A DNA stretch of 56,048 bases, from contig ONFO01000031.1 of NCBI GenBank assembly GCA_900317155.1, forward strand, positions 1-56,048, given 5' to 3'. Of this stretch, positions 1 to 56,048 are shown in pieces. The translations under genes and the position numbers were made by a program. The notes under the pieces are model-generated. The model was given only the letters and a program-made list of their open reading frames with translations. It was not told where the DNA came from and ran no database searches. The number at the start of each line of letters is the position of its first letter. The stretch's first letter is position 1. The DNA comes from an uncultured Bacteroidales bacterium. GTDB taxonomy: Bacteria > Bacteroidota > Bacteroidia > Bacteroidales > F082.

Positions 1-8
1 TATTTTAC

Positions 9-52
9 AAAGTGTAAAGTTATTTTACAGTGGTGTAAAGAAACTTTACAGT
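9..52. repeat. 44-bp dispersed repeat, copy 1
   Basis: This stretch matches 2971-3014 at about 40 of 44 positions in the same orientation. It contains TTTACA and TGTAAA half-sites, with TTTACA at 4, 24 and 45, giving 20-21 bp spacing. It looks like a protein-binding array or the end of a mobile or duplicated segment. The two copies flank the ATPase-tolC segment as direct repeats. No coding sequence is visible in 1-180. Confidence 0.7.
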
Positions 53-98
53 GTTTCCAACTTGGATTTGAGGCAGGGAGTAATTTATATCTTTTACA

Positions 99-176
99 AA
101 AATGTGATTTTTTGATAAAAAAATTGTCAGAAAATGTGATTTTTTGACTATTTTTGCAGCAGAAAATGTGATTCGA
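99..176 (+). promoter_or_regulatory. Three-copy direct-repeat array, 32-bp period, upstream of ATPase
   Basis: AAAATGTGATTTTTTGA occurs at 99-115 and again at 131-147, and a diverged copy (AAAATGTGATTCGA) lies at 163-176. The starts are exactly 32 bp apart, about three helical turns. The -7 promoter element TATTTTTG (149-156) lies between copies 2 and 3, so copy 3 is in the 5' leader and ends 4 bp before the start codon. Inference: an operator array for autoregulation of the ATPase gene. Confidence 0.75.
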
Positions 177-180
177 TGCA

Positions 181-1482
181 ATGGAACTACTTGAAAGAAA
201 AATAGATAAGTTTCTATATGAATGGAAAAACAATCCTGAAAGAAAGCCTTTGATTGTGAAAGGTGCCCGACAAATCGGGAAAACCGAGTCCATCAGGGCT
301 TTCGGACGAGCTAACTACGAATCGGTCCTGGAGATGAACTTCGTGCTTCAGAAGAAATTCCGCAACATCTTCGACGACGGATACGAAGTGGACCAAATCA
401 TCAAAAACATCACTATCCTCGAACCCTCATGGAAGGTTATCCCAAACAAGACGCTGCTGTTTTTCGACGAGCTTCAGAAATGTCCCGATTGCGCCACTTC
501 GCTCAAGTCATTCTGCCAAGACCGACGTTTCGACGTGATTTGCTCAGGCTCGTTGATGGGCATTTATTACGAGGAAATCGAGTCGAATGCAGTAGGCTAC
601 AAAGAAGATTACGACATGTTTTCGATGGATTTCGAGGAGTTTCTTTGGGCCAAGGGCTATTCCAAGGAACAGATCGAGGACCTATATGCCCACATGCTTT
701 CGCTAAAGCCTTTTTCCCAACTCGAAATGGACACTTTCATGGGCGTTTTCCGCGACTACATGACGCTGGGAGGCATGCCCGAAGTGGTCAAAAAATATAT
801 CGACAATGGCCATTTCGGCGGAACGCTGAAACTGCAACGGCAACTTCTGAAAGACTACGAGGAAGACATCACGAAATACGCCAAGGAAACCGACAAGGCG
901 AAAGTCCTTGCTGTGTATAACCACATCCCAACATTTCTGGCGAAAGAGAACAAGAAATACCAAATCACGAAGATTGCCAAGGGTGCACGAAACAGGGAAT
1001 ACATTGGCGCCGTGGATTGGCTGAAAGAGGCTGGAGTTGTCAATGTGTGCTATTGCTTGAACAATGTGGAACTGCCATTGAAAGGCAACTACGACACCGA
1101 ATGTTACAAAATCTATTACCACGACACAGGGCTTTTGATAGCCTCTCTTGACGAAGAAGCTCAAGACGACCTTCGCATCAACAAAAACTTCGGTACATAC
1201 AAAGGTGCCATCTACGAGAACGTTGTCGGTGAGATGCTACGGAAATCGGGATATGAGCAGCTGTATTACTACAAGCACGACAGCCCCGCCATTGAAATGG
1301 ATTTCTTCGTAAGGGATGCCGACTCGCTGATTCCCGTCGAGGTGAAAGCCAAGGACGGAGCCACAGCCTCGTTGAACAACCTCATCAAATGGGACTCTTA
1401 CCCCGAAGTGAAATACGGCATCAAATTGAGAAATGATTCATTCGGAGTGGCGGTAGCTGTCACAAAACCTGCAAACCCCTAA
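181..1482 (+). CDS. AAA+ ATPase with DUF4143-like C-terminal domain
   Basis: A 433-residue cytoplasmic P-loop ATPase of the family widespread in Bacteroidota and archaea (AAA_14 plus DUF4143). Walker A is GARQIGKT at residues 28-35, Walker B is LLFFDE ending at D96-E97, and the sensor-like CSGS is at 121-124. The C-terminal part carries a nuclease-fold-like pattern, D374...E387-V-K389, typical of the DUF4143 region. Cellular function is unknown for the family; proposals include toxin-antitoxin-like or selfish behaviour. The ATG at 181 is the only sensible start and directly follows the third copy of a 32-bp-periodic repeat. It converges on tolC. A second member of this type lies at 14173 and a more distant relative at 46713. 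Confidence 0.9.
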   Translation: MELLERKIDKFLYEWKNNPERKPLIVKGARQIGKTESIRAFGRANYESVLEMNFVLQKKFRNIFDDGYEVDQIIKNITILEPSWKVIPNKTLLFFDELQKCPDCATSLKSFCQDRRFDVICSGSLMGIYYEEIESNAVGYKEDYDMFSMDFEEFLWAKGYSKEQIEDLYAHMLSLKPFSQLEMDTFMGVFRDYMTLGGMPEVVKKYIDNGHFGGTLKLQRQLLKDYEEDITKYAKETDKAKVLAVYNHIPTFLAKENKKYQITKIAKGARNREYIGAVDWLKEAGVVNVCYCLNNVELPLKGNYDTECYKIYYHDTGLLIASLDEEAQDDLRINKNFGTYKGAIYENVVGEMLRKSGYEQLYYYKHDSPAIEMDFFVRDADSLIPVEVKAKDGATASLNNLIKWDSYPEVKYGIKLRNDSFGVAVAVTKPANP

Positions 1483-1506
1483 AAATTGGTTTTGCAAGTT
1501 TTGTCG
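1465..1506 (+). terminator. Probable intrinsic terminator after ATPase
   Basis: An imperfect hairpin pairs 1465-1477 with 1488-1501 and is followed by a weak T-rich stretch. It overlaps the last codons of the ATPase and sits between two convergent genes. Confidence 0.45.
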
Positions 1507-1521
1507 GTTTTGTGATAAATA

Positions 1522-2874
1522 CTATTGTTCCAAATACGATGTCCCTCCATAGTAATTAACCACACTATTCTTAATAAAGTATTGAAGCCTAGCGTTCAAT
1601 TGTTCCGCAAGGGCGTTGAGGTAGTTGTTTGAGGCCGTCTGATATTCGATAGACGAGATCAATCCCTGCTCAAAGCGTTTGGTGTTCAGCGTGAAGGCCT
1701 CCTGCTGCAATTCTGCGCGGGTATCGGCTTGGCGCAGGGCATCGGCGCTGCCGTCGCGGTCGGCGATGGCGCGGCGCACCTCGGCCTCCACCGTCTGGAG
1801 CGCCTGCTCGTAGTCGGCCTGGGCGCGGTCGTAGGCATTCTTCCGCTTTGCGATGTTGGAATGCTTCGAGAGGCGGTCGAAGATGGGGATGCTCAACGAG
1901 AGTTGCACATACTCGCCGCCGTTGTTCTTCATCTGCTCGAAATACGGTGTGGGCACATATCCCTCCATGCCCGGATAGGTGAAGTAACTCGACGACCAAC
2001 CGCCATAGAGCGAGAGTCGGGGCAGCAACTGCCAGCGGGCCGTTTTCAGCGCGAGGCGGGCGTTTTTCATCGTGCCTTCCGCCAAAAGGACGGCAGGCAT
2101 GTTGGTTTTGGCAAATTCCACCATTTGGGAAATTTCATCCGTTCGGCTGCCACGGTGTGAAAGCCCTACAGACAAACCTTCGATTTTCAACGGTTTTTCA
2201 ATGGGCCAAAACATCACATCCTTCAAGGTGATGATGGCGTTGTTGAGGTTGTTCCGACAGGTGGTCAGTTGGTACTGGCGCTCGGCGAGGTCGCTCTGCA
2301 TCTGCACCACATCGGCGTGAGATTTCTGTCCCAGTTGTTCCTGCCTTGTAGCGAGTTGCACGGCTTTTTCTGCCGTGGTTACCTGCGCTTGCAAGGCTTT
2401 CTGCATCTCGGTGTAATACAACACATTGCAGTAGGCTTCCATCGTGGCGAGACAGATCTGGTCTTCGGTTTGTTGCTCTTTCGTCAAGCCCATCAGTTGG
2501 GCCGTCTTGGTGATTTTCAGGTTGTTGACCGCCTGGAATCCGTTGAAGAGGTTGATGCCCGCCGAGAGACTGTAGCCGTTGTGGAACGAGGTCGTTCGAA
2601 TATAGGTGTTGGTCTCGGGGTCGATGCTACGGCCAAAGTTGGAATAGGCGTATGTGTTACCCTCAATCGTAGGCGTAAAGGCGGTAAGGATAGCATCGCG
2701 GCGGTCGATCTGCGCATCGCGGTTGTCGGCATGGGCAATGCGCATCTTGGTGGAATGCTCCACGGCATAGCGCATACAGGCTTTGAGATCCATAGTGACG
2801 GTGTCCTGGGCCTTGACGCTGGTCAAGGCTCCAAGAACCATCATCAAAATAAAAAAGTTATGTTTAGCTTTCAT
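1522..2874 (-). CDS. TolC family outer membrane efflux protein
   Basis: About 450 residues, with a signal peptide (residues 1-22, ending SVKA) followed by two outer-membrane-efflux repeats. These are rich in long amphipathic helices (ALQAQVTTAEKAVQLATRQEQLG and the later ADYEQALQTVEAEVRRAI regions). Members form trimeric outer membrane channels for tripartite efflux or type I secretion. I chose the ATG at 2874, because the upstream in-frame extension to 2910 would place charged and Cys residues before a clean signal peptide. No membrane fusion protein or inner membrane pump lies next to it, so it is an orphan here and its partner must be elsewhere. Upstream is the second copy of the 44-bp repeat. 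Confidence 0.88.
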   Translation of the reverse strand: MKAKHNFFILMMVLGALTSVKAQDTVTMDLKACMRYAVEHSTKMRIAHADNRDAQIDRRDAILTAFTPTIEGNTYAYSNFGRSIDPETNTYIRTTSFHNGYSLSAGINLFNGFQAVNNLKITKTAQLMGLTKEQQTEDQICLATMEAYCNVLYYTEMQKALQAQVTTAEKAVQLATRQEQLGQKSHADVVQMQSDLAERQYQLTTCRNNLNNAIITLKDVMFWPIEKPLKIEGLSVGLSHRGSRTDEISQMVEFAKTNMPAVLLAEGTMKNARLALKTARWQLLPRLSLYGGWSSSYFTYPGMEGYVPTPYFEQMKNNGGEYVQLSLSIPIFDRLSKHSNIAKRKNAYDRAQADYEQALQTVEAEVRRAIADRDGSADALRQADTRAELQQEAFTLNTKRFEQGLISSIEYQTASNNYLNALAEQLNARLQYFIKNSVVNYYGGTSYLEQ

Positions 2875-2970
2875 CTTACACATGTTTTTACACGTGCCAA
2901 AAGAAAGCATATCTCATGCCAAAAATTTAACTATTTGAAATTCAAATATTTAAAATTTTACACTCAAAGC

Positions 2971-3014
2971 AAAGTGTAACGTTTTTTTACAGTGGTGTAA
3001 CAAAACTTTACAGT
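2971..3014. repeat. 44-bp dispersed repeat, copy 2
   Basis: Copy of the sequence at 9-52, with about four mismatches. It lies between tolC (reverse) and the small antitoxin-like gene (forward). TTTACA half-sites occur at 2957, 2986, 3007 and 3021, and the 21-bp spacing of 2986 to 3007 matches copy 1. It could be the operator of the downstream toxin-antitoxin remnant. Confidence 0.7.
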
Positions 3015-3118
3015 CAATTGTTTACAACGAACGACAAAAAACCACTAGCCAAAACAAACAATTATCTCTTTTTGCGAAAATTGTTTATTTTTGCCAACGA
3101 AAAACAACACAACGAACT

Positions 3119-3349
3119 ATGGGACAAATTGCCACTATTACACCTGCGCAGTATGAGTTGCTCAACATGCTGTCATGCCTCACACATGAAGAGGATATTG
3201 CAGATTTGAAGAGTGTCATTGTTCAGTTTCTGAACTCTCGCTTGCAGAAGGAAATCGATCGGCTTTGGGACAATGGCGACCTCACTGATGAAAAAGTCGC
3301 TCAATGGAGTCACGAGCACATGCGGACACCTTATCGTCCAATACCATGA
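3119..3349 (+). CDS. Small antitoxin-like protein upstream of a PIN toxin remnant
   Basis: A 76-residue, helical, charged protein with the pattern TPAQYELLN...EEDIADLKSVIVQF...EIDRLWDNGDL...HMRTPYR. I recognise this as a family usually encoded just before PIN-domain proteins in Bacteroidales, so an antitoxin role is inferred. Its stop overlaps the ATG of the next frame (ATGA at 3346-3349), as in a translationally coupled toxin-antitoxin pair. The partner is broken (see 3346-3447), so this would be a surviving antitoxin. A repeat with TTTACA half-sites lies about 105 bp upstream. Confidence 0.65.
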   Translation: MGQIATITPAQYELLNMLSCLTHEEDIADLKSVIVQFLNSRLQKEIDRLWDNGDLTDEKVAQWSHEHMRTPYRPIP

Positions 3350-3447
3350 ACCGATATATCGTACTCGATACCCACTCCATTCCCTCCTGTTGAAATCAAA
3401 AGATTGCATGAATTTTACGAAGAGTTATGTACGTTTGACGAACCCTA
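3346..3447 (+). pseudogene. Remnant of a PIN-domain (VapC-like) toxin with internal deletion
   Basis: From the ATG at 3346 the frame reads MNRYIVLDT, the usual N-terminus of PIN ribonucleases with the first catalytic Asp, then stops at 3391-3393. In another frame (3362-3447) the sequence reads PFPPVEIKRLHEFYEELC before a TAA, which resembles the C-terminal end of the same toxins (PFPxVxIxxLxEF). The simplest reading is that about 100 codons were deleted, fusing both ends out of frame. The match to the C-terminal motif is from memory, so the deletion model is moderately supported. Confidence 0.5.
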
Positions 3448-3464
3448 ATAAGCAAATCAATTTT

Positions 3465-4742
3465 CTATTTTTTCGTATTATCGACGACACACGAAACGGT
3501 CATGTCGCCCGTCACATTCACCACGGTACGCAACATGTCCAAAGGCCTGTCGATACCCAAGATGAGCGCCAAACCTTCAATCGGGATACCAACGGAATCA
3601 AGCACAATCATCAGCATGACAATGGAGCCTCCTGGTATACCCGGTGTACCTATCGAAGAGATGGTGGCAGTGGCCAAAATGAGCAGCATCTGACCAAAGG
3701 TCAAGTCCAAGCCCAAGACCTGCGCCAAAAACACCGCCGCCACCGCTTGATAGCAACTCGTGCCGTCCATGTTGATGGTAACACCCACAGGCAACACAAA
3801 CGACGAAACCTCTTCAGAGACGCCCAAATGCTTCTGCGTACGCTCCATGGTCAAGGGCAAAGTGGCCGCACTCGAGCTGGTAGTGAAGGCCAACATCTGC
3901 ACAGGCGCCGCCGCCTTGAAGAACTGCTTCATCGTCCGCTTGCCGAAGACCCGCATGATGAACGGATACACCAACAAGATGATGACGGCCAAAGCCAACA
4001 CCACCGTCAAGGCGTACAAGCCCAAGGCGGAGAAAATGCCCACATCGCCCGCATAGTCCACAATAAGGGCGGCCATCAAAGCAAATACACCAATGGGCGC
4101 AAAGGCCATGATGAAGTCAATGATCTTGAGCAAGACGAGATTCAACTGTTGGAAAAAACGCACCAACGAGGGCACTTTTGAAGGTCCCACGACTATTAAA
4201 GCCACGCCAAAGAGCAAGGCAAAGAAGATGATTTGCAGCATCTTGGAGTTGTCGCCCAAAGCCTTGAAAAGGTTCTCTGGCACCATGTCGACCACGAACT
4301 GCAAGGGCGACTCATCTTTCACCTGCTGCATCTGCGCCTCGCGCTCCAAGACGGTCTGCTGGTAGCGCTCCATAAACTCCGTCTGCCGGTCTTTCGGGAA
4401 GACCTTTCCCGGCTTGATAACGCTGACCATACCCAAACCTATGCTCACAGCCAAAATGGTAGTGCAGACATAAATCAAAATGGTTTTCAAGCCGATACGC
4501 GACAGGTTGCGGATGTCCTTTAGGTTAACGACACCCAAAATGAGCGACACCAACACCAATGGAACGGCGATCAGCTTGAGCAGGCGCATGAAGATAGTGC
4601 CCCAAGGCGCCACCCAGTCATGCACAAAGCCTTCCCAATGCAAGGCCATGGCCAGAAAGCCAAAGCCCAGACCCAAGCCCATGCCCAGCAAGATCTTGGC
4701 ATAGAGCGGCACGCGTTTCCTATGTGCTTCTCCCCTATTCAA
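3465..4742 (-). CDS. Dicarboxylate/amino acid:cation symporter (DAACS family)
   Basis: A 425-residue inner membrane transporter of the GltP/DctA type, which takes up glutamate, aspartate or C4-dicarboxylates with H+ or Na+. The family hallmarks are present: the serine-rich reentrant loop (FTTSSSAATLP), the NMDGT motif, and GIPGGSIVML near the C-terminus. There are about eight membrane segments, starting with ILLGMGLGLGFGFLAM. The likely start is TTG at 4742: a stop lies immediately upstream in frame, and the first ATG (4682) would remove half of helix 1; a GTG at 4712 is the alternative. The start overlaps the end of the upstream T9SS gene by 8 bp, which suggests translational coupling. Confidence 0.92.
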   Translation of the reverse strand: MNRGEAHRKRVPLYAKILLGMGLGLGFGFLAMALHWEGFVHDWVAPWGTIFMRLLKLIAVPLVLVSLILGVVNLKDIRNLSRIGLKTILIYVCTTILAVSIGLGMVSVIKPGKVFPKDRQTEFMERYQQTVLEREAQMQQVKDESPLQFVVDMVPENLFKALGDNSKMLQIIFFALLFGVALIVVGPSKVPSLVRFFQQLNLVLLKIIDFIMAFAPIGVFALMAALIVDYAGDVGIFSALGLYALTVVLALAVIILLVYPFIMRVFGKRTMKQFFKAAAPVQMLAFTTSSSAATLPLTMERTQKHLGVSEEVSSFVLPVGVTINMDGTSCYQAVAAVFLAQVLGLDLTFGQMLLILATATISSIGTPGIPGGSIVMLMIVLDSVGIPIEGLALILGIDRPLDMLRTVVNVTGDMTVSCVVDNTKK

Positions 4743-7227
4743 TCAAGTTGATTTTTTGTGTGGCCACGCCGTCTTCAGTCACGATGCGGACGACATAAAT
4801 ACCTTTAGAATAGCCTTCCAAGTTCAGCTCAACCTTGTTCGAATTGGTCTTCCTATCCTCCAGCATCTCACCCTTGATGCCCATCAGAGTCACCTGCTGG
4901 ATATTGCATTGTGCTTCGATGACAACCTTTTCCTTTGCCGGGTTGGGATAGACATCAAACCTCATGGCAGCCAACTCATTCACATTCACATCGGTGGTGT
5001 CGGTCGGGACGACCTTCACATCGTCGACAAACCAGTCGAAGGCCAGCCACTCACCAAAGGTGTTGTAACCTCTGAAGCCAATCTTGATGTTGCGACCGAT
5101 GTATTCATTCAAATTAATGGAAATCGGCTCGTCGTATGCGTTGATTTGTCCGTATGGCATGTCGGCAGCATCCCATTTGTCGTCCCAAGTGCCGTTGTAG
5201 GTGTCGTACACCCTGACCACAAAACGGTCATAACCATCGGTGCCGTACTGCACCCAGGTCCAGAACTGCAAAACGGTGGGTCTCGTGATGGTCAAAACGG
5301 GCGTAATCAAAGTCTGGTCTTGTGCCGCGGGACTCTCACTGCTGTCCCATTCCAACACGGCGTGTTTGTTGCCGCGATGCGGATTCACGATGAAGTCTTC
5401 TTCGTAGTAGTCCGTGTAGTACACCGTGCCTTGGACGGTCCAATCCCACCATGTCGGGTTGCCGTCGGTGGTCCAGCCTTCGGGCATGGTGAACATGCTG
5501 CCACATTCCTCGAAAGTTTCATAAAGCAAAGGTCTCTGATAATCCCAACGAATCAGGATTTCATCCGACATCGCGCTGTTGCCCAAGGCATCAACGAGTT
5601 GCACAGTCATCGTGCCAGAGGTGTGGTTGTCGTAGGCAGGAATGGTGGCTGTGTAGTCGTAATTACCCCTGCCCTTTCCAGCTCTGATGAAGGTCAAATC
5701 GTGACTTACGCCCCAAATCGAATATGTAGCCGCCAAGGTGGAAGGCATGTCTGAAGCATCATGAACCCGCAAAGTGAGGTTCATCTCGGTGTCGGCGTAG
5801 GACTGGTTACCACTGACAGCAATCACTGTGGGGGCCTCATGGTCTTCCGAAGAACTATTGATAAAGATGTCATCGAGATACAGGTTCCAGCCGTAGTCGC
5901 TGACGCCCTCGAAGATGATAAAGCCATAATCGTCGGGGCAATCGAAGGTGAAGGCATATTCGTACCAGTCGTCCACATCGGCAACAACGGGTTCCTTATA
6001 GGTGCAGCGATGAACGGTACCAAGCAGTTGCCCACCTTCCGAACGTGGCACAGCGTTATAATACACATTGATACGGTCGTCCTTGTTGATATTCGGGTTG
6101 CTATTGCGGAACATCCAGAAGCTGACGATATTGTCGTGTTCATTCAGGTTCATCTTGGGCGAAACCAATTCGGCCGAGCCTCCTGAAGGATTCGTATAGG
6201 TGTAGAAACGCGCCATATATTGGCTGCCTTCATGTGGTGTCGCGCTCGGCGTGGAGCCTTCCGTGATGCGGTCGAAGGCATAGTTGCCATTAGTGATGTG
6301 GTTTTGCCAACCGAAGGGCACAAAGTCGTTCTCGAAGCCTTCCTCAAGCGGGAAATCAGCGTATGGAGCCAAAGCTGTAATTGAGAAATCAACATTTTGT
6401 GAGGGTGCCATAGCAGAAGGATAGACATCGAAAGTGGCGTGAACCACTTCGTTATTGTTCAGATTCATTGGCAAAGAGGCCTTGGCGACCAGTTCCACTG
6501 AACCGTTGTAAGGCACCGTGACTTCGGTCACCGCAACACCGTCTTTAAAAAACTCAATGGGTAGTGTACTAATATTGTCGAAAAGATAGGTGTCGGACTC
6601 CATGCCCGTGTTGTTCAGGCGGAAATGCAAATAGGCCGGCTCTCCGAAATAGACGGAAGTGTCGGCGGTGAGTTGCTCCACATTGAAGTTGTATTGCTCG
6701 GTCTGCTCGATGATGATATCATCAATGGACAAATACCATGGTCCGTTGTCGGCCACGCTGTGGAAACCTACATAGTAAGCGCCCGAACTCGTTGCCTGAA
6801 ACACGCCCGAGGTCTGTTCAAATTCCTCGTTGGCGACCACCATCATCGGCACAGCCGTGGCCGTCATTGCCGAAGGATTGGAGTTTGCGCCGGCTTTCAC
6901 TTCCAAGTTGAAGTGATCGACATGCCAGGTGGCATACCAGAACGAAACGCGGTAGTAGTTTCCTGCGGTCACATCGATTTCCTTGTAAACCCACACATCG
7001 GTATTATAGGTGGCATACATGTACCAGTCGCCAGTATGCGGCTTTCTGCCACGGGCTTCGTTGTCGTCAGGGATGGTGATACCAGCTTTCCAGCCGCCAT
7101 CGCCAACCCAACCCACAGGGGTCTGGCCTACGGTGTTACCATTTTCAAAAGTCTCATTGACAAGAACTTGGGCGAAGGCACTTCCTGCAAGAAGCCACAT
7201 CGCAATAAAAGCGTACAGTTTTTTCAT
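4735..7227 (-). CDS. Secreted multi-domain protein with T9SS type A sorting signal
   Basis: An 830-residue protein exported by Sec (signal peptide 1-19, ending GSAFA) and then by the type IX system. Three cleaved-adhesin/choice-of-anchor-J-like jelly-roll modules are visible, each beginning with a variant of 'ETFENG...P.GW' (about residues 24, 296 and 572) and ending with 'D.I.I' before the next linker. The C-terminus (757-830) has the typical T9SS sequence FDVYPNPAKEKVVIE and ends in GIYVVRI...QKINLIE. It probably acts on the cell surface as an adhesin or binding module; no catalytic domain is recognised. It is the promoter-proximal gene of a two-gene unit with the symporter, an odd pairing. 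Confidence 0.88.
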   Translation of the reverse strand: MKKLYAFIAMWLLAGSAFAQVLVNETFENGNTVGQTPVGWVGDGGWKAGITIPDDNEARGRKPHTGDWYMYATYNTDVWVYKEIDVTAGNYYRVSFWYATWHVDHFNLEVKAGANSNPSAMTATAVPMMVVANEEFEQTSGVFQATSSGAYYVGFHSVADNGPWYLSIDDIIIEQTEQYNFNVEQLTADTSVYFGEPAYLHFRLNNTGMESDTYLFDNISTLPIEFFKDGVAVTEVTVPYNGSVELVAKASLPMNLNNNEVVHATFDVYPSAMAPSQNVDFSITALAPYADFPLEEGFENDFVPFGWQNHITNGNYAFDRITEGSTPSATPHEGSQYMARFYTYTNPSGGSAELVSPKMNLNEHDNIVSFWMFRNSNPNINKDDRINVYYNAVPRSEGGQLLGTVHRCTYKEPVVADVDDWYEYAFTFDCPDDYGFIIFEGVSDYGWNLYLDDIFINSSSEDHEAPTVIAVSGNQSYADTEMNLTLRVHDASDMPSTLAATYSIWGVSHDLTFIRAGKGRGNYDYTATIPAYDNHTSGTMTVQLVDALGNSAMSDEILIRWDYQRPLLYETFEECGSMFTMPEGWTTDGNPTWWDWTVQGTVYYTDYYEEDFIVNPHRGNKHAVLEWDSSESPAAQDQTLITPVLTITRPTVLQFWTWVQYGTDGYDRFVVRVYDTYNGTWDDKWDAADMPYGQINAYDEPISINLNEYIGRNIKIGFRGYNTFGEWLAFDWFVDDVKVVPTDTTDVNVNELAAMRFDVYPNPAKEKVVIEAQCNIQQVTLMGIKGEMLEDRKTNSNKVELNLEGYSKGIYVVRIVTEDGVATQKINLIE

Positions 7228-7290
7228 ATTGATTCAGTTTTAATTTGCTACAAAATTAGAAAATGTTTTGATTGGACACCCAATCAATCG

Positions 7291-8115
7291 TTATTTTCTC
7301 GCCACCGCCAAGAAATGCGGGCTCATCCCCATCATCTCAGGCTCCGATTCAGTGATGCGCACAATGTCAAGGAGGCGTTCGCGGCTGGCCTCATCTTCCC
7401 ATTTCTCGTTGAGGTGAGGCGTAAACCAGATACAGCCCTCTACGGAAATGGCTTTCTCCACCATAAATCCCGCTTCTGCAATTTCCGATTTCATCTCATC
7501 AGAAGTTGTAAAATAAGACTCCGCGATGAATTTCGGGTATTCCTTCGGTCTGATATGGTCGCCAGTGGTCATCTCGCCTTTGATCATGTTAAAAAACACG
7601 GGGTCGTCAAGGAATTCCATGAGCAATGCATTCTTTTTCTCGCCATACACCGACAAAGCCCAAGTCATGGAGCTGAACTTGGAGATGCCCGCAGCCACCA
7701 GGAGGCCGCCTTTCTTCAACACTCGGAACGATTCAAGTAGCGACTGCATGCGGCCTTTCCTATCACGCAGATGGTACTGTGGTCCCATCAGGAGCACCAC
7801 ATCCGCGCTCTCATCAGGGCGATTGACTTGCAAGGCATTGCCCGTCTCGGCGATAAATTGGCAATCCTGCATCATATTCGCTTTGGCATATTCCACGGCG
7901 TTTTCGGCCAACTCAATCAGATGGACTTCGTTGCCTTTCTTCGCCAGCCAAGCCGCATACATCCCGACGCCGCCGCCGATGTCATAAATTACCTTGCCGC
8001 CATCAATGTAACGCGACAAGATTTCCTTTGTCCTGTGAAACTCCACGATGCCCAGGCCGCGTTCCAGCCGTCCTATCTCGGCACCATTATTGTAGAAGTC
8101 GTAGATTTCGTTCAT
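7291..8115 (-). CDS. Class I SAM-dependent methyltransferase
   Basis: A 274-residue cytosolic enzyme. Motif I is VIYDIGGGVGMYAAWLA (about 43-59), followed by the acidic end of strand 2 (HLIEL) and a motif IV-like DVVLLMGPQYHL. This pattern is typical of UbiE/Methyltransf_25-type proteins; the substrate cannot be read. I chose the ATG at 8115 (MNEIYDFYNNGAEIG), because the frame upstream to 8229 encodes a hydrophobic stretch atypical of this family. It stands alone between the T9SS protein and the TIR-Sel1 gene. Confidence 0.85.
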   Translation of the reverse strand: MNEIYDFYNNGAEIGRLERGLGIVEFHRTKEILSRYIDGGKVIYDIGGGVGMYAAWLAKKGNEVHLIELAENAVEYAKANMMQDCQFIAETGNALQVNRPDESADVVLLMGPQYHLRDRKGRMQSLLESFRVLKKGGLLVAAGISKFSSMTWALSVYGEKKNALLMEFLDDPVFFNMIKGEMTTGDHIRPKEYPKFIAESYFTTSDEMKSEIAEAGFMVEKAISVEGCIWFTPHLNEKWEDEASRERLLDIVRITESEPEMMGMSPHFLAVARK

Positions 8116-8341
8116 AGTTGTGATATGTAATAAACCACTTAGTAATAGAATTATTACAAAAGTAGATAGTTTTTTGTTTCCGTGCAAATAAAACGGAATG
8201 ATTATCCATAATCCTATTATTATCAACACATTAAAACAAGGATTTTCAGTCTCAAATCATCAAAACATGCTTTTATTCAACGGCAAAAAAGGTAATTTTG
8301 TCGTTCACCGCTGGATAAAAACACGTTTTAGCAACCAAAAA

Positions 8342-9943
8342 TTAAAACAGCGACCATCGTTTCAATTCCTTCACTTTCTTTTCTGCATCTTCATCTCCCT
8401 GAGCAGCAGCCTTCTTGTACCAAAACACCGCTTCCCTTTTGCTTTTTTCAACGCCATAACCATTTTCATACATTAATCCAAGGTTGTATTGGGCATAAGA
8501 TTTCCCCTGCTCTGCCGACTTCCTGTACCACCTCACCGCCTCTCCGTAGTCTTTGTCAACTCCATAGCCATTTCGATACATATATCCAAGATCGTTTTGG
8601 GCATTGGAATTCCCCTGCTCTGCCGACTTCCTGTAACACCTCACCGCCTCGGCATAATCCTTGTCAACGCCATAACCATTTTCATACATTAATCCAAGGT
8701 TGTATTGGGCAGAAGCATTCCCTTGCTCGGCCGACTTCCTGTACCACCTCACAGCCTCGATATAGTCCTTGTCAACACCATAGCCATTTTGATACATATA
8801 TCCAAGACCGTTTTGGGCACTGGAATTCCCCTGCTCTGCCGACTTCCTGTACCACCTCACCGCCTCGGCATAATCCTTGTCAACACCATAACCATGTTCA
8901 TACATTATTCCAAGGTTGCATTGGGCAGAAGCTTTGCCCTGCTCTGCCGACTTCCTGTACCACCTCACCGCCTCGGCATAATCCTTGTCAACTCCATAGC
9001 CATAGTAATACATATCTCCAATATTATCCTGGGCATAAGAATTCCCCTGCTCTGCCGACTTCCTGTACCACCTCACCGCCTCGATATAGTCCTTGTCAAC
9101 ACCATAGCCATTTTGATACATATATCCAAGACCGTTTTGGGCATTGGAATTCCCCTGCTCTGCCGACTTCCTGTACCACCTCACCGCCTCGATATAGTCC
9201 TTGTCAACACCATAGCCATTTTGATACATATATCCAAGATTGTTTTGGGCATTGGAATTCCCTTGCTCTGCCGACTTCCTGTACCACCTCACCGCCTCTA
9301 CGTAGTCTTTGTCAACTCCATAACCATTCCGATACATCCAGCCAAGGCTATATTGTGCAGAAGCACTGCCCTGCTCCGCTGACTTCCTGTACCACCTCAC
9401 TGCCTCGGCATAATCCTTTTGAGCGTATGCCTCCTCTCCTTTTGAATAAAAAACTTCACCTGAATCTGACTCATTCTCATTATTGCTATCCAATATATCC
9501 TCGTCAGTTTGATTTGTCTCTTGTAAGCTTTCTCCCAAGCCAATCCATTTTTTCAAGTCTCGAATCAGTTTTTCCTTCTGTGGTTCATTATTCCAATCAA
9601 TCAAATCACTCAATCCATACAAAAACAAAAACTCATCGTTCATTTGACAGTTGTCAATATTAACTATTACTACATGCTTTCCCTTCTTTTCCGCAAAATC
9701 CAATTCCTTTAGAGCAAATTTTGAATTTTGAGAATTCTTTGAAAGCATGAACAGAAACACCCGACAATTATTGATACCATCTATTATATCTTTTGTAAAC
9801 CTTCTTGAGTCGCTTTCAATGGCATTCAAATCCATCCAACATTTAGTCTTCACAGTATCTTCGATGACAGATTTGATTTCCTTAATTCTATCCAATTCTT
9901 TCCTTGAATAACTGATGAACACATCAAACTGTTTCTGTTCCAT
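8342..9943 (-). CDS. TIR domain-Sel1 repeat protein
   Basis: A 533-residue protein with no signal peptide or membrane segment, so cytosolic. Residues 5-135 form a TIR_2-type domain (FDVFISYSRKE at 6-16). The Glu expected for NADase activity is present in the SKNSQNSKFALKEL stretch (E80). An acidic linker (about 140-165) leads into one partial and nine full Sel1/TPR-like repeats of 36 residues with the core YRKSAEQG...NGYGVDKDY. Start chosen at the ATG at 9943; an upstream in-frame ATG would add a non-TIR tail. By analogy with TIR effectors it may hydrolyse NAD+ or signal after ligand binding by the repeats, but no partner gene such as ThsA is adjacent. Confidence 0.85.
   Translation of the reverse strand: MEQKQFDVFISYSRKELDRIKEIKSVIEDTVKTKCWMDLNAIESDSRRFTKDIIDGINNCRVFLFMLSKNSQNSKFALKELDFAEKKGKHVVIVNIDNCQMNDEFLFLYGLSDLIDWNNEPQKEKLIRDLKKWIGLGESLQETNQTDEDILDSNNENESDSGEVFYSKGEEAYAQKDYAEAVRWYRKSAEQGSASAQYSLGWMYRNGYGVDKDYVEAVRWYRKSAEQGNSNAQNNLGYMYQNGYGVDKDYIEAVRWYRKSAEQGNSNAQNGLGYMYQNGYGVDKDYIEAVRWYRKSAEQGNSYAQDNIGDMYYYGYGVDKDYAEAVRWYRKSAEQGKASAQCNLGIMYEHGYGVDKDYAEAVRWYRKSAEQGNSSAQNGLGYMYQNGYGVDKDYIEAVRWYRKSAEQGNASAQYNLGLMYENGYGVDKDYAEAVRCYRKSAEQGNSNAQNDLGYMYRNGYGVDKDYGEAVRWYRKSAEQGKSYAQYNLGLMYENGYGVEKSKREAVFWYKKAAAQGDEDAEKKVKELKRWSLF
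8440..9420. repeat. 108-bp coding tandem repeat array (Sel1 repeats)
   Basis: About nine tandem units of 108 bp (36 codons) inside the TIR-Sel1 gene. Neighbouring units differ by only a few bases across most of their length; for example the stretches around 8710-8815, 9050-9150 and 9155-9260 are almost the same. This level of nucleotide identity implies recent unit gain and loss or gene conversion. Confidence 0.85.
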
Positions 9944-10137
9944 ATCGAGTTGTATGTTGTATTTAGAAAGTGCAAAAATAAAACTTTTCCAAATACAATT
10001 TGCCAAAATGTCAGTTTTTCCAATGGCACACAATTTGACAATCGCGGTTCGTCAATCTGGATTGCTTCGTTCCTCGCAATAACGCGAAGCGACAGAAATT
10101 TTAAATCTTAAATTTTGAATTTTAAATACTTAACGAT

Positions 10138-12057
10138 ATGACAACCGGTAACATTGGAGTAAAGACAGAAAACATTTTCCCTGTCATCAAAAAGTTCTTA
10201 TATTCGGACCAGGAGATCTTCCTGCGCGAAATCATCAGCAACGCCGTGGATGCCACGCAAAAGCTGAAAGCCTTGGCAGCATCAGGCGAGTTCAAGGGCG
10301 AACTGGGCGACCTTACTATTAAGGTGGAAGTTGACAAGAAAAAAAAGACCCTCACCGTCCGCGACCGCGGCATCGGTATGAACGCCGAAGAGGTCAATAA
10401 GTACATCAACCAGATCGCCTTCTCGGGCGCCGAGGAGTTTATTGCCAAGTTCAAGACCCAAAGCGAAGCCGAAGCCGCCAACATCATCGGACATTTTGGC
10501 CTGGGCTTCTACTCCGCCTTCATGGTCTCATCAAAAGTGTCTTTGATTTCAAAGTCCTACAAAGAAGAAGGCGCGAACGGTGTCATCTGGGAATGCGACG
10601 GCAGCCCCGAGTACACGATGAACGAAATCCCGAAGGGCGACCGCGGCACCGACGTCATCCTCTACATCAGTGACGATGCCGCCGAGTTTCTCGAAGAAGG
10701 CCGTATCCGCGAACTGCTTAACAAATACTGCAAGTTCCTGCCCATCCCGATCCAATTCGGCACACGCAAGGTGCAGGAGGAAATCGAGGGCGAAACCGAC
10801 AAGGACGGCAAACCCAAGACCAAGGAAGTGGAGAAGCCTTGGATCATCAACGACGTGGCTCCGCTGTGGAAGAAAGCCCCGACCGACATCAAGGACGAGG
10901 AGTACAACGACTTCTACCACACGCTCTACCCGATGAACTTTGGCGAGCCGCTGTTCCACATCCACCTCAACGTGGACTACCCCTTTAACCTCACGGGCAT
11001 CCTCTACTTCCCGAAGGTGAAGAACCGCTACGAGTTCCAGCGCAACAAGATTCAACTCTACTGCAACGAGGTCTTCGTCACCGACAGCGTTGAAGGCATC
11101 CTGCCCGAGTTCCTCTCGCTGCTGCACGGCGTCATCGACTCGCCCGACATCCCGCTGAACGTCAGCCGCTCGTTCCTGCAAAGCGACCAGAACGTGAAGA
11201 AAATCTCGACCTACATCACCAAGAAGGTGGCCGAGAAACTGGAAGAGCTCTTCAAGAAAGACCGCGAGGCCTACGAGAAGAACTGGGACGACATCCGCGT
11301 GTTCATCGAATACGGCATGATGAGCGACCCGAAGTTCTACGAGCGCGCCGAGAAGTTCTTCCTCTTCAAGGACACCGACGACAAATACTACACCATCGAG
11401 GAGTACAAGGCCTTGATTAAGGAAAACCAAACCGACAAGAACAAGGCCCTCGTTTATCTGTATGCCACCGACAAGGACGACCAATACACCAACATCGAGA
11501 ACGCCAAGGCCAAGGGCTACAACGTCCTGATGATGGACGGCATCCTCGACCCGCATTTCATCAGTGCCTACGAACAGAAGGAAGGCGAGAAAGGCGACGA
11601 CAACCGCGCGATGTTTGCCCGCGTGGACTCCAACACCATCGACAAACTCATCGTGAAGGATGACAAGGAAGCCGCCTCTGGCCTCGACGACAAGCAGAAG
11701 GAGACCGTGAAGGCCGCCTTCGAGAAGGTCATCGACAAGGTGAAGTTCAATGTGGAGTTCAGCAACGAAGGTGCCGAAGCCGCTCCCGTGGAGGTCACCC
11801 AAAACGAATGGATGCGCCGTATGAAGGAGATGGAGCAGATGGGCGGTGGTCCGATGTCGTTCTACGGCTCGATGCCCGACAGCTACACGCTGATGCTCAA
11901 CACCAACAGTCCCGTCATCACTGGCTTACTCGACAAAGACGAAGCCGCACAGGAAGCCACCATTCGGCAAATTTACGACCTCGCTTTGCTTTCGAAGAAT
12001 TTGCTGAAAGGCAAGGATTTGAGCGAGTTTGTCAAGAGGAATATGGAGAAACTTTAA
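10138..12057 (+). CDS. htpG: Molecular chaperone HtpG (Hsp90)
   Basis: A 639-residue cytosolic ATP-dependent chaperone, full length for the family. The GHKL ATP site is intact: E31 and N35 in FLREIISNAVDA, DRGIGM at 76-81, and GHFGLGFYSAFMV at 118-130. The middle domain carries the client and catalytic-loop region (PLNVSRSFLQSD). The C-terminal dimerisation region ends at residue 639. It assists folding of client proteins under stress. It appears monocistronic, with an AT-rich leader and a strong terminator directly downstream. Confidence 0.97.
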   Translation: MTTGNIGVKTENIFPVIKKFLYSDQEIFLREIISNAVDATQKLKALAASGEFKGELGDLTIKVEVDKKKKTLTVRDRGIGMNAEEVNKYINQIAFSGAEEFIAKFKTQSEAEAANIIGHFGLGFYSAFMVSSKVSLISKSYKEEGANGVIWECDGSPEYTMNEIPKGDRGTDVILYISDDAAEFLEEGRIRELLNKYCKFLPIPIQFGTRKVQEEIEGETDKDGKPKTKEVEKPWIINDVAPLWKKAPTDIKDEEYNDFYHTLYPMNFGEPLFHIHLNVDYPFNLTGILYFPKVKNRYEFQRNKIQLYCNEVFVTDSVEGILPEFLSLLHGVIDSPDIPLNVSRSFLQSDQNVKKISTYITKKVAEKLEELFKKDREAYEKNWDDIRVFIEYGMMSDPKFYERAEKFFLFKDTDDKYYTIEEYKALIKENQTDKNKALVYLYATDKDDQYTNIENAKAKGYNVLMMDGILDPHFISAYEQKEGEKGDDNRAMFARVDSNTIDKLIVKDDKEAASGLDDKQKETVKAAFEKVIDKVKFNVEFSNEGAEAAPVEVTQNEWMRRMKEMEQMGGGPMSFYGSMPDSYTLMLNTNSPVITGLLDKDEAAQEATIRQIYDLALLSKNLLKGKDLSEFVKRNMEKL

Positions 12058-12079
12058 TCAAGAATTAGAGAATTAGAGA

Positions 12080-12116
12080 AATCCCCGTAGCACAAGATGG
12101 CGTTACGGGGATTTTC
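12080..12116 (+). terminator. Intrinsic terminator after htpG (bidirectional)
   Basis: AATCCCCGTA at 12080-12089 pairs with TACGGGGATT at 12104-12113, followed by TTTTC. The run of A on the other side would let it also end the convergent lipoprotein gene. It is preceded by a short direct repeat (GAATTAGA twice). Confidence 0.8.
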
Positions 12117-12117
12117 A

Positions 12118-12954
12118 TTATTCGGCATCACGCACAAGACGCACGGACAATCCAGCGTAACGGGGACAATAATTGGGCATCCCTACTGTACCCCCAAAAC
12201 ACTGAACATAAAACACATACGCAAAGGGATCTGACTGTCCAGCTATCCAATACAAGCCTGCTTCCTGAACCCACATTAATGTCGCCCCTCTCCTTACTCC
12301 TGCAGCGGGTAAAAAGATGGCACCATACCTCTCCATAATTTCCCATTGGGATTCAGTAATAACATTAGAACTAAACGGACTCCCGTGGTTATAGTCAATT
12401 ATAGCAAAAACAGATTCGTCCCAATTATCTGGCAACAATATCAAACCATATATATCATTAACAGTTGCAGATGCATAAAGGATCCCTGAATCGGTATTTC
12501 TACGATACAACAAATAATGCCAATCCGACCAATCAAGGGTCCACCACTGATCAGCAAAGCCATTCCAATTGCTGATAGGATTCACGCCCCAATCTACAAA
12601 ATTGGCATAGACAACATGCTCCATATAAGTCGAGGTATCCGTTGGATGGTCTCCAGTTCCCCATGCAAAAAGGTCAATCCAACCGTCGTAGGTGTCAGAA
12701 ATATTGGCATTCCCTTCTCCAATATAATCCCATTGGTGTTCAGCAAAGCGCCATGTGTTGGTTGAGGCTTGGTATTGCAGGTTACCTGGTGAAAAACACA
12801 CTTGCGTGCTATCATTTATCGAAAACAAGCCAACAACTGGTTCTTCAGGAAGGTCATTGTTTCCGCCATTATTCGGCTCATCCGGTTTGTTGCAACCCAC
12901 TGCAAAAACCATCATCAGCATTATGGCTGCGGTTGCTTTCATAGTCCTGTTCAT
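12118..12954 (-). CDS. Lipoprotein with FISUMP/C-type-lectin-like ectodomain
   Basis: A 278-residue protein with a lipoprotein signal peptide and lipobox FAVGC (Cys21). A short Pro/Asn/Gly linker is followed by a domain rich in Trp and aromatic residues (SPGNLQYQASTNTWRFAEHQW, DLFAWGTG, and a final GLSVRLVRDAE). The ending and layout resemble the Fibrobacter-type paralogous domain and related FGE/C-type-lectin folds. Location is probably the outer membrane or periplasm. The leader is almost identical to that of the lipoprotein at 15438-16193 while the ectodomain is very different. No enzymatic residues are apparent; a ligand-binding role is inferred. Confidence 0.7.
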   Translation of the reverse strand: MNRTMKATAAIMLMMVFAVGCNKPDEPNNGGNNDLPEEPVVGLFSINDSTQVCFSPGNLQYQASTNTWRFAEHQWDYIGEGNANISDTYDGWIDLFAWGTGDHPTDTSTYMEHVVYANFVDWGVNPISNWNGFADQWWTLDWSDWHYLLYRRNTDSGILYASATVNDIYGLILLPDNWDESVFAIIDYNHGSPFSSNVITESQWEIMERYGAIFLPAAGVRRGATLMWVQEAGLYWIAGQSDPFAYVFYVQCFGGTVGMPNYCPRYAGLSVRLVRDAE

Positions 12955-13070
12955 GTTGCTTGTGCTTTAGTTGTTTGAACTTGCAAAGAAACAAAAAATG
13001 CTCGATTTGGCAAGGTTGAAATGCGTATTTGCGGAAAATGATTATTTTTGCAGGTGAAAAAAGAAAGAAA

Positions 13071-13280
13071 ATGGCTACTGTAACATTACAATATGACGGA
13101 AGAAGCGCTGCGATGAAGAAACTCATCGAACTCTTCGTCACCCTCGGTGGAATCGTGACCGAACAAAAAGAAACAAAACCGAAAAAAGGAACTATTGACG
13201 AGGCTATTGCAGAATATCGCTCGGGAAAGACCTACAAGGCAAAAGACGCTCACGACCTTATTGAACAATGCTTGAAATAA
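13071..13280 (+). CDS. Antitoxin of a YafQ/RelE-type toxin-antitoxin pair
   Basis: A 69-residue protein (MATVTLQYDGRSAAMKKLIEL...). The first strand and the following helix resemble small Bacteroidales antitoxins, and the C-terminal half (TIDEAIAEYRSGKTYKAKDAHDLIEQCLK) would wrap the toxin. The ATG at 13071 follows a Bacteroidetes -7 element (TATTTTTG at 13043-13050) and an A/G-rich leader; an earlier in-frame ATG at 13029 lies upstream of that element and is unlikely. Its stop overlaps the toxin start (TAATG), so the two are translationally coupled. Confidence 0.75.
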   Translation: MATVTLQYDGRSAAMKKLIELFVTLGGIVTEQKETKPKKGTIDEAIAEYRSGKTYKAKDAHDLIEQCLK

Positions 13281-13555
13281 TGTATGAGATTGAATACACT
13301 GGCTTGTTCAAAAGAAAGGTCAAACTGCTGAAAAAGCGAGGTTATGACCTTTCGTTACTTGAGTCTGTTATCTCCGAACTTAAAGAAACAGGTACGCTCC
13401 AAGAGAAATACCAACCCCACAAAATGACAGGAAACTATGTCGGTTTTTGGGAATGTCACATCAAACCTGATTGGTTGCTGGTTTGGGCTAAAGAGGATAA
13501 TCGACTCGTTTTGGTAATGATCGATACAGGAACCCATTCAGACATTTTTGGATAA
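13280..13555 (+). CDS. YafQ-family mRNA interferase toxin
   Basis: A 91-residue RelE-superfamily protein. It has the YafQ pattern: a basic N-terminal helix (FKRKVKLLKKRGYD), the central segment YQPHKMTGNYVGFWECHIKPDWLLVW, and the C-terminal DTGTHSDIFG, whose His corresponds to the catalytic His of YafQ enzymes. The family cleaves mRNA on the ribosome and is neutralised by the upstream antitoxin. All recognisable active-site positions are present, so it is probably functional. Start set at the ATG at 13280, which overlaps the antitoxin stop; an ATG at 13268 is possible. Confidence 0.85.
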   Translation: MYEIEYTGLFKRKVKLLKKRGYDLSLLESVISELKETGTLQEKYQPHKMTGNYVGFWECHIKPDWLLVWAKEDNRLVLVMIDTGTHSDIFG

Positions 13556-13567
13556 ACTAAAACGATT

Positions 13568-13942
13568 ATGGCCACACCCAATACGATATTCTCCAACTAC
13601 CATCCCAACGGTCACCACATCAACCCTTCGTTGCTGTGGGAATACGACATGAGCACCTTTGATTGGCAGCGGTCTAAAGCCTTGGTCGCACAAAGAGTAG
13701 TGGAATTGGGCTGGCCAGAGGATTTTTACGGCGCCTTCGACCTTTATGGTGGTTTTGAAGGCTTCCGCGAAGTCATCAAGAGCATCCCACACCTTTCGGA
13801 CATCGACATGAATTTCGTCTGCCATTACTTCAACCTGCAAAAGGAGGAACTGCTATGCTACACAAGGAAACAGTCGAGACAAGCACGAATCTCTTTATGG
13901 TGCAAGGAAACTTTAACTGGAGAATCATCGCCAACCGACTGA
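13568..13942 (+). CDS. DUF6922-like antitoxin protein
   Basis: A 124-residue protein with the pattern PSLLWEYDMSTFDWQRSKALVAQRVVELGWPEDF...HYFNLQKEELLCYTRKQ. I recognise this as DUF6922-type, normally encoded directly before an AbiEii-like nucleotidyltransferase toxin. The last about 30 residues overlap that partner's start codon in another frame and may be an altered tail produced by decay of the locus. It lies 12 bp after the YafQ toxin, so both toxin-antitoxin units may be cotranscribed. Confidence 0.6.
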   Translation: MATPNTIFSNYHPNGHHINPSLLWEYDMSTFDWQRSKALVAQRVVELGWPEDFYGAFDLYGGFEGFREVIKSIPHLSDIDMNFVCHYFNLQKEELLCYTRKQSRQARISLWCKETLTGESSPTD

Positions 13943-13986
13943 ACGAGATGACCTCACATCCTGAGAGACACTTCAAACGCCTTTAA
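13855..13986 (+). pseudogene. Remnant of AbiEii-like nucleotidyltransferase toxin
   Basis: A 43-codon frame begins MLHKETVETST, the N-terminus typical of AbiEii/AbiGii nucleotidyltransferases that follow DUF6922 genes. It then jumps to NFNWRIIANRLNEM and ends HFKRL. The GxTxL and DxD motifs of the enzyme are missing. Most of the usual 200-300 residues are therefore gone, leaving start and end fused in frame. The origin of the second half is not certain. Confidence 0.5.
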
Positions 13987-14024
13987 ACCAGAATCTTCAG
14001 ATTCGCAAATGCATTATCAAACAA

Positions 14025-14142
14025 TTAGTGTTTTCAAACACTATTTATATTATTGATTTAGTATTTTTAAACATTACTTTATACAATATTTTAGTGTTTT
14101 TAAACATTATTTTAAGCAAAATACTTGTGTTTTAAAATATTA
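14025..14142 (+). promoter_or_regulatory. Four-copy palindromic repeat array, 33-bp period, upstream of ATPase
   Basis: Copies of TTAGTGTTTTTAAACATTA begin at 14025, 14058, 14091 and 14124, exactly 33 bp apart. Copy 1 (TTAGTGTTTTCAAACACTAT) is a near-perfect palindrome and later copies drift. The array ends next to the -7 element TATCTTTG at 14147-14154. The design matches the 32-bp array before the ATPase at 181, with a different motif. Inferred operator for a dimeric regulator, perhaps the ATPase itself. Confidence 0.8.
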
Positions 14143-14146
14143 TTTG

Positions 14147-14154
14147 TATCTTTG
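14147..14154 (+). promoter_or_regulatory. -7 promoter element of the second ATPase gene
   Basis: TATCTTTG fits the Bacteroidetes consensus TAnnTTTG, 18 bp before the ATG at 14173. Confidence 0.7.
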
Positions 14155-14172
14155 CGGCAAAATACAACTACC

Positions 14173-15375
14173 ATGAACTCAATTGAATATCTTCAAAAGG
14201 TCTTGGACAGGAAGCTTCAAGCCACCTCCACCGATTTCAAACGATACTTGTTCGAAAAAATCGACTGGAGAGACCGCCTTATCGGAATCAAAGGACCGAA
14301 AGGCACGGGCAAGTCCACACTGATGCTCCAGCACATCAAGGAGGCTTTTCCTGACACTTCGGAGGTGCTGTATGCTTCCTTGGACGACCTATGGTTTGCG
14401 ACACACGCTTTTGCGGATGTGGTGGAAGACTATTATGCCTATGGCGGTCGCTATCTTTTCCTTGACGAGATTCATTATTTGGATTCGTGGCAGACCGTAC
14501 TGAAGAACCTCAACGACAACTACCCAGGGCTTTATGTCGCCTACACGGGCTCGTCGATGCTCAAGATGGAGAAAGGCAAAGGCGACCTCTCAAGAAGGCT
14601 GATGGAATACACCCTGACAGGACTTTCGTTTCGCGAATACCTGAAGTTTGAAGGCATCAAGGACATCCCCGTCATCGAACTAAAGGACCTACTGAAAAAG
14701 CACAAGAGCATCGCCATGGAAATCATCAGCGACGGCTTCAAGGTGCTGCCTGCTTTCGTCCAATATCTGAAGATAGGGTATTATCCTTTCTACAAAGACA
14801 TTTACGAAGGCTATGCCAACCGCTTGCAGAACGTGGTCAACCACATCCTGGAGAACGATTACGCAGTAATTGAGAATGTGGAGCAATCCACCATCAAGAA
14901 AGCAAAGAAGATGTTCATGATTTTGGCCGAGCAGGTGCCGCAGAAGCCCAACATGTCAGAGCTTTACCGCGAGTTAGACACCGACCGCAACCAAGGGTTG
15001 AAGATGCTGTATGCCTTGGAAAAGGCAGGGCTACTCTCATTGCTCACCGACACGCCCAGGAAGTTGTCGGACCTGTCGCGGCCCGAAAAAATCTACCTCA
15101 ACAACACCAACCTCATGAACGCTTTCACAATGCAGCCTAACATCGACACAATGCGTGAGTTGTTCTTCTTCAACCAATTGAGCCAATCGCATCAGGTGAC
15201 CTATCCACCCAAAGGAGATTTTCTTGTTGACGGGAAATACCTCTTTGAAGTGGGCGGGCGCAAGAAAAGCTTCGACCAAATTAAAGACATCCCCAACAGC
15301 TATTTGGCTGTGGACGAAACCGAGGTGGGCTTTGGAAACAAAATCCCCTTGTGGATGTTCGGGTTGCTTTACTGA
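14173..15375 (+). CDS. AAA+ ATPase (AAA_14/DUF4143-type)
   Basis: A 400-residue cytosolic P-loop protein. Walker A is GPKGTGKS at 41-48, Walker B is RYLFLDE ending at D98-E99, and the sensor-like YTGSS follows. The C-terminus carries GDFLVDGKYLFEVGG, the truncated nuclease-like motif found in this subgroup. Function is unknown for the family. The ATG at 14173 is chosen because it follows the promoter TATCTTTG; an earlier in-frame start would lie inside the promoter and repeat array. Sequence similarity to the ATPase at 181 is low outside the motifs, but both have arrays of evenly spaced repeats before the promoter. Confidence 0.88.
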   Translation: MNSIEYLQKVLDRKLQATSTDFKRYLFEKIDWRDRLIGIKGPKGTGKSTLMLQHIKEAFPDTSEVLYASLDDLWFATHAFADVVEDYYAYGGRYLFLDEIHYLDSWQTVLKNLNDNYPGLYVAYTGSSMLKMEKGKGDLSRRLMEYTLTGLSFREYLKFEGIKDIPVIELKDLLKKHKSIAMEIISDGFKVLPAFVQYLKIGYYPFYKDIYEGYANRLQNVVNHILENDYAVIENVEQSTIKKAKKMFMILAEQVPQKPNMSELYRELDTDRNQGLKMLYALEKAGLLSLLTDTPRKLSDLSRPEKIYLNNTNLMNAFTMQPNIDTMRELFFFNQLSQSHQVTYPPKGDFLVDGKYLFEVGGRKKSFDQIKDIPNSYLAVDETEVGFGNKIPLWMFGLLY

Positions 15376-15437
15376 AGGGTCATACCCCCCCCGCAACGCC
15401 TGAGTATTGCTGGGATTGTTGTTTTAGTATAGTTCAA

Positions 15438-16193
15438 CTATTTCTTGATGTACACGGGACGGACAATTTGCCCTCGGCTGCGCTCGTAAGTGCCGCACAC
15501 GTGGCTGCTTTCCCAATCAAAATGATAACTCCACCCGCGCTCAGGGAAATGGCTGTGAAGCGTACTTGACCAGTAAATGCCAAGGCCAAGACATATAAGT
15601 TCGCCATCCAGGCGGAAACCCGTAGCAGGCAAGAAGAGACTGTTGCCATTTGTGCCGGTAAGAAGTCTCCCCTTCACGCCATTAATGTCGGTCCAAGTCC
15701 AGGTTGTTTTTTGGTACAATTCCTCCCATTCTTCCTTGGTTGGCATACGCCAGTCATCGCCCCAATTGACCGTTGCCGCGTCGTCATCGGGTTCCAAAAG
15801 GGTCAGGTTGTCGACAAATCCATCGAGTCCGTAACACGAATCGGTGCAATATTTGGTCATTTCAAATTGCTCGAAAGTCCAATTGCCGTATTTGTAGCTC
15901 TTCCAATCATACAGATCCTTCGGCGAGGTCTCGCCCCAGGCAAAATAATCGCCCACGCTTTCTGGTGTATCGGCTCCGACATTGCAGACAGCCCACAAAG
16001 TACCACTTGGCAGGCCAAGATCAACATAATCATGAGCTTCGTTTCCGCTATTACCACCATTATTAGGTTCAACAATACTATCGTTTTGACCGCTGTTGTC
16101 TCCGCCATTACTTGGATTATCTGGTTTGTTGCAGCTCACCGCAAAAACCATCATCAACATTATGGCTGCTATGGCCTTCAAAGTCTTGTTCAT
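15438..16193 (-). CDS. FISUMP-domain lipoprotein
   Basis: A 251-residue lipoprotein with the lipobox FAVSC (Cys21) and an Asn/Gly-rich linker. Its ectodomain has the signature of the Fibrobacter succinogenes major paralogous domain: YVDLGLPSGTLWAVCNVGA, DYFAWGETSPK, DWRMPTKEEWEELY, LFLPATGFR and YWSST. These domains adopt a C-type-lectin-like fold related to FGE and are surface or periplasmic; the function is presumably binding. The leader is nearly the same as in the lipoprotein at 12118-12954. It sits just downstream, in the same direction, of the TIR-TM-FGE gene, whose ectodomain belongs to a related fold. Confidence 0.85.
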   Translation of the reverse strand: MNKTLKAIAAIMLMMVFAVSCNKPDNPSNGGDNSGQNDSIVEPNNGGNSGNEAHDYVDLGLPSGTLWAVCNVGADTPESVGDYFAWGETSPKDLYDWKSYKYGNWTFEQFEMTKYCTDSCYGLDGFVDNLTLLEPDDDAATVNWGDDWRMPTKEEWEELYQKTTWTWTDINGVKGRLLTGTNGNSLFLPATGFRLDGELICLGLGIYWSSTLHSHFPERGWSYHFDWESSHVCGTYERSRGQIVRPVYIKK

Positions 16194-16219
16194 GACGAAT
16201 TAGTACCCGCTGCTTAAAA

Positions 16220-17533
16220 TCACTTTGAAAGGGCTAGCCTGAACCCATGACCATTGCCTCTGAAATCGGGACCACCTTTGCCTCGGAAGGTCACTTGACT
16301 GCGGTCGGCATTACGATTCCAGCCACCGCCACGAAGCACACGCATCGTTTCCTTGGCATTCACATCATACAGGTCGCTGCACCACTCCCAAACATTACCG
16401 CTCATGTCGTACAGACCAAGTTCGTTGGGCTTCAACTGCTTCACCTCGTGTGTGATGTTTCCACAGTTTCTGTTGTACCAAGCCACATCCTCAATGTGGT
16501 TGCTCCCCGCATACAAATAGCCATTGGCTTTCTTTCCGCCTCGGGCTGCAAACTCCCACTCGGCTTCAGTAGGTAGACGGAAGCTCATGTTGGTCAAAGC
16601 ATTCAATTTGCGGATAAAAGTCTGAATTTCGTTCCAACTGATTTCGTAGGCAGGATAGTTGTCGCCCAAACCCGTTTCAGCGGTCCAGCCTCCGTTGTGG
16701 GTAGGCACTGTGCCCATCACCGCTTTCCACAAAGCTTGCGTCACTTCGGTCTCTCCCATATAAAACGAGCTCACTGTCACCTCATGCGCAGTGGCATCAT
16801 CAGTGCTACCCATCACAAAAGTCTCGCCTTCAACGGGTTTCATCATAAAACTGACCCCATTGGCAGCGATGGTAAGATCATCAAATGCTTTAGGAGTGGT
16901 CTCTGGCTGCTCCCCATGCGAGCCCAACATCATCGGAATCAACGCTGCCAAAGCTCCGACGACCAAAACGCCCAACACAATCCAAACCGCTTTCTTGCTT
17001 TTTTTGCCGGCATCCTTGGTCGGTGCGGCTTGAACCGTGTCTACACTCTTATGGACAACTGTCGGAAACTCTTTTGTTTCAGGTTGAGTGGTTTTCATCT
17101 CCGTTTTAACCATACCGCTCTCCTCTCTCCGAGGCAGCTTTGATTTTATCGTCCTAACCAGTTTTTCCATCATCGGCTGGCGCATGGCTGGGTCAGTATA
17201 GTCGATATAGTCGAGGTTCACCAAATCAAACTCAATATCCTCACTATAAACCGTCTGGTCAATCTTAATGGGAATGATGGGCTTTTCATAATGTACGGCA
17301 ATACTGACCTCCTTTGTAGTCCACGGCGAGGTATTCGACGACTCGGAGGAGAAAAACATGAATAAGGCACTCTCCTTGATAGCGTTCACAATCACCCTTT
17401 TAAACGCGTCGCCACTCTCAACACCGTCGCGGTCGATCCACACACGAAAGCCCTCCGACTCCAAGCGGCTCACGAATTCATCCACTATCTTAGTGTCTTT
17501 ACGACTATAGCTGATAAACACATCGTTCTTCAT
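16220..17533 (-). CDS. TIR-transmembrane-FGE/SUMF1 receptor-like protein
   Basis: A 437-residue fusion. Residues 3-130 are a TIR_2 domain (DVFISYSRKD; candidate catalytic Glu75 in SPWTTKE). A flexible linker follows, then KKSKK and one membrane segment (about 182-203, VWIVLGVLVVGALAALI), then a formylglycine-generating-enzyme-like domain (225-436: FVMGSTDD, RLPTEAEWEFAARGG, MSGNVWEWC, LRGGGWNRN, GFRLALSK). The positive charges before the helix predict TIR inside and the FGE domain in the periplasm. The C-terminal region that carries the two catalytic Cys in true FGE has none here, so the domain is probably a ligand sensor rather than an enzyme. Confidence 0.88.
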   Translation of the reverse strand: MKNDVFISYSRKDTKIVDEFVSRLESEGFRVWIDRDGVESGDAFKRVIVNAIKESALFMFFSSESSNTSPWTTKEVSIAVHYEKPIIPIKIDQTVYSEDIEFDLVNLDYIDYTDPAMRQPMMEKLVRTIKSKLPRREESGMVKTEMKTTQPETKEFPTVVHKSVDTVQAAPTKDAGKKSKKAVWIVLGVLVVGALAALIPMMLGSHGEQPETTPKAFDDLTIAANGVSFMMKPVEGETFVMGSTDDATAHEVTVSSFYMGETEVTQALWKAVMGTVPTHNGGWTAETGLGDNYPAYEISWNEIQTFIRKLNALTNMSFRLPTEAEWEFAARGGKKANGYLYAGSNHIEDVAWYNRNCGNITHEVKQLKPNELGLYDMSGNVWEWCSDLYDVNAKETMRVLRGGGWNRNADRSQVTFRGKGGPDFRGNGHGFRLALSK

Positions 17534-17592
17534 AATAAATGGTTTTATTGCTGCAAAATTAATAAAATATCAATCTCCCACAAAAAAATGAC

Positions 17593-17613
17593 TATTTTTG
17601 CGCTCAAAAGGAG
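17593..17613 (+). promoter_or_regulatory. Promoter -7 element and Shine-Dalgarno of TPM gene
   Basis: TATTTTTG at 17593-17600 is the -7 element. AAGGAG at 17608-17613, 7 bp before the ATG, is a clear Shine-Dalgarno, which is uncommon in this window. Confidence 0.65.
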
Positions 17614-17619
17614 CAAATC

Positions 17620-18063
17620 ATGTCAAACGCCATCACCATCCTGAATCGCGAGGAAGACCACCGCATTGTGAAAGCTATCAAACTGGCCGAGAAAAACACT
17701 TCAGGCGAAATCAAAGTGCATATTGAGAACTACTGCAAGGGCAATGTGGAGGAACGTAGCCTTTTCGTTTTCAACCGCTTAAAACTGAATAAAACCAAAT
17801 TGCGCAACGGCGTGCTCATCTATCTCGCTGTCAAAGACCACAAGTTCGCCATCCTCGGCGACGAAGGCATCAACAAGGTCGTGGGAAACGGTTTCTGGAA
17901 CGACGTCAAAGACCTGATGCAGAGCCGATTCAAAGAAAACCGCTTTGCCGATGGACTTGAGGAAGGCATCATGCGCTGTGGCGAAAAACTCAAGAACTTT
18001 TTCCCTTATCAATCCGACGACACCAATGAAATCCCTGATAACATATCCTATGAGAACAACTAA
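17620..18063 (+). CDS. Cytosolic TPM domain protein
   Basis: A 147-residue protein made almost only of a TPM (TLP18.3/Psb32/MOLO-1) domain: EDHRIVKAIKLAEKNTSGEIKVHIE, GVLIYLAVKDHKFAILGDEGI, RFADGLEEGI. It has no signal peptide. Family members are often found with LemA and a second, membrane-bound TPM protein, and some have been reported as phosphatases. Here the second TPM gene overlaps by 14 bp downstream, but no lemA is present upstream; a TIR-FGE gene lies there on the other strand. Its role is probably in the cell envelope with its partner; the exact function is unknown. Confidence 0.85.
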   Translation: MSNAITILNREEDHRIVKAIKLAEKNTSGEIKVHIENYCKGNVEERSLFVFNRLKLNKTKLRNGVLIYLAVKDHKFAILGDEGINKVVGNGFWNDVKDLMQSRFKENRFADGLEEGIMRCGEKLKNFFPYQSDDTNEIPDNISYENN

Positions 18064-18832
18064 CAGACATAAACTCCCACTCTTTCTAGGGCTGCTTCTC
18101 GTTTTACTCTGCTTGGGCGCGACCGTGAAAGCCCAATTGCCAAATCCGCCCTACCCGCCACGCTTGGTAAACGACTATACTAGTACACTTACCGCCCAAC
18201 AAATCAATGTCTTAGAGCACAAACTCGTGGCTTATAACGACAGCACTTCAACCCAAATCCTCGTCCTTCTTGTCGATGACCTACAGGGGTACAGCATCGA
18301 GCAGTATGCCACGGAAATCGGACACAGTTGGGGCGTTGGACAAAAAGGCAAGAACAACGGCGTGGTCATTCTCGTGAAGCCAAAGAAAGGCAGCGAGCGA
18401 GGCCAAGCAAACATCAGCCCTGGCTACGGCATGGAGGAATATGTCACCGATGCCACTGCCAAGCGCATCATCGAGTATGAAATGATTCCCGCGTTTAAGG
18501 AAGATGACTACTACACGGGCATCGACAATGCCGTCAATGTGATCATGGACCTTTGCTCGGGCAAGTTCACCCAAGACGAATATGCTGATGGCGGCAAGCC
18601 TATTCCCTTTTGGCTCATCCTCATCTTCATCATTGCCCTCATCCTCATCTTCCGTTCAGGCAACGGCAATCAGAACTATTCCGGTGGCGGTAACCGCACC
18701 ATTTGGATTCCTATGGGCGGAGGCGGCTTCGGAGGCGGTGGCTTTGGTGGTGGTGGCTTCAGTGGAGGCGGTGGCTTCGGCGGCTTCGGAGGAGGCGGCT
18801 TTGGTGGCGGCGGAGCCTCAGGGAGCTGGTAA
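18050..18832 (+). CDS. Membrane TPM domain protein with glycine-rich tail
   Basis: A 260-residue protein. A signal peptide (about 1-29, ending TVKAQ) leads to a periplasmic TPM domain (about 32-165: VNDYTSTLTAQQINVLEHKL, TQILVLLVDDLQGYSIEQYA, GVVILVKPK, YGMEEYVTDATAKRI). A membrane helix (PFWLILIFIIALILIF) and a long Gly/Phe tail ending in SGSW follow, a layout typical of YgcG-like proteins. Start chosen at the ATG at 18050, overlapping the previous stop, because earlier in-frame ATGs lie inside the upstream TPM gene and would bury the signal peptide. Confidence 0.87.
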   Translation: MRTTNRHKLPLFLGLLLVLLCLGATVKAQLPNPPYPPRLVNDYTSTLTAQQINVLEHKLVAYNDSTSTQILVLLVDDLQGYSIEQYATEIGHSWGVGQKGKNNGVVILVKPKKGSERGQANISPGYGMEEYVTDATAKRIIEYEMIPAFKEDDYYTGIDNAVNVIMDLCSGKFTQDEYADGGKPIPFWLILIFIIALILIFRSGNGNQNYSGGGNRTIWIPMGGGGFGGGGFGGGGFSGGGGFGGFGGGGFGGGGASGSW

Positions 18833-18834
18833 AT

Positions 18835-18960
18835 AGATTCCCTTCGGGAATGGCAAATAGTGCTATGTTATTCTGCGGCGGCAGATAGTGCTACAAGCCG
18901 TTAACAAGTGCTGCCGCCGCTCGACAACAATAACGGGAACTCTATTCCCTAAGGGAATCT
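18835..18960. repeat. Nested inverted-repeat element between TPM gene and ftsE
   Basis: Outer arms AGATTCCCTT (18835-18844) and AAGGGAATCT (18951-18960) enclose GTTATT (18867-18872) / AATAAC (18929-18934) and GCGGCGGCAG (18875-18884) / CTGCCGCCGC (18911-18920). Each outer end can also fold into its own hairpin (ATTCCC-TTC-GGGAAT and ATTCCC-TAA-GGGAAT). It begins 2 bp after the TPM stop. It may be a small palindromic mobile element, an RNA structure or a processing site. Confidence 0.75.
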
Positions 18961-18974
18961 CAAAAGAAATCAAT

Positions 18975-19652
18975 ATGGCTGAACCCATCATAGAAATCAA
19001 AAATGCCTCAATCTTCCAGCGCGAGAACCTCGTCTTGACGGATGTCAACCTAACACTCCACAAAGGCGAGTTCATTTACCTCATAGGCCGCACGGGTAGC
19101 GGGAAGTCCTCCTTGTTAAAGACCTTGTACGGCGAGTTGCCCGCCCGCGACGGCATCGTGCGCGTGGCTGGTTACGATCTCACAAAACTACGTAAAAAGG
19201 ATATCCCCTATCTGCGCCGCAAAATCGGCATCGTGTTTCAAGATTTCCAACTGCTGTTTGACCGCACGGTAGAGAAAAACCTTGAATTTGTGTTGGGCGC
19301 CACGGGTTGGAAAGAACCAAATGAAATCTCCAACCGCATAGATGAAGTGTTGGCCAAGGTTGGGCTGACCGGCAAGCGCAAAAGCATGCCGCACCAGATG
19401 TCGGGGGGTGAACAACAAGGTGTAGCCATTGCCCGAGCCCTGCTCAACGATCCAGACGTCATTCTCGCCGACGAGCCCACAGGCAACCTTGACCCCGACA
19501 CGACGTTAGATGTGATGAAGTTATTGCGCAATATCAGCGAGAACGGCACCGCTGTACTGATGGCCACACATAACTATACCTTGATGCAAAAATATCCTTC
19601 CCGCATCGCCAACTGCAAGAATGGGACGGTAGTTTGTTCGGAAATGGAGTGA
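18975..19652 (+). CDS. ftsE: Cell division ATP-binding protein FtsE
   Basis: A 225-residue ABC ATPase, the usual FtsE length. Walker A is GRTGSGKSS (38-46), the signature is MSGGEQQGVAIARAL, Walker B is DVILADEPTGNLD, and there is a switch His in MATHNY. With FtsX it would regulate peptidoglycan hydrolases at the septum. Two oddities: the signature has QQG where QQR is usual, and no ftsX is adjacent. Start at ATG 18975 (MAEPIIEIKN); the in-frame extension to 18888 runs through the inverted-repeat element. A LolD-type or other small ABC ATPase is the alternative. Confidence 0.82.
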   Translation: MAEPIIEIKNASIFQRENLVLTDVNLTLHKGEFIYLIGRTGSGKSSLLKTLYGELPARDGIVRVAGYDLTKLRKKDIPYLRRKIGIVFQDFQLLFDRTVEKNLEFVLGATGWKEPNEISNRIDEVLAKVGLTGKRKSMPHQMSGGEQQGVAIARALLNDPDVILADEPTGNLDPDTTLDVMKLLRNISENGTAVLMATHNYTLMQKYPSRIANCKNGTVVCSEME

Positions 19653-19715
19653 TTTTGAGCTATACGCTTTATGCTAGAAGGCGTAAGCAAAAGGCCCCTG
19701 TCAATGGCTTATTGC

Positions 19716-20840
19716 TTACGGCTTAAAGCTTAAAGCTTCAACGATTTTCAGCGCATTCGCCTCGTTATCATAGAGTTGTCGCATTTGCGCATCGCGTTTC
19801 TCAATATCGTCTTCAGTAAAATCTTCCTCCATCAGTCTTTTGATCTCAGCTATCATCTGTTTCGGCTCATCGGCCACCACACAAAGGGTATCCAACGAAG
19901 TTCCCTTCACCATGTCGGAATTAACTAGACAGAAACGCCCGTTATAAAGTGCATTCAACAGTTTCAATTTCAGTCCAGTAGGTTGGTTCGTCACCAAAAT
20001 GTTCACCTGTGCCTGGCGCAAAAGGTCAATCATCTCAGCATCATCAGGATTGGCCATCAAAGTCACATTGGTATATGTATCAACCAATTTCTTCAACTTA
20101 TCGGAAGGGTTCAAGCCCGACACGATACAATGCAGGTCAAGCTCAGCAAACACATTCTCTATCAGCCATTTGGCTGCATCTTCATTTTCTCTCACAGACA
20201 AATTGCCATGATAAAGCACGTATTCTCCTCTTCCCGTTTCCGAGCATACCGAGTCGATGGCGCTGAAGCCTGGGACAAGGGTCACATTATTATAATATTG
20301 CGTAAAATAATCAGCATCCTTTTGTGATATGGCGAAAATACCCGCTGCATTTTTAAGAACAGGCTCATAACGTCTTAATTTCCATGCCTCTACATGATAA
20401 AACAGCCGTTTCCAACCACATCTTTCAACTTCAGCCAGACCATTGTAATAATCGTGCTCCACATTGTGGGCGCGAACAAATACTTTCCTGTTTCTCAAGC
20501 GTTTGTCCAACAAAATAGCCGTTGTGTGCAAGCCTTCGCAAAGAATAGGGTAATCATCTTTCAGTAAGTCCAACACCAAAGCTTCGGATTTGCGCGAATT
20601 GACAATGAACGGTGTAAGACTCAATTGCTTAACAAATGAAGTGTCGCGCTTGTAGTATTTCACCTCATGACAACGATTCAGAATTTCCTGTTCGCCGCGA
20701 CCGTACTCAAAGCAATGCAGATGCACTTTGACACCTGCTTCCGAAAGAGCCTTTACGCGGTAAAACACGTCTATCACCCCACCGTAATTAGCAGGATAAG
20801 GCACATCAAAAGCGATGATATGTAGGTGATTTTCAGTCAT
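19716..20840 (-). CDS. Glycosyltransferase (GT-B fold, GT4-like)
   Basis: A 374-residue cytosolic or membrane-associated sugar transferase. The N-terminal half shows the typical opening HIIAFDVPYPANYGGVIDVFYRVKAL, and the C-terminal half has YVLYHGNLSVRENEDAAKWLIENV and a late acceptor/donor region with LKLKLLNALYNGRFCLVNSDMVKG. Start at ATG 20840; the upstream extension overlaps the preceding gene. It overlaps that other glycosyltransferase by 8 bp, so both act in one pathway, probably synthesis of a surface glycan or glycoprotein sugar. Donor and acceptor are unknown. Confidence 0.82.
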   Translation of the reverse strand: MTENHLHIIAFDVPYPANYGGVIDVFYRVKALSEAGVKVHLHCFEYGRGEQEILNRCHEVKYYKRDTSFVKQLSLTPFIVNSRKSEALVLDLLKDDYPILCEGLHTTAILLDKRLRNRKVFVRAHNVEHDYYNGLAEVERCGWKRLFYHVEAWKLRRYEPVLKNAAGIFAISQKDADYFTQYYNNVTLVPGFSAIDSVCSETGRGEYVLYHGNLSVRENEDAAKWLIENVFAELDLHCIVSGLNPSDKLKKLVDTYTNVTLMANPDDAEMIDLLRQAQVNILVTNQPTGLKLKLLNALYNGRFCLVNSDMVKGTSLDTLCVVADEPKQMIAEIKRLMEEDFTEDDIEKRDAQMRQLYDNEANALKIVEALSFKP

Positions 20841-21948
20841 AACGGCGGTAGATTTCAAGCAGTTTTTTTTCCTCGTTTTCCCAACACAAATCCTGTGCTG
20901 CAAGGGCTAGATTCCGCTGCCATTGTCCCCTTCGTGCCTCGCTCAACAATGCTTCACGGATCGTTGCAGCAATAGTGGCTGGTTTGTGGTCTTCAATAAA
21001 CAAACCGACATCATAACACCTAATAATTTTCTCGATTTCAGGCAGATGCGAGGCTACAATAGGGACGCCTGCTTGAATGAAATCAAAGAGCTTGTTGGGT
21101 AAGCTGAAGCGGTAATTGAGGTTGGTGTCTTTATCAAGGCAGAACCCTAACTCGGCAAGTTGTGTATAGGCCATCATCTGCTGGTAAGGCATTCTTGGGA
21201 AGAATCGAACGCGGTCGGTAATGCTTTTGTCTTCAACCATTTGCTTCAAAATGGGCAGCACATCACCACCTCCGATAATCATCAGGAAACAGTCATCCAA
21301 CAATGCCATGGCCTGCACCAGTTCCTCCGCCCCACGTTGGATGTTGATGCCAGAGCCTTGCAAGACCAAGAGATGCTTGTCAATAGGCAGGCCAAGTGCC
21401 TGCTTATCGCCCTTTGGCGGCAAAGCTTTACGAGGAGGTATATTCCTGATAACATGACACTTGACACCGTATTTCTCACGGAACAAATCGGCAATAGAGT
21501 CGCATACTGTAATCATCTCATCCAACTTGGGCACCACAAAGCCCTCAATACGCTTCCAAACTTTCTGTACCTTAGGCCGATTGACCAACTCAGGCGTTTC
21601 GGTGAAATACTCATGGCTGTCGAATATCATCTTGATGCCTTTCAGGCGCGAGATGAAATAGTTGGGCAGAATCGTATCCAAGTCATTAGAAAGCAAAAGA
21701 TTGGCGCGATGAAACAGCAGGAAGAGAAACAGACGGATATTATATTCGGCATAAAAAAGTGGTCCTTTCTCAAAGAGCAATTTCATACGATGCGATGCGT
21801 AGGGGCGCTCATCCATCGGCGGGCTCTTGCGTTGTTTACGTCCCACCAAAAGCACCTCATATCCAGCCTTTTGCAAAGCCAGACACGACTTGTTGACTCG
21901 TTGGTCCGTGACCAGGTCGTTAATCACCGATACGATGGCGCGTTTCAT
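20833..21948 (-). CDS. Glycosyltransferase family 4-like protein
   Basis: A 371-residue GT-B enzyme. N-terminal features: DQRVNKSCLALQKAGYEVLLVGRK and IKMIFDSHEYFTETPEL. C-terminal features: LLVLQGSGINIQRGAEELVQAM, LMIIGGGDVLPIL, and FSLPNKLFDFIQAGVPIVASHLPE, which holds the nucleotide-sugar-binding stretch. It is the first gene of a two-gene unit with the glycosyltransferase at 19716-20840. It is divergent from murB, with only 67 bp between the start codons. Confidence 0.85.
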   Translation of the reverse strand: MKRAIVSVINDLVTDQRVNKSCLALQKAGYEVLLVGRKQRKSPPMDERPYASHRMKLLFEKGPLFYAEYNIRLFLFLLFHRANLLLSNDLDTILPNYFISRLKGIKMIFDSHEYFTETPELVNRPKVQKVWKRIEGFVVPKLDEMITVCDSIADLFREKYGVKCHVIRNIPPRKALPPKGDKQALGLPIDKHLLVLQGSGINIQRGAEELVQAMALLDDCFLMIIGGGDVLPILKQMVEDKSITDRVRFFPRMPYQQMMAYTQLAELGFCLDKDTNLNYRFSLPNKLFDFIQAGVPIVASHLPEIEKIIRCYDVGLFIEDHKPATIAATIREALLSEARRGQWQRNLALAAQDLCWENEEKKLLEIYRRYD

Positions 21949-22002
21949 GGGACAAAGATACGAATGTTTTTGATGAAACGGCGAGAATTAACTTCTATTG
22001 TG

Positions 22003-22010
22003 TATTTTTG
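22003..22010 (+). promoter_or_regulatory. -7 promoter element of murB, predicted leaderless
   Basis: TATTTTTG followed by only five bases (CACCC) before the ATG at 22016. With the usual distance to the transcription start, the mRNA would begin at or within a few bases of the start codon. Confidence 0.6.
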
Positions 22011-22015
22011 CACCC

Positions 22016-23029
22016 ATGAAAACCAATGTCAACCTACGACCTTACAACAGCTTCGGCTTTGATGCCATAGCCAAGTATTTCGTTGAGATTAATACAATCG
22101 ACGACTTGCAAACACTTATCAAAAGCGGAGTGTTACGGAAACATAAAACTCTGATTCTCAGCGGAGGGAACAACATTCTTTTCCAAAAAGATGTGTTTGA
22201 CGGCCTCGTGGTTTACATCAACACAAAAGGCATCGAAATCCTTAGAGAGGATGGAAATGAGGTCGTGGTTCGCGCACAGGCTGGCGAGGATTGGCCAGAA
22301 TTCGTGCGTTTCTGTGTCAGCAAAGGATGGCATGGCGTTGAAAATCTCGCCTACATTCCTGGAAAGATTGGAGCCGCCCCCATACAGAACATCGGCGCAT
22401 ACGGCATGGAGCTGAAGGACAGTTTTTTGCAATGCGAAGCAATGGATTTGACCGCAGGTGACACTAAGGTTTTCACCAAAGAGGAGTGTCGTTTTGGCTA
22501 CCGTGAAAGTATCTTCAAGCATGAACTGAAAGGGCGATTTGTCATCACCTCGGTTGACTTTTTGCTAAAGAAAAACGCGCCGCTCAACCTCGAGTATGGC
22601 AACATCAAAGCCTATCTGGAGCAAAACGGCATCGAAAATCCAAGTTTGCAACAACTCCACGATGCCATTTGCGCCATCCGCGATGCCAAATTGCCTGACG
22701 TGAAGCAAATCGGTAGTGCGGGGAGTTTCTTCAAGAATCCCGTTATAAGCATCGAGCAATTTGAAGATTTGCAGCAACAATATCCCAACATTCCGCATTA
22801 TCCCGACACCGAAGGAATGGTGAAAGTGCCTGCAGGCTGGCTCATCGAGCAAGCTGGATGGAAAGGCTGGCGCGACGAGCATGTGGGCGTGTACGACAAG
22901 CAAGCACTCGTGTTGGTGCATTACGGCGGCGGCACAGGCCTAGACATCGTGGAACTGGCCCACAAAATCCAAGATTCCGTGGAAAAAAAGTTTGGCATCA
23001 GAATTAGCCCAGAGGTAAATTTTGTTTGA
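22016..23029 (+). CDS. murB: UDP-N-acetylmuramate dehydrogenase
   Basis: A 337-residue cytosolic FAD enzyme that reduces UDP-GlcNAc-enolpyruvate to UDP-MurNAc in peptidoglycan synthesis. The FAD-binding region has LILSGGNNILF and VRAQAGEDWPEFVRFCVSKGWHGVENLAYIPGKIGAAPIQNIGAYG, and the C-terminal substrate domain has GSAGSFFKNPV with the catalytic Ser and APWLIEQ-like PAGWLIEQAGWKG. The length and the Tyr-containing loop (CRFGYRESIFK) indicate type I MurB. Start at ATG 22016. Confidence 0.96.
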   Translation: MKTNVNLRPYNSFGFDAIAKYFVEINTIDDLQTLIKSGVLRKHKTLILSGGNNILFQKDVFDGLVVYINTKGIEILREDGNEVVVRAQAGEDWPEFVRFCVSKGWHGVENLAYIPGKIGAAPIQNIGAYGMELKDSFLQCEAMDLTAGDTKVFTKEECRFGYRESIFKHELKGRFVITSVDFLLKKNAPLNLEYGNIKAYLEQNGIENPSLQQLHDAICAIRDAKLPDVKQIGSAGSFFKNPVISIEQFEDLQQQYPNIPHYPDTEGMVKVPAGWLIEQAGWKGWRDEHVGVYDKQALVLVHYGGGTGLDIVELAHKIQDSVEKKFGIRISPEVNFV

Positions 23030-23040
23030 TAAAGGGTGAA

Positions 23041-23298
23041 CTAGTAATTCAACACTTCAATGTCTTCACCATTGCTGAAGATGATGTATTTGCGTCCGTA
23101 AATGGTTACGATTTCGTAATCTGCACTACGGCTCGTACCTGTTGCAGTGATTTCCATTTTGTTTTCTGAAGGCAGTGCAAGTTCACGAGTGTCGTTACCA
23201 GCGTACGATTTAGTAAAGATATTGTTGAAAGTCAAACCTATGGCGAAGCCGATGACCGTAAAGAGTATCAACAACAAATAAAAACGAGATTTTTTCAT
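23041..23298 (-). CDS. Small single-span membrane protein of unknown function
   Basis: 85 residues. Lys/Arg precede one hydrophobic segment (about 6-27, FYLLLILFTVIGFAIGLTF), followed by a soluble tail of about 55 residues that ends in strand-rich YEIVTIYGRKYIIFSNGEDIEVLNY. I do not recognise the family. It converges on murB (11 bp apart) and is upstream, in the same direction, of nothing obvious. Confidence 0.6.
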   Translation of the reverse strand: MKKSRFYLLLILFTVIGFAIGLTFNNIFTKSYAGNDTRELALPSENKMEITATGTSRSADYEIVTIYGRKYIIFSNGEDIEVLNY

Positions 23299-23372
23299 GA
23301 TTAGAGGGGTTTTGAATAGGATTACTCCTTAGCAAAAATCGTTCCTTTGCCCTCAATCTGACACTTTTTTAC

Positions 23373-23444
23373 TTAGTTCAAACGGATTAAGGAATTTAGA
23401 ATACTCTTCTTGCAACGGTCGGACTGCAAATCCGCCTGAACTAA
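23373..23444. repeat. Inverted-repeat element upstream of the 23-kb intergenic end
   Basis: Arms of 16 bases (TTAGTTCA-aa-CGGATT at 23373-23388; AATCCG-cc-TGAACTAA at 23429-23444) pair with one internal 2x2 mismatch around a 40-bp centre that contains TGCA...TGCA. It lies between pyrD and the small membrane protein gene. Not followed by a T-run, so not a standard terminator. Confidence 0.6.
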
Positions 23445-23461
23445 TAAGACACGCTACATTT

Positions 23462-24376
23462 TTAGCACTCCAATGCCCCAATCAACTCTGTGACCTTTTG
23501 GAAACCGTGCCGCTCGCAATACTCATTGATTCCCCAGGCAACCTTCGCCGAAACGGTAGGATCGATGAAATTGGCCGTGCCGATTTCGATGGCAGAGGCT
23601 CCGGCGAGCATAAACTCCACAGCATCGGTGGCATTGGAAATGCCGCCCAATCCCACTACGGGAATCTTCACTGCTTTGGCCACCTGCCACACCATGCGCA
23701 ACGCTACCGGTTTCACACAAGCCCCTGACAAGCCACCTGTAATGACAGACAATTTCGGCTTGCGCTTCTCGGCATCGATGGCCATGCCCATCAAGGTGTT
23801 GATGAGCGACACCGAATCTGCACCGGCAGCCTCAGCTGCCATAGCTATTTCAGCAATGTTGGTTACATTCGGCGACAGCTTGACCATCAAATGTTTATGA
23901 TACACTTTGCGCACCTCGGAGACCACCTGAGAGATGCCTGTTGTGGTCACACCGAAGGCCATGCCGCCTTGTTTCACGTTAGGACAAGACACATTCAGCT
24001 CAATGGCAGGGATCTTCTCCAAGGCATCCACCATCTCAGCACCTTTCACATAGTCCTCCAAAGAGGAACCCGAAAGGTTGAGCAACACATTGGTGTCGAA
24101 GTCCTTGATGCGCGGATAAATCGCGTCGATAAAATATTGCACGCCTTTGTTTTGCAGTCCTACACAGTTCAGCATTCCCGAGGCAGTTTCGGCCATACGC
24201 GGATAGGGGTTGCCCTCACGCGGATGCAAGGTCGTACCCTTTACAATGATGCCACCCAATTGGGCCAAGTCCACGAAATCAGTGTACTCCTCACCATAGC
24301 CGAAGGTTCCCGAAGCCGTCATCACAGGGTTGCGCAGCACAAGGCCGCGACCCAAGTCTATCGTCATGTTCACCAT
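23462..24376 (-). CDS. pyrD: Dihydroorotate dehydrogenase B, catalytic subunit
   Basis: A 304-residue FMN enzyme of pyrimidine synthesis, oxidising dihydroorotate to orotate. The class 1B active-site Cys is in [13 protein letters not shown]; other family motifs are [52 protein letters not shown]. Class 1B enzymes need the PyrK subunit to pass electrons to NAD+, and pyrK is the overlapping gene just upstream (7 bp overlap). Start at ATG 24376; ATG 24367 is an alternative. Confidence 0.96.
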
Positions 24377-25134
24377 TTCAACCTCCTTGTGTTAAATACC
24401 GGACCTTCCTTGCAAACACAAACATGGCCATCGACGGTGTCCTCCACGCAGCATAGACATGCGCCGAGGCCACAAGCCATCAGGTTTTCCAGCGACACTT
24501 CGCACCAAACGTCCTTTTCTGCAGCCATTTTCGCCACGGCCTTCATCATTGGCTTCGGACCACAGACATAGATTTTGTCAAAATCTTGATTCTGCCAAAC
24601 CGAGTGCATGGTAACAAAGCCTTTCTCGCCCAAAGAACCGTCTTCGGTGGTCACGAAAGTCTCGCCAAGTTGTTGGTAATCCGCCAAACGAAGCAAATCC
24701 GACTCCGTTTTACCTCCCAAAAGCAACATCGGCCGAATGTCATTTTCAACAAGAACTTTGGCAAAATAAAACAGCGGCGCGATGCCGATGCCACCACCAA
24801 CAAGCAACACTATCTCCCCTTTTTCGGGCAGGCTAAAACCATTACCCAATGGCATCACCATATTGATAACATTACCCATTTCAGCCATAGCCAAATGTCT
24901 TGTCCCTTCTCCTACCTGTTGCACTAGCAGCGTGATTTCATTGTGTTGGAAATCCACATCGTGTATAGAAATGGGACGACGAAGGTAGGTGTTGGGCGAG
25001 CCATCGACGCGCACCTGAACGAACTGTCCAGGTGCGATTTCGGGCAAAGCTTGTTCAGCACGCAACTTTAGCAATACCGAGCGACCGAAATCCTGCTTCT
25101 GAACCAGTTTGAAATCTGCAATCTGTTTTGTCAT
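24370..25134 (-). CDS. pyrK: Dihydroorotate dehydrogenase electron transfer subunit
   Basis: A 254-residue FAD/[2Fe-2S] protein that links PyrD to NAD+. The FAD site is [10 protein letters not shown], the nucleotide-binding loop is [17 protein letters not shown], and the C-terminal cluster ligands are in [21 protein letters not shown]. Start at ATG 25134 ([11 protein letters not shown]), because the longer frame to 25215 runs through a terminator hairpin and the end of the upstream gene. Confidence 0.95.
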
Positions 25135-25162
25135 TTTTCTGACCTTTTGATGGGACAAAATT

Positions 25163-25188
25163 ACAAAAAAAAGCCGCAGAAGCGGCTT
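25163..25188 (-). terminator. Intrinsic terminator of the DUF5606 gene
   Basis: On the reverse strand AAGCCGC pairs with GCGGCTT (25171-25177 with 25182-25188, loop of four), followed by about eight T. It ends the gene at 25216-25656, so pyrK probably has its own promoter. Confidence 0.8.
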
Positions 25189-25215
25189 CCAACAAAAAAT
25201 GCCATGAAAAAACAA

Positions 25216-25656
25216 TTACTCTTTTTCGGTAGACGTTTCTGCCTGTGCATCGGGTTGAGCCTCCTCTTCGGTGAAGTCGAGAAGATTCTTGTCCATCAGC
25301 ATCTGATACCAAGCAAACACTTTCTTCATATCCGATGGATACACAGCCTCTTCGTCATAGTCAGGCATGACAAAGGCGAATTTCTCGCGCAGTTGCTCTG
25401 GTGTAGCCTTCTTATAGTCAAAGTCCACCTTGTCGCCCATCTTCTCATGAATCATCTTGAAGACATCCTTCAGCGGACGGTCCTCGTCGGTGGAAAAAAT
25501 GGAAATCTCCTCAAGGGAGCTCATGCGGTCGTGGGCAAACGCAGGCGTGCACTTGCCGTCAATGACAGATTCAACAATAAGCCTCCCAACGGCTTGAGAT
25601 TTTACCAAATACAGTCCAGATTTACCGGATATTGAAACAATTTTACTTAAATCCAT
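25216..25656 (-). CDS. DUF5606 domain protein
   Basis: A 146-residue protein of a family common in Bacteroidales. The N-terminal part (MDLSKIVSISGKSGLYLVKSQAVGRLIVESVIDGK) looks like a small beta-barrel module, and the rest is helical with an acidic Gln/Ala/Glu tail. No catalytic residues are recognised and the function is unknown. ATG at 25656 chosen over an upstream TTG at 25662. It is separated from pyrK by a terminator. Confidence 0.82.
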   Translation of the reverse strand: MDLSKIVSISGKSGLYLVKSQAVGRLIVESVIDGKCTPAFAHDRMSSLEEISIFSTDEDRPLKDVFKMIHEKMGDKVDFDYKKATPEQLREKFAFVMPDYDEEAVYPSDMKKVFAWYQMLMDKNLLDFTEEEAQPDAQAETSTEKE

Positions 25657-25807
25657 AGTCAATGTCGTGTTTAATAATGCTCAAAAAACGGCTGCAAAAA
25701 TAGGAAAAGTTTTGAAAGCCATTTCTTTTCTCTATCAGTTTTTTATTAAATTTGCAGCAAGAAATTTAGGTAAAATACATAATAATCCACAATAAAACAT
25801 TGAAACA

Positions 25808-26128
25808 ATGGTACTTAGCAAAGAAGAATTTAAGGTTTTGGCGATGCTTTATGCGGCCAACATTGATGGAAACATCCAATCGGAAGAAGTGAAGATAATG
25901 CTTCAAAAAACCGACTTCGACACTGTGGAAAAGGTTGAAAAGCTTTTCGACAAAATGAGCGACATGGAAATCCTTGAATGTATTCGGGAAAACAAGGCAT
26001 TATACGCTTCTGCCGAAGCAGACCGAATGGACTTGATCGCAGACCTTTGCGCTATTATCGAGGCTGATGAAAAATGCACGATGATGGAAGAACAGATGGT
26101 GAAAACTATTCACAGGATGCTGGAATAG
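25808..26128 (+). CDS. TerB-like helical protein
   Basis: A 106-residue all-helical cytosolic protein. The pattern FKVLAMLYAANIDGNIQSEEVKIM and DLIADLCAIIEADEKCTMMEEQMVKTI, with two acidic 'D-G-I-x-x-E-E' style turns, fits the TerB/DjlA-N fold. Such domains are linked to metal or stress sensing, but the specific role is unknown. Stands alone; AT-rich upstream region with a possible -7 element (TAAATTTG, 25747-25754). Confidence 0.65.
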   Translation: MVLSKEEFKVLAMLYAANIDGNIQSEEVKIMLQKTDFDTVEKVEKLFDKMSDMEILECIRENKALYASAEADRMDLIADLCAIIEADEKCTMMEEQMVKTIHRMLE

Positions 26129-26210
26129 TATTCACCAATTTGACGGCTACATGAAGAAGTCTTTCCTATTATCTCTCTCCTTATCTCTCTGCTTATCGAC
26201 GAGATAGTCA

Positions 26211-27158
26211 TCAATATTCCAGCCTGATTTCGTCTACCCAAAGCACGTTGTCCAAGGCGCCAATGAAAGCCCCACTACTGCCCGAAGCAAACCACATAAT
26301 CGCATGAGTGACAGGACTATTCGGGTCGGCCCATGCTTCCTCAAGGATAATCTTTTTCTGACCTTTGCTGTTGAATGCGTACATATTCTTGTACCCTGTA
26401 ATCAAATCCATATAAGGCTTGTAATCCTTGCTTTTTCTCGCATCGCCATAGATAACCGGTATCCTGCAATCCATCACCCAACCCGAAGTTGATTTTTCAA
26501 TTTGGCACATCGCCGTACCCACACGCTTGGCATGGATGTTACCTTCAGCATCTTCCCAACGGTGTTGAAGGATGAGGATTACTTCTGCCGGGTCATACCC
26601 TTCAGTCTCGACGGCTCGGAATGTGGTGCTCCTTATCAATTTGCCCGTGTTTGGAATCTTCGCTTTATAATGAAACAATAACGCTTTAGGCCGTTTGGTG
26701 AAAGGGATGCCCCAACTCATCACGGCATAGGGATTGCTGATGGACGAAACGGGTTCCTGCATCTCTCCCCAATAAATAGAGCCTGTCGCCATCACCTTAA
26801 TATTAATGAGACCCGCCACTTTGCATGAGGCCATCTGACTGACCAATTTGGCACATCTTCCCTTCGGGCCGCGGTCAGGCATGACGTTGTTACTGGTCTT
26901 CGTCACCCCCACCACTTTGGCATAGACATTCGAGGATGACCAAATGGTGTTTTTGTATGAATAGACCAGGTTCCCTCGAATGGTATCCGTCGGACCAACC
27001 ATATACACAATCTTTTCCTTGCCGCCAATGACCTTAGATTCGGTGATATATCGCACCGCCCACTGCTCAAAGTCGCCAAAAGGAACCTTCTCATAGCGTT
27101 GGGCGGAGACCGTCAGGCAAGCCAACAGACATAATATGGTCACTTGAATTTTTGCCAT
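26211..27158 (-). CDS. Secreted PCMD-domain protein in a steroid-reduction operon
   Basis: A 315-residue protein with a signal peptide (about 1-19, ending TVSAQ) and a beta-rich body with the hallmarks of the putative carbohydrate metabolism domain (PF13201): FGDFEQW near the N-terminus, SNPYAVMSWGIPFTKRPKALLFHYKAKIP in the middle, and SSGAFIGALDNVLWVDEIRLEY at the end. It is probably surface or periplasmic, with a carbohydrate or ligand-binding fold. Start at ATG 27158; the 5' end overlaps the SDR gene by 19 bp, so it is the last gene of the operon that begins at 29958. Why a surface protein is in a reductase operon is unclear; it could bind the substrate. Confidence 0.8.
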   Translation of the reverse strand: MAKIQVTILCLLACLTVSAQRYEKVPFGDFEQWAVRYITESKVIGGKEKIVYMVGPTDTIRGNLVYSYKNTIWSSSNVYAKVVGVTKTSNNVMPDRGPKGRCAKLVSQMASCKVAGLINIKVMATGSIYWGEMQEPVSSISNPYAVMSWGIPFTKRPKALLFHYKAKIPNTGKLIRSTTFRAVETEGYDPAEVILILQHRWEDAEGNIHAKRVGTAMCQIEKSTSGWVMDCRIPVIYGDARKSKDYKPYMDLITGYKNMYAFNSKGQKKIILEEAWADPNSPVTHAIMWFASGSSGAFIGALDNVLWVDEIRLEY

Positions 27159-27955
27159 ATCTTCTTGACTAATCCGTGAGGTAATATGGCAATCAAAGGG
27201 GGAAGATAACGGTTCATTAAACCAGGCTTCACCACCCTTCTCTTTCGTATCATGCCTTTCAACGCCTTGTGCACCAACCATTGTGGCGTGCCGATCAGCC
27301 CGACTTTCACACCAAGTTTCAGCAGGTTGGGTTTCAGTCTGTAGAGTGGCGTGGCGATGGCTGCAGGACAGACCGTAGTCACACCCACACCATAGGGGCG
27401 CATCTCGAAATAGAGCGACTTGCTGAAACTCTTCAGATAAGCTTTCGTGGCTGAATAAACGGTAATGCCCGGACAAGGCAACTTGGCCGCCATCGACGAC
27501 ATATTAATAATGTATCCATAGCCGCGCTTTTTCATCTCCTCACCAAACAAGACACAAAGCTTTGTTGGAGTAAAGACATGCAATCGCATCATCGTCAAGG
27601 CCTTGGCTTCGTTTTCAGTGGTCAATTCCTCAAAGAAAAACATTCCAGCATTGTTGATAAGGATGTCGATTTGCAGGTTTTCAGATTGACAGAAAGCGAG
27701 CAATTCATCTGCTGCCGTTTCCGTCGCCAAATTCTGATAATGCGGAACAACTTGAATGTTTCGGCCTTGTTTCAGCTCCTCAGCGGCCATCCCCAGCTCT
27801 GCTTCTTGATTACTGACCAACAAAAGGTTGCATCCAATTCCTGCCAACTGACGGGCATACTCCAATCCCATGCCTGAGCTGCCGCCAGTAACTAAAGCCC
27901 AAGGCCTATACCCATGCGCTTCCTGAAACCGAATCAACCAATTTTGGATCGTCAT
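27140..27955 (-). CDS. Short-chain dehydrogenase/reductase, candidate hydroxysteroid dehydrogenase
   Basis: A 271-residue Rossmann enzyme. Cofactor motif TGGSSGMG, NNAG in DILINNAGMF, catalytic Ser in INMSSMAAK, and the YSATK active-site pair. There is no Arg directly after the GxxxGxG-associated strand that would settle NADP versus NAD. The C-terminal part is basic (KGMIRKRRVVKPGLMNRYLPP), as in 17-beta-HSD-like, membrane-associated members. It overlaps the flavin oxidoreductase by 4 bp (ATGA). Position beside a 5-alpha-reductase and an OYE enzyme suggests oxidation or reduction of a steroid 3-hydroxyl; this is an inference. Confidence 0.85.
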   Translation of the reverse strand: MTIQNWLIRFQEAHGYRPWALVTGGSSGMGLEYARQLAGIGCNLLLVSNQEAELGMAAEELKQGRNIQVVPHYQNLATETAADELLAFCQSENLQIDILINNAGMFFFEELTTENEAKALTMMRLHVFTPTKLCVLFGEEMKKRGYGYIINMSSMAAKLPCPGITVYSATKAYLKSFSKSLYFEMRPYGVGVTTVCPAAIATPLYRLKPNLLKLGVKVGLIGTPQWLVHKALKGMIRKRRVVKPGLMNRYLPPLIAILPHGLVKKIWQKFK

Positions 27956-29187
27956 CCTTTCTTTTCCGCTTTTTTGATTTCTTTTCGGATACTCTTCGGC
28001 AGTTCCTCATCGACGCAATGGTGGCACTTCATTTCCAAAGTGTACATACGCCCTATGCAATAGTTTGAGTGCTTGCATTCGCTGAGTGTCACCTCTCCAC
28101 TATGCAATTTATTGACGAAATCGGTGTCATTGATTAAGGCGCGAGCCATCTGCAGAGCCACAAACCCCGAATCCAACACTTCCTCCATTTTTTCTTTCGA
28201 AACCATACCACCCACATAAATCAACGGGAGTTTCAAGTTGGCGCGGAACACTTTGGCATCTTCCAAAAAATAGCCTTCGCTAAAAGGTACAGTAGGTATC
28301 AAAGTGCGGCCAAACAAGGCTAAACACGCCTTAAGCCACCAAAATTTCTTGGTATCCATATAAAAACGCAAGGTCTTAAGAGGCATAGCACCGCGCATCA
28401 CCTCCATCGGCGCTTTGCTGACAAAGCCTGCCGAAAGTACAAGGGCATGAACGCCCAATTTTTCCAACTCCTTGGCCACTATGATGCAATCATCCTCATC
28501 CATCCCTTTACGAAAGCCGTCGTGCATATTTACTTTGACCACCACAGCCATGTCATTGCCTGCAGTGCGCATCACCTCTTCTATGACAAGTTTCATGAAA
28601 CGCATCCTATTGTCGAGGCAACCGCCAAACTCATCATGGCGGTGGTTGGTATAAGGTGACAGAAACTGGCTGATGAGGTAACCATGTCCCGCATGGATTT
28701 CGACACAGTCAAAACCAGCCTTACGAGCCAAATTGACCGCCTTACCGAAGTCGAGGACAAGCTTGTAAATCTCAGATTTCTTGAGTTTCCGGACAAAAGT
28801 AGGTGAATATGCATTGAATCCGGCAGAAGGCCCAACTGGCATGCAGCCACAAGTGGACCGATGGGTCATGTTACCGCAGTGGCCCAACTGAATGGAAGCC
28901 TTGGCACCATAGGAGTGGACAGCATCGGTAAGTCTTTTCAATTCAGGGACGATCTCTTCACGCATCCAAAGCTGGCCATCAAAAGAAAGTCCCGACTGAC
29001 TCACTGCAGCATAGGCTACTGTCGTCATGCCTACGCCACCACGCGCGACCGCCACATGATAATTGAACAAGTCGTCGGAAGGGCGGTTACCATAAGCCAT
29101 ATTCTCAAAAGCAGCAGAGCGTATTACCCTGTTACGCAAAGTGATAGGACCAATCTCACAAGGAGTGAAAATTGTTGAGTTTTCCAT
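27952..29187 (-). CDS. Old Yellow Enzyme-type NADH:flavin oxidoreductase
   Basis: A 411-residue TIM-barrel flavoenzyme. Family features: ITLRNRVIRSAAFENMA at the N-terminus, QLGHCGN, the signature EIHAGHGYLISQFLSPYTNHRHDEFGG, and LIYVGGMVSKEKMEEVL. The C-terminal end has four Cys (C-x5-C...C-x2-C in ECKHSNYC...KCHHC), reminiscent of the iron-sulfur ligands of BaiCD/2,4-dienoyl-CoA reductases, but the downstream FAD/NAD domains of those 640-residue enzymes are missing. Candidate role: reducing a ring double bond of a 3-oxo-delta4 (or delta1/delta6) steroid. It lies 3 bp after the 5-alpha-reductase gene. Confidence 0.88.
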   Translation of the reverse strand: MENSTIFTPCEIGPITLRNRVIRSAAFENMAYGNRPSDDLFNYHVAVARGGVGMTTVAYAAVSQSGLSFDGQLWMREEIVPELKRLTDAVHSYGAKASIQLGHCGNMTHRSTCGCMPVGPSAGFNAYSPTFVRKLKKSEIYKLVLDFGKAVNLARKAGFDCVEIHAGHGYLISQFLSPYTNHRHDEFGGCLDNRMRFMKLVIEEVMRTAGNDMAVVVKVNMHDGFRKGMDEDDCIIVAKELEKLGVHALVLSAGFVSKAPMEVMRGAMPLKTLRFYMDTKKFWWLKACLALFGRTLIPTVPFSEGYFLEDAKVFRANLKLPLIYVGGMVSKEKMEEVLDSGFVALQMARALINDTDFVNKLHSGEVTLSECKHSNYCIGRMYTLEMKCHHCVDEELPKSIRKEIKKAEKKG

Positions 29188-29190
29188 AGT

Positions 29191-29958
29191 TCAATAAATA
29201 AAAGGTATGATTCTCTTTACTTTTCTCGTATCCAACTGCTCACCAAACTCATTCTGGTATTGTTTATAGATATGGTCGGCACGCGGTCCAAGGTTGGCAA
29301 ATGTCCACAAAGCGAACACCGCACCTGCCCATGACCAAGTGAGTATGGCGAAACCAATCCATTCGACAAATTCACCGAAATAATTGGCCGAAGTGACATA
29401 ACGGAACATCCCACCTTGAGGAAGGTAATGGCTGGTATCTCCCTCCTTTCGTAAATTACGGATAATGTCATCAGACTGAATATTGACATACATACCGATG
29501 ATGAATATCAAAAAGCCAATGATAAACTTCGGATTAGTCAGCCAGTCAGCCGGGTAATAGTCTTCCGGAGAGATATAAAAAATCCAACCGCCTTGCATCA
29601 AGGCATTCAGTACGTTGAATGTGACACCCATCAAAACGATGGAAAGCGGCATCATGCTATGACCACGCATACGGAACGGAAAAACAAACGAACGCTGAAT
29701 GTAGTGTAGCTCAAACAAAAACAAAAAAGCCAGGCGAACCAAATCTCCTCGGCGGTCGGAATAAAGCCACAGCAACAGCATGGTGACAAACACAGGTGAC
29801 TCCATCAGCACCCAACCGAGCTTATTGTTGACGGCTGGCCCCCACTTCTTATCGTAAAACTTACCGTAGCCTGCATCCACAAAATACAAGCTCACAAACA
29901 CTATGACGGCCACTACAGCCATGATTATCAGGAACAAATGAAAGGATTGTATCGACAT
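29191..29958 (-). CDS. Steroid 5-alpha-reductase family membrane protein
   Basis: A 255-residue integral membrane protein, the same size as animal SRD5A enzymes. Matching segments include HYIQRSFVFPFRMRG (86-100), GMYVNIQSD (155-163), YLPQGGMFRYVTSANYFGEFVEW (178-200) and the C-terminal TFANLGPRADHIYKQY...RKVKRIIPFIY. The residues that correspond, by my alignment from memory, to substrate and NADPH contacts are kept: E53, Y86, N159, D163, N192 and E196. It would reduce the delta4 bond of 3-oxosteroids to the 5-alpha form with NADPH. It is the first gene of the operon. Confidence 0.88.
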   Translation of the reverse strand: MSIQSFHLFLIIMAVVAVIVFVSLYFVDAGYGKFYDKKWGPAVNNKLGWVLMESPVFVTMLLLWLYSDRRGDLVRLAFLFLFELHYIQRSFVFPFRMRGHSMMPLSIVLMGVTFNVLNALMQGGWIFYISPEDYYPADWLTNPKFIIGFLIFIIGMYVNIQSDDIIRNLRKEGDTSHYLPQGGMFRYVTSANYFGEFVEWIGFAILTWSWAGAVFALWTFANLGPRADHIYKQYQNEFGEQLDTRKVKRIIPFIY

Positions 29959-30041
29959 TTTAGTTGAGAAATATTTTTCAAAAATAGGAAAATTTCAAGT
30001 CGCTCATCGTATTTTTCACTGAACAATCGAAAAAAATCCAT

Positions 30042-30049
30042 TATCTTTG
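30042..30049 (+). promoter_or_regulatory. -7 promoter element of zinc peptidase gene
   Basis: TATCTTTG, 28 bp before the ATG at 30078; a purine-rich AAAAGGAATT precedes the start. Confidence 0.6.
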
Positions 30050-30077
30050 CAACTTAAACATCAAGAAAAAAGGAATT

Positions 30078-30755
30078 ATGAACGTAAACTGGATTCTTAT
30101 CATTGTCATCGGCTTGGTTGGACTGCTGGTGCAATGGAAATTGAAAAGCGTATTCGCCAAATACTCGAAGGTGCTTTCGCCAGGCGGACTCACGGGGGCA
30201 CAAATCGCCCAAAAGATGCTCAACGACAATGGCATCTACGATGTACAGGTCACTTGCATAAAAGGGCAATTGACCGACCATTACGACCCTACCAAGAAGA
30301 CCGTCAATTTGAGCGAGGATGTCTATCGCTCAAACAGCGTTTCAGCCGCTGCCGTCGCCGCACACGAATGTGGTCACGCCGTGCAGCATAAAGTAGGTTA
30401 CGCACCCTTGCGTCTACGCACTGCTTTGGTGCCTGCCGTCAACATCTCATCGAAACTCTCGATGTTTGTCATCATCCTTGGAATGATTTTCATCGAAGCA
30501 TTCCCTGTTCTGTTCTGGGTAGGCATCGCGATGTTTGCGATGGTGTTCCTGTTTAGTGTAGTCACCTTGCCCGTCGAATTCAATGCCTCGAAGCGAGCTT
30601 TGGCTTGGCTACAGTCGTCCAACTCACTCAGTCAAGCAGAGCTTGGACAGGCCAAAGAAGCCTTGAGTTGGGCCGCTAGCACATACGTAGTCGCAGCCTT
30701 GTCGTCATTGGTGACACTCCTATATTATATAGGAATCGGTAACAGCCGCCGCTAA
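30078..30755 (+). CDS. Membrane zinc metallopeptidase (Zn_peptidase_2, YugP-like)
   Basis: A 225-residue inner membrane protein. An N-terminal helix (4-20) is followed by the zinc-binding motif HECGH at 96-100 and three further hydrophobic segments (about 122-140, 145-163, 203-219). The third ligand is likely the Glu in LPVEFNASKRAL. Family members are neutral zinc metallopeptidases of unknown substrate. It ends 3 bp from the convergent lipoprotein gene. Confidence 0.92.
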   Translation: MNVNWILIIVIGLVGLLVQWKLKSVFAKYSKVLSPGGLTGAQIAQKMLNDNGIYDVQVTCIKGQLTDHYDPTKKTVNLSEDVYRSNSVSAAAVAAHECGHAVQHKVGYAPLRLRTALVPAVNISSKLSMFVIILGMIFIEAFPVLFWVGIAMFAMVFLFSVVTLPVEFNASKRALAWLQSSNSLSQAELGQAKEALSWAASTYVVAALSSLVTLLYYIGIGNSRR

Positions 30756-30758
30756 TCT

Positions 30759-31118
30759 TTATCGATTATAAATATTAGAATAGATTTCCTTGATCTGGAG
30801 AGCCAGTTCCTCAGACCCACTATCTGTGACGACCTTCATGAAATCCACACGAGCCCTGTCGAAACGACTGAGGTCCTCTTGACTCATTTCGCTCTGATTC
30901 TCAAAGCAATTCTTGCTCATGGCAGTGAACTGTTCGATAGCAAGCTGCCAATCCTCAGCAGTATAATGTTTCGCACGTTTAGCTGTTTGCTTGACAAACT
31001 GTTCTGCATTGACAGCAACTTCATTCGGCTTTTCAGCCATCTGATACATGGCAGGACTCCTATGGCAACCTGAAAAAGCCATCAGGACCAATAACAAAAG
31101 AGGTAATACTTTTTTCAT
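30759..31118 (-). CDS. Small lipoprotein (DUF6565-like)
   Basis: A 119-residue protein. A signal peptide with lipobox AFSGC (Cys18) is followed by a short, helical, charged domain (AEQFVKQTAKRAKHYTAEDWQLAIEQFTAMS, LSRFDRARVDFMKVV). I recognise it as like the DUF6565 family of Bacteroidales. Function is unknown; it is periplasmic or in the outer membrane. ATG at 31118 is preferred to a GTG one codon upstream. Confidence 0.72.
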   Translation of the reverse strand: MKKVLPLLLLVLMAFSGCHRSPAMYQMAEKPNEVAVNAEQFVKQTAKRAKHYTAEDWQLAIEQFTAMSKNCFENQSEMSQEDLSRFDRARVDFMKVVTDSGSEELALQIKEIYSNIYNR

Positions 31119-31121
31119 CAC

Positions 31122-31499
31122 TTTAAAATTTGCGCAAAAATAAGCTATTTTTACAATTCAAACAGTAACAATTTATGGAAACTGATTTTTTCTTGTCCCA
31201 AAACAATCTCTTTTCCATGAAAATTCCTATTATTGCATTTCATAATCATTATTCAACTCACTTAAAAATGGGCGATTGGCAAGCAACACAAGGCAAGAGA
31301 TTAAAAACATACAACCCATTGATTTTTCATCACTTACATCTAGCGTTTACTTCCTCTACCTCATTGATGACATAGGGCTCCAAGTCACCTAAAAAGCAGT
31401 TGTTGCAAAATAAAAACATCGCTATTTGATAATACAATCGAAAAAATATCGTAATTTAGCAAACCGAAATTTGAATCATTAACAGATAAAACATTAAAA
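31122..31499. other. AT-rich intergenic region without a recognisable gene
   Basis: 378 bp between the lipoprotein and PepD. One 66-codon open frame exists here, but its protein has no recognisable domain and an unlikely composition. I see no tRNA, riboswitch or strong hairpin. The last 70 bases are very A-rich and include TAATTTAG, a weak -7-like match for PepD. Confidence 0.6.
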
Positions 31500-32969
31500 A
31501 TGAGCACTATCAAAGATTTAGAGCCGAATGGCGTGTGGAGAAACTTCTATAGTCTCACCCAAATTCCACGCCCTTCGAAGAAAGAAGCCAAAGTAATTGC
31601 CTTCATGAAGCAGTGGGGCGAAGAACACGGCCTTGAAACTATCGTCGACGACTGCGGCAACGTCATCATGCGCAAGCCCGCCACTCCTGGCATGGAGAAC
31701 CGCAAGGGTGTCATCCTACAAGCCCATTTGGACATGGTTCCGCAAAAGAATGCCGACAAGGTACACGATTTCGAGAACGACCCGATTGAAACCCACATCG
31801 AAAACGGCTGGGTAAAAGCCAACGGTACTACCCTCGGCGCCGATGATGGCCTGGGTGCCGCCGCCGCCATGGCAGTCCTCGAAGCGACCGACCTGCAACA
31901 TGGTCCCATTGAGGCACTCTTCACCATCGATGAAGAGACGGGTATGACAGGTGCCAACAAGCTCCAACCAGGCGTGCTGAAAGGCGACATCCTGATGAAC
32001 ATGGACTCTGAAACCGAAGGCGAACTCTACGTGGGTTGTGCCGGTGGTGTCGACAACATCGGGACCTGGACACCTACGTTTGAAGCCGTCCCCGCTGGCA
32101 TGAAAGCTTTCCGCCTCTTTGTGAAAGGTTTGAAAGGTGGCCATTCGGGCATGGACATTAATCTCGGTCGCGCCAATGCCAACAAGGTGCTGAACACCAT
32201 GCTACTGATGGCAGCCGAAAAATATGGTATGCGCCTTGCCTGCATCGACGGAGGTAGCCTTCGCAATGCCATCCCAAGAGAAGCCGAAGCCATCGTGGTC
32301 GTGCCTGCCGATAAGGAAGAAGAGTTCAAGATGTTTGCTGCTGAATATGAGGGCATCTGCAAGGAAGAGTTCGCTGAAGTCGAGCCTGAATTGGCCATCC
32401 TCTGCGAAGCAGCTGAAATGCCCAAGCAAGTCATTGACGTGAAGACGCAAGACAACATGTTTTGCGCTATCGCCCGCTATCCCAACGGTGTCATCGCCAT
32501 GTCGGAAGACTTTGAAGGCACCACCGAGACCTCAAGCAACTTGGCCACCATTAAGATGGAAAATGGCAAGATCACTACCGCATCGCTGACCCGCAGCCTC
32601 GTCGACGCCGCCAAAGACAAGCTGGCAGAGCAAATCCGCAAGAACCTCACCGACAACGGTGCAGAGGCCTACTCCACCGGTGACTATCCCGGCTGGAAGC
32701 CTAACATCAACTCCACCATCCTCAACCTGATGAAGAAAGTCTATCTTGAAAAGTTTGGCAAAGAGCCTAAGGTGATGGTCATCCATGCCGGTCTGGAATG
32801 CGGCATCCTCGGATCGAAGTATCCGCATTGGGACATGGTGAGCTTTGGTCCCACCTTAGTGCACCCGCATTCACCCGATGAAGCCCTACTCATCGAGAGC
32901 GTACAGCCTTTCTGGGACTTTCTCGTTGAGACCTTGAGAAATATCCCTGAAAAAGAAGTTGTTGCATAA
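31500..32969 (+). CDS. pepD: Aminoacyl-histidine dipeptidase (Xaa-His dipeptidase)
   Basis: A 489-residue cytosolic M20 metallopeptidase that splits dipeptides with C-terminal His (carnosine-type). Di-metal site: H76-x-D78 in LQAHLDMVPQ, D115 in LGADDGLG, E145-E146 in FTIDEETGMTG, a ligand in MNMDSETEG, and a C-terminal His in PTLVHPHSPDE. The lid domain has GGHSGMDINLGRANAN. Full length. It is followed by a very clear terminator. Confidence 0.95.
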   Translation: MSTIKDLEPNGVWRNFYSLTQIPRPSKKEAKVIAFMKQWGEEHGLETIVDDCGNVIMRKPATPGMENRKGVILQAHLDMVPQKNADKVHDFENDPIETHIENGWVKANGTTLGADDGLGAAAAMAVLEATDLQHGPIEALFTIDEETGMTGANKLQPGVLKGDILMNMDSETEGELYVGCAGGVDNIGTWTPTFEAVPAGMKAFRLFVKGLKGGHSGMDINLGRANANKVLNTMLLMAAEKYGMRLACIDGGSLRNAIPREAEAIVVVPADKEEEFKMFAAEYEGICKEEFAEVEPELAILCEAAEMPKQVIDVKTQDNMFCAIARYPNGVIAMSEDFEGTTETSSNLATIKMENGKITTASLTRSLVDAAKDKLAEQIRKNLTDNGAEAYSTGDYPGWKPNINSTILNLMKKVYLEKFGKEPKVMVIHAGLECGILGSKYPHWDMVSFGPTLVHPHSPDEALLIESVQPFWDFLVETLRNIPEKEVVA

Positions 32970-32990
32970 GTAATTTATAATCAACAATTT

Positions 32991-33034
32991 GAAGAAGGCA
33001 AAATCGAATTTGGTTTTGTCTTCTTCATTTTTTT
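32991..33034 (+). terminator. Intrinsic terminator after pepD
   Basis: GAAGAAGGCAAAA at 32991-33003 pairs with GTTTTGTCTTCTTC (33013-33026, one G-U pair), followed by ATTTTTTTC. Confidence 0.88.
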
Positions 33035-33067
33035 CAAGAAAAATGTTGGGGGTAAAGAAATAATTTG

Positions 33068-33075
33068 TACTTTTG
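33068..33075 (+). promoter_or_regulatory. -7 promoter element of rpmH
   Basis: TACTTTTG, giving a leader of about 50 bases before the ATG at 33131, with AGATAGAGAG next to the start. Confidence 0.65.
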
Positions 33076-33130
33076 CAGCCCGATTCAAAAGGGATTTTAG
33101 CGAAAAATAACAAATAAATAAGATAGAGAG

Positions 33131-33262
33131 ATGAAGCGCACTTATCAACCTTCAAACAGAAAACGTAGAAACAAACACGGTTTCAGAGAGAGAATGTCAA
33201 CGGCTAACGGCCGTAACCGCGCCAAAGGCAGAAAAAAACTTACAGTTTCTGACGAGTATTAA
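33131..33262 (+). CDS. rpmH: Ribosomal protein bL34
   Basis: A 43-codon gene, easily missed because of its size. The product begins [18 protein letters not shown] and continues [17 protein letters not shown], the universal bL34 pattern, and ends SDEY, within the short acidic tail seen in Bacteroidetes. It is a highly basic part of the large ribosomal subunit. It has its own promoter and terminator. It is not next to dnaA or rnpA, unlike in many other phyla. Confidence 0.97.
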
Positions 33263-33299
33263 TTTTCGGAAGCCGTTATATTTCTCATTTAAGGTAACG

Positions 33300-33337
33300 A
33301 AGGCGACCTCATTAGGGGTTCGCCTTTTGTTGTTTTT
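33300..33337 (+). terminator. Intrinsic terminator after rpmH
   Basis: AAGGCGA (33300-33306) pairs with TCGCCTT (33320-33326), followed by TTGTTGTTTTTC. Confidence 0.75.
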
Positions 33338-33414
33338 CATTGTCACAAACTGCGTCCCGCAGTTTGATCCTAGATAATGTTTTTGAATTGCGAGACGCAA
33401 TTCACGACAATGAA
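33336..33414. repeat. Nested inverted-repeat element after rpmH
   Basis: Outer arms TTCATTGTC (33336-33344) and GACAATGAA (33406-33414) enclose two perfect hairpins: AAACTGC/GCAGTTT (33347-33365) and GAATTGC/GCAATTC (33385-33403). Its right arm encodes the last codons and stop of the reverse-strand methyltransferase. The layout, outer arms plus two hairpins, is like that at 18835-18960. Confidence 0.75.
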
Positions 33415-34172
33415 CAACGGTAAATGATTTCCTCTCCTCTACGCGCCAGATGCATCCGCTCACGCTGCTGCTCAGAAATCTCGTAATAAATCCTGTCTTC
33501 CGTCACCACAAAGCCTGCTTTGCGCAGCACTTCAGCATAATCACGGCCAAACTGACGCACATGGTCATATTGACCGAAGAGACGCTCACGCTCCTTGGGG
33601 TCGGTAATGCTTGGATCTTCAAAGGTATCTACATCGGGATTGATAGGGACCAACAAAATAGCCCAACCATTAGGCTTCAGTATGCGCTTGATTTCCGAAA
33701 AAGCCTTGTTTGCATCGCCAACATGTTCCAACACATGGTTGCAGATAACTACATCGTAGGTGCCACTTGGCTGGTCGATGGCAGTGACATCCAAATGCAG
33801 GTCGGCAATGGGCGAATCAAGATCAGCTGTGGTATAATCGAGATTCTTCAAAGCGCGGAAACGCTTCAAAAACGGCTGCTCGGGTGCAAAATGCAACACT
33901 TTGAGGGGCGCAGTGAAGAAATCCGTCTTCTCTTTCAGATAGAGCCAAAGCAAACGATGCCTTTCAAGAGACAAGCATTTAGGACATAAACGATTATCCA
34001 TCGCCTTCCCATAGCCATAGGGCAAAAACTTGCGAAAATGGCCGCCACAAATAGGGCATTCCACCTTGTTACCAAGATAAAACGGGCGAACCAACAAACT
34101 AAAGAGGTAACTCAACTTGATGAGCCATTGACGGGGAAAAACCTTGGTGAAAAAGGATATCAGTTTTTTCAT
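33402..34172 (-). CDS. SAM-dependent methyltransferase with N-terminal zinc ribbon
   Basis: A 256-residue protein. Two CxxC pairs (VECPICGG and RLCPKCLS, about 39-69) form a likely zinc ribbon, followed by a Methyltransf_11-type domain (VLHFAPEQPF, DYTTADLDSPIADLHLDVTAIDQPSGTYDVVICNHVLEHV). Similar proteins occur in surface polysaccharide loci, where they methylate sugars; the substrate is not known here. Start at ATG 34172. Divergent from a family 2 glycosyltransferase (70 bp between starts). Its 3' end overlaps the inverted-repeat element. Confidence 0.85.
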   Translation of the reverse strand: MKKLISFFTKVFPRQWLIKLSYLFSLLVRPFYLGNKVECPICGGHFRKFLPYGYGKAMDNRLCPKCLSLERHRLLWLYLKEKTDFFTAPLKVLHFAPEQPFLKRFRALKNLDYTTADLDSPIADLHLDVTAIDQPSGTYDVVICNHVLEHVGDANKAFSEIKRILKPNGWAILLVPINPDVDTFEDPSITDPKERERLFGQYDHVRQFGRDYAEVLRKAGFVVTEDRIYYEISEQQRERMHLARRGEEIIYRCSLS

Positions 34173-34219
34173 TTTCAGATAATCGCAGATTGATAGCGCA
34201 AAAATAAGGAAAGAATCCC

Positions 34220-34227
34220 TATCTTTG
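34220..34227 (+). promoter_or_regulatory. -7 promoter element of GT2 gene
   Basis: TATCTTTG, 15 bp before the ATG at 34243. Confidence 0.6.
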
Positions 34228-34242
34228 CAAAAAATATTGAAA

Positions 34243-35223
34243 ATGCAGTTTTCAATCATCATACCTGTCTACAATCGGCCTCAGGAAATCGACGAATTGC
34301 TGGAGAGCCTTTGTCACCAGACTTTCAAGGATTTTGAGGTCGTTGTGGTGGAAGACGGTTCCAGGGAAAAGTGCGACTTGGTTTGTGACAGATACCGTGA
34401 CCGGTTGTCGGTGAGCTACCACTTCAAACCTAATTCAGGTCCTGGCCCTTCACGCAATTACGGCGCCGAGCGCAGCCAAGGCGAGTATCTCATCATTTTG
34501 GACTCAGACGTCATCGTTCCTGAAAACTACTTGGCTATTGTCAAGGAGGAGCTAGACAGGGAACCCTGCGATGCCTTTGGCGGTCCTGACCGTGCGCATC
34601 CTTCGTTTACGCCCATACAGAAGGCCATCAACTATGCGATGACCTCGTTTTTCACCACGGGCGGTATACGCGGCGGCAAGAGGAAGATGGACAAGTTTTA
34701 TCCCCGCAGTTTTAATTTGGGTATAAAAAAAAGTGTCTACGAAGCCTTGGGAGGCTTTGCTCCTATGCGTTATGGAGAAGATATCGACTTGAGTACCAGA
34801 ATTTTCAAAAATGGATACAGTTGCCGACTTTTCCCTGAGGCTTTCGTCTACCACAAACGGCGTGTCAAATTCAGTTCGTTCTTCCGTCAGGTGAAGCATT
34901 CGGGTGAGGCTCGAGTGGTGTTGAAGAACAAATATCCCGACACCTTCAAACTCGTACACCTTCTACCCTCAGCTTTTGTGGTCGGCAACCTGCTTTTGGT
35001 CATGCTGGGCATTTTCCACCATTGGCTCTGGTTCGCTCCTATCCTATTTTATGCACTGGCAATCTTCATTGACTCTCTAGCCAAAAACAAGAGCTTGGAA
35101 GTTGCCTTGCTCAGCATTCCAGCTGCCTATTGCCAACTATTCGGTTACGGATTAGGGTTTCTTGGAGCTGCATGGAGAGACATTTTGAGCAAAAAACAGC
35201 CTTCGCAAAAGGAAAAATCGTAA
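34243..35223 (+). CDS. Family 2 glycosyltransferase
   Basis: A 326-residue GT-A enzyme. N-terminal SIIIPVYNRPQEIDELLESL, the DxD motif in IILDSDVIVP, the acceptor-side GGFAPMRYGEDIDLSTR (ED motif), and two or three C-terminal hydrophobic segments (FVVGNLLLVMLGIFHH..., ILFYALAIFID, LSIPAAYCQLFGYGLGFLG) that place it at the inner membrane. It probably adds a sugar to a lipid-linked or surface glycan. It is the first of a row of four genes read in the same direction. Confidence 0.9.
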   Translation: MQFSIIIPVYNRPQEIDELLESLCHQTFKDFEVVVVEDGSREKCDLVCDRYRDRLSVSYHFKPNSGPGPSRNYGAERSQGEYLIILDSDVIVPENYLAIVKEELDREPCDAFGGPDRAHPSFTPIQKAINYAMTSFFTTGGIRGGKRKMDKFYPRSFNLGIKKSVYEALGGFAPMRYGEDIDLSTRIFKNGYSCRLFPEAFVYHKRRVKFSSFFRQVKHSGEARVVLKNKYPDTFKLVHLLPSAFVVGNLLLVMLGIFHHWLWFAPILFYALAIFIDSLAKNKSLEVALLSIPAAYCQLFGYGLGFLGAAWRDILSKKQPSQKEKS

Positions 35224-35250
35224 TTTCGCAGCACCTTATAAAATAAGAAC

Positions 35251-35466
35251 ATGGGAGCCTTTTTAAGAATATTACTCACCGTCGTATTGTTTTTCTATGC
35301 ATTTAGCATGCTTATCAAGCTGATATTCAGGAGAAAGATGCGAAAGCTAGAGAAACAGATGAATCAATATGCACAAGAAGAGACTAAGAGTTCCACCAAT
35401 GAAACTAAGAAACCCCATGTAGACCCAAACATCGGAGAATACACTGATTACGAAGAGATTAAATAG
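35251..35466 (+). CDS. DUF4834 family small membrane protein
   Basis: 71 residues: one N-terminal membrane helix (about 5-26, LRILLTVVLFFYAFSMLIKLIF), a basic stretch (RRKMRKLEKQ), and an acidic tail ending EYTDYEEIK. This matches DUF4834, found next to yfhO in many Bacteroidetes. Unknown function. 27 bp after the glycosyltransferase and 15 bp before yfhO, so cotranscribed. Confidence 0.85.
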   Translation: MGAFLRILLTVVLFFYAFSMLIKLIFRRKMRKLEKQMNQYAQEETKSSTNETKKPHVDPNIGEYTDYEEIK

Positions 35467-35481
35467 AAACAACACATAACA

Positions 35482-38001
35482 ATGAAGAATAGCTTTTTCC
35501 AGAAGAACAAAAACATCCTCAGCATCGTAGCCGCAATTATCGCATTCGCGGTTATTACGCTGGTTTACTTTAGTCCGGTTTTGCAAGGAAAGCGCATCAA
35601 GCAGCACGACATTGAGATGCACCTTGGCATGTCGCAAGAAATCACTGAATACCGCAATGCCACGGGAGAAGAGACCCTTTGGACTAACGCTCCTTTCGGA
35701 GGCATGCCCGCATGGAACATTTCTGTAGCCCCAAAAGGCAACCTCACGAATCCAATCTACAAAGGCCTAAGTTTGGGTTTCCCCCACCCTATCGGCTCCG
35801 TATTCATTTGTATGTTAGGATTTTTCGTCCTATTGCTTGTGCTTGACTGCGGCTTCTGGATTAGTTTTATTGGTGCCATAGCATACGGATTCACATCATA
35901 CCTATTCATCGTGATTGGTGCAGGCCACAATGCCAAAGCCATGGCTATGGCATATATGGCACCGGTTATCGCAGGTGTGTTGCTAGCCTACAAAGGCAAG
36001 TACCTGTGGGGCTGGCTTTTGACCGCCTTCGCCTTAGCTTTTGAGGTGCGCACCAACCATCTACAAATCACCTACTACTTGGCTTTAATTATCGTCATTT
36101 TGGTCATCGCGGAGCTCATCAGCGACATCAAAAACAAACAATTGGGGCATTTCTTCAAGGCCTCCATTGGTTTGGCGATAGCCGCCATCATTGGTGTGCT
36201 CACCTGCTCAACAGCCCTATACGGCAACTATGAGTTTGGCAAAGAAACCACACGTGGCAAACCCGTTCTGACGCGTAACGAAAGCAATCAAACCCAAGGT
36301 CTCGACCGCGACTACATCACGCAATGGAGCTACGGGAAAGGCGAGACATGGAGTCTACTGATTCCTAATGCAAAAGGCGGTGCTTCAGCATATATTGGAA
36401 AACAGAATCCCGCCCTTGAAAAAGCTGATCGCCAATTCCGCGACACCATCGCCCAGCAAAACGCCTATTGGGGCGACCAACCTGGCACCAGCGGTCCCGT
36501 GTATGTGGGTGCCATTGTCGTTTTTCTCTTCGTCTTGGGAGCTCTGACCGTGAAAGGCAACCTGAAATGGGCATTGCTTATCGCCACCTTGCTCTCCATC
36601 CTACTCAGTTGGGGTAAGAACTTCATGGGCTTCACCAACTTCTTCTTGGACTATATTCCTGGTTATGATAAATTTAGAGCTGTTTCCATGACCTTGGTCA
36701 TTGCCGAAGTCACCATGCCATTGTTAGGATTTTTAGGACTTGCCGAGCTGGTGAAAAATCCAGACAGTTTCCAAAAAGACATCAAAAAGTTCTATATTGC
36801 CCTCGGCGTTACTGCAGGCTTTTGCCTGTTGTTCTTCATTGCTCCAAAGGCGTTTTTCAGTTTCCTCAGTCAAGGCGAAGCTGAACAGTTTGCCGCCATG
36901 AGTACAGGCAAGGACGGTGCTCTTTACGCCACCTTTGCCACCCAGCTTGAAAACGTGCGCGTAGCCATCTTCCGCAAAGACGCGCTACGCAGCCTGGTGT
37001 TTATCCTCTTAGCCGCCATTCCGCTATTCCTCTACGGCAAAGGTAAGCTGAAAGGCCAAATTGCCTTCCCCATCCTTGCAGCCTTGGTTTTGATTGACAT
37101 GTACCCCATTGACAAGCGTTATCTCAACAATGACAAATTTGTGAGCAAGCAGAAATATGACAAGCCATTTGTAGCTTCCGCTGCCGACCAATACATCTTG
37201 AACGACAACGACTTAGACTTCCGTGTGGCCGACATCACCAAAGACATGTTCAACGATGCCAGCACCTGCTATTTCCACAAGTCACTCGGCGGTTATTCGG
37301 GAGCCAAGCTACGCCGTTATCAAGATGTTATCACACAATACCTTGGAGGGGAACTCAACCAACTCAGAAGTGCGAAGACAAGCCAAGACATGATGCAATC
37401 CTTAATGCAGCTCAAGGTTCTCAACATGCTGAACACCAAATACATCATCTTCAATCCCAGCTCACAACCCTTCCCCAACCCCAACGCCTTTGGTAACGCT
37501 TGGGTAGTCAACGATATCAATTGGGTTGAAACGCCCAACGAGGAAATTGACGCCATCGCTGCCACAGACCTAAAGCATACCGCCATCCTTCACAAGGATT
37601 TCGCACAACAGATAGGAAATTATAAACTTACTGACAGCGTCGTTCCTGCTATTACGTTGGAAGAATACCAGCCCAACAAACTAACCTATAGGTTTAATTC
37701 GGCCCTTCGACAGACTCAAGGACCGAGTACCGCTGACTATTTAGTGGTTTTCTCCGAGATTTGGACTGAAAAAGGTTGGAAGCTATTTGTTGATGGTCAA
37801 GAGCAGCCTTTACTCAGAGCCAATTATCTCCTGCGTGCCGCCCTCATTCCAAGTGGCGAGCATGAAATCGTGATGGAATATGCACCCAAGGCCTACACTG
37901 TGGGCAACACCGTTGCGTTCGTCAGCTCACTCCTTATGATTCTGGGCTTGATTGGCGCACTCTTCTATACCTTCAAACCTAAAAAAGAAAAGGCATCATG
38001 A
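35482..38001 (+). CDS. YfhO family membrane protein
   Basis: An 839-residue polytopic protein with about 13 membrane segments. It has a GT-C-like N-terminal region with an acidic-residue loop (KRIKQHDIEMHLGMSQE), a large periplasmic part (about 560-790) and a final helix (AFVSSLLMILGLIGALFYTF). YfhO proteins are linked to glycosylation of lipoteichoic acid or membrane glycolipids in other bacteria; in Bacteroidetes the role is unknown. Residues about 745-757 (LRQTQGPSTAD) are encoded by a REP-like sequence (37698-37721) found again in the gene at 53405. It overlaps the next glycosyltransferase by 4 bp. Confidence 0.9.
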   Translation: MKNSFFQKNKNILSIVAAIIAFAVITLVYFSPVLQGKRIKQHDIEMHLGMSQEITEYRNATGEETLWTNAPFGGMPAWNISVAPKGNLTNPIYKGLSLGFPHPIGSVFICMLGFFVLLLVLDCGFWISFIGAIAYGFTSYLFIVIGAGHNAKAMAMAYMAPVIAGVLLAYKGKYLWGWLLTAFALAFEVRTNHLQITYYLALIIVILVIAELISDIKNKQLGHFFKASIGLAIAAIIGVLTCSTALYGNYEFGKETTRGKPVLTRNESNQTQGLDRDYITQWSYGKGETWSLLIPNAKGGASAYIGKQNPALEKADRQFRDTIAQQNAYWGDQPGTSGPVYVGAIVVFLFVLGALTVKGNLKWALLIATLLSILLSWGKNFMGFTNFFLDYIPGYDKFRAVSMTLVIAEVTMPLLGFLGLAELVKNPDSFQKDIKKFYIALGVTAGFCLLFFIAPKAFFSFLSQGEAEQFAAMSTGKDGALYATFATQLENVRVAIFRKDALRSLVFILLAAIPLFLYGKGKLKGQIAFPILAALVLIDMYPIDKRYLNNDKFVSKQKYDKPFVASAADQYILNDNDLDFRVADITKDMFNDASTCYFHKSLGGYSGAKLRRYQDVITQYLGGELNQLRSAKTSQDMMQSLMQLKVLNMLNTKYIIFNPSSQPFPNPNAFGNAWVVNDINWVETPNEEIDAIAATDLKHTAILHKDFAQQIGNYKLTDSVVPAITLEEYQPNKLTYRFNSALRQTQGPSTADYLVVFSEIWTEKGWKLFVDGQEQPLLRANYLLRAALIPSGEHEIVMEYAPKAYTVGNTVAFVSSLLMILGLIGALFYTFKPKKEKAS

Positions 38002-39308
38002 AACGCGTTCTGATCATCACTTACTATTGGCCCCCATCGGGTGGCAGCGGCGTTCAACGTTGGCTGAAAATGTCGAAATACCTGCCAGAATTTGGCTGGC
38101 AGCCCGTGATTTACACCACAGAAAACGCTGAATATCCGATTATTGACCCTTCCTTAGAAAAAGACATTGCTCCAAATATTGAAGTCATCAGAAGGCCAAT
38201 CGTTGAACCTTACACTTTGTATAAGAAGTTTCTCGGCATCAGGAAAGAGGAAACGGTGAAAATGGGATTCATTCATGAGAAAGAAAAGAAAAAAGGATGG
38301 AAAGATAATCTCTCTTTATGGATTCGTGGCAATCTCTTCATCCCCGATGCCCGTTGTTGGTGGGTGAAGCCCTCGGTGCGCTATCTGAAAAACTATCTGC
38401 AAGACCATCCTGTAGATGCCATCATCAGCACAGGGCCGCCCCACTCCATGCACCTGATTGCCATGAAATTGAAAAAGGATTTAGGCATTCCATGGATTGC
38501 CGACTTCCGCGACCCCTGGACCGAAATCGACTACTATAACGACCTGCATCTCACCCGTCGGGCCGATCGCAAGCATCACCGCTTGGAACTCGAGGTGTTG
38601 ACACAAGCCGACAAGGTAGTTACGGTGGCGCCCGATGGTGCGAGAAGACTCGGAAGAATAGGCAACAGGAACGTCAGGACAATCTATAATGGCTTTGACC
38701 GTGACGATGATGCACAAACGCCTGTCAGCCTGCCTGATACATTTACCATCACCTATCTTGGCGTGCTCTCCAAAGTCCAAAATCCTAACAACCTCTGGCA
38801 AGCCATGGCTGAGCTCATCAAGGAAGATAGCGGTTTTGACAAGAACTTAAAAATCAACATGATTGGTCAGATTGACAGCACCGTGGTGAGCAGCATCGAC
38901 GAAAACGGCTTGACACAACATGTCAACTATTCTCCTTGTATTCCGCATGACCAAGTATCGGCAGCACATCGCAGCTCCACACTGCTGTTGCTCTTGCTCA
39001 TGCCTGACAGTGAACCCCGCGCCAAAGGCCTGGTCACAGGTAAGCTATTCGAATACATGGCCTCGGGTCGTCCCATCCTCTGCATCGGTCCTGAAAATGG
39101 CGATGCGGCAAGAATCCTTAGGGAAACCGGTGCAGGCCAGACCGTCAGCTTTGGGGATAAAGAGAAGATTAAAATGACGCTAAAAAACCTCTATCAGAAG
39201 TATCTCGACCATAACCTGACCAACAACACAAGCACAGCGGTTGAGCAGTATTCGAGGAAAACTATGGCAGGAGACTATGCAAGGCTTCTAGGCCAAGCCC
39301 TCATATAG
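37998..39308 (+). CDS. Family 4 glycosyltransferase
   Basis: A 436-residue GT-B enzyme. The N-terminal opening is LIITYYWPPSGGSGVQRWLKMSKYLPE, followed by IISTGPPHSMHLIAMKL and IPWIADFRDPWTE; the C-terminal half has TITYLGVLSKVQNPNNLWQAM and GLVTGKLFEYMASGRPILCIGPENGDAARIL with the donor-binding Glu. It is coupled to yfhO (ATGA overlap). Its last 21 bp overlap the convergent glycosyltransferase gene. Likely part of surface glycan synthesis. Confidence 0.88.
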   Translation: MKRVLIITYYWPPSGGSGVQRWLKMSKYLPEFGWQPVIYTTENAEYPIIDPSLEKDIAPNIEVIRRPIVEPYTLYKKFLGIRKEETVKMGFIHEKEKKKGWKDNLSLWIRGNLFIPDARCWWVKPSVRYLKNYLQDHPVDAIISTGPPHSMHLIAMKLKKDLGIPWIADFRDPWTEIDYYNDLHLTRRADRKHHRLELEVLTQADKVVTVAPDGARRLGRIGNRNVRTIYNGFDRDDDAQTPVSLPDTFTITYLGVLSKVQNPNNLWQAMAELIKEDSGFDKNLKINMIGQIDSTVVSSIDENGLTQHVNYSPCIPHDQVSAAHRSSTLLLLLLMPDSEPRAKGLVTGKLFEYMASGRPILCIGPENGDAARILRETGAGQTVSFGDKEKIKMTLKNLYQKYLDHNLTNNTSTAVEQYSRKTMAGDYARLLGQALI

Positions 39309-40460
39309 TCCGACCAACTTAGCCCCATCCACTTTCCAGTTGTACTTGTCAATCACCGCTTGACGGCCATGCAGGACATAGTTGTTTAACTGTTCAGGAT
39401 GCGAATAGAGCCTTGCAACGATTTCGGCCAACTCTTCAGGATGGTCAAAACGATAACTTTCCCCACCTCTTGTTTCGTTTACGATACGAACCAAAGGGTC
39501 GCAATTTGAAACAATCATCGGGATTCCGGCATACAAATATTGGAAAATCTTATGCGGTATCGTATTATCAGTGTGGCCTGACTTCACATGCGGAATCAGG
39601 GCTACATTGGCAGCTTCGTAGATGTCACAAATCTGGGTGTAGTGCTTGAAACCATGAACCGTTACATTATCTTGAACCCGTAATTCATTGATAAGTCGTC
39701 TAATATCACCAAGATAGCTCCCATCGCCTACCAAATCAAAATGCACCTCAACACCTTTTTTCTTCAACAAAGAAATGGCTTGGATCACATATTGAATGCC
39801 ACGATGGTAATTGATTCCCCCCACATAAAGCATCCTGAATTTGTCCGTCTTGAACTCTTTCCTCTCAATAGGATCAAACTGGTCAAGATTCAAAGTGTTT
39901 GACACCACTTTCACCTTTTCGGGCTCAACACCTAAACCACAAACGCGTGCTTTTGCTTCATCGACAACGACTATGACTTTATCGGCCAAACCACACATTT
40001 CCCTCTCATACCTCACCCATTGGTCATTGGATGACAACAACTTGCCGAGGAAAGTATTCGTATGTTTCGAGAGTTGCAACAGCACAGGCCAGTTTTCATG
40101 TAAATCTAGGACAAAATGTACTCCATATTTGCATTTTGCCTCATAACCCACCTTGGCCAATGGCAAATCATGCACATGAACCACATCATATTTCTCATTA
40201 GCGAAAAGCACATCGACAATGCTGCGCCAATAGTTGAAATAAAACGGAAATTTCAGCACGCCAACGCTCGCCTTATACATGAATTTTGAGATTGGATTGC
40301 GGCATATCGTACAATAATGCGTTTTCTCCACGAGCGGTTCCCCCTCTTTGTGGAAACAAGCGATATGAACCTCATGGCCAGCCTCGGCAAGGGATTTTAT
40401 TTCATTCTCGACACGCGTGTCGGGAGGAAACACGTGGTCTAACAGCATCAATACTTTCAT
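39288..40460 (-). CDS. Family 4 glycosyltransferase
   Basis: A 390-residue GT-B enzyme. N-terminus KVLMLLDHVFPPDTRVENEIKSLAEAGHEVHI, then YDVVHVHDLPLAKVG, VLDLHENWPVL; C-terminal FRMLYVGGINYHRGIQYVIQAI, VGDGSYLGDIRRL, and TIPHKIFQYLYAGIPMIVSNCDPL. Start at ATG 40460 (MKVLML); an earlier ATG at 40481 adds a basic tail and is less likely. Stands alone on this strand in the polysaccharide region. Confidence 0.87.
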   Translation of the reverse strand: MKVLMLLDHVFPPDTRVENEIKSLAEAGHEVHIACFHKEGEPLVEKTHYCTICRNPISKFMYKASVGVLKFPFYFNYWRSIVDVLFANEKYDVVHVHDLPLAKVGYEAKCKYGVHFVLDLHENWPVLLQLSKHTNTFLGKLLSSNDQWVRYEREMCGLADKVIVVVDEAKARVCGLGVEPEKVKVVSNTLNLDQFDPIERKEFKTDKFRMLYVGGINYHRGIQYVIQAISLLKKKGVEVHFDLVGDGSYLGDIRRLINELRVQDNVTVHGFKHYTQICDIYEAANVALIPHVKSGHTDNTIPHKIFQYLYAGIPMIVSNCDPLVRIVNETRGGESYRFDHPEELAEIVARLYSHPEQLNNYVLHGRQAVIDKYNWKVDGAKLVGLYEGLA

Positions 40461-40521
40461 ACGGTCTTTTTTTGCTTGCAAAGCTACTAAAAAAACCGTT
40501 CACAAAAGGAAACTTGTTCGG

Positions 40522-40552
40522 TTTGATGCTAATAAAAAAAATCCTACTTTTG
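40522..40552 (+). promoter_or_regulatory. Complete Bacteroidetes promoter of the secreted FISUMP-like pair
   Basis: TTTG at 40522-40525 (-33 box) and TACTTTTG at 40545-40552 (-7 box) are 19 bp apart, the expected spacing. The leader to the ATG at 40587 is about 30 bases. Confidence 0.7.
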
Positions 40553-40586
40553 CACATTGAAACGGGAAAAACAAATTCTATTCGCC

Positions 40587-41222
40587 ATGAGAAAAAACAT
40601 ATTGCTTACAGTCTTTGCCGTCCTCTCTATTATTGGTTTCGGACAGAATGCCCGCATCGGCGACATCCTTTGTGTGCAAGGAGCCGACACCATCATTGTA
40701 CATCCCGAGAACTATAACGGAGGTGGCATTGGCGTGGTCTTCTACGTCGATGAGACCGGTCATCACGGTTGGGTGTTACACCCTGACATACAAGCCCAGC
40801 AAATACAATGGTCATACGTCAACGAACTTCCCTGGGGCCTGACTGGTTGGAATTCCCAACGCGAAGCCATCTACGACCTTGACGGCTACGACAACACAGA
40901 GTTCTTGCGATTGGCATCACAAAATGACCATTCAAAGTATCCGGGTGCCTGGGCTGTAGATTTCGAGCATGGCTGGTATTGGCCTTCCATCGGGCAGCTC
41001 AACATCCTATACGGCAGTGCACCCATCATCAACAATTCCCTCAAGCTGCTTGAAGGTGCACAAATACAAGGCAAATGGTTCTACTGGTCTTCATCAGTAT
41101 ACGGTTTCAACAACGACTGCGCCCTTTATTTGGGAAGTGACGGCCGATTAGGTGCCATTGTCAAAAGCAGAACGGATTTAGGAGATATCCCCATGAGTAT
41201 CCGCAGTATCAGAAACTTCTAA
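40587..41222 (+). CDS. Secreted FISUMP/DUF1566-like protein
   Basis: A 211-residue protein with a signal peptide (about 1-19, ending IIGFG). The body has GVVFYVDETGHHGWVLHPD, YDLDGYDNTEFLRLAS, AVDFEHGWYWPSIGQLNIL, FYWSSSVYGFNNDCALYLG and a final SIRSIRNF. This is the C-type-lectin-like layout also seen in the first domain of the next gene's product, so the two are paralogues. No sorting domain is present; it is probably periplasmic. Start at ATG 40587; the frame upstream has no signal-peptide character. Confidence 0.75.
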   Translation: MRKNILLTVFAVLSIIGFGQNARIGDILCVQGADTIIVHPENYNGGGIGVVFYVDETGHHGWVLHPDIQAQQIQWSYVNELPWGLTGWNSQREAIYDLDGYDNTEFLRLASQNDHSKYPGAWAVDFEHGWYWPSIGQLNILYGSAPIINNSLKLLEGAQIQGKWFYWSSSVYGFNNDCALYLGSDGRLGAIVKSRTDLGDIPMSIRSIRNF

Positions 41223-41233
41223 AACATCAAGCC

Positions 41234-43246
41234 ATGAAAAAAACAACTATCATCGCCATATTGCTCAGCATTATCACATCTTTGGGGCTGCAAGCGCAAG
41301 AATACCACTTAGGACAACTGGTCACCAACCCTGATGGCAGCCAAGGTGTAGTGTTCTATCTTAACGAGGACTGCACCGCAGGGTGGATGGTGGCGCTGCA
41401 CGATGCAGCTGCAAACATCCCATGGGGCTTGACTGAAGAAATACAAGGCCTCCCACACGTCATCAACACCAACAACAACATCCTGACCAGCGCCTTCGCG
41501 GATATCGACGGTTATTCCAATACGCTCTCGATCCTTGATCACTACCAGTCGACCGGCTATACTGGACAATATGCAGCAGCAGCCGTCGACATCGACAATG
41601 GATGGTATCTTCCTGCCGCTGGGCAGTTGAAAATGCTGTATGTCAACGCTATTTTCTACGAACCAACGCTCAACGCAGCAGGAGAGCCTTTGGGGTTGCA
41701 TCCTTATTGGTCGAGTACTCAGGAAAACAACGAAAGGGCCTGGTATGTGCATTTCGGATCACCCTACCCCGAGACAGCCTGGGCTTGGAATGCTTACATT
41801 GCCCCTTGCCAAAAGGACAACATAACAGCTACATATGGAGGCTATTTCGCCGTTAGGGCCATTCGCGACCTTGAGTTCTCGCCCTATCCATTCGTTGGAC
41901 AGCTTCACGAACCAGCACCCATATGTAACGAAGGGCCGCTTGAGTTGACACTGCCTACTTTATACAACATAGACGAATACGGATGGGAAATCTCACAAGA
42001 CGAAGCGTTCACCGCCCCTATCGCCTACACTGGGCAAATCCTAAACAATTCATATGACGGATGGTATCTTCGCCTTTGGGCCACCAGCGACGGAGGCATC
42101 CTCTTCAGCAACATCGTCCGCATCTCGGTTCATGAAAGCAGCTTCAGCCATACCATAGCATCAAGCTGCGAATCATACACTTGGAACGGCCAAACCTACA
42201 ATGAATCAGGTCTCTACCAAACCACTCTGGTCAACCAATGGGGCTGCGACAGCATCGCCACGCTGGATTTGGCCATCAACCATGCGGAAGAATACTTCGT
42301 ACCCTACCCCATATACGCCTGCAACTCCTACGAATGGGGTAACCTTACCCTCAACCAGAGCGGTGCCTACCAGCAAACCTTCACCAACCAACAGGGATGC
42401 GACAGCATCGTGACCTTGAGCCTGTTCATCTACCACAGTGTGGAGCACCAGTTTACGCACACCGACTGCGGCGAATACGAATGGAATGGGCAAATCTATA
42501 CGGAGAGCGGCGATTACCAGCAAACTTTCACAACACCAAACGGCTGCGACAGTATCGTTACCCTACACCTCAACATGATTAATGCTTACAACGTTGCTTG
42601 TGACACTACAGTTTGCGAAAACTTCGTATGGAATGGAATCGAATACACGCAATCAGGACAATATCAGCAGACCCTCGTCTCAAGTCACGGCTGCGACTCG
42701 GTGGTCAACATGCATCTCGATGTTATGCAACGCCCTTCACCGATTCCCGAAATCGTGGGGTTGCAAGAAATATTTGTTTCGACCGAACTCGTCAACAACG
42801 AATACAACTACCACATTGATTCAGTTGCTTTCGCCACCCGTTACGAATGGTTTTGCGAGGGACCTGACTGGATTGTGGATACCTTAGGGACGCGCTGCAC
42901 CTTGATGACCACCTCGCCTGGTGCCACAACCCTGAAAGTGAGGGCTTGGAACGACTGCGGCTACACCGAACAGGAAATCGCTGTCACTGCGGGTTTTTTC
43001 AACATTGACGACCATCAGGCATTACAAGTAGCCGTCTATCCCAACCCCGCGCACGACAAGGTTTTCATCGAAACGGAAGGAAGCATGAAAGTCAGGCTAC
43101 TCAATTTATTGGGGCAGTGCTTGATTGAAGAAGAAGGCGACAACCAGATGGCATGGGGATTGACACATCTGACACCTGCCATATACTTAGTTGAAGTAAC
43201 AACCAAACAAGGCCGGTGCATCCTTAAATTGGACGTAATGCCATAA
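41234..43246 (+). CDS. T9SS-exported protein with FISUMP-like domain and Cys-containing repeats
   Basis: A 670-residue surface protein. Signal peptide (1-21, ending LGLQAQ). Residues about 25-215 are a FISUMP-like domain paralogous to the previous gene (GVVFYLNEDCTAGWMVALHD, AVDIDNGWYLPAAGQLKML, YWSSTQEN, FAVRAIRDLEF). Four tandem repeats of about 48 residues follow (about 307-500), each with C-x2-(Y/F)-x-W near its start and GCDS(I/V) near its end. The C-terminus (about 595-670) has the T9SS sequence VAVYPNPAHDKVFIE. It follows the upstream gene by 11 bp. Function unknown; surface binding is likely. Confidence 0.85.
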   Translation: MKKTTIIAILLSIITSLGLQAQEYHLGQLVTNPDGSQGVVFYLNEDCTAGWMVALHDAAANIPWGLTEEIQGLPHVINTNNNILTSAFADIDGYSNTLSILDHYQSTGYTGQYAAAAVDIDNGWYLPAAGQLKMLYVNAIFYEPTLNAAGEPLGLHPYWSSTQENNERAWYVHFGSPYPETAWAWNAYIAPCQKDNITATYGGYFAVRAIRDLEFSPYPFVGQLHEPAPICNEGPLELTLPTLYNIDEYGWEISQDEAFTAPIAYTGQILNNSYDGWYLRLWATSDGGILFSNIVRISVHESSFSHTIASSCESYTWNGQTYNESGLYQTTLVNQWGCDSIATLDLAINHAEEYFVPYPIYACNSYEWGNLTLNQSGAYQQTFTNQQGCDSIVTLSLFIYHSVEHQFTHTDCGEYEWNGQIYTESGDYQQTFTTPNGCDSIVTLHLNMINAYNVACDTTVCENFVWNGIEYTQSGQYQQTLVSSHGCDSVVNMHLDVMQRPSPIPEIVGLQEIFVSTELVNNEYNYHIDSVAFATRYEWFCEGPDWIVDTLGTRCTLMTTSPGATTLKVRAWNDCGYTEQEIAVTAGFFNIDDHQALQVAVYPNPAHDKVFIETEGSMKVRLLNLLGQCLIEEEGDNQMAWGLTHLTPAIYLVEVTTKQGRCILKLDVMP

Positions 43247-43249
43247 CCC

Positions 43250-44776
43250 TTACCTACGAAGAATTATACCCACACCCTTGTCAATCAAATCGTTGACGGA
43301 TTGAGAAACCTTCAATTTGTAAAGGGCAACAAAGCCTAACACGAGGAACAAAACGGACTTCAATAACGCATCGAGCGTCTGGCCCAAAATGGGTTTGGTG
43401 AACACGTTGGCTAGTCCGGGCGTCAAAAGGGTGGTCCAAAGCCAATTGAAACCAAACAACAGCAAGATGATCGCTGCCACGGGAAGCAATTTCACCGAGA
43501 GCGGATTCACCCCTATCTTCCACCTGATGAATGCCAGCAACAAGATGAAATAGATAAGGTAAGACACGGCATTGGCTAAGGCACCTCCGTTGATGTCCCA
43601 ACGCGGCACCCACCAGGCATTCAGCCCGAAAGAAATGGTGGCCAAGATGATGGTGAAGGCCAGCGAGTAATAGTAGAACTTGGAATAACTCAACACCGTG
43701 GTCGTCACGGCAAAAGTGGAATAGACAAGTCGGCTCAGCGACAAAATCAAGACCGCCCATTTGCCCAAACGGTAGATATCGCCATTAGGCAGCAAGTCGA
43801 AGAGATAGTCGATATTGATCCAAATCAGGAAAAACACGAGACTGCCTGCGATGAACTGATGCAAGGCTACGTTCTTGCACAAAGCGTCGGCGGCCTTCAC
43901 GTCCTGCTTGGCCATCGCATCGGAGATATGCGGTCTCGAGATGGCGCCCAGCGAACGGTAGGGCATCTCCACGACGGCCGCGATGTTGGTCGCGATCGTG
44001 AACACACCCGCCAAACGGAACCCCGACACGCCAGCCACAAAGAACTTGCTTAACATGGGGATTACGTTGCCCGCCAAAGCCGCTGTCAGCATAAACAAGG
44101 TGTAGAACATGAAATCGCGCTTCAGCTGCGGCTTGAGATAGTTCCACTCGATCTTGAACGAGACCCGCTTCAACGAAAGCAGATAGACGATATTGATCAA
44201 GGTGGCGAGTCCGTACAGCACACAGAAAGCGACGATAACGCCATCAAAATCAATGACCTTGTAATAGTAGAGCAGATAGATGACCAAAGTGCCTACACGC
44301 AAACCCACCTCGCGGACGAACTTCGGCAAGACAATGCGCAACAAAAGGTTACTGTTTGTCTCGAAGACCGAGATATACAGCATGAAAAACGCCAAGGGGA
44401 TGACGAAGTTGACGTATTCGCCAAACATCGCCGAGTCTTTCGAGAAATAGTTGACGATAGGCGTCTTGAAGACGAAAAACGCCAGGAGGAAGATGGCGAA
44501 ACCCGCCAAAGGCACCAACAAGGTCCAGCCGAAGAAGCCATGGTCGCGTTGCTCCTCATCCTTAAAGAAGGGGTAATAACGCATGGCAGAGGACGTGGTG
44601 CCCAGAAGCGCCAGCCCACTGAACAAAATGGAGCATTGCAGCAAGACATCAATCAGTCCAATCTGTTCAGGCTGAAGGGCTTTTGTCTGAATGAAAAAGG
44701 TTGTGATAATACCCACAGCCACCCCAACATAGGTGGCGATAGTGCCTTTGATACTCTGTCGTGCTACGATTCCCAT
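43250..44776 (-). CDS. Polysaccharide flippase (Wzx/MATE-type)
   Basis: A 508-residue inner membrane protein with about 14 hydrophobic segments. It begins GIVARQSIKGTIATYVGVAVGIITTFFIQTKALQPEQIGLIDVLLQ, as in lipopolysaccharide biosynthesis proteins of the polysaccharide transporter family, and has the middle segment FFVAGVSGFRLAGVFTIATNIAAVVEMPYRSL. It would flip lipid-linked oligosaccharides to the periplasm, matching the nearby glycosyltransferases. It is 9 bp downstream of the YihY gene. The convergent T9SS gene ends 3 bp away. Confidence 0.88.
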   Translation of the reverse strand: MGIVARQSIKGTIATYVGVAVGIITTFFIQTKALQPEQIGLIDVLLQCSILFSGLALLGTTSSAMRYYPFFKDEEQRDHGFFGWTLLVPLAGFAIFLLAFFVFKTPIVNYFSKDSAMFGEYVNFVIPLAFFMLYISVFETNSNLLLRIVLPKFVREVGLRVGTLVIYLLYYYKVIDFDGVIVAFCVLYGLATLINIVYLLSLKRVSFKIEWNYLKPQLKRDFMFYTLFMLTAALAGNVIPMLSKFFVAGVSGFRLAGVFTIATNIAAVVEMPYRSLGAISRPHISDAMAKQDVKAADALCKNVALHQFIAGSLVFFLIWINIDYLFDLLPNGDIYRLGKWAVLILSLSRLVYSTFAVTTTVLSYSKFYYYSLAFTIILATISFGLNAWWVPRWDINGGALANAVSYLIYFILLLAFIRWKIGVNPLSVKLLPVAAIILLLFGFNWLWTTLLTPGLANVFTKPILGQTLDALLKSVLFLVLGFVALYKLKVSQSVNDLIDKGVGIILRR

Positions 44777-44785
44777 AGTGCCAAA

Positions 44786-46111
44786 TTAAGACGGCTTCTC
44801 CAACTTTTCAAGCTTCCCATTCATACCAAAATCCTTATCATATTGCTCGTCAGAACGTTTTAGCTCATGCTCGGCAAACTTTTGGTACTCATTGATAATC
44901 AACTCATAATCCTTATTCTGTTCCTCAAGATTCTGTACTACAACCTCCGTTTCTGCAATGGTTTTCTTCAGCTCTTCAATTTTATCAACACGATACGCAT
45001 TGGCAGCCTGATAGGCTTTGATATGCTTCTTCAAGTCTTCGATGACGATTTCGCGTCTGCGAATCTCATTTTCAGCGACGCTCCTCTTATCCGTGACACG
45101 CCGGATGCCAGAATTCAAGTCATTGCCAGCCAAAATCAAGATACTGATAACCCAGACCCAGAGCATAAGGATGATAAGTGTGCCGATGGAGCCATAGAGC
45201 GCATTGTAGCGCGAGAAATTGGAGATGTAAAGGTTGAAACCAATCGTGGCAAAGACGAACAAAGTGGAGGCCATAATCGAGCCTGGACTGAAGAGGACGA
45301 AATCCCGGTATTTTTTGCCACCTGATCTGGGGTATTTCAATTCCTTGCGGTAGTGCTCATCGAACCTGACATTGCCGAAATAATACAACAAAGCCACGCC
45401 AAGACACAGGGCGAAAATGCCAATCACCCAACGCAAAACGCTGAACAAAATAAAAGTAAATGATCCGCCTTGAATGATTTCATGGGTCACGAGCGACTTT
45501 ATGGCCGTACCGCCCAACGAAATCAAGATGACCGAAACGAGAATCAAAGCCCCAAAAATGAGGAGCATCAGGATGGCGAAAATGCGCTGTTCAATCCAAC
45601 CACGAAAGGTCAAGCCTTTATAACTGATGAAGTTTGCATACACATTTCGGAAGCCATTGAAGATGGCCACAACACCGCTAGAGCCGAACACCAAGCACAT
45701 CACCACACTGATAGAAAGCAAGCCATCATGCGGCTGATTCATGATGCCATCGATGGTATCTGTCACATAGTCAAGCGTTCCTGATGGAAGGAGGAAGTCG
45801 TTCAAAGCCGCAATCACCCTATGGTAGAGATTTGGGATAGGGATATACGGAATCATTGTGAAAAAGAAGAGAATCAACGGAAAAAGTGCCAAGAAGAAAT
45901 TGAAAGCAACTCCCGCGGCACGGTCGATTGTACGACCCTTGGTGAAAAGTTTGAAGAAATTGATCAGCACGTCCATAAGCGGCAACTTTGTCCCTGGGAA
46001 ACGCACGATACGCAGGAAGTTGTCGTCACGACGGTACCAATCCCTCAAAGCGTCCAGCTTGACTTGGAACCAAGTGTTCTGCTTTTCGTCTTTCTTCTCT
46101 TTTTTCGACAT
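44786..46111 (-). CDS. YihY/BrkB family membrane protein
   Basis: A 441-residue inner membrane protein. The YihY domain spans about 60-320, with six membrane helices and motifs RAAGVAFNFFLALFPLILFFF, YVTDTIDGIMNQPHDGLLSISVVMCLVFGSSGVVAIFNGF and YGSIGTLIILMLWVWVISILILAGNDLNSGI. A C-terminal coiled coil (about 335-430, ADVVVQNLEEQNKDYELII region) is unusual for the family. Family function is not settled; it is no longer believed to be RNase BN. It is the first gene of a two-gene unit with the flippase. Divergent from rseC. Confidence 0.9.
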   Translation of the reverse strand: MSKKEKKDEKQNTWFQVKLDALRDWYRRDDNFLRIVRFPGTKLPLMDVLINFFKLFTKGRTIDRAAGVAFNFFLALFPLILFFFTMIPYIPIPNLYHRVIAALNDFLLPSGTLDYVTDTIDGIMNQPHDGLLSISVVMCLVFGSSGVVAIFNGFRNVYANFISYKGLTFRGWIEQRIFAILMLLIFGALILVSVILISLGGTAIKSLVTHEIIQGGSFTFILFSVLRWVIGIFALCLGVALLYYFGNVRFDEHYRKELKYPRSGGKKYRDFVLFSPGSIMASTLFVFATIGFNLYISNFSRYNALYGSIGTLIILMLWVWVISILILAGNDLNSGIRRVTDKRSVAENEIRRREIVIEDLKKHIKAYQAANAYRVDKIEELKKTIAETEVVVQNLEEQNKDYELIINEYQKFAEHELKRSDEQYDKDFGMNGKLEKLEKPS

Positions 46112-46171
46112 CTTTCAATTCAATTAATTGGCAAAAATAGTGGTTTTCTTGCAACAAGCTCACAAAAATCT

Positions 46172-46179
46172 TATTTTTG
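46172..46179 (+). promoter_or_regulatory. -7 promoter element of rseC, predicted leaderless
   Basis: TATTTTTG is followed by only CGGC before the ATG at 46184, so the transcript should start at or next to the start codon. Confidence 0.6.
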
Positions 46180-46183
46180 CGGC

Positions 46184-46600
46184 ATGAAAAGCGAAGAAAC
46201 CATCTCCCACGAGGGCATCGTCACCAAAATCACCAACGACGAACTGGAAATCAAGATATTGGCCCAGAGTGCTTGCGCAGCCTGCCACGCCAAGAGTGCT
46301 TGCGGCATGGGCGAGCAAGCCGAAAAAATCCTCACCGTGCCACGGCCTAAGGACAAAGAGTTTACAATCAGCCAGAAAGTCAATGTCAGAATGGCCATTG
46401 GGCAGGGTAATAAGGCCGCTGTCTTGGCCTATCTCATCCCCATCATTTTGCTGTTGGCTGTGCTCTTCATCTGCCTCGGATTGGGCGTCAATGAAGGATT
46501 GTCGGCACTTCTCAGCATTGTCGCACTGATACCTTATTATATAATCCTCTATCTGAAGCGCGACAAATTAAAAAAACAATTTTTATATATTATTGAATAA
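46184..46600 (+). CDS. rseC: RseC-family protein (SoxR-reducing system)
   Basis: A 138-residue inner membrane protein. Three Cys in SACAACHAKSACG (C31-x2-C34-x5-C40) are the family's redox or cluster ligands. Two membrane helices follow (about 78-97 and 101-119). In Bacteroidetes this gene normally lies directly before rnfB and is thought to work with the Rnf complex. Here an AAA+ ATPase gene with its own promoter lies between them. Start at ATG 46184, directly after the promoter; the longer frame upstream overlaps the YihY gene and is not real. Confidence 0.88.
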   Translation: MKSEETISHEGIVTKITNDELEIKILAQSACAACHAKSACGMGEQAEKILTVPRPKDKEFTISQKVNVRMAIGQGNKAAVLAYLIPIILLLAVLFICLGLGVNEGLSALLSIVALIPYYIILYLKRDKLKKQFLYIIE

Positions 46601-46694
46601 CAATTTATTATACCACTTTTTAAATTTTTATATAATTTGTATAATGTAAATTGCATAATTTTGTAATGCAATTTTAATAATTTTCGTATCTTTG
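46601..46694 (+). promoter_or_regulatory. Very AT-rich, repeat-containing promoter region of third ATPase
   Basis: Contains ATAATTTGTATAATG (46632-46646) and ATAATTTTGTAATG (46655-46668) as an imperfect direct repeat, and AATTGCAT / ATGCAATT (46649-46656 and 46666-46673) as an inverted repeat. The -7 element TATCTTTG is at 46687-46694. The base composition is unlike the flanking rseC and rnfB genes. Confidence 0.6.
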
Positions 46695-46712
46695 CCGCAA
46701 AATCAGCGCATT

Positions 46713-47849
46713 ATGATTACGAATCCATTCATTATCAGCGGAGATATTCCTTCGGAATATTTTTGTGACAGGAAAGAAGAGAGCAAAAAGCTTATACGAA
46801 TGCTCACCAACGGCGAAAACGTTTGCCTCATGTCGCCACGACGCATGGGCAAATCGAAACTCATCCAATTCTGCTACGACCAAGAGCCGTTTCGCTCTGA
46901 TTATTATTGCTTTTACATCGACATCTTCCATACCACAAGCCTTCGCGAATTTACATATACATTTGGTCGTCAGATATTTAGCACACTCAGGAGCAAAAGT
47001 CAAAAAATGACGCTTTGGTTCGTGCAGGCGTTGAAATCGCTCAGTGCCGACTTTGGTTTCGACCCCTCGACAGGAATGCCTACTTTCAGCCTTTCGCTCG
47101 GCGACGTCCACAACCCTGAGTTCACCCTTGAGGAAATTTTCAAGGTTTTGGAACAAGCCGACAAGCCCTGCATCGTCTGTTTCGACGAATTCCAACAAAT
47201 CGCTAACTATCCCGAAAAAAACATCGAAGCCCTGTTGCGCGGCCATATCCAACATCTCGGCAATGCCAACTTCATCTTCTCGGGCAGTTCAAGGCATCTG
47301 CTCACGCAGATGTTCTATTCCTATGCCCGACCTTTCTACAAAAGCACCTCCACTCTTACACTCGATGCCATCGACCTTGAAGAGTACACCAAATTCGCCA
47401 CATATTGGTTTAATAAGCACTCAAAACAGATTGACCCTCAACTTATTGCACAAATCTATCAGATTATGGAGCGCAACACCTATTGCATACAAAAAACACT
47501 TCATGAGCTTTTCGAGAACACCTTAGAAGGCACAATTTGCGACACCAACTTATTGCCCAGCATCATCGACGGTATGATTGAGGAACAAAGCGGAAGTTAC
47601 AGGCAAATGCTTTCACTCATCCCCGATCGGCAAAAAGAGGTATTGTTCGCCATAGCCGATGCGGGCAAGGCCGAAAAAATTATGGGGACGCAGTTCATCC
47701 GACGTTATAGTCTGCCTTCCGCGAGTGCAGTGCAGTCATCTGTCAAAAAACTGATGGAGGCTGATTATGTCACTTTCTTTGAGGGCATTTATTCCATTCC
47801 TGATGTGCTGTTTAGGATGTATCTGAAGCGTATTGGAGGAAAAGAATAG
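46713..47849 (+). CDS. AAA+ ATPase (archaeal-ATPase type) inserted before rnfB
   Basis: A 378-residue cytosolic P-loop ATPase. It opens NPFIISGDIPSEYFCDRKEES, with Walker A SPRRMGKS at 41-48, Walker B CIVCFDE ending at D158-E159, and FSGSSRHLL as the sensor region. The C-terminal part (RQKEVLFAIADAGKAEKIMG...SLPSASAVQSSVKKLMEADYV) is a winged-helix DNA-binding domain, and no DUF4143 or nuclease tail is present. This fits the PF01637-type ATPases of unknown function. The ATG at 46713 follows the promoter by 18 bp. It separates rseC from the rnf operon. Confidence 0.9.
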   Translation: MITNPFIISGDIPSEYFCDRKEESKKLIRMLTNGENVCLMSPRRMGKSKLIQFCYDQEPFRSDYYCFYIDIFHTTSLREFTYTFGRQIFSTLRSKSQKMTLWFVQALKSLSADFGFDPSTGMPTFSLSLGDVHNPEFTLEEIFKVLEQADKPCIVCFDEFQQIANYPEKNIEALLRGHIQHLGNANFIFSGSSRHLLTQMFYSYARPFYKSTSTLTLDAIDLEEYTKFATYWFNKHSKQIDPQLIAQIYQIMERNTYCIQKTLHELFENTLEGTICDTNLLPSIIDGMIEEQSGSYRQMLSLIPDRQKEVLFAIADAGKAEKIMGTQFIRRYSLPSASAVQSSVKKLMEADYVTFFEGIYSIPDVLFRMYLKRIGGKE

Positions 47850-47902
47850 GGGACTTCCAAAAAAATCCCCAAAAAATTCTTGGTCGAAAAAAGGAGTTTC
47901 CG

Positions 47903-47910
47903 TATCTTTG
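47903..47910 (+). promoter_or_regulatory. -7 promoter element of the rnf operon
   Basis: TATCTTTG, 39 bp before the ATG of rnfB. It shows that rnfBCDGEA has its own promoter downstream of the ATPase gene. Confidence 0.7.
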
Positions 47911-47949
47911 CAGGTTTAAAACTGAAAACAAACTCAAAATTCTATACAG

Positions 47950-48888
47950 ATGAGTAATACTTTACTAATTTCCTTAGCGGTTCTCGGAATCCTTGGCGGC
48001 GTTTTAGCCGTGGTTCTGTACTTTGTGGCACAGAGGTTCAAGGTGGAAGAGAACCCTTTGATTGATGAAGCGGAGGCCTGTCTGCCTGGTGCCAACTGTG
48101 GCGGCTGCGGCTTTGCGGGCTGCCGTGCCTTGGCCGAGGCTTGTGTGAAACAAGCCGCCGAAAAAGGCAACATCGATGGCTTGGCTTGCCCTGGCACCGA
48201 TATGGGCAAAGTGGCCGCCGTTTTAGGCCTTTCCGCTGGCACCTTCGAGCCTAAAATCGCTGTGGTGCGCTGCAACGGTGGCTGCAAGAACTCGCCCTCA
48301 AAGGTGCATTATGAAGGCGCTGACATCTGCGCCTTCGCCAACACGCTGTATGCCGGCGAAGGCGGCTGCTCGAAAGGCTGCCTCGGCCTAGGCGATTGCG
48401 TGAAGAAGTGCAACTTCGACGCACTGCACATCGACAAGGAGACGGGGCTGCCCGTCGTCGACCCCGACAAGTGCGTGGGTTGCGGTGTGTGCGCCAAGAC
48501 CTGCCCGCGTGGCATCATCGAGGTGCGTCCTCGTGGCAAGAAAGACCGTCGCGTCTATGTTTGCTGCGTCAACACCGACAAGGGTGCCTTGGTCGTCAAG
48601 AACTGCTCGGTGGGCTGCATCGGCTGCCAGAAGTGCTTGAAGGAATGCCCCTTCGAAGCCATCGAGATGCGCGGCAACCTGGCCTACATTGACCCGGCCA
48701 AGTGCAAAGCCTGTGGCAAGTGCGCCAAGGTTTGCCCACGTGGCAGCATCCACGCCGTCAACTTCCCCGCACCTAAGCCAGAGACCCCTGCCCTGCAAGG
48801 TGCCGAACCTGCCATCAAGGTGGAGCCCAAAGCTCAACCTGTCGAGGTGAAAACTGAAGTCAAACCCGAAAACACCGTCACAGCATGA
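47950..48888 (+). CDS. rnfB: Rnf complex subunit B (iron-sulfur protein)
   Basis: A 312-residue membrane-anchored ferredoxin-like protein. One N-terminal helix (about 5-27) is followed by the four-Cys NCGGCGFAGC domain (C50, C53, C58 and a later Cys) and several CxxCxxCxxxCP clusters (KCVGCGVCAKTCPRG, CIGCQKCLKECPFEA, KCKACGKCAKVCPRG). It accepts electrons from ferredoxin and passes them to the ion-pumping core. The Glu/Lys/Pro-rich tail is a common Bacteroidetes feature. Its end overlaps rnfC by 4 bp. Confidence 0.95.
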   Translation: MSNTLLISLAVLGILGGVLAVVLYFVAQRFKVEENPLIDEAEACLPGANCGGCGFAGCRALAEACVKQAAEKGNIDGLACPGTDMGKVAAVLGLSAGTFEPKIAVVRCNGGCKNSPSKVHYEGADICAFANTLYAGEGGCSKGCLGLGDCVKKCNFDALHIDKETGLPVVDPDKCVGCGVCAKTCPRGIIEVRPRGKKDRRVYVCCVNTDKGALVVKNCSVGCIGCQKCLKECPFEAIEMRGNLAYIDPAKCKACGKCAKVCPRGSIHAVNFPAPKPETPALQGAEPAIKVEPKAQPVEVKTEVKPENTVTA

Positions 48889-50237
48889 ACCCGATAAAGA
48901 CTTTCCTCAAGGGCGGCGTGCATCCGGAAGAGAACAAGCTTTCGGCTGACCTGCCCATACAAGACTTCCCGATGCCCAAGCAGATCATCGTTCCGCTAGG
49001 ACAATGCCTCGGCGCACCGGCCGACTGCATCGTCAACAAAGGTGACCATGTGCTGACGGGCCAACTCATCGGCACGGCCAAGGGCTTCATCTCGGCCAAC
49101 GTCCACTCACCCGCTACTGGCACGGTTGCCAAGATTGACGTGGTGATGGACCACACGGGATACTACAAGCCCGCCGTCTTCATCGACGTGGAACCCGACC
49201 AATGGGCTGAGGGCATCATCGAGACCGATAAACTGCTCACCGACATCAAATTGGATTCCAAGCAGATTATCGATAAGGTAAAGGAATGCGGCATCGTCGG
49301 CATGGGCGGCGCAACCTTCCCCACTCACGTCAAGTTGATGGTACCTGAAGGCAAGAAAGCCGAATATGTCATCATCAACGCGGCCGAATGCGAGCCCTAC
49401 CTAACTTGCGACTACCGCCTCCTTTTGGAGAAAACCCAGGAGTTCCTCATGGGTGTCAAAATCCTGATGAAAGCCGTCAATACCGACAAGGGCATCATCG
49501 GCATCGAGACCAACAAGATGAAGGCCATCGAGCTTTTGGACAAGACCATCAACGAACATAAAGACCTTTACGCTGGCATCGAGGTGCAACCTTTGAAGAC
49601 CAAATACCCGCAGGGTGGTGAGAAGCAAATCATCAAAGCCATCACGGGACGTGAGGTGCCGTCGGGCAAATTGCCCATTGAGACGGGTTGCGTCGTGGTC
49701 AACGTGGCTTCGACCTATGCCGTCTACGAGGCCGTTCAAAAGAACAAGCCTTTGATTGAGCGCATCGTCACCGTCACGGGCAAGTCGGTCAAAAAGCCTG
49801 GCAACTTCCGTGTTCGTTTCGGCACGCCCGCCGACCTCCTCATCGAGGCCGCTGGCGGTCTGCCCGAAGGCATCACCGATGTTATCAACGGCGGTCCCAT
49901 GATGGGTAAGTCGGTGTCGGTCACCAACTTCCCCTGCATCAAAGGCACGTCGGGCATCCTGCTCATGACCCTCAACGAGGCACAAGACCGTCGTCAGACC
50001 AACTGCATCCGCTGTGGTCGTTGCGCCATGGCCTGCCCCATGGGCTTACAGCCGTTCCTGCTCCACAAAGTGGCCAAGCAGAACAACTTCGACGAGACCG
50101 AGAGCAACCACATCATGGACTGCATCGAATGCGGCTCCTGTGAGTTCACCTGTCCCGCCAACATCCCGCTGCTCGACTACATCCGATACGGCAAGGCCAA
50201 GACCGGCGCCATCATCCGTGCGCGTAATCAGAAATAA
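48885..50237 (+). CDS. rnfC: Rnf complex subunit C (NADH-binding)
   Basis: A 450-residue peripheral subunit that reacts with NAD(H). The N-terminal lipoyl/Nqo-like region has GGVHPEENK and HSPATGTVAKIDVV; the central NADH/FMN domain has GIVGMGGATFPTHVK, INAAECEPYLTCDYRLL and YPQGGEKQIIKAITG; two [4Fe-4S] sites are CIRCGRCAMACP and CIECGSCEFTCP. ATG at 48885 overlaps the rnfB stop. Confidence 0.96.
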   Translation: MNPIKTFLKGGVHPEENKLSADLPIQDFPMPKQIIVPLGQCLGAPADCIVNKGDHVLTGQLIGTAKGFISANVHSPATGTVAKIDVVMDHTGYYKPAVFIDVEPDQWAEGIIETDKLLTDIKLDSKQIIDKVKECGIVGMGGATFPTHVKLMVPEGKKAEYVIINAAECEPYLTCDYRLLLEKTQEFLMGVKILMKAVNTDKGIIGIETNKMKAIELLDKTINEHKDLYAGIEVQPLKTKYPQGGEKQIIKAITGREVPSGKLPIETGCVVVNVASTYAVYEAVQKNKPLIERIVTVTGKSVKKPGNFRVRFGTPADLLIEAAGGLPEGITDVINGGPMMGKSVSVTNFPCIKGTSGILLMTLNEAQDRRQTNCIRCGRCAMACPMGLQPFLLHKVAKQNNFDETESNHIMDCIECGSCEFTCPANIPLLDYIRYGKAKTGAIIRARNQK

Positions 50238-50241
50238 TTTG

Positions 50242-50300
50242 AATGCGGAATGCGGAATGCAGAATGCGGAATGAGTCCCGCGTCCCATGTCCCGCAGTCC
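50242..50300. repeat. Tandem heptamer repeats in the rnfC-rnfD spacer
   Basis: AATGCGG-like heptamers repeat almost five times (50242-50274), followed directly by four TCCCGCG-like heptamers (50276 to about 50303). The rest of the 101-bp spacer is AT-rich (AATTCAACAATG at the rnfD start). This is the only long gap in the otherwise compact operon. Confidence 0.8.
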
Positions 50301-50338
50301 CGAGTCAATTAAACGATTAAACAATCAACAATTCAACA

Positions 50339-51334
50339 ATGAACAAATATACAATATCCGGTTCGCCGCATGTGCATTCGACGGAAAACACGAGGAAGAT
50401 CATGTATCGTGTGCTCCTCGCCTTGGTTCCGGCCTTGCTTGTGGCCATTTACTATTTCGGCTGGTATGCCCTCCGCTTGACCATTGTCACGGTGGCCGCC
50501 TGTATGCTGACCGAATGGCTCATTCAGAAATTCCTCATCAAAGGTCCCTTGACCATCAACGACGGCTCAGCCGCACTGACGGGCGTGTTGTTGGCCTTCA
50601 ATGTGCCCGCCAACCTTCCCATCTGGATGGCCATCGTGGGTAGCATCGTCGCCATCGGCATCGGCAAGATGGCCTTTGGTGGTTTGGGCAAGAACCCCTT
50701 CAACCCCGCTTTAGTAGGCCGTGTGTTTATGCTCGTGTCGTTCCCGACCGCCATGACCACTTGGCCGCAAGCTGCACCTATCTTTGACAAAGGCTTTTTC
50801 ACTGACGCCGTCACGGGTCCCACTCCGCTCGGCATCCTGAAAGAAGCAGGTGTCGGCACGTTGGCCGAAGCTGGCAACATGCAGTTCCTCGACATGGTTT
50901 TAGGTAACCGTGGCGGCGCCTTCGGCGAGGTGTGTGCCATCGCCCTGTTGCTCGGCGCCATCTACCTCATCTGCCGTAAGATCATAGACATCGCAACACC
51001 ACTGAGCATCCTGCTCACCGTGTTCATCTTCACGGGCATTTGTCACCTCATCGACCCGACACAATACATTGCCCCGTGGTACCATCTCGTGTATGGCGGT
51101 CTCCTCCTCGGCGCCTTCTTCATGGCTACCGACATGGTGACCTCACCCATGACCATCCGAGGCAAGATCCTATTCGGTTTCGGCATCGGTTTCATCACCG
51201 TGGTGATCCGTTTGTGGGGTGCCTATCCCGAAGGTGTGTCGTTCGCCATCTTGATTATGAATGCTTTAACGCCGCTCATCAACAAGGCCTTCAAGCCGCA
51301 GGTGTTCGGAGTCGTCAAACCCTCTAAAAAGTAA
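50339..51334 (+). CDS. rnfD: Rnf complex subunit D
   Basis: A 331-residue integral membrane subunit with about ten helices. It has the NqrB/RnfD features FGGLGKNPFNPALVGR and the flavin-bearing loop FFMATDMVTSPMT (residues 260-272), in which a Thr carries covalent FMN in the family. It forms part of the ion-translocating core with RnfA, RnfE and RnfG. Follows rnfC after the heptamer-repeat spacer. Confidence 0.95.
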   Translation: MNKYTISGSPHVHSTENTRKIMYRVLLALVPALLVAIYYFGWYALRLTIVTVAACMLTEWLIQKFLIKGPLTINDGSAALTGVLLAFNVPANLPIWMAIVGSIVAIGIGKMAFGGLGKNPFNPALVGRVFMLVSFPTAMTTWPQAAPIFDKGFFTDAVTGPTPLGILKEAGVGTLAEAGNMQFLDMVLGNRGGAFGEVCAIALLLGAIYLICRKIIDIATPLSILLTVFIFTGICHLIDPTQYIAPWYHLVYGGLLLGAFFMATDMVTSPMTIRGKILFGFGIGFITVVIRLWGAYPEGVSFAILIMNALTPLINKAFKPQVFGVVKPSKK

Positions 51335-51339
51335 TCGCC

Positions 51340-52014
51340 ATGGCTAAGAAGAAAGAATCCACATTGATCAACATGCTCGTCGCCCTGCTCGTCATCGCAG
51401 CGGTGTCGGGCGGTGTGCTCGGCTTGGTTTATGGCGTGACCAAAGACGCCATCGCCGAGGTCGACCAGAAGAAGAACGAAGCAGCCATCCAGGCCGTGTT
51501 GCCTTTGGAAAACGTCACCTACAAGGCTGACACGATGAAATTCAACTATGAAGGTGTCGACTTGACCTTCCCCTGCAACCTCGCCTACGATGCCAACGGC
51601 AACTTCCAAGGTGCCGCTGTGAAGACCAGCGAAGGCGGCTTTGGCGGCAAGATCGACATGATGGTCGGCTTCCTCGCCGACGGCACCATCAAAGGCACTT
51701 CGGTGCTGTCGCACGCTGAGACCCCTGGCCTCGGCGCCAACATGACCGGCAAATTCAAGGACCAGTTCGTCGACAAGAACCCTGCATCGTATAAACTGAC
51801 CGTCACCAAAGACGGCGGCGACGTCGATGCCATCACTGCGGCCACCATCACCTCGAGAGCTTTCTCGAAGGCGGTCAACAAGGCTTACCAAGCCTTCATG
51901 GCCAACAAGGCACAATTCATGAACAACACTCCCGCCAAGGAAGCAGCTCCCGCAGTGGAAGCGGCTCCCGCCGAGGAGAACAATGAAACGGAAGGAGGAC
52001 AAAGCAATGAGTAA
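51340..52014 (+). CDS. rnfG: Rnf complex subunit G (covalent FMN protein)
   Basis: A 224-residue protein with one N-terminal helix (about 10-32) and a periplasmic FMN-binding domain. The motifs ETPGLGA (127-133) and DAITAATITSRAF (164-174) are present; Thr169 is the predicted flavin attachment site, in a TAAT version of the usual S/T-G-A-T motif. The Ala/Glu/Pro-rich tail ends just inside rnfE (8 bp overlap). Confidence 0.95.
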   Translation: MAKKKESTLINMLVALLVIAAVSGGVLGLVYGVTKDAIAEVDQKKNEAAIQAVLPLENVTYKADTMKFNYEGVDLTFPCNLAYDANGNFQGAAVKTSEGGFGGKIDMMVGFLADGTIKGTSVLSHAETPGLGANMTGKFKDQFVDKNPASYKLTVTKDGGDVDAITAATITSRAFSKAVNKAYQAFMANKAQFMNNTPAKEAAPAVEAAPAEENNETEGGQSNE

Positions 52015-52600
52015 CAATCTGCAAACCTTTACCAAAGGCCTCATCAAAGAAAACCCCATCCTGGTGCTGCTGTTGGGCTGCTGCCCGACCTTGGCAACGA
52101 CCACCAGTGCCATCAACGGCATGTCGATGGGTTTGGCCACCACCTTCGTGCTGGTGCTGTCGAATATCTTCATTTCACTTTTAAAGGGCTTCATCCCCGA
52201 CAAGGTGCGTATCCCCTGCTTCATCGTGGTCATCGCCTCCTTCGTGACGGTGGTGCAACTCGTCATGCAGGCCTATGTGCCCGACATCTATGAGACCCTC
52301 GGCCTCTTCATCCCCCTCATCGTGGTGAACTGCATCGTGCTGGGTCGTGCTGAGGCTTTCGCCTCGAAGAACCCCGTGTTCCCGTCACTCTTGGACGGCC
52401 TTGGCATGGGCTTGGGCTTCACCCTAGCCTTGACCCTATTGGGCTGCATCCGTGAGTTCCTCGGCAGCGGCTCCATCTTCGGCCTTACCATCCTGCCCGA
52501 GACGGCCAACATCCTGGTGTTCATCCTGCCTCCTGGTGCCTTTATCTGCCTCGGCTTCGTTATCGCTATCGTCAACAAACTCAAGAAAGAAAATCACTAA
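52007..52600 (+). CDS. rnfE: Rnf complex subunit E
   Basis: A 197-residue membrane subunit with six helices, homologous to RnfA/NqrD. Hallmarks: KENPILVLLLGCCPTLATT (with the Cys that binds the shared cluster) and LGCIREFLGSGSIFG. The ATG at 52007 has a good ribosome-binding site (GGAGG at 51994-51998), stronger than elsewhere in this window, within the end of rnfG. Confidence 0.95.
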   Translation: MSNNLQTFTKGLIKENPILVLLLGCCPTLATTTSAINGMSMGLATTFVLVLSNIFISLLKGFIPDKVRIPCFIVVIASFVTVVQLVMQAYVPDIYETLGLFIPLIVVNCIVLGRAEAFASKNPVFPSLLDGLGMGLGFTLALTLLGCIREFLGSGSIFGLTILPETANILVFILPPGAFICLGFVIAIVNKLKKENH

Positions 52601-52603
52601 GCC

Positions 52604-53203
52604 ATGAAATACCTCATCATTATCTTATCGACCATTTTGGTCAACAACGTGATCTTCTCCCAGTTCCTGGGTATCTGCCCCTTCCTGGGCACTTCTAAGA
52701 AGACCTCCACTGCATTAGGTATGGGCGCCGCCGTCATCTTCGTGTTGACCATGGCCACCCTCGTGACATGGCTGACGAACCAGTACATCCTGATTCCCTT
52801 AAAGCTGACCTTCTTGCAGACCATCGCCTTCATCCTCATCATCGCTGCTTTGGTGCAGATGGTGGAGATCATCCTGAAGAAAATCAGTCCGTCGCTGTAC
52901 ACCGCTTTGGGTGTATTCCTGCCGCTGATCACGACCAACTGCGCCGTCCTCGGTGTATCGTTGACCGTGGTCACCAAGGAGTTCAACTATGGTGGTGTGG
53001 CACACATGCTGAGCCTTGGCGAGTCCATCGTCTATGCCGTCGGCATCGCCCTCGGCTTCGCCATGGCTTTGGTTATCTTCGCCGGCATCCGTGAGCACAT
53101 CGACCTGATGGAGCCTCCGAAGGGCATGAAGGGCACCCCTATCGCCCTGATTACCGCCGGCATTTTGGCCTTGGCATTTATGGGATTTACGGGTATTGTG
53201 TGA
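52604..53203 (+). CDS. rnfA: Rnf complex subunit A
   Basis: A 199-residue membrane subunit with six helices. Hallmarks: NNVIFSQFLGICPFLGTSKK (Cys in the membrane) and LPLITTNCAVLGV (second Cys), which together with RnfE hold the [2Fe-2S] cluster in the membrane. It ends GILALAFMGFTGIV. Last gene of the operon, followed by a large hairpin and a terminator. Confidence 0.95.
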   Translation: MKYLIIILSTILVNNVIFSQFLGICPFLGTSKKTSTALGMGAAVIFVLTMATLVTWLTNQYILIPLKLTFLQTIAFILIIAALVQMVEIILKKISPSLYTALGVFLPLITTNCAVLGVSLTVVTKEFNYGGVAHMLSLGESIVYAVGIALGFAMALVIFAGIREHIDLMEPPKGMKGTPIALITAGILALAFMGFTGIV

Positions 53204-53209
53204 CCTTAT

Positions 53210-53260
53210 ATGGCCTCGCGGGCTGTACAGGCTATCCACCTGCACAGCCGCGGGGGCCAT
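53210..53260. repeat. Long imperfect hairpin after rnfA
   Basis: 22-base arms (53210-53231 and 53239-53260; both begin or end with ATGGCC/GGCCAT) pair with few mismatches around a seven-base loop. It starts 6 bp after the rnfA stop and precedes the terminator. It may stabilise the rnf transcript or be a palindromic repeat element. Confidence 0.7.
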
Positions 53261-53265
53261 GCGTG

Positions 53266-53294
53266 AAAGCAGGGACTCACGTCGCCTGCTTTTT
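53266..53294 (+). terminator. Intrinsic terminator of the rnf operon
   Basis: AAAGCAGG (53266-53273) pairs with CCTGCTTT (53285-53292), followed by TT. A further small hairpin (GTCCC-TAC-GGGAC) lies at 53303-53315. Confidence 0.65.
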
Positions 53295-53391
53295 GATATG
53301 ACGTCCCTACGGGACTATGAGGAACACGGATTCCATGGATGGACACGGCTATTCTTTCCGTGAAAAGCCAATGAAATCCGTTTCCTTTTAT

Positions 53392-53399
53392 TATCTTTG
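53392..53399 (+). promoter_or_regulatory. -7 promoter element of TPR regulator gene, predicted leaderless
   Basis: TATCTTTG followed by CGCCC and then the ATG at 53405; the leader would be absent or only a few bases long. Confidence 0.6.
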
Positions 53400-53404
53400 C
53401 GCCC

Positions 53405-55327
53405 ATGAAATGGAAAATCTCCATAGTGTTTTCGTTGGTTCTTGTCCTTTTGGCGGCCTGCACTCCATCGAAGCAGGCACCTGAGCTCGTCGAAGGACCG
53501 AACCCAGAGTTATCCGCCATCGACAGCCTGATGTGGCGCCAGCCCGACAGCGCCTTGGCTGTGCTGCAGCAGTTTGCAGTAAGCCCCCAGGCAGACAGCC
53601 TCGATGAGTTGAATGGGCATTACTGCCAGCTGCTGATTTCGGAGCTGCTGTATAAGAACTATTATGACCAGACCAACCGCGAGGAACTGCTGAAGGCGAT
53701 GGCGTATTTTGATTCGCTGTGTAATTGTACAGGCGTTGTGCGCAACGTCTCCACCATCGCGTTTCTAGATGCCCGCGCCCATTATATTAATGGTGTGGGA
53801 TATTACGAGCGCGACAGCGTTGTGGATGCCTGCAAGGAATACCTGAAGGCTTTGGAGGTGATGGAAGGGCATTTTGGTGAAAAGGAACTAGTAGGAAAAA
53901 GAGCGAGGTTCATGGCTCTAACATTTACACATTTGACAGGATTATTCTCAGACTTTTATTTGAGTGAGCAAGCCATCCTTTGGGGAAAATACGCATTGGA
54001 ATATTATCGGAAATACGATGCTACTCCTTGGCACATAGCTTGGATTTTAGTTGAAATCGGTTCACATTACGAAATGAAAAGGAGTTATGATAATGCATAT
54101 AGTTATTATGAAAAAGCGGCATCTGCCATTATGGACACTTGTTCACTAATGTATAGGGACATCCACACACACAAAGCCTTGATTGATTATAAAACAGGAA
54201 AAGGAAGCAAGACTTCATTAACGACGTTACAAAACCTGATACAGAATTCGAAGGATGAACAAGAACAACTGGCTCGTTATTTGATAGTTGGCGAAATTTT
54301 CTACTCTGAAAAGCAATATGATTCTGCACAGGTCTATCTAAATGCGGTATTTCTCAACAGCCAAAGCGTTGGCGCAAAAAAACAAGCAGCCGAATGGCTG
54401 GTAAACATTTGTGAAACTCAAGGTAGAATTTCAGATATTGAAGAATATGCTGATTTTTTGGTTCCTTTCGCCAATATGAATGAAAATCAGTCTACCTTGA
54501 AATCGCAGCTGACAAAACTCAGCCATGACTTTGAGCAAGAAAAACAAGAGGCTTTACATCGAAACAAAACAAAAACAATATTGAAATGGAGTGTGGTGTC
54601 AATGGCAGTTTTAATCTTCATTGCACTTATGTTGTTCGTTTTCCATTTTAAGGACAAAAAACAGCAAATACAATTGAAGAAACAAAAATATGAGACCGAA
54701 AAACAAATGGAAGCTACCGTGAAAGAACACTTAAATGAACTTAATGAAAAAGACAATGCGCTCAACAAGGCAATAACAGAGGAAAGAAAAAAAGCAGAAT
54801 ACGAACTACGGGCGAAAGAAATGCAACATTCAGCAATGTTAGTGAGAACCAGAAATAGAATTGTGCAGCTGCAAGAAGAAAACAAAAAGTTGAAAGATCA
54901 TAAAAGGCAAGACGACACTGTGCATGAAAGTGCCGATAATCGAAAAGAACCATACGAAGCACTTACAAAGGAAGAAATCTATAGGACCATTCAACAGCGG
55001 ATGAAAAAAGCAAGAATTTATACGTCATATAACGTCAAGGATTATGCATCTTTAACATTGACCCAAAAAGAAATGGAACAATTAATAACAACCATAAATA
55101 GGCACTGTCCTGATTTTTCGAAAAGGCTTAAGCTGCTGTATCCCAAATTGAATGTCAACGACCTGCAATTATGCAGGTTATTTCTGTTGAATCTGTCTGT
55201 CCTTCAAGTTGCCATTTTGCTTGGAACGGATTATTCTTCTATAAGAAAACGAACAAACCGACTAAAAGAAAAAATAGGCAGTGATGAGCTGTACTGGTGT
55301 CTCAAATCCACCCTATTTTTGGAATGA
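53405..55327 (+). CDS. Membrane TPR regulator with HTH-like C-terminus
   Basis: A 640-residue protein. The signal sequence ends in a lipobox-like LLAAC (Cys19). A TPR-rich periplasmic part (about 40-370) is followed by one membrane helix (about 392-412, WSVVSMAVLIFIALMLFVF), a long coiled coil (415-505), and a cytosolic end with LTLTQKEMEQLI...LNVNDLQLCRLFLLNLSVLQVAILLGTDYSSIRKRTNRLKEK. That last part looks like a LuxR-type helix-turn-helix. Bacteroidetes have many such membrane one-component regulators; targets are unknown. The early APELVEGPN stretch is encoded by a REP-like sequence. GC content is visibly lower after the first 160 codons. Confidence 0.82.
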   Translation: MKWKISIVFSLVLVLLAACTPSKQAPELVEGPNPELSAIDSLMWRQPDSALAVLQQFAVSPQADSLDELNGHYCQLLISELLYKNYYDQTNREELLKAMAYFDSLCNCTGVVRNVSTIAFLDARAHYINGVGYYERDSVVDACKEYLKALEVMEGHFGEKELVGKRARFMALTFTHLTGLFSDFYLSEQAILWGKYALEYYRKYDATPWHIAWILVEIGSHYEMKRSYDNAYSYYEKAASAIMDTCSLMYRDIHTHKALIDYKTGKGSKTSLTTLQNLIQNSKDEQEQLARYLIVGEIFYSEKQYDSAQVYLNAVFLNSQSVGAKKQAAEWLVNICETQGRISDIEEYADFLVPFANMNENQSTLKSQLTKLSHDFEQEKQEALHRNKTKTILKWSVVSMAVLIFIALMLFVFHFKDKKQQIQLKKQKYETEKQMEATVKEHLNELNEKDNALNKAITEERKKAEYELRAKEMQHSAMLVRTRNRIVQLQEENKKLKDHKRQDDTVHESADNRKEPYEALTKEEIYRTIQQRMKKARIYTSYNVKDYASLTLTQKEMEQLITTINRHCPDFSKRLKLLYPKLNVNDLQLCRLFLLNLSVLQVAILLGTDYSSIRKRTNRLKEKIGSDELYWCLKSTLFLE

Positions 55328-55496
55328 CCTTTTGATCCCCTTAAGCAAAACCGATTAATTATTGTTTTGTATAAAGTTGATTTTCAATATACCATGCAAA
55401 TTACAGCCTAAAATAGCCCATTCTTAATAGACAAAATAATTGCAACTAAAAAAGAAATTGTTAGACCTTTGCATCCAATCTCAATAATAAACCGTC
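55328..55496. other. Intergenic promoter region
   Basis: AT-rich gap between the regulator and the DUF3244 gene. Contains GACCTTTGC (55464-55472), which fits a weak -7 element. No hairpin terminator is evident. Confidence 0.5.
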
Positions 55497-55874
55497 ATGC
55501 AAAAAACGAACTTAAAACAATTTGTTCTGCTGGTTTGCTTCACGCTAATTATACCGTGGTGCAGTGCTAACAGCCTTATCGAAAATGATGGGTACAGCAA
55601 CATTCCCGTCAAAGAAGCACACGTTCAAAGTATTCCCAGAGGCTACTCCATCCTTGCTTCCATCAATGGTCATTATTTAATGGTGACTTTCACCGAAAAC
55701 CTCGGCCAAGTGGCTGTGGAAGTAACCACAGCTTTAGGTGGCGCGGTTGAATGCCTTTCGATAACCACCCCAAATGGCCTGCAAATCTACATCCCCAACA
55801 CGGGCGACTACATCGTCACCTTCACCCTTCCCAACGGGGACGAGTATTACGGTGAGTTTACGGTGACGGATTAA
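55497..55874 (+). CDS. DUF3244 domain protein
   Basis: A 125-residue protein with a signal peptide (about 1-24, ending CSANS) and a small beta-sandwich (SILASINGHYLMVTFTENLGQVAVEVTTALGGAVECLSIT...GDYIVTFTLPNGDEYYGEFTV), as in DUF3244. Family members are Bacteroidetes periplasmic or surface proteins of unknown role and often lie next to TPR/HTH regulators, as here. Confidence 0.8.
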   Translation: MQKTNLKQFVLLVCFTLIIPWCSANSLIENDGYSNIPVKEAHVQSIPRGYSILASINGHYLMVTFTENLGQVAVEVTTALGGAVECLSITTPNGLQIYIPNTGDYIVTFTLPNGDEYYGEFTVTD

Positions 55875-55949
55875 ATTAAATAAAAAAAAAACTGGCTCTT
55901 GGTTTTCTCGTTTTATGAAAATTATTATTTTTGCGAAAAATATATTTAT

Positions 55950-56048
55950 ATGAAAAAAATACTTTTATCCATGGCTTTTGCCCTTGTGGCCATTCTTGCC
56001 CATGCTCAGGAAGTCCAGATGGATTTCATCCCGTTCCATTACTCAGGC
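55950..56048 (+). CDS. Partial secreted protein, cut by window end
   Basis: The first 33 codons are visible: MKKILLSMAFALVAILAHAQ is a clear signal peptide followed by EVQMDFIPFHYSG. A TATTTTTTG-like -7 element lies at 55926-55934. The mature protein cannot be identified from what is visible. Confidence 0.7.
   Translation, partial: MKKILLSMAFALVAILAHAQEVQMDFIPFHYSG

Follow-up and report, generated by a model that had tools for sequence, protein, structure and literature searches.

What a cluster of predicted steroid-reducing enzymes does in Bacteroidales of the ruminant stomach is the question raised by contig ONFO01000031.1 (assembly GCA_900317155.1) of an uncultured Bacteroidales bacterium, of which a 56,048-nucleotide stretch, here called the window, was analysed. 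Judging from its genes, the operon described below is probably the form that the known 5AR/5BR/HSDH cluster takes in Bacteroidales of the ruminant stomach, with a role in remodelling ring A of steroids.

Gene order and conservation of the operon

Four genes follow one another closely (Table 1): 3 bp separate 5AR from OYE, OYE and SDR overlap by 4 bp, and SDR and the PCMD gene overlap by 19 bp. The sequence-only reading had described 5AR, OYE and SDR as one coupled unit, and the coordinates, the gap and the 4 bp overlap were all confirmed. Every operon gene lies on the minus strand, a detail absent from that reading.

Table 1. Features of the operon and their positions in the window.
Feature	Position	Strand	Role and basis
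5AR, 255 aa, membrane steroid 5-alpha-reductase homologue	29191..29958	-	operon gene 1; Pfam, PDB, residues, tree
OYE, 411 aa, single-domain Old Yellow Enzyme flavoprotein	27952..29187	-	candidate 5-beta-reductase/dehydrogenase; Pfam
SDR, 271 aa, short-chain dehydrogenase class A	27140..27955	-	candidate hydroxysteroid dehydrogenase; Pfam
PCMD-domain protein, 315 aa	26211..27158	-	operon gene 4; Pfam, putative signal sequence
Candidate Bacteroidales -7 promoter box TATTTTTG	29979..29986	-	28 bp ahead of the 5AR start codon

The four-gene unit is more than chance, as low dN/dS ratios, retained gene adjacency, the retained SDR-PCMD overlap and a promoter box all indicate. Measured against five relatives, dN/dS was 0.02-0.05 for 5AR and OYE, 0.06-0.07 for SDR and 0.06-0.12 for PCMD; these ratios are rough because dS is high throughout (0.95-2.5), and dS is saturated in one 5AR pair. 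Among the best 80 of 205 loci, two of which come from one MAG, OYE lies within 400 bp after 5AR in 79; 76 were testable for SDR, and in 71 of these it comes next at the same maximum distance. The tally of arrangements also counts loci cut by contig ends, with L201 and L202 entered by SDR class alone, and 45 of the available orthologues were used in A1 and 35 in A2. Loci fetched by OYE/BaiCD matches (L178-L200, n=23) carry 5AR-OYE-SDR in 14 cases and have no 5AR in the short stretch in nine. Upstream of 5AR, the motif TAnnTTTG, which we take to be the Bacteroidales -7 consensus, is found within 150 bp in 49 of 79 sequences, where mononucleotide shuffles average 9.0, and it sits 25-30 bp ahead of the start in 35 of the 47 near-clade sequences (window plus L013-L059).

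The PCMD protein reaches 72 bits against Pfam PCMD when scored on the longer frame 26211-27476, has a weak PDB match to the putative glycoside hydrolase 3hbz (E 2e-4) and bears an N-terminal signal sequence as judged by eye. Its 19 bp overlap with SDR recurs in 36 of the 37 loci with a PCMD frame (taking the start codon nearest to the window's), the two genes being 760 bp apart in the remaining one. The gene had been put forward as a new addition to such operons; as 36 of 69 testable relatives carry it, uniqueness to the window is rejected, and PCMD is a clade feature. The protein may be secreted or surface-held, and at a guess could aid binding or uptake of the substrate.

Family and catalytic residues of the membrane reductase

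The membrane protein scored 155.3 bits against Pfam Steroid_dh (cut-off 22.6), 27.3 against DUF1295 and 23.5 against PEMT, and its best solved relatives are PbSRD5A (PDB 7c83, 183 bits) and human SRD5A2 (7bw1, 144 bits), both matched over nearly the whole length. These matches support the predicted identity as a steroid 5-alpha-reductase homologue that had been claimed at the outset. The non-steroid outcome which the sequence-only reading had itself allowed for, a DUF1295 protein or isoprenylcysteine methyltransferase (ICMT), is rejected on the model scores, the comparison being one of scores rather than of a joint tree. A separate DUF1295 gene (114 bits) is encoded elsewhere in the window genome.

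For SRD5A2, the excerpted text of PMC7815742 gives Q56, E57 and Y91 as the steroid-binding QEY motif and N160, D164, R171, N193, E197, R227, H231 and Y235 as the NADPH residues; within the same excerpt, H231A is the sole tested disease-related variant without significant loss. The window protein shares with both solved enzymes the catalytic Glu and Tyr (E53 and Y86) and seven of the eight NADPH residues, and differs from them in having M52 at the Gln position (MEY), I230 in place of H231, and an operon context. Methionine at this position was found in 160 of 160 Bacteroidales loci, a count that includes the window and enters some genomes twice, as well as in Phocaeicola and Nocardia homologues, so that M52 as a peculiarity of the window is rejected. 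The replaced Gln nevertheless counts against a steroid operon. Plant DET2 has the same Met-Glu pair.

A 5AR tree was built from 100 rows, with L002-L012 omitted, every fifth of L013-L059 and every second of L060-L092 taken, and identical sequences merged. Operon-type 5ARs form one well-supported group (100/99) together with six rows that have no adjacent OYE; the label "operon" denotes rows outside two no-OYE lists, adjacency being confirmed for most and L120 having no OYE in 1.5 kb. The absence of an OYE beside 5AR in 6 of 20 spread loci of this first group counts against a steroid operon, and a second 5AR clade has a partner OYE in 0 of 20. In 16 of 20 loci of this partner-less clade the upstream neighbour encodes an extended SDR belonging to a single family, whose scanned members match Pfam 3Beta_HSD, with HpnA and SdmB below cut-off. 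Two of the 40 loci in this neighbour survey were lost (L152, L157), L132 has a contig end close upstream of 5AR, and the ORF chosen for L150 and L159 was wrong, being an antisense frame over OYE.

The partner-less relatives, the replacement of QEY by MEY and a 36-bit match to the structure of the very-long-chain enoyl-CoA reductase art-1 (22of) would fit a 5AR that is steroid-like in fold only, with the three enzymes acting on non-steroid hydrophobic enones or polyprenyl-type lipids. This is decidedly unlikely, as the characterised steroid 5-alpha-reductases score far higher (183 and 144 vs 36 bits), the partner-less 5ARs themselves adjoin the 3Beta_HSD-matching family, and disruption of the Bacteroidales 5AR in P. 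merdae prevented formation of alloLCA derivatives according to a passage of the review PMC10382948.

The flavoenzyme and the dehydrogenase

OYE scored 196 bits against Pfam Oxidored_FMN and 195 bits against the BaiCD model NF041087 (642 positions, with C-terminal FAD/NAD domains), far from the latter's cut-off of 825, with residues 5-259 as the best stretch. BaiCD is rejected as its identity on this score. A search for true BaiCD proteins had 0 of 198 genomes above the cut-off, because the Lachnospiraceae-titled genome at its centre drew in a family that includes Heminiphilus. The protein has the OYE barrel, over which the BaiCD model matches best, in common with BaiCD and the clostridial steroid 5-beta-reductase ci2350; it is unlike them in having no FAD/NAD domains, a modified Cys motif, other partner genes and, by hand alignment, other residues beside the catalytic Tyr. 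The missing FAD/NAD tail, earlier offered as a novelty, proved general to this OYE family: all 89 complete OYE frames in L001-L092 measure 405-422 aa, and Nocardia, Tsukamurella, Rhodococcus, Burkholderia and Sphingobium have homologues that likewise consist of a single domain, at 388-423 aa. Taken as a whole, the sequence-only reading is partly supported: it is borne out for the genes and backed for the 5AR family and the cluster link, and fails in the novelty it assigned to the tail and to PCMD.

At the C-terminus of OYE lies the motif C371-x-H373-S-N375-x-C377-x10-C388, whose C371, H373, N375, C377 and C388 are kept by all 79 distinct orthologues. A four-Cys Fe-S motif is a feature of trimethylamine dehydrogenase and dienoyl-CoA reductase. 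Of the 5 outside relatives compared (plasmid-borne OYEs), 4 have a four-Cys motif whose second Cys is missing here, which counts against a steroid operon. When OYE and the clostridial 5-beta-reductase are aligned by hand on the catalytic Tyr, N166 and S171 of the latter correspond to G169 and Q174 of OYE, so that by this alignment OYE fits neither of the two clades described there, one for steroid hormones and one for bile acids. Together with the low BaiCD score, these residues leave room for OYE to reduce another bond of the same steroid (e.g. delta6 or delta1), giving a saturated 5-alpha product and no A/B-ring isomerisation. Such a role is unlikely in view of a passage in the review PMC10382948, which hypothesises that the clustered flavin oxidoreductase is a 5-beta-reductase, and of other reviews in which isoalloLCA is formed by a route that includes a 5-beta-reductase step.

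SDR matches Pfam adh_short with 137 bits, and its cofactor and catalytic motifs TGxxxGxG, S154, Y167 and K171 are kept in 73 of 73 relatives; H126, at the site of the Asn of classical SDRs, is kept in 72 of 73. No hydroxysteroid dehydrogenase was named among the first 60 of its 539 PDB matches. If the enzymes do form a steroid pathway, OYE would move hydrogen on or off C4-C5 and so link 5-beta-3-ketosteroids with 3-oxo-delta4 steroids, the membrane 5AR with NADPH would reduce the delta4 bond to the flat 5-alpha form, and SDR would interconvert the 3-ketone and the 3-hydroxyl (3-beta assumed). With these putative reactions, directions and stereochemistry, the net effect would be conversion of bent 3-oxo-5-beta or 3-oxo-delta4 steroids into flat 5-alpha, 3-hydroxy steroids.

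The bile acid cluster, the ruminant stomach and candidate substrates

Phocaeicola, in which B. dorei is now placed, provides a P. massiliensis locus with the same 5AR and OYE types, 57.6% and 64% identical to those of the window. Its SDR is only 24% identical and of an unrelated class (A in the window, B in the one Phocaeicola locus compared), which counts against a steroid operon. A Parabacteroides distasonis record, itself without a 5AR, holds an OYE of 59% identity and an adjoining SDR of 48% identity. According to passages of the review PMC10382948, the 5AR of Bacteroidales lies in a cluster together with an NADH:flavin oxidoreductase and a predicted 3-beta-HSDH, and B. dorei is an isoalloLCA producer. 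The cluster of P. merdae, O. laneus and B. dorei is like that of the window in coming from Bacteroidales, in its three clustered enzyme types and in 5AR as the 5-alpha-reducing enzyme, a role that is predicted for the window protein. The earlier claim of a link to this cluster is backed by that review and by the Phocaeicola locus, the three gene types being clustered in the window as well. On sequence grounds the window operon is a real rumen variant of the known system, from whose described members it differs in the added PCMD gene, in the want of a second SDR (present in some relatives, absent from the window genome) and in belonging to a stomach-dominated rather than a colon group.

A body site is named in the records of 24 of the 80 relatives (best 80 of 205): 19 are rumen, reticulum, omasum or abomasum, and the other five are duodenum, cecum (2), colon and horse feces; these are raw counts, not normalised for MAG recovery per gut region, and the ruminant survey, covering ten regions, took 148 of its 370 samples from the stomach. 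As most site-named relatives stem from chambers of the stomach that lie ahead of the entry of bile, bile acids are doubtful as the natural substrate and would be accepted rather than natural ones. The bile-salt-hydrolase (BSH) family had no match in the window genome, which counts against a steroid operon; of 21 same-genus carriers, only 1 had a match of full length. Both the sites and the BSH results favour a natural role in the forestomach, where delta4-3-ketosteroids from plants or feed, or host hormones of that type, would be the substrates and rumen bile acid conversion a side activity. This is a serious possibility, although we lean slightly against it: stomach cells move on into the intestine, five of the named sites lie elsewhere, and the same operon core is found in Alistipes, Muribaculum, Heminiphilus and Phocaeicola, gut groups that meet bile.

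In PMC11193847, bile acids are said not to be normal in the rumen, its bile acid changes are linked to Clostridiales and others, and the word Bacteroidales is absent (supplements excluded), all of which counts against a steroid operon. Bile acids added to rumen fermentations or animals raised alloCA, 3-beta-CA, isoLCA, isoHDCA and 3-oxo forms, which speaks for one. The passages drawn on here name no 5-alpha enzyme for these changes. No report of a rumen steroid 5-alpha-reductase or of rumen phytosterol reduction was recognised by title in the open-licence library searched. It is tentatively proposed, as an idea that we would not yet favour, that ruminant stomach Bacteroidales use the operon on a non-bile forestomach steroid (3-oxo-delta4 plant or feed steroids, or hormones), and that the same enzymes are the missing agents of rumen 5-alpha-/3-beta-epimerisation when bile acids are supplied. 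If the operon works as proposed above, it would offer candidate genes for the formation of allocholic acid and 3-beta epimers measured in rumen contents (PMC11193847). It also raises the question of whether the Bacteroidales "bile acid" cluster arose for bile acids at all, and either answer bears on the fate of feed steroids, phytosterols and bile acid additives in cattle, sheep and goats. With BaiP/BaiJ, the 5-alpha-reductases of Firmicutes covered in passages of PMC9645264, the operon would have in common that allo bile acids are formed. Human gut bacteria use a related gene set to flatten bile acids.

Layout and upkeep of the operon

The operon is real and conserved, and its chemistry likely falls in the class of ring-A reduction of 3-oxo-delta4 steroids. 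The sequence-only reading had treated a steroid 5-alpha-reductase homologue (5AR), an Old Yellow Enzyme flavoprotein (OYE) and a short-chain dehydrogenase (SDR) as one coupled unit, which is borne out by gaps of 3 and -4 bp with all three on the minus strand. As the flanks are a zinc peptidase gene oriented away and a TerB-like gene on the opposite strand, the operon is read as four genes, the last encoding a PCMD-domain protein.

Coordinates of the operon genes and their neighbors in the window
Feature	Position	Strand	Relation
5AR	29958-29191	minus	first gene
OYE	29187-27952	minus	3 bp after 5AR
SDR	27955-27140	minus	4-bp overlap with OYE
PCMD gene	27158-26211	minus	19-bp overlap with SDR
Zinc peptidase gene	30078-30755		upstream of operon, oriented away
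TerB-like gene	25808-26128	opposite to operon	downstream

A TATTTTTG box lies 28 bp ahead of the 5AR start codon. The motif TAnnTTTG, which we take to be the Bacteroidales -7 promoter consensus, occurs within 150 bp upstream of 5AR in 49 of 79 sequences versus 9.0 in shuffles, and 25-30 bp before the start in 35/47 sequences of the near clade (the window with L013-L059). Since dN/dS is low in all four genes, albeit at high dS, they are probably all in use.

Enzymes and related gene clusters

The first gene had been read as a steroid 5-alpha-reductase homologue and the locus as a version of a known gut Bacteroidales system, and both proposals are supported. For the protein, Pfam gives Steroid_dh 155 bits versus 27 for DUF1295, and the PDB matches are PbSRD5A (183 bits), SRD5A2 (144 bits) and the enoyl-CoA reductase art-1 (36 bits). 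Available parts of a study of SRD5A2 describe a QEY motif with catalytic Glu and Tyr (PMC7815742); like PbSRD5A and human SRD5A2, the window 5AR retains both residues, along with 7/8 NADPH residues, and differs from them in having Met for Gln. This Met is present in 160/160 Bacteroidales loci, including 20 of the second clade discussed below (window counted, some genomes twice), as well as in Phocaeicola and Nocardia homologues, and is thus a broad alternative form by sequence comparison, not a defect of the window gene.

For the locus, the available part of a review (PMC10382948) states that P. merdae, O. laneus and B. dorei convert 3-oxo-delta4-lithocholic acid (LCA) to isoalloLCA, that 5AR disruption in P. 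merdae blocked alloLCA derivatives, and that 5AR clusters with a predicted 3-beta-HSDH and an NADH:flavin oxidoreductase hypothesized to be a 5-beta-reductase, the three enzyme types also found in the window operon. The type of system is known; the window operon is new as a variant of it. In Phocaeicola massiliensis (OY726067.1), consecutive genes for a 5AR (57.6% identical to that of the window) and an OYE (64%) are followed by an SDR of class B where the window has class A. Parabacteroides distasonis (NZ_OY725754.1) shares the OYE and class A SDR, whereas 5AR has no match within the 13.2 kb examined, nor record-wide at E 1e-10. This pair (L202:6001-8015) comes after an RND efflux pump and suggests an OYE and SDR able to work alone. 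The Phocaeicola record is 140 kb long and labelled plasmid; isocitrate-dehydrogenase-like and citrate-synthase-like genes (products by eye) adjoin its operon, and it is probably a chromosome fragment despite the label. The available text of a clostridial 5-beta-reductase paper (PMC12238238) contains no occurrence of Bacteroidota, Bacteroidetes, Parabacteroides or Odoribacter.

The window OYE is a single OYE domain, and the equivalog model of BaiCD scores 195 bits on it (best stretch residues 5-259), below the cut-off of 825. All 89 complete OYE frames of the related loci L001-L092 are 405-422 aa long, and C371, H373, N375, C377 and C388 are invariant in 79/79 distinct orthologues. The full C-x2-C-N-x-C...C pattern is seen in homologues (388-423 aa) of Nocardia, Tsukamurella, Burkholderia and Sphingobium; the second Cys position holds Asn in Rhodococcus and Ser (73) or Val (6) in the Bacteroidales clade. 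These residues may form an Fe-S site in which three Cys, and perhaps the His, take part and which an external donor would supply.

Two SDR classes accompany these operons: A, that of the window, with the Parabacteroides distasonis SDR 48% identical to it, and B, comprising the Phocaeicola SDR and the second SDR of Heminiphilus (L161/L090), at 23-24% identity to the window SDR. The classical SDR tetrad has Asn at the position equivalent to H126 of the window SDR, which is His in 72/73 class A sequences. Among 102 loci, contig-end loci included and the Phocaeicola and Parabacteroides records (L201, L202) listed by SDR class alone, the arrangements include 5AR-OYE-A-PCMD (26), 5AR-OYE-A-B (21), 5AR-OYE-A (21), 5AR-OYE-A-PCMD-B (10) and 5AR-OYE-B (3). 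At E 1e-20, class B has no match in the window genome and is present in 4/36 genus members, two of which carry 5AR on the same contig; the window operon may thus correspond to the five-gene form without its class B gene, the alternative being that class B never entered the window lineage.

Host, body sites and the rumen

The window forms contig 48 in a Bacteroidales genome of 3.8 Mb (completeness 96.8%), and 5AR occurs in 21 of 36 genomes (this one and 35 of its genus). Among the best 80 of 205 loci, the nearest relatives that bear names are MAGs, and a good many have ruminant record titles; 24 titles name a body site, 19 being rumen, reticulum, omasum or abomasum and the others duodenum, cecum (2), colon and horse feces (raw counts by eye, irrespective of how many Bacteroidales MAGs each region yields). 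The RGIG-named MAGs are presumably products of a ruminant survey of ten regions. According to available parts of that survey, stomach chambers made up 148 of 370 samples across the ten regions (PMC8199421). What surprises in the finding is this stomach setting. One MAG (CAMJRR01) holds two differing operon loci on separate contigs (L013 and L015), reflecting duplication or mixed strains. Another locus (L087, JAMPGZ010000044.1), from a record titled Lachnospiraceae, has a Bacteroidales-type operon, and Heminiphilus belongs to the family of its genome; that title seems to be an error.

The bile salt hydrolase family PF02275 has no match in the window genome, and is full-length in only 1/21 same-genus 5AR carriers, with short partial matches in 5/21. 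Available passages of a rumen study name 5-alpha- and 3-beta-epimerization among the reactions and propose L-ribulose-5-phosphate 3-epimerase for the latter; the term 5AR is absent from the study, and its three mentions of a reductase concern baiN (PMC11193847). We infer that the operon could supply the reactions needed: OYE and 5AR together would convert 5-beta to 5-alpha, and the SDR would act at the 3-position. Counting against this, the study favors Clostridiales, among others, as the probable agents, with no mention of Bacteroidales (PMC11193847).

A second kind of Bacteroidales 5AR

A 5AR match at E <=0.001 is found in 112 of 392 Bacteroidales genomes, forming one group of at least 47% identity and one of 35-45%, plus weak or partial matches. 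In a tree of thinned rows, 78 first-group rows, including six that have no adjoining OYE, share one branch (support 100/99), and 20 second-group rows fall together (98/81). An OYE lies <=400 bp downstream of 5AR in 0/20 of the second group, 14/20 of a spread of the first, 27/28 of a further set and 79/80 of the best 80 of 205 loci. In 16/20 second-group loci, an extended SDR of a single family stands directly upstream; four scanned members match Pfam Epimerase and 3Beta_HSD, and a further scan of two gives matches under the cut-off to both HpnA and the sterol demethylase protein SdmB, so that a steroid-type partner may recur beside 5AR even without OYE. Such OYE-less 5ARs directly after an extended SDR (L122-L141, e.g., L133:4761-5738 and L133:1657-3918) may represent another gene set of steroid or hopanoid type in Bacteroidales, so far unstudied. 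In L133, the 5AR is also adjoined by an MMPL transporter that matches a sterol-sensing domain.
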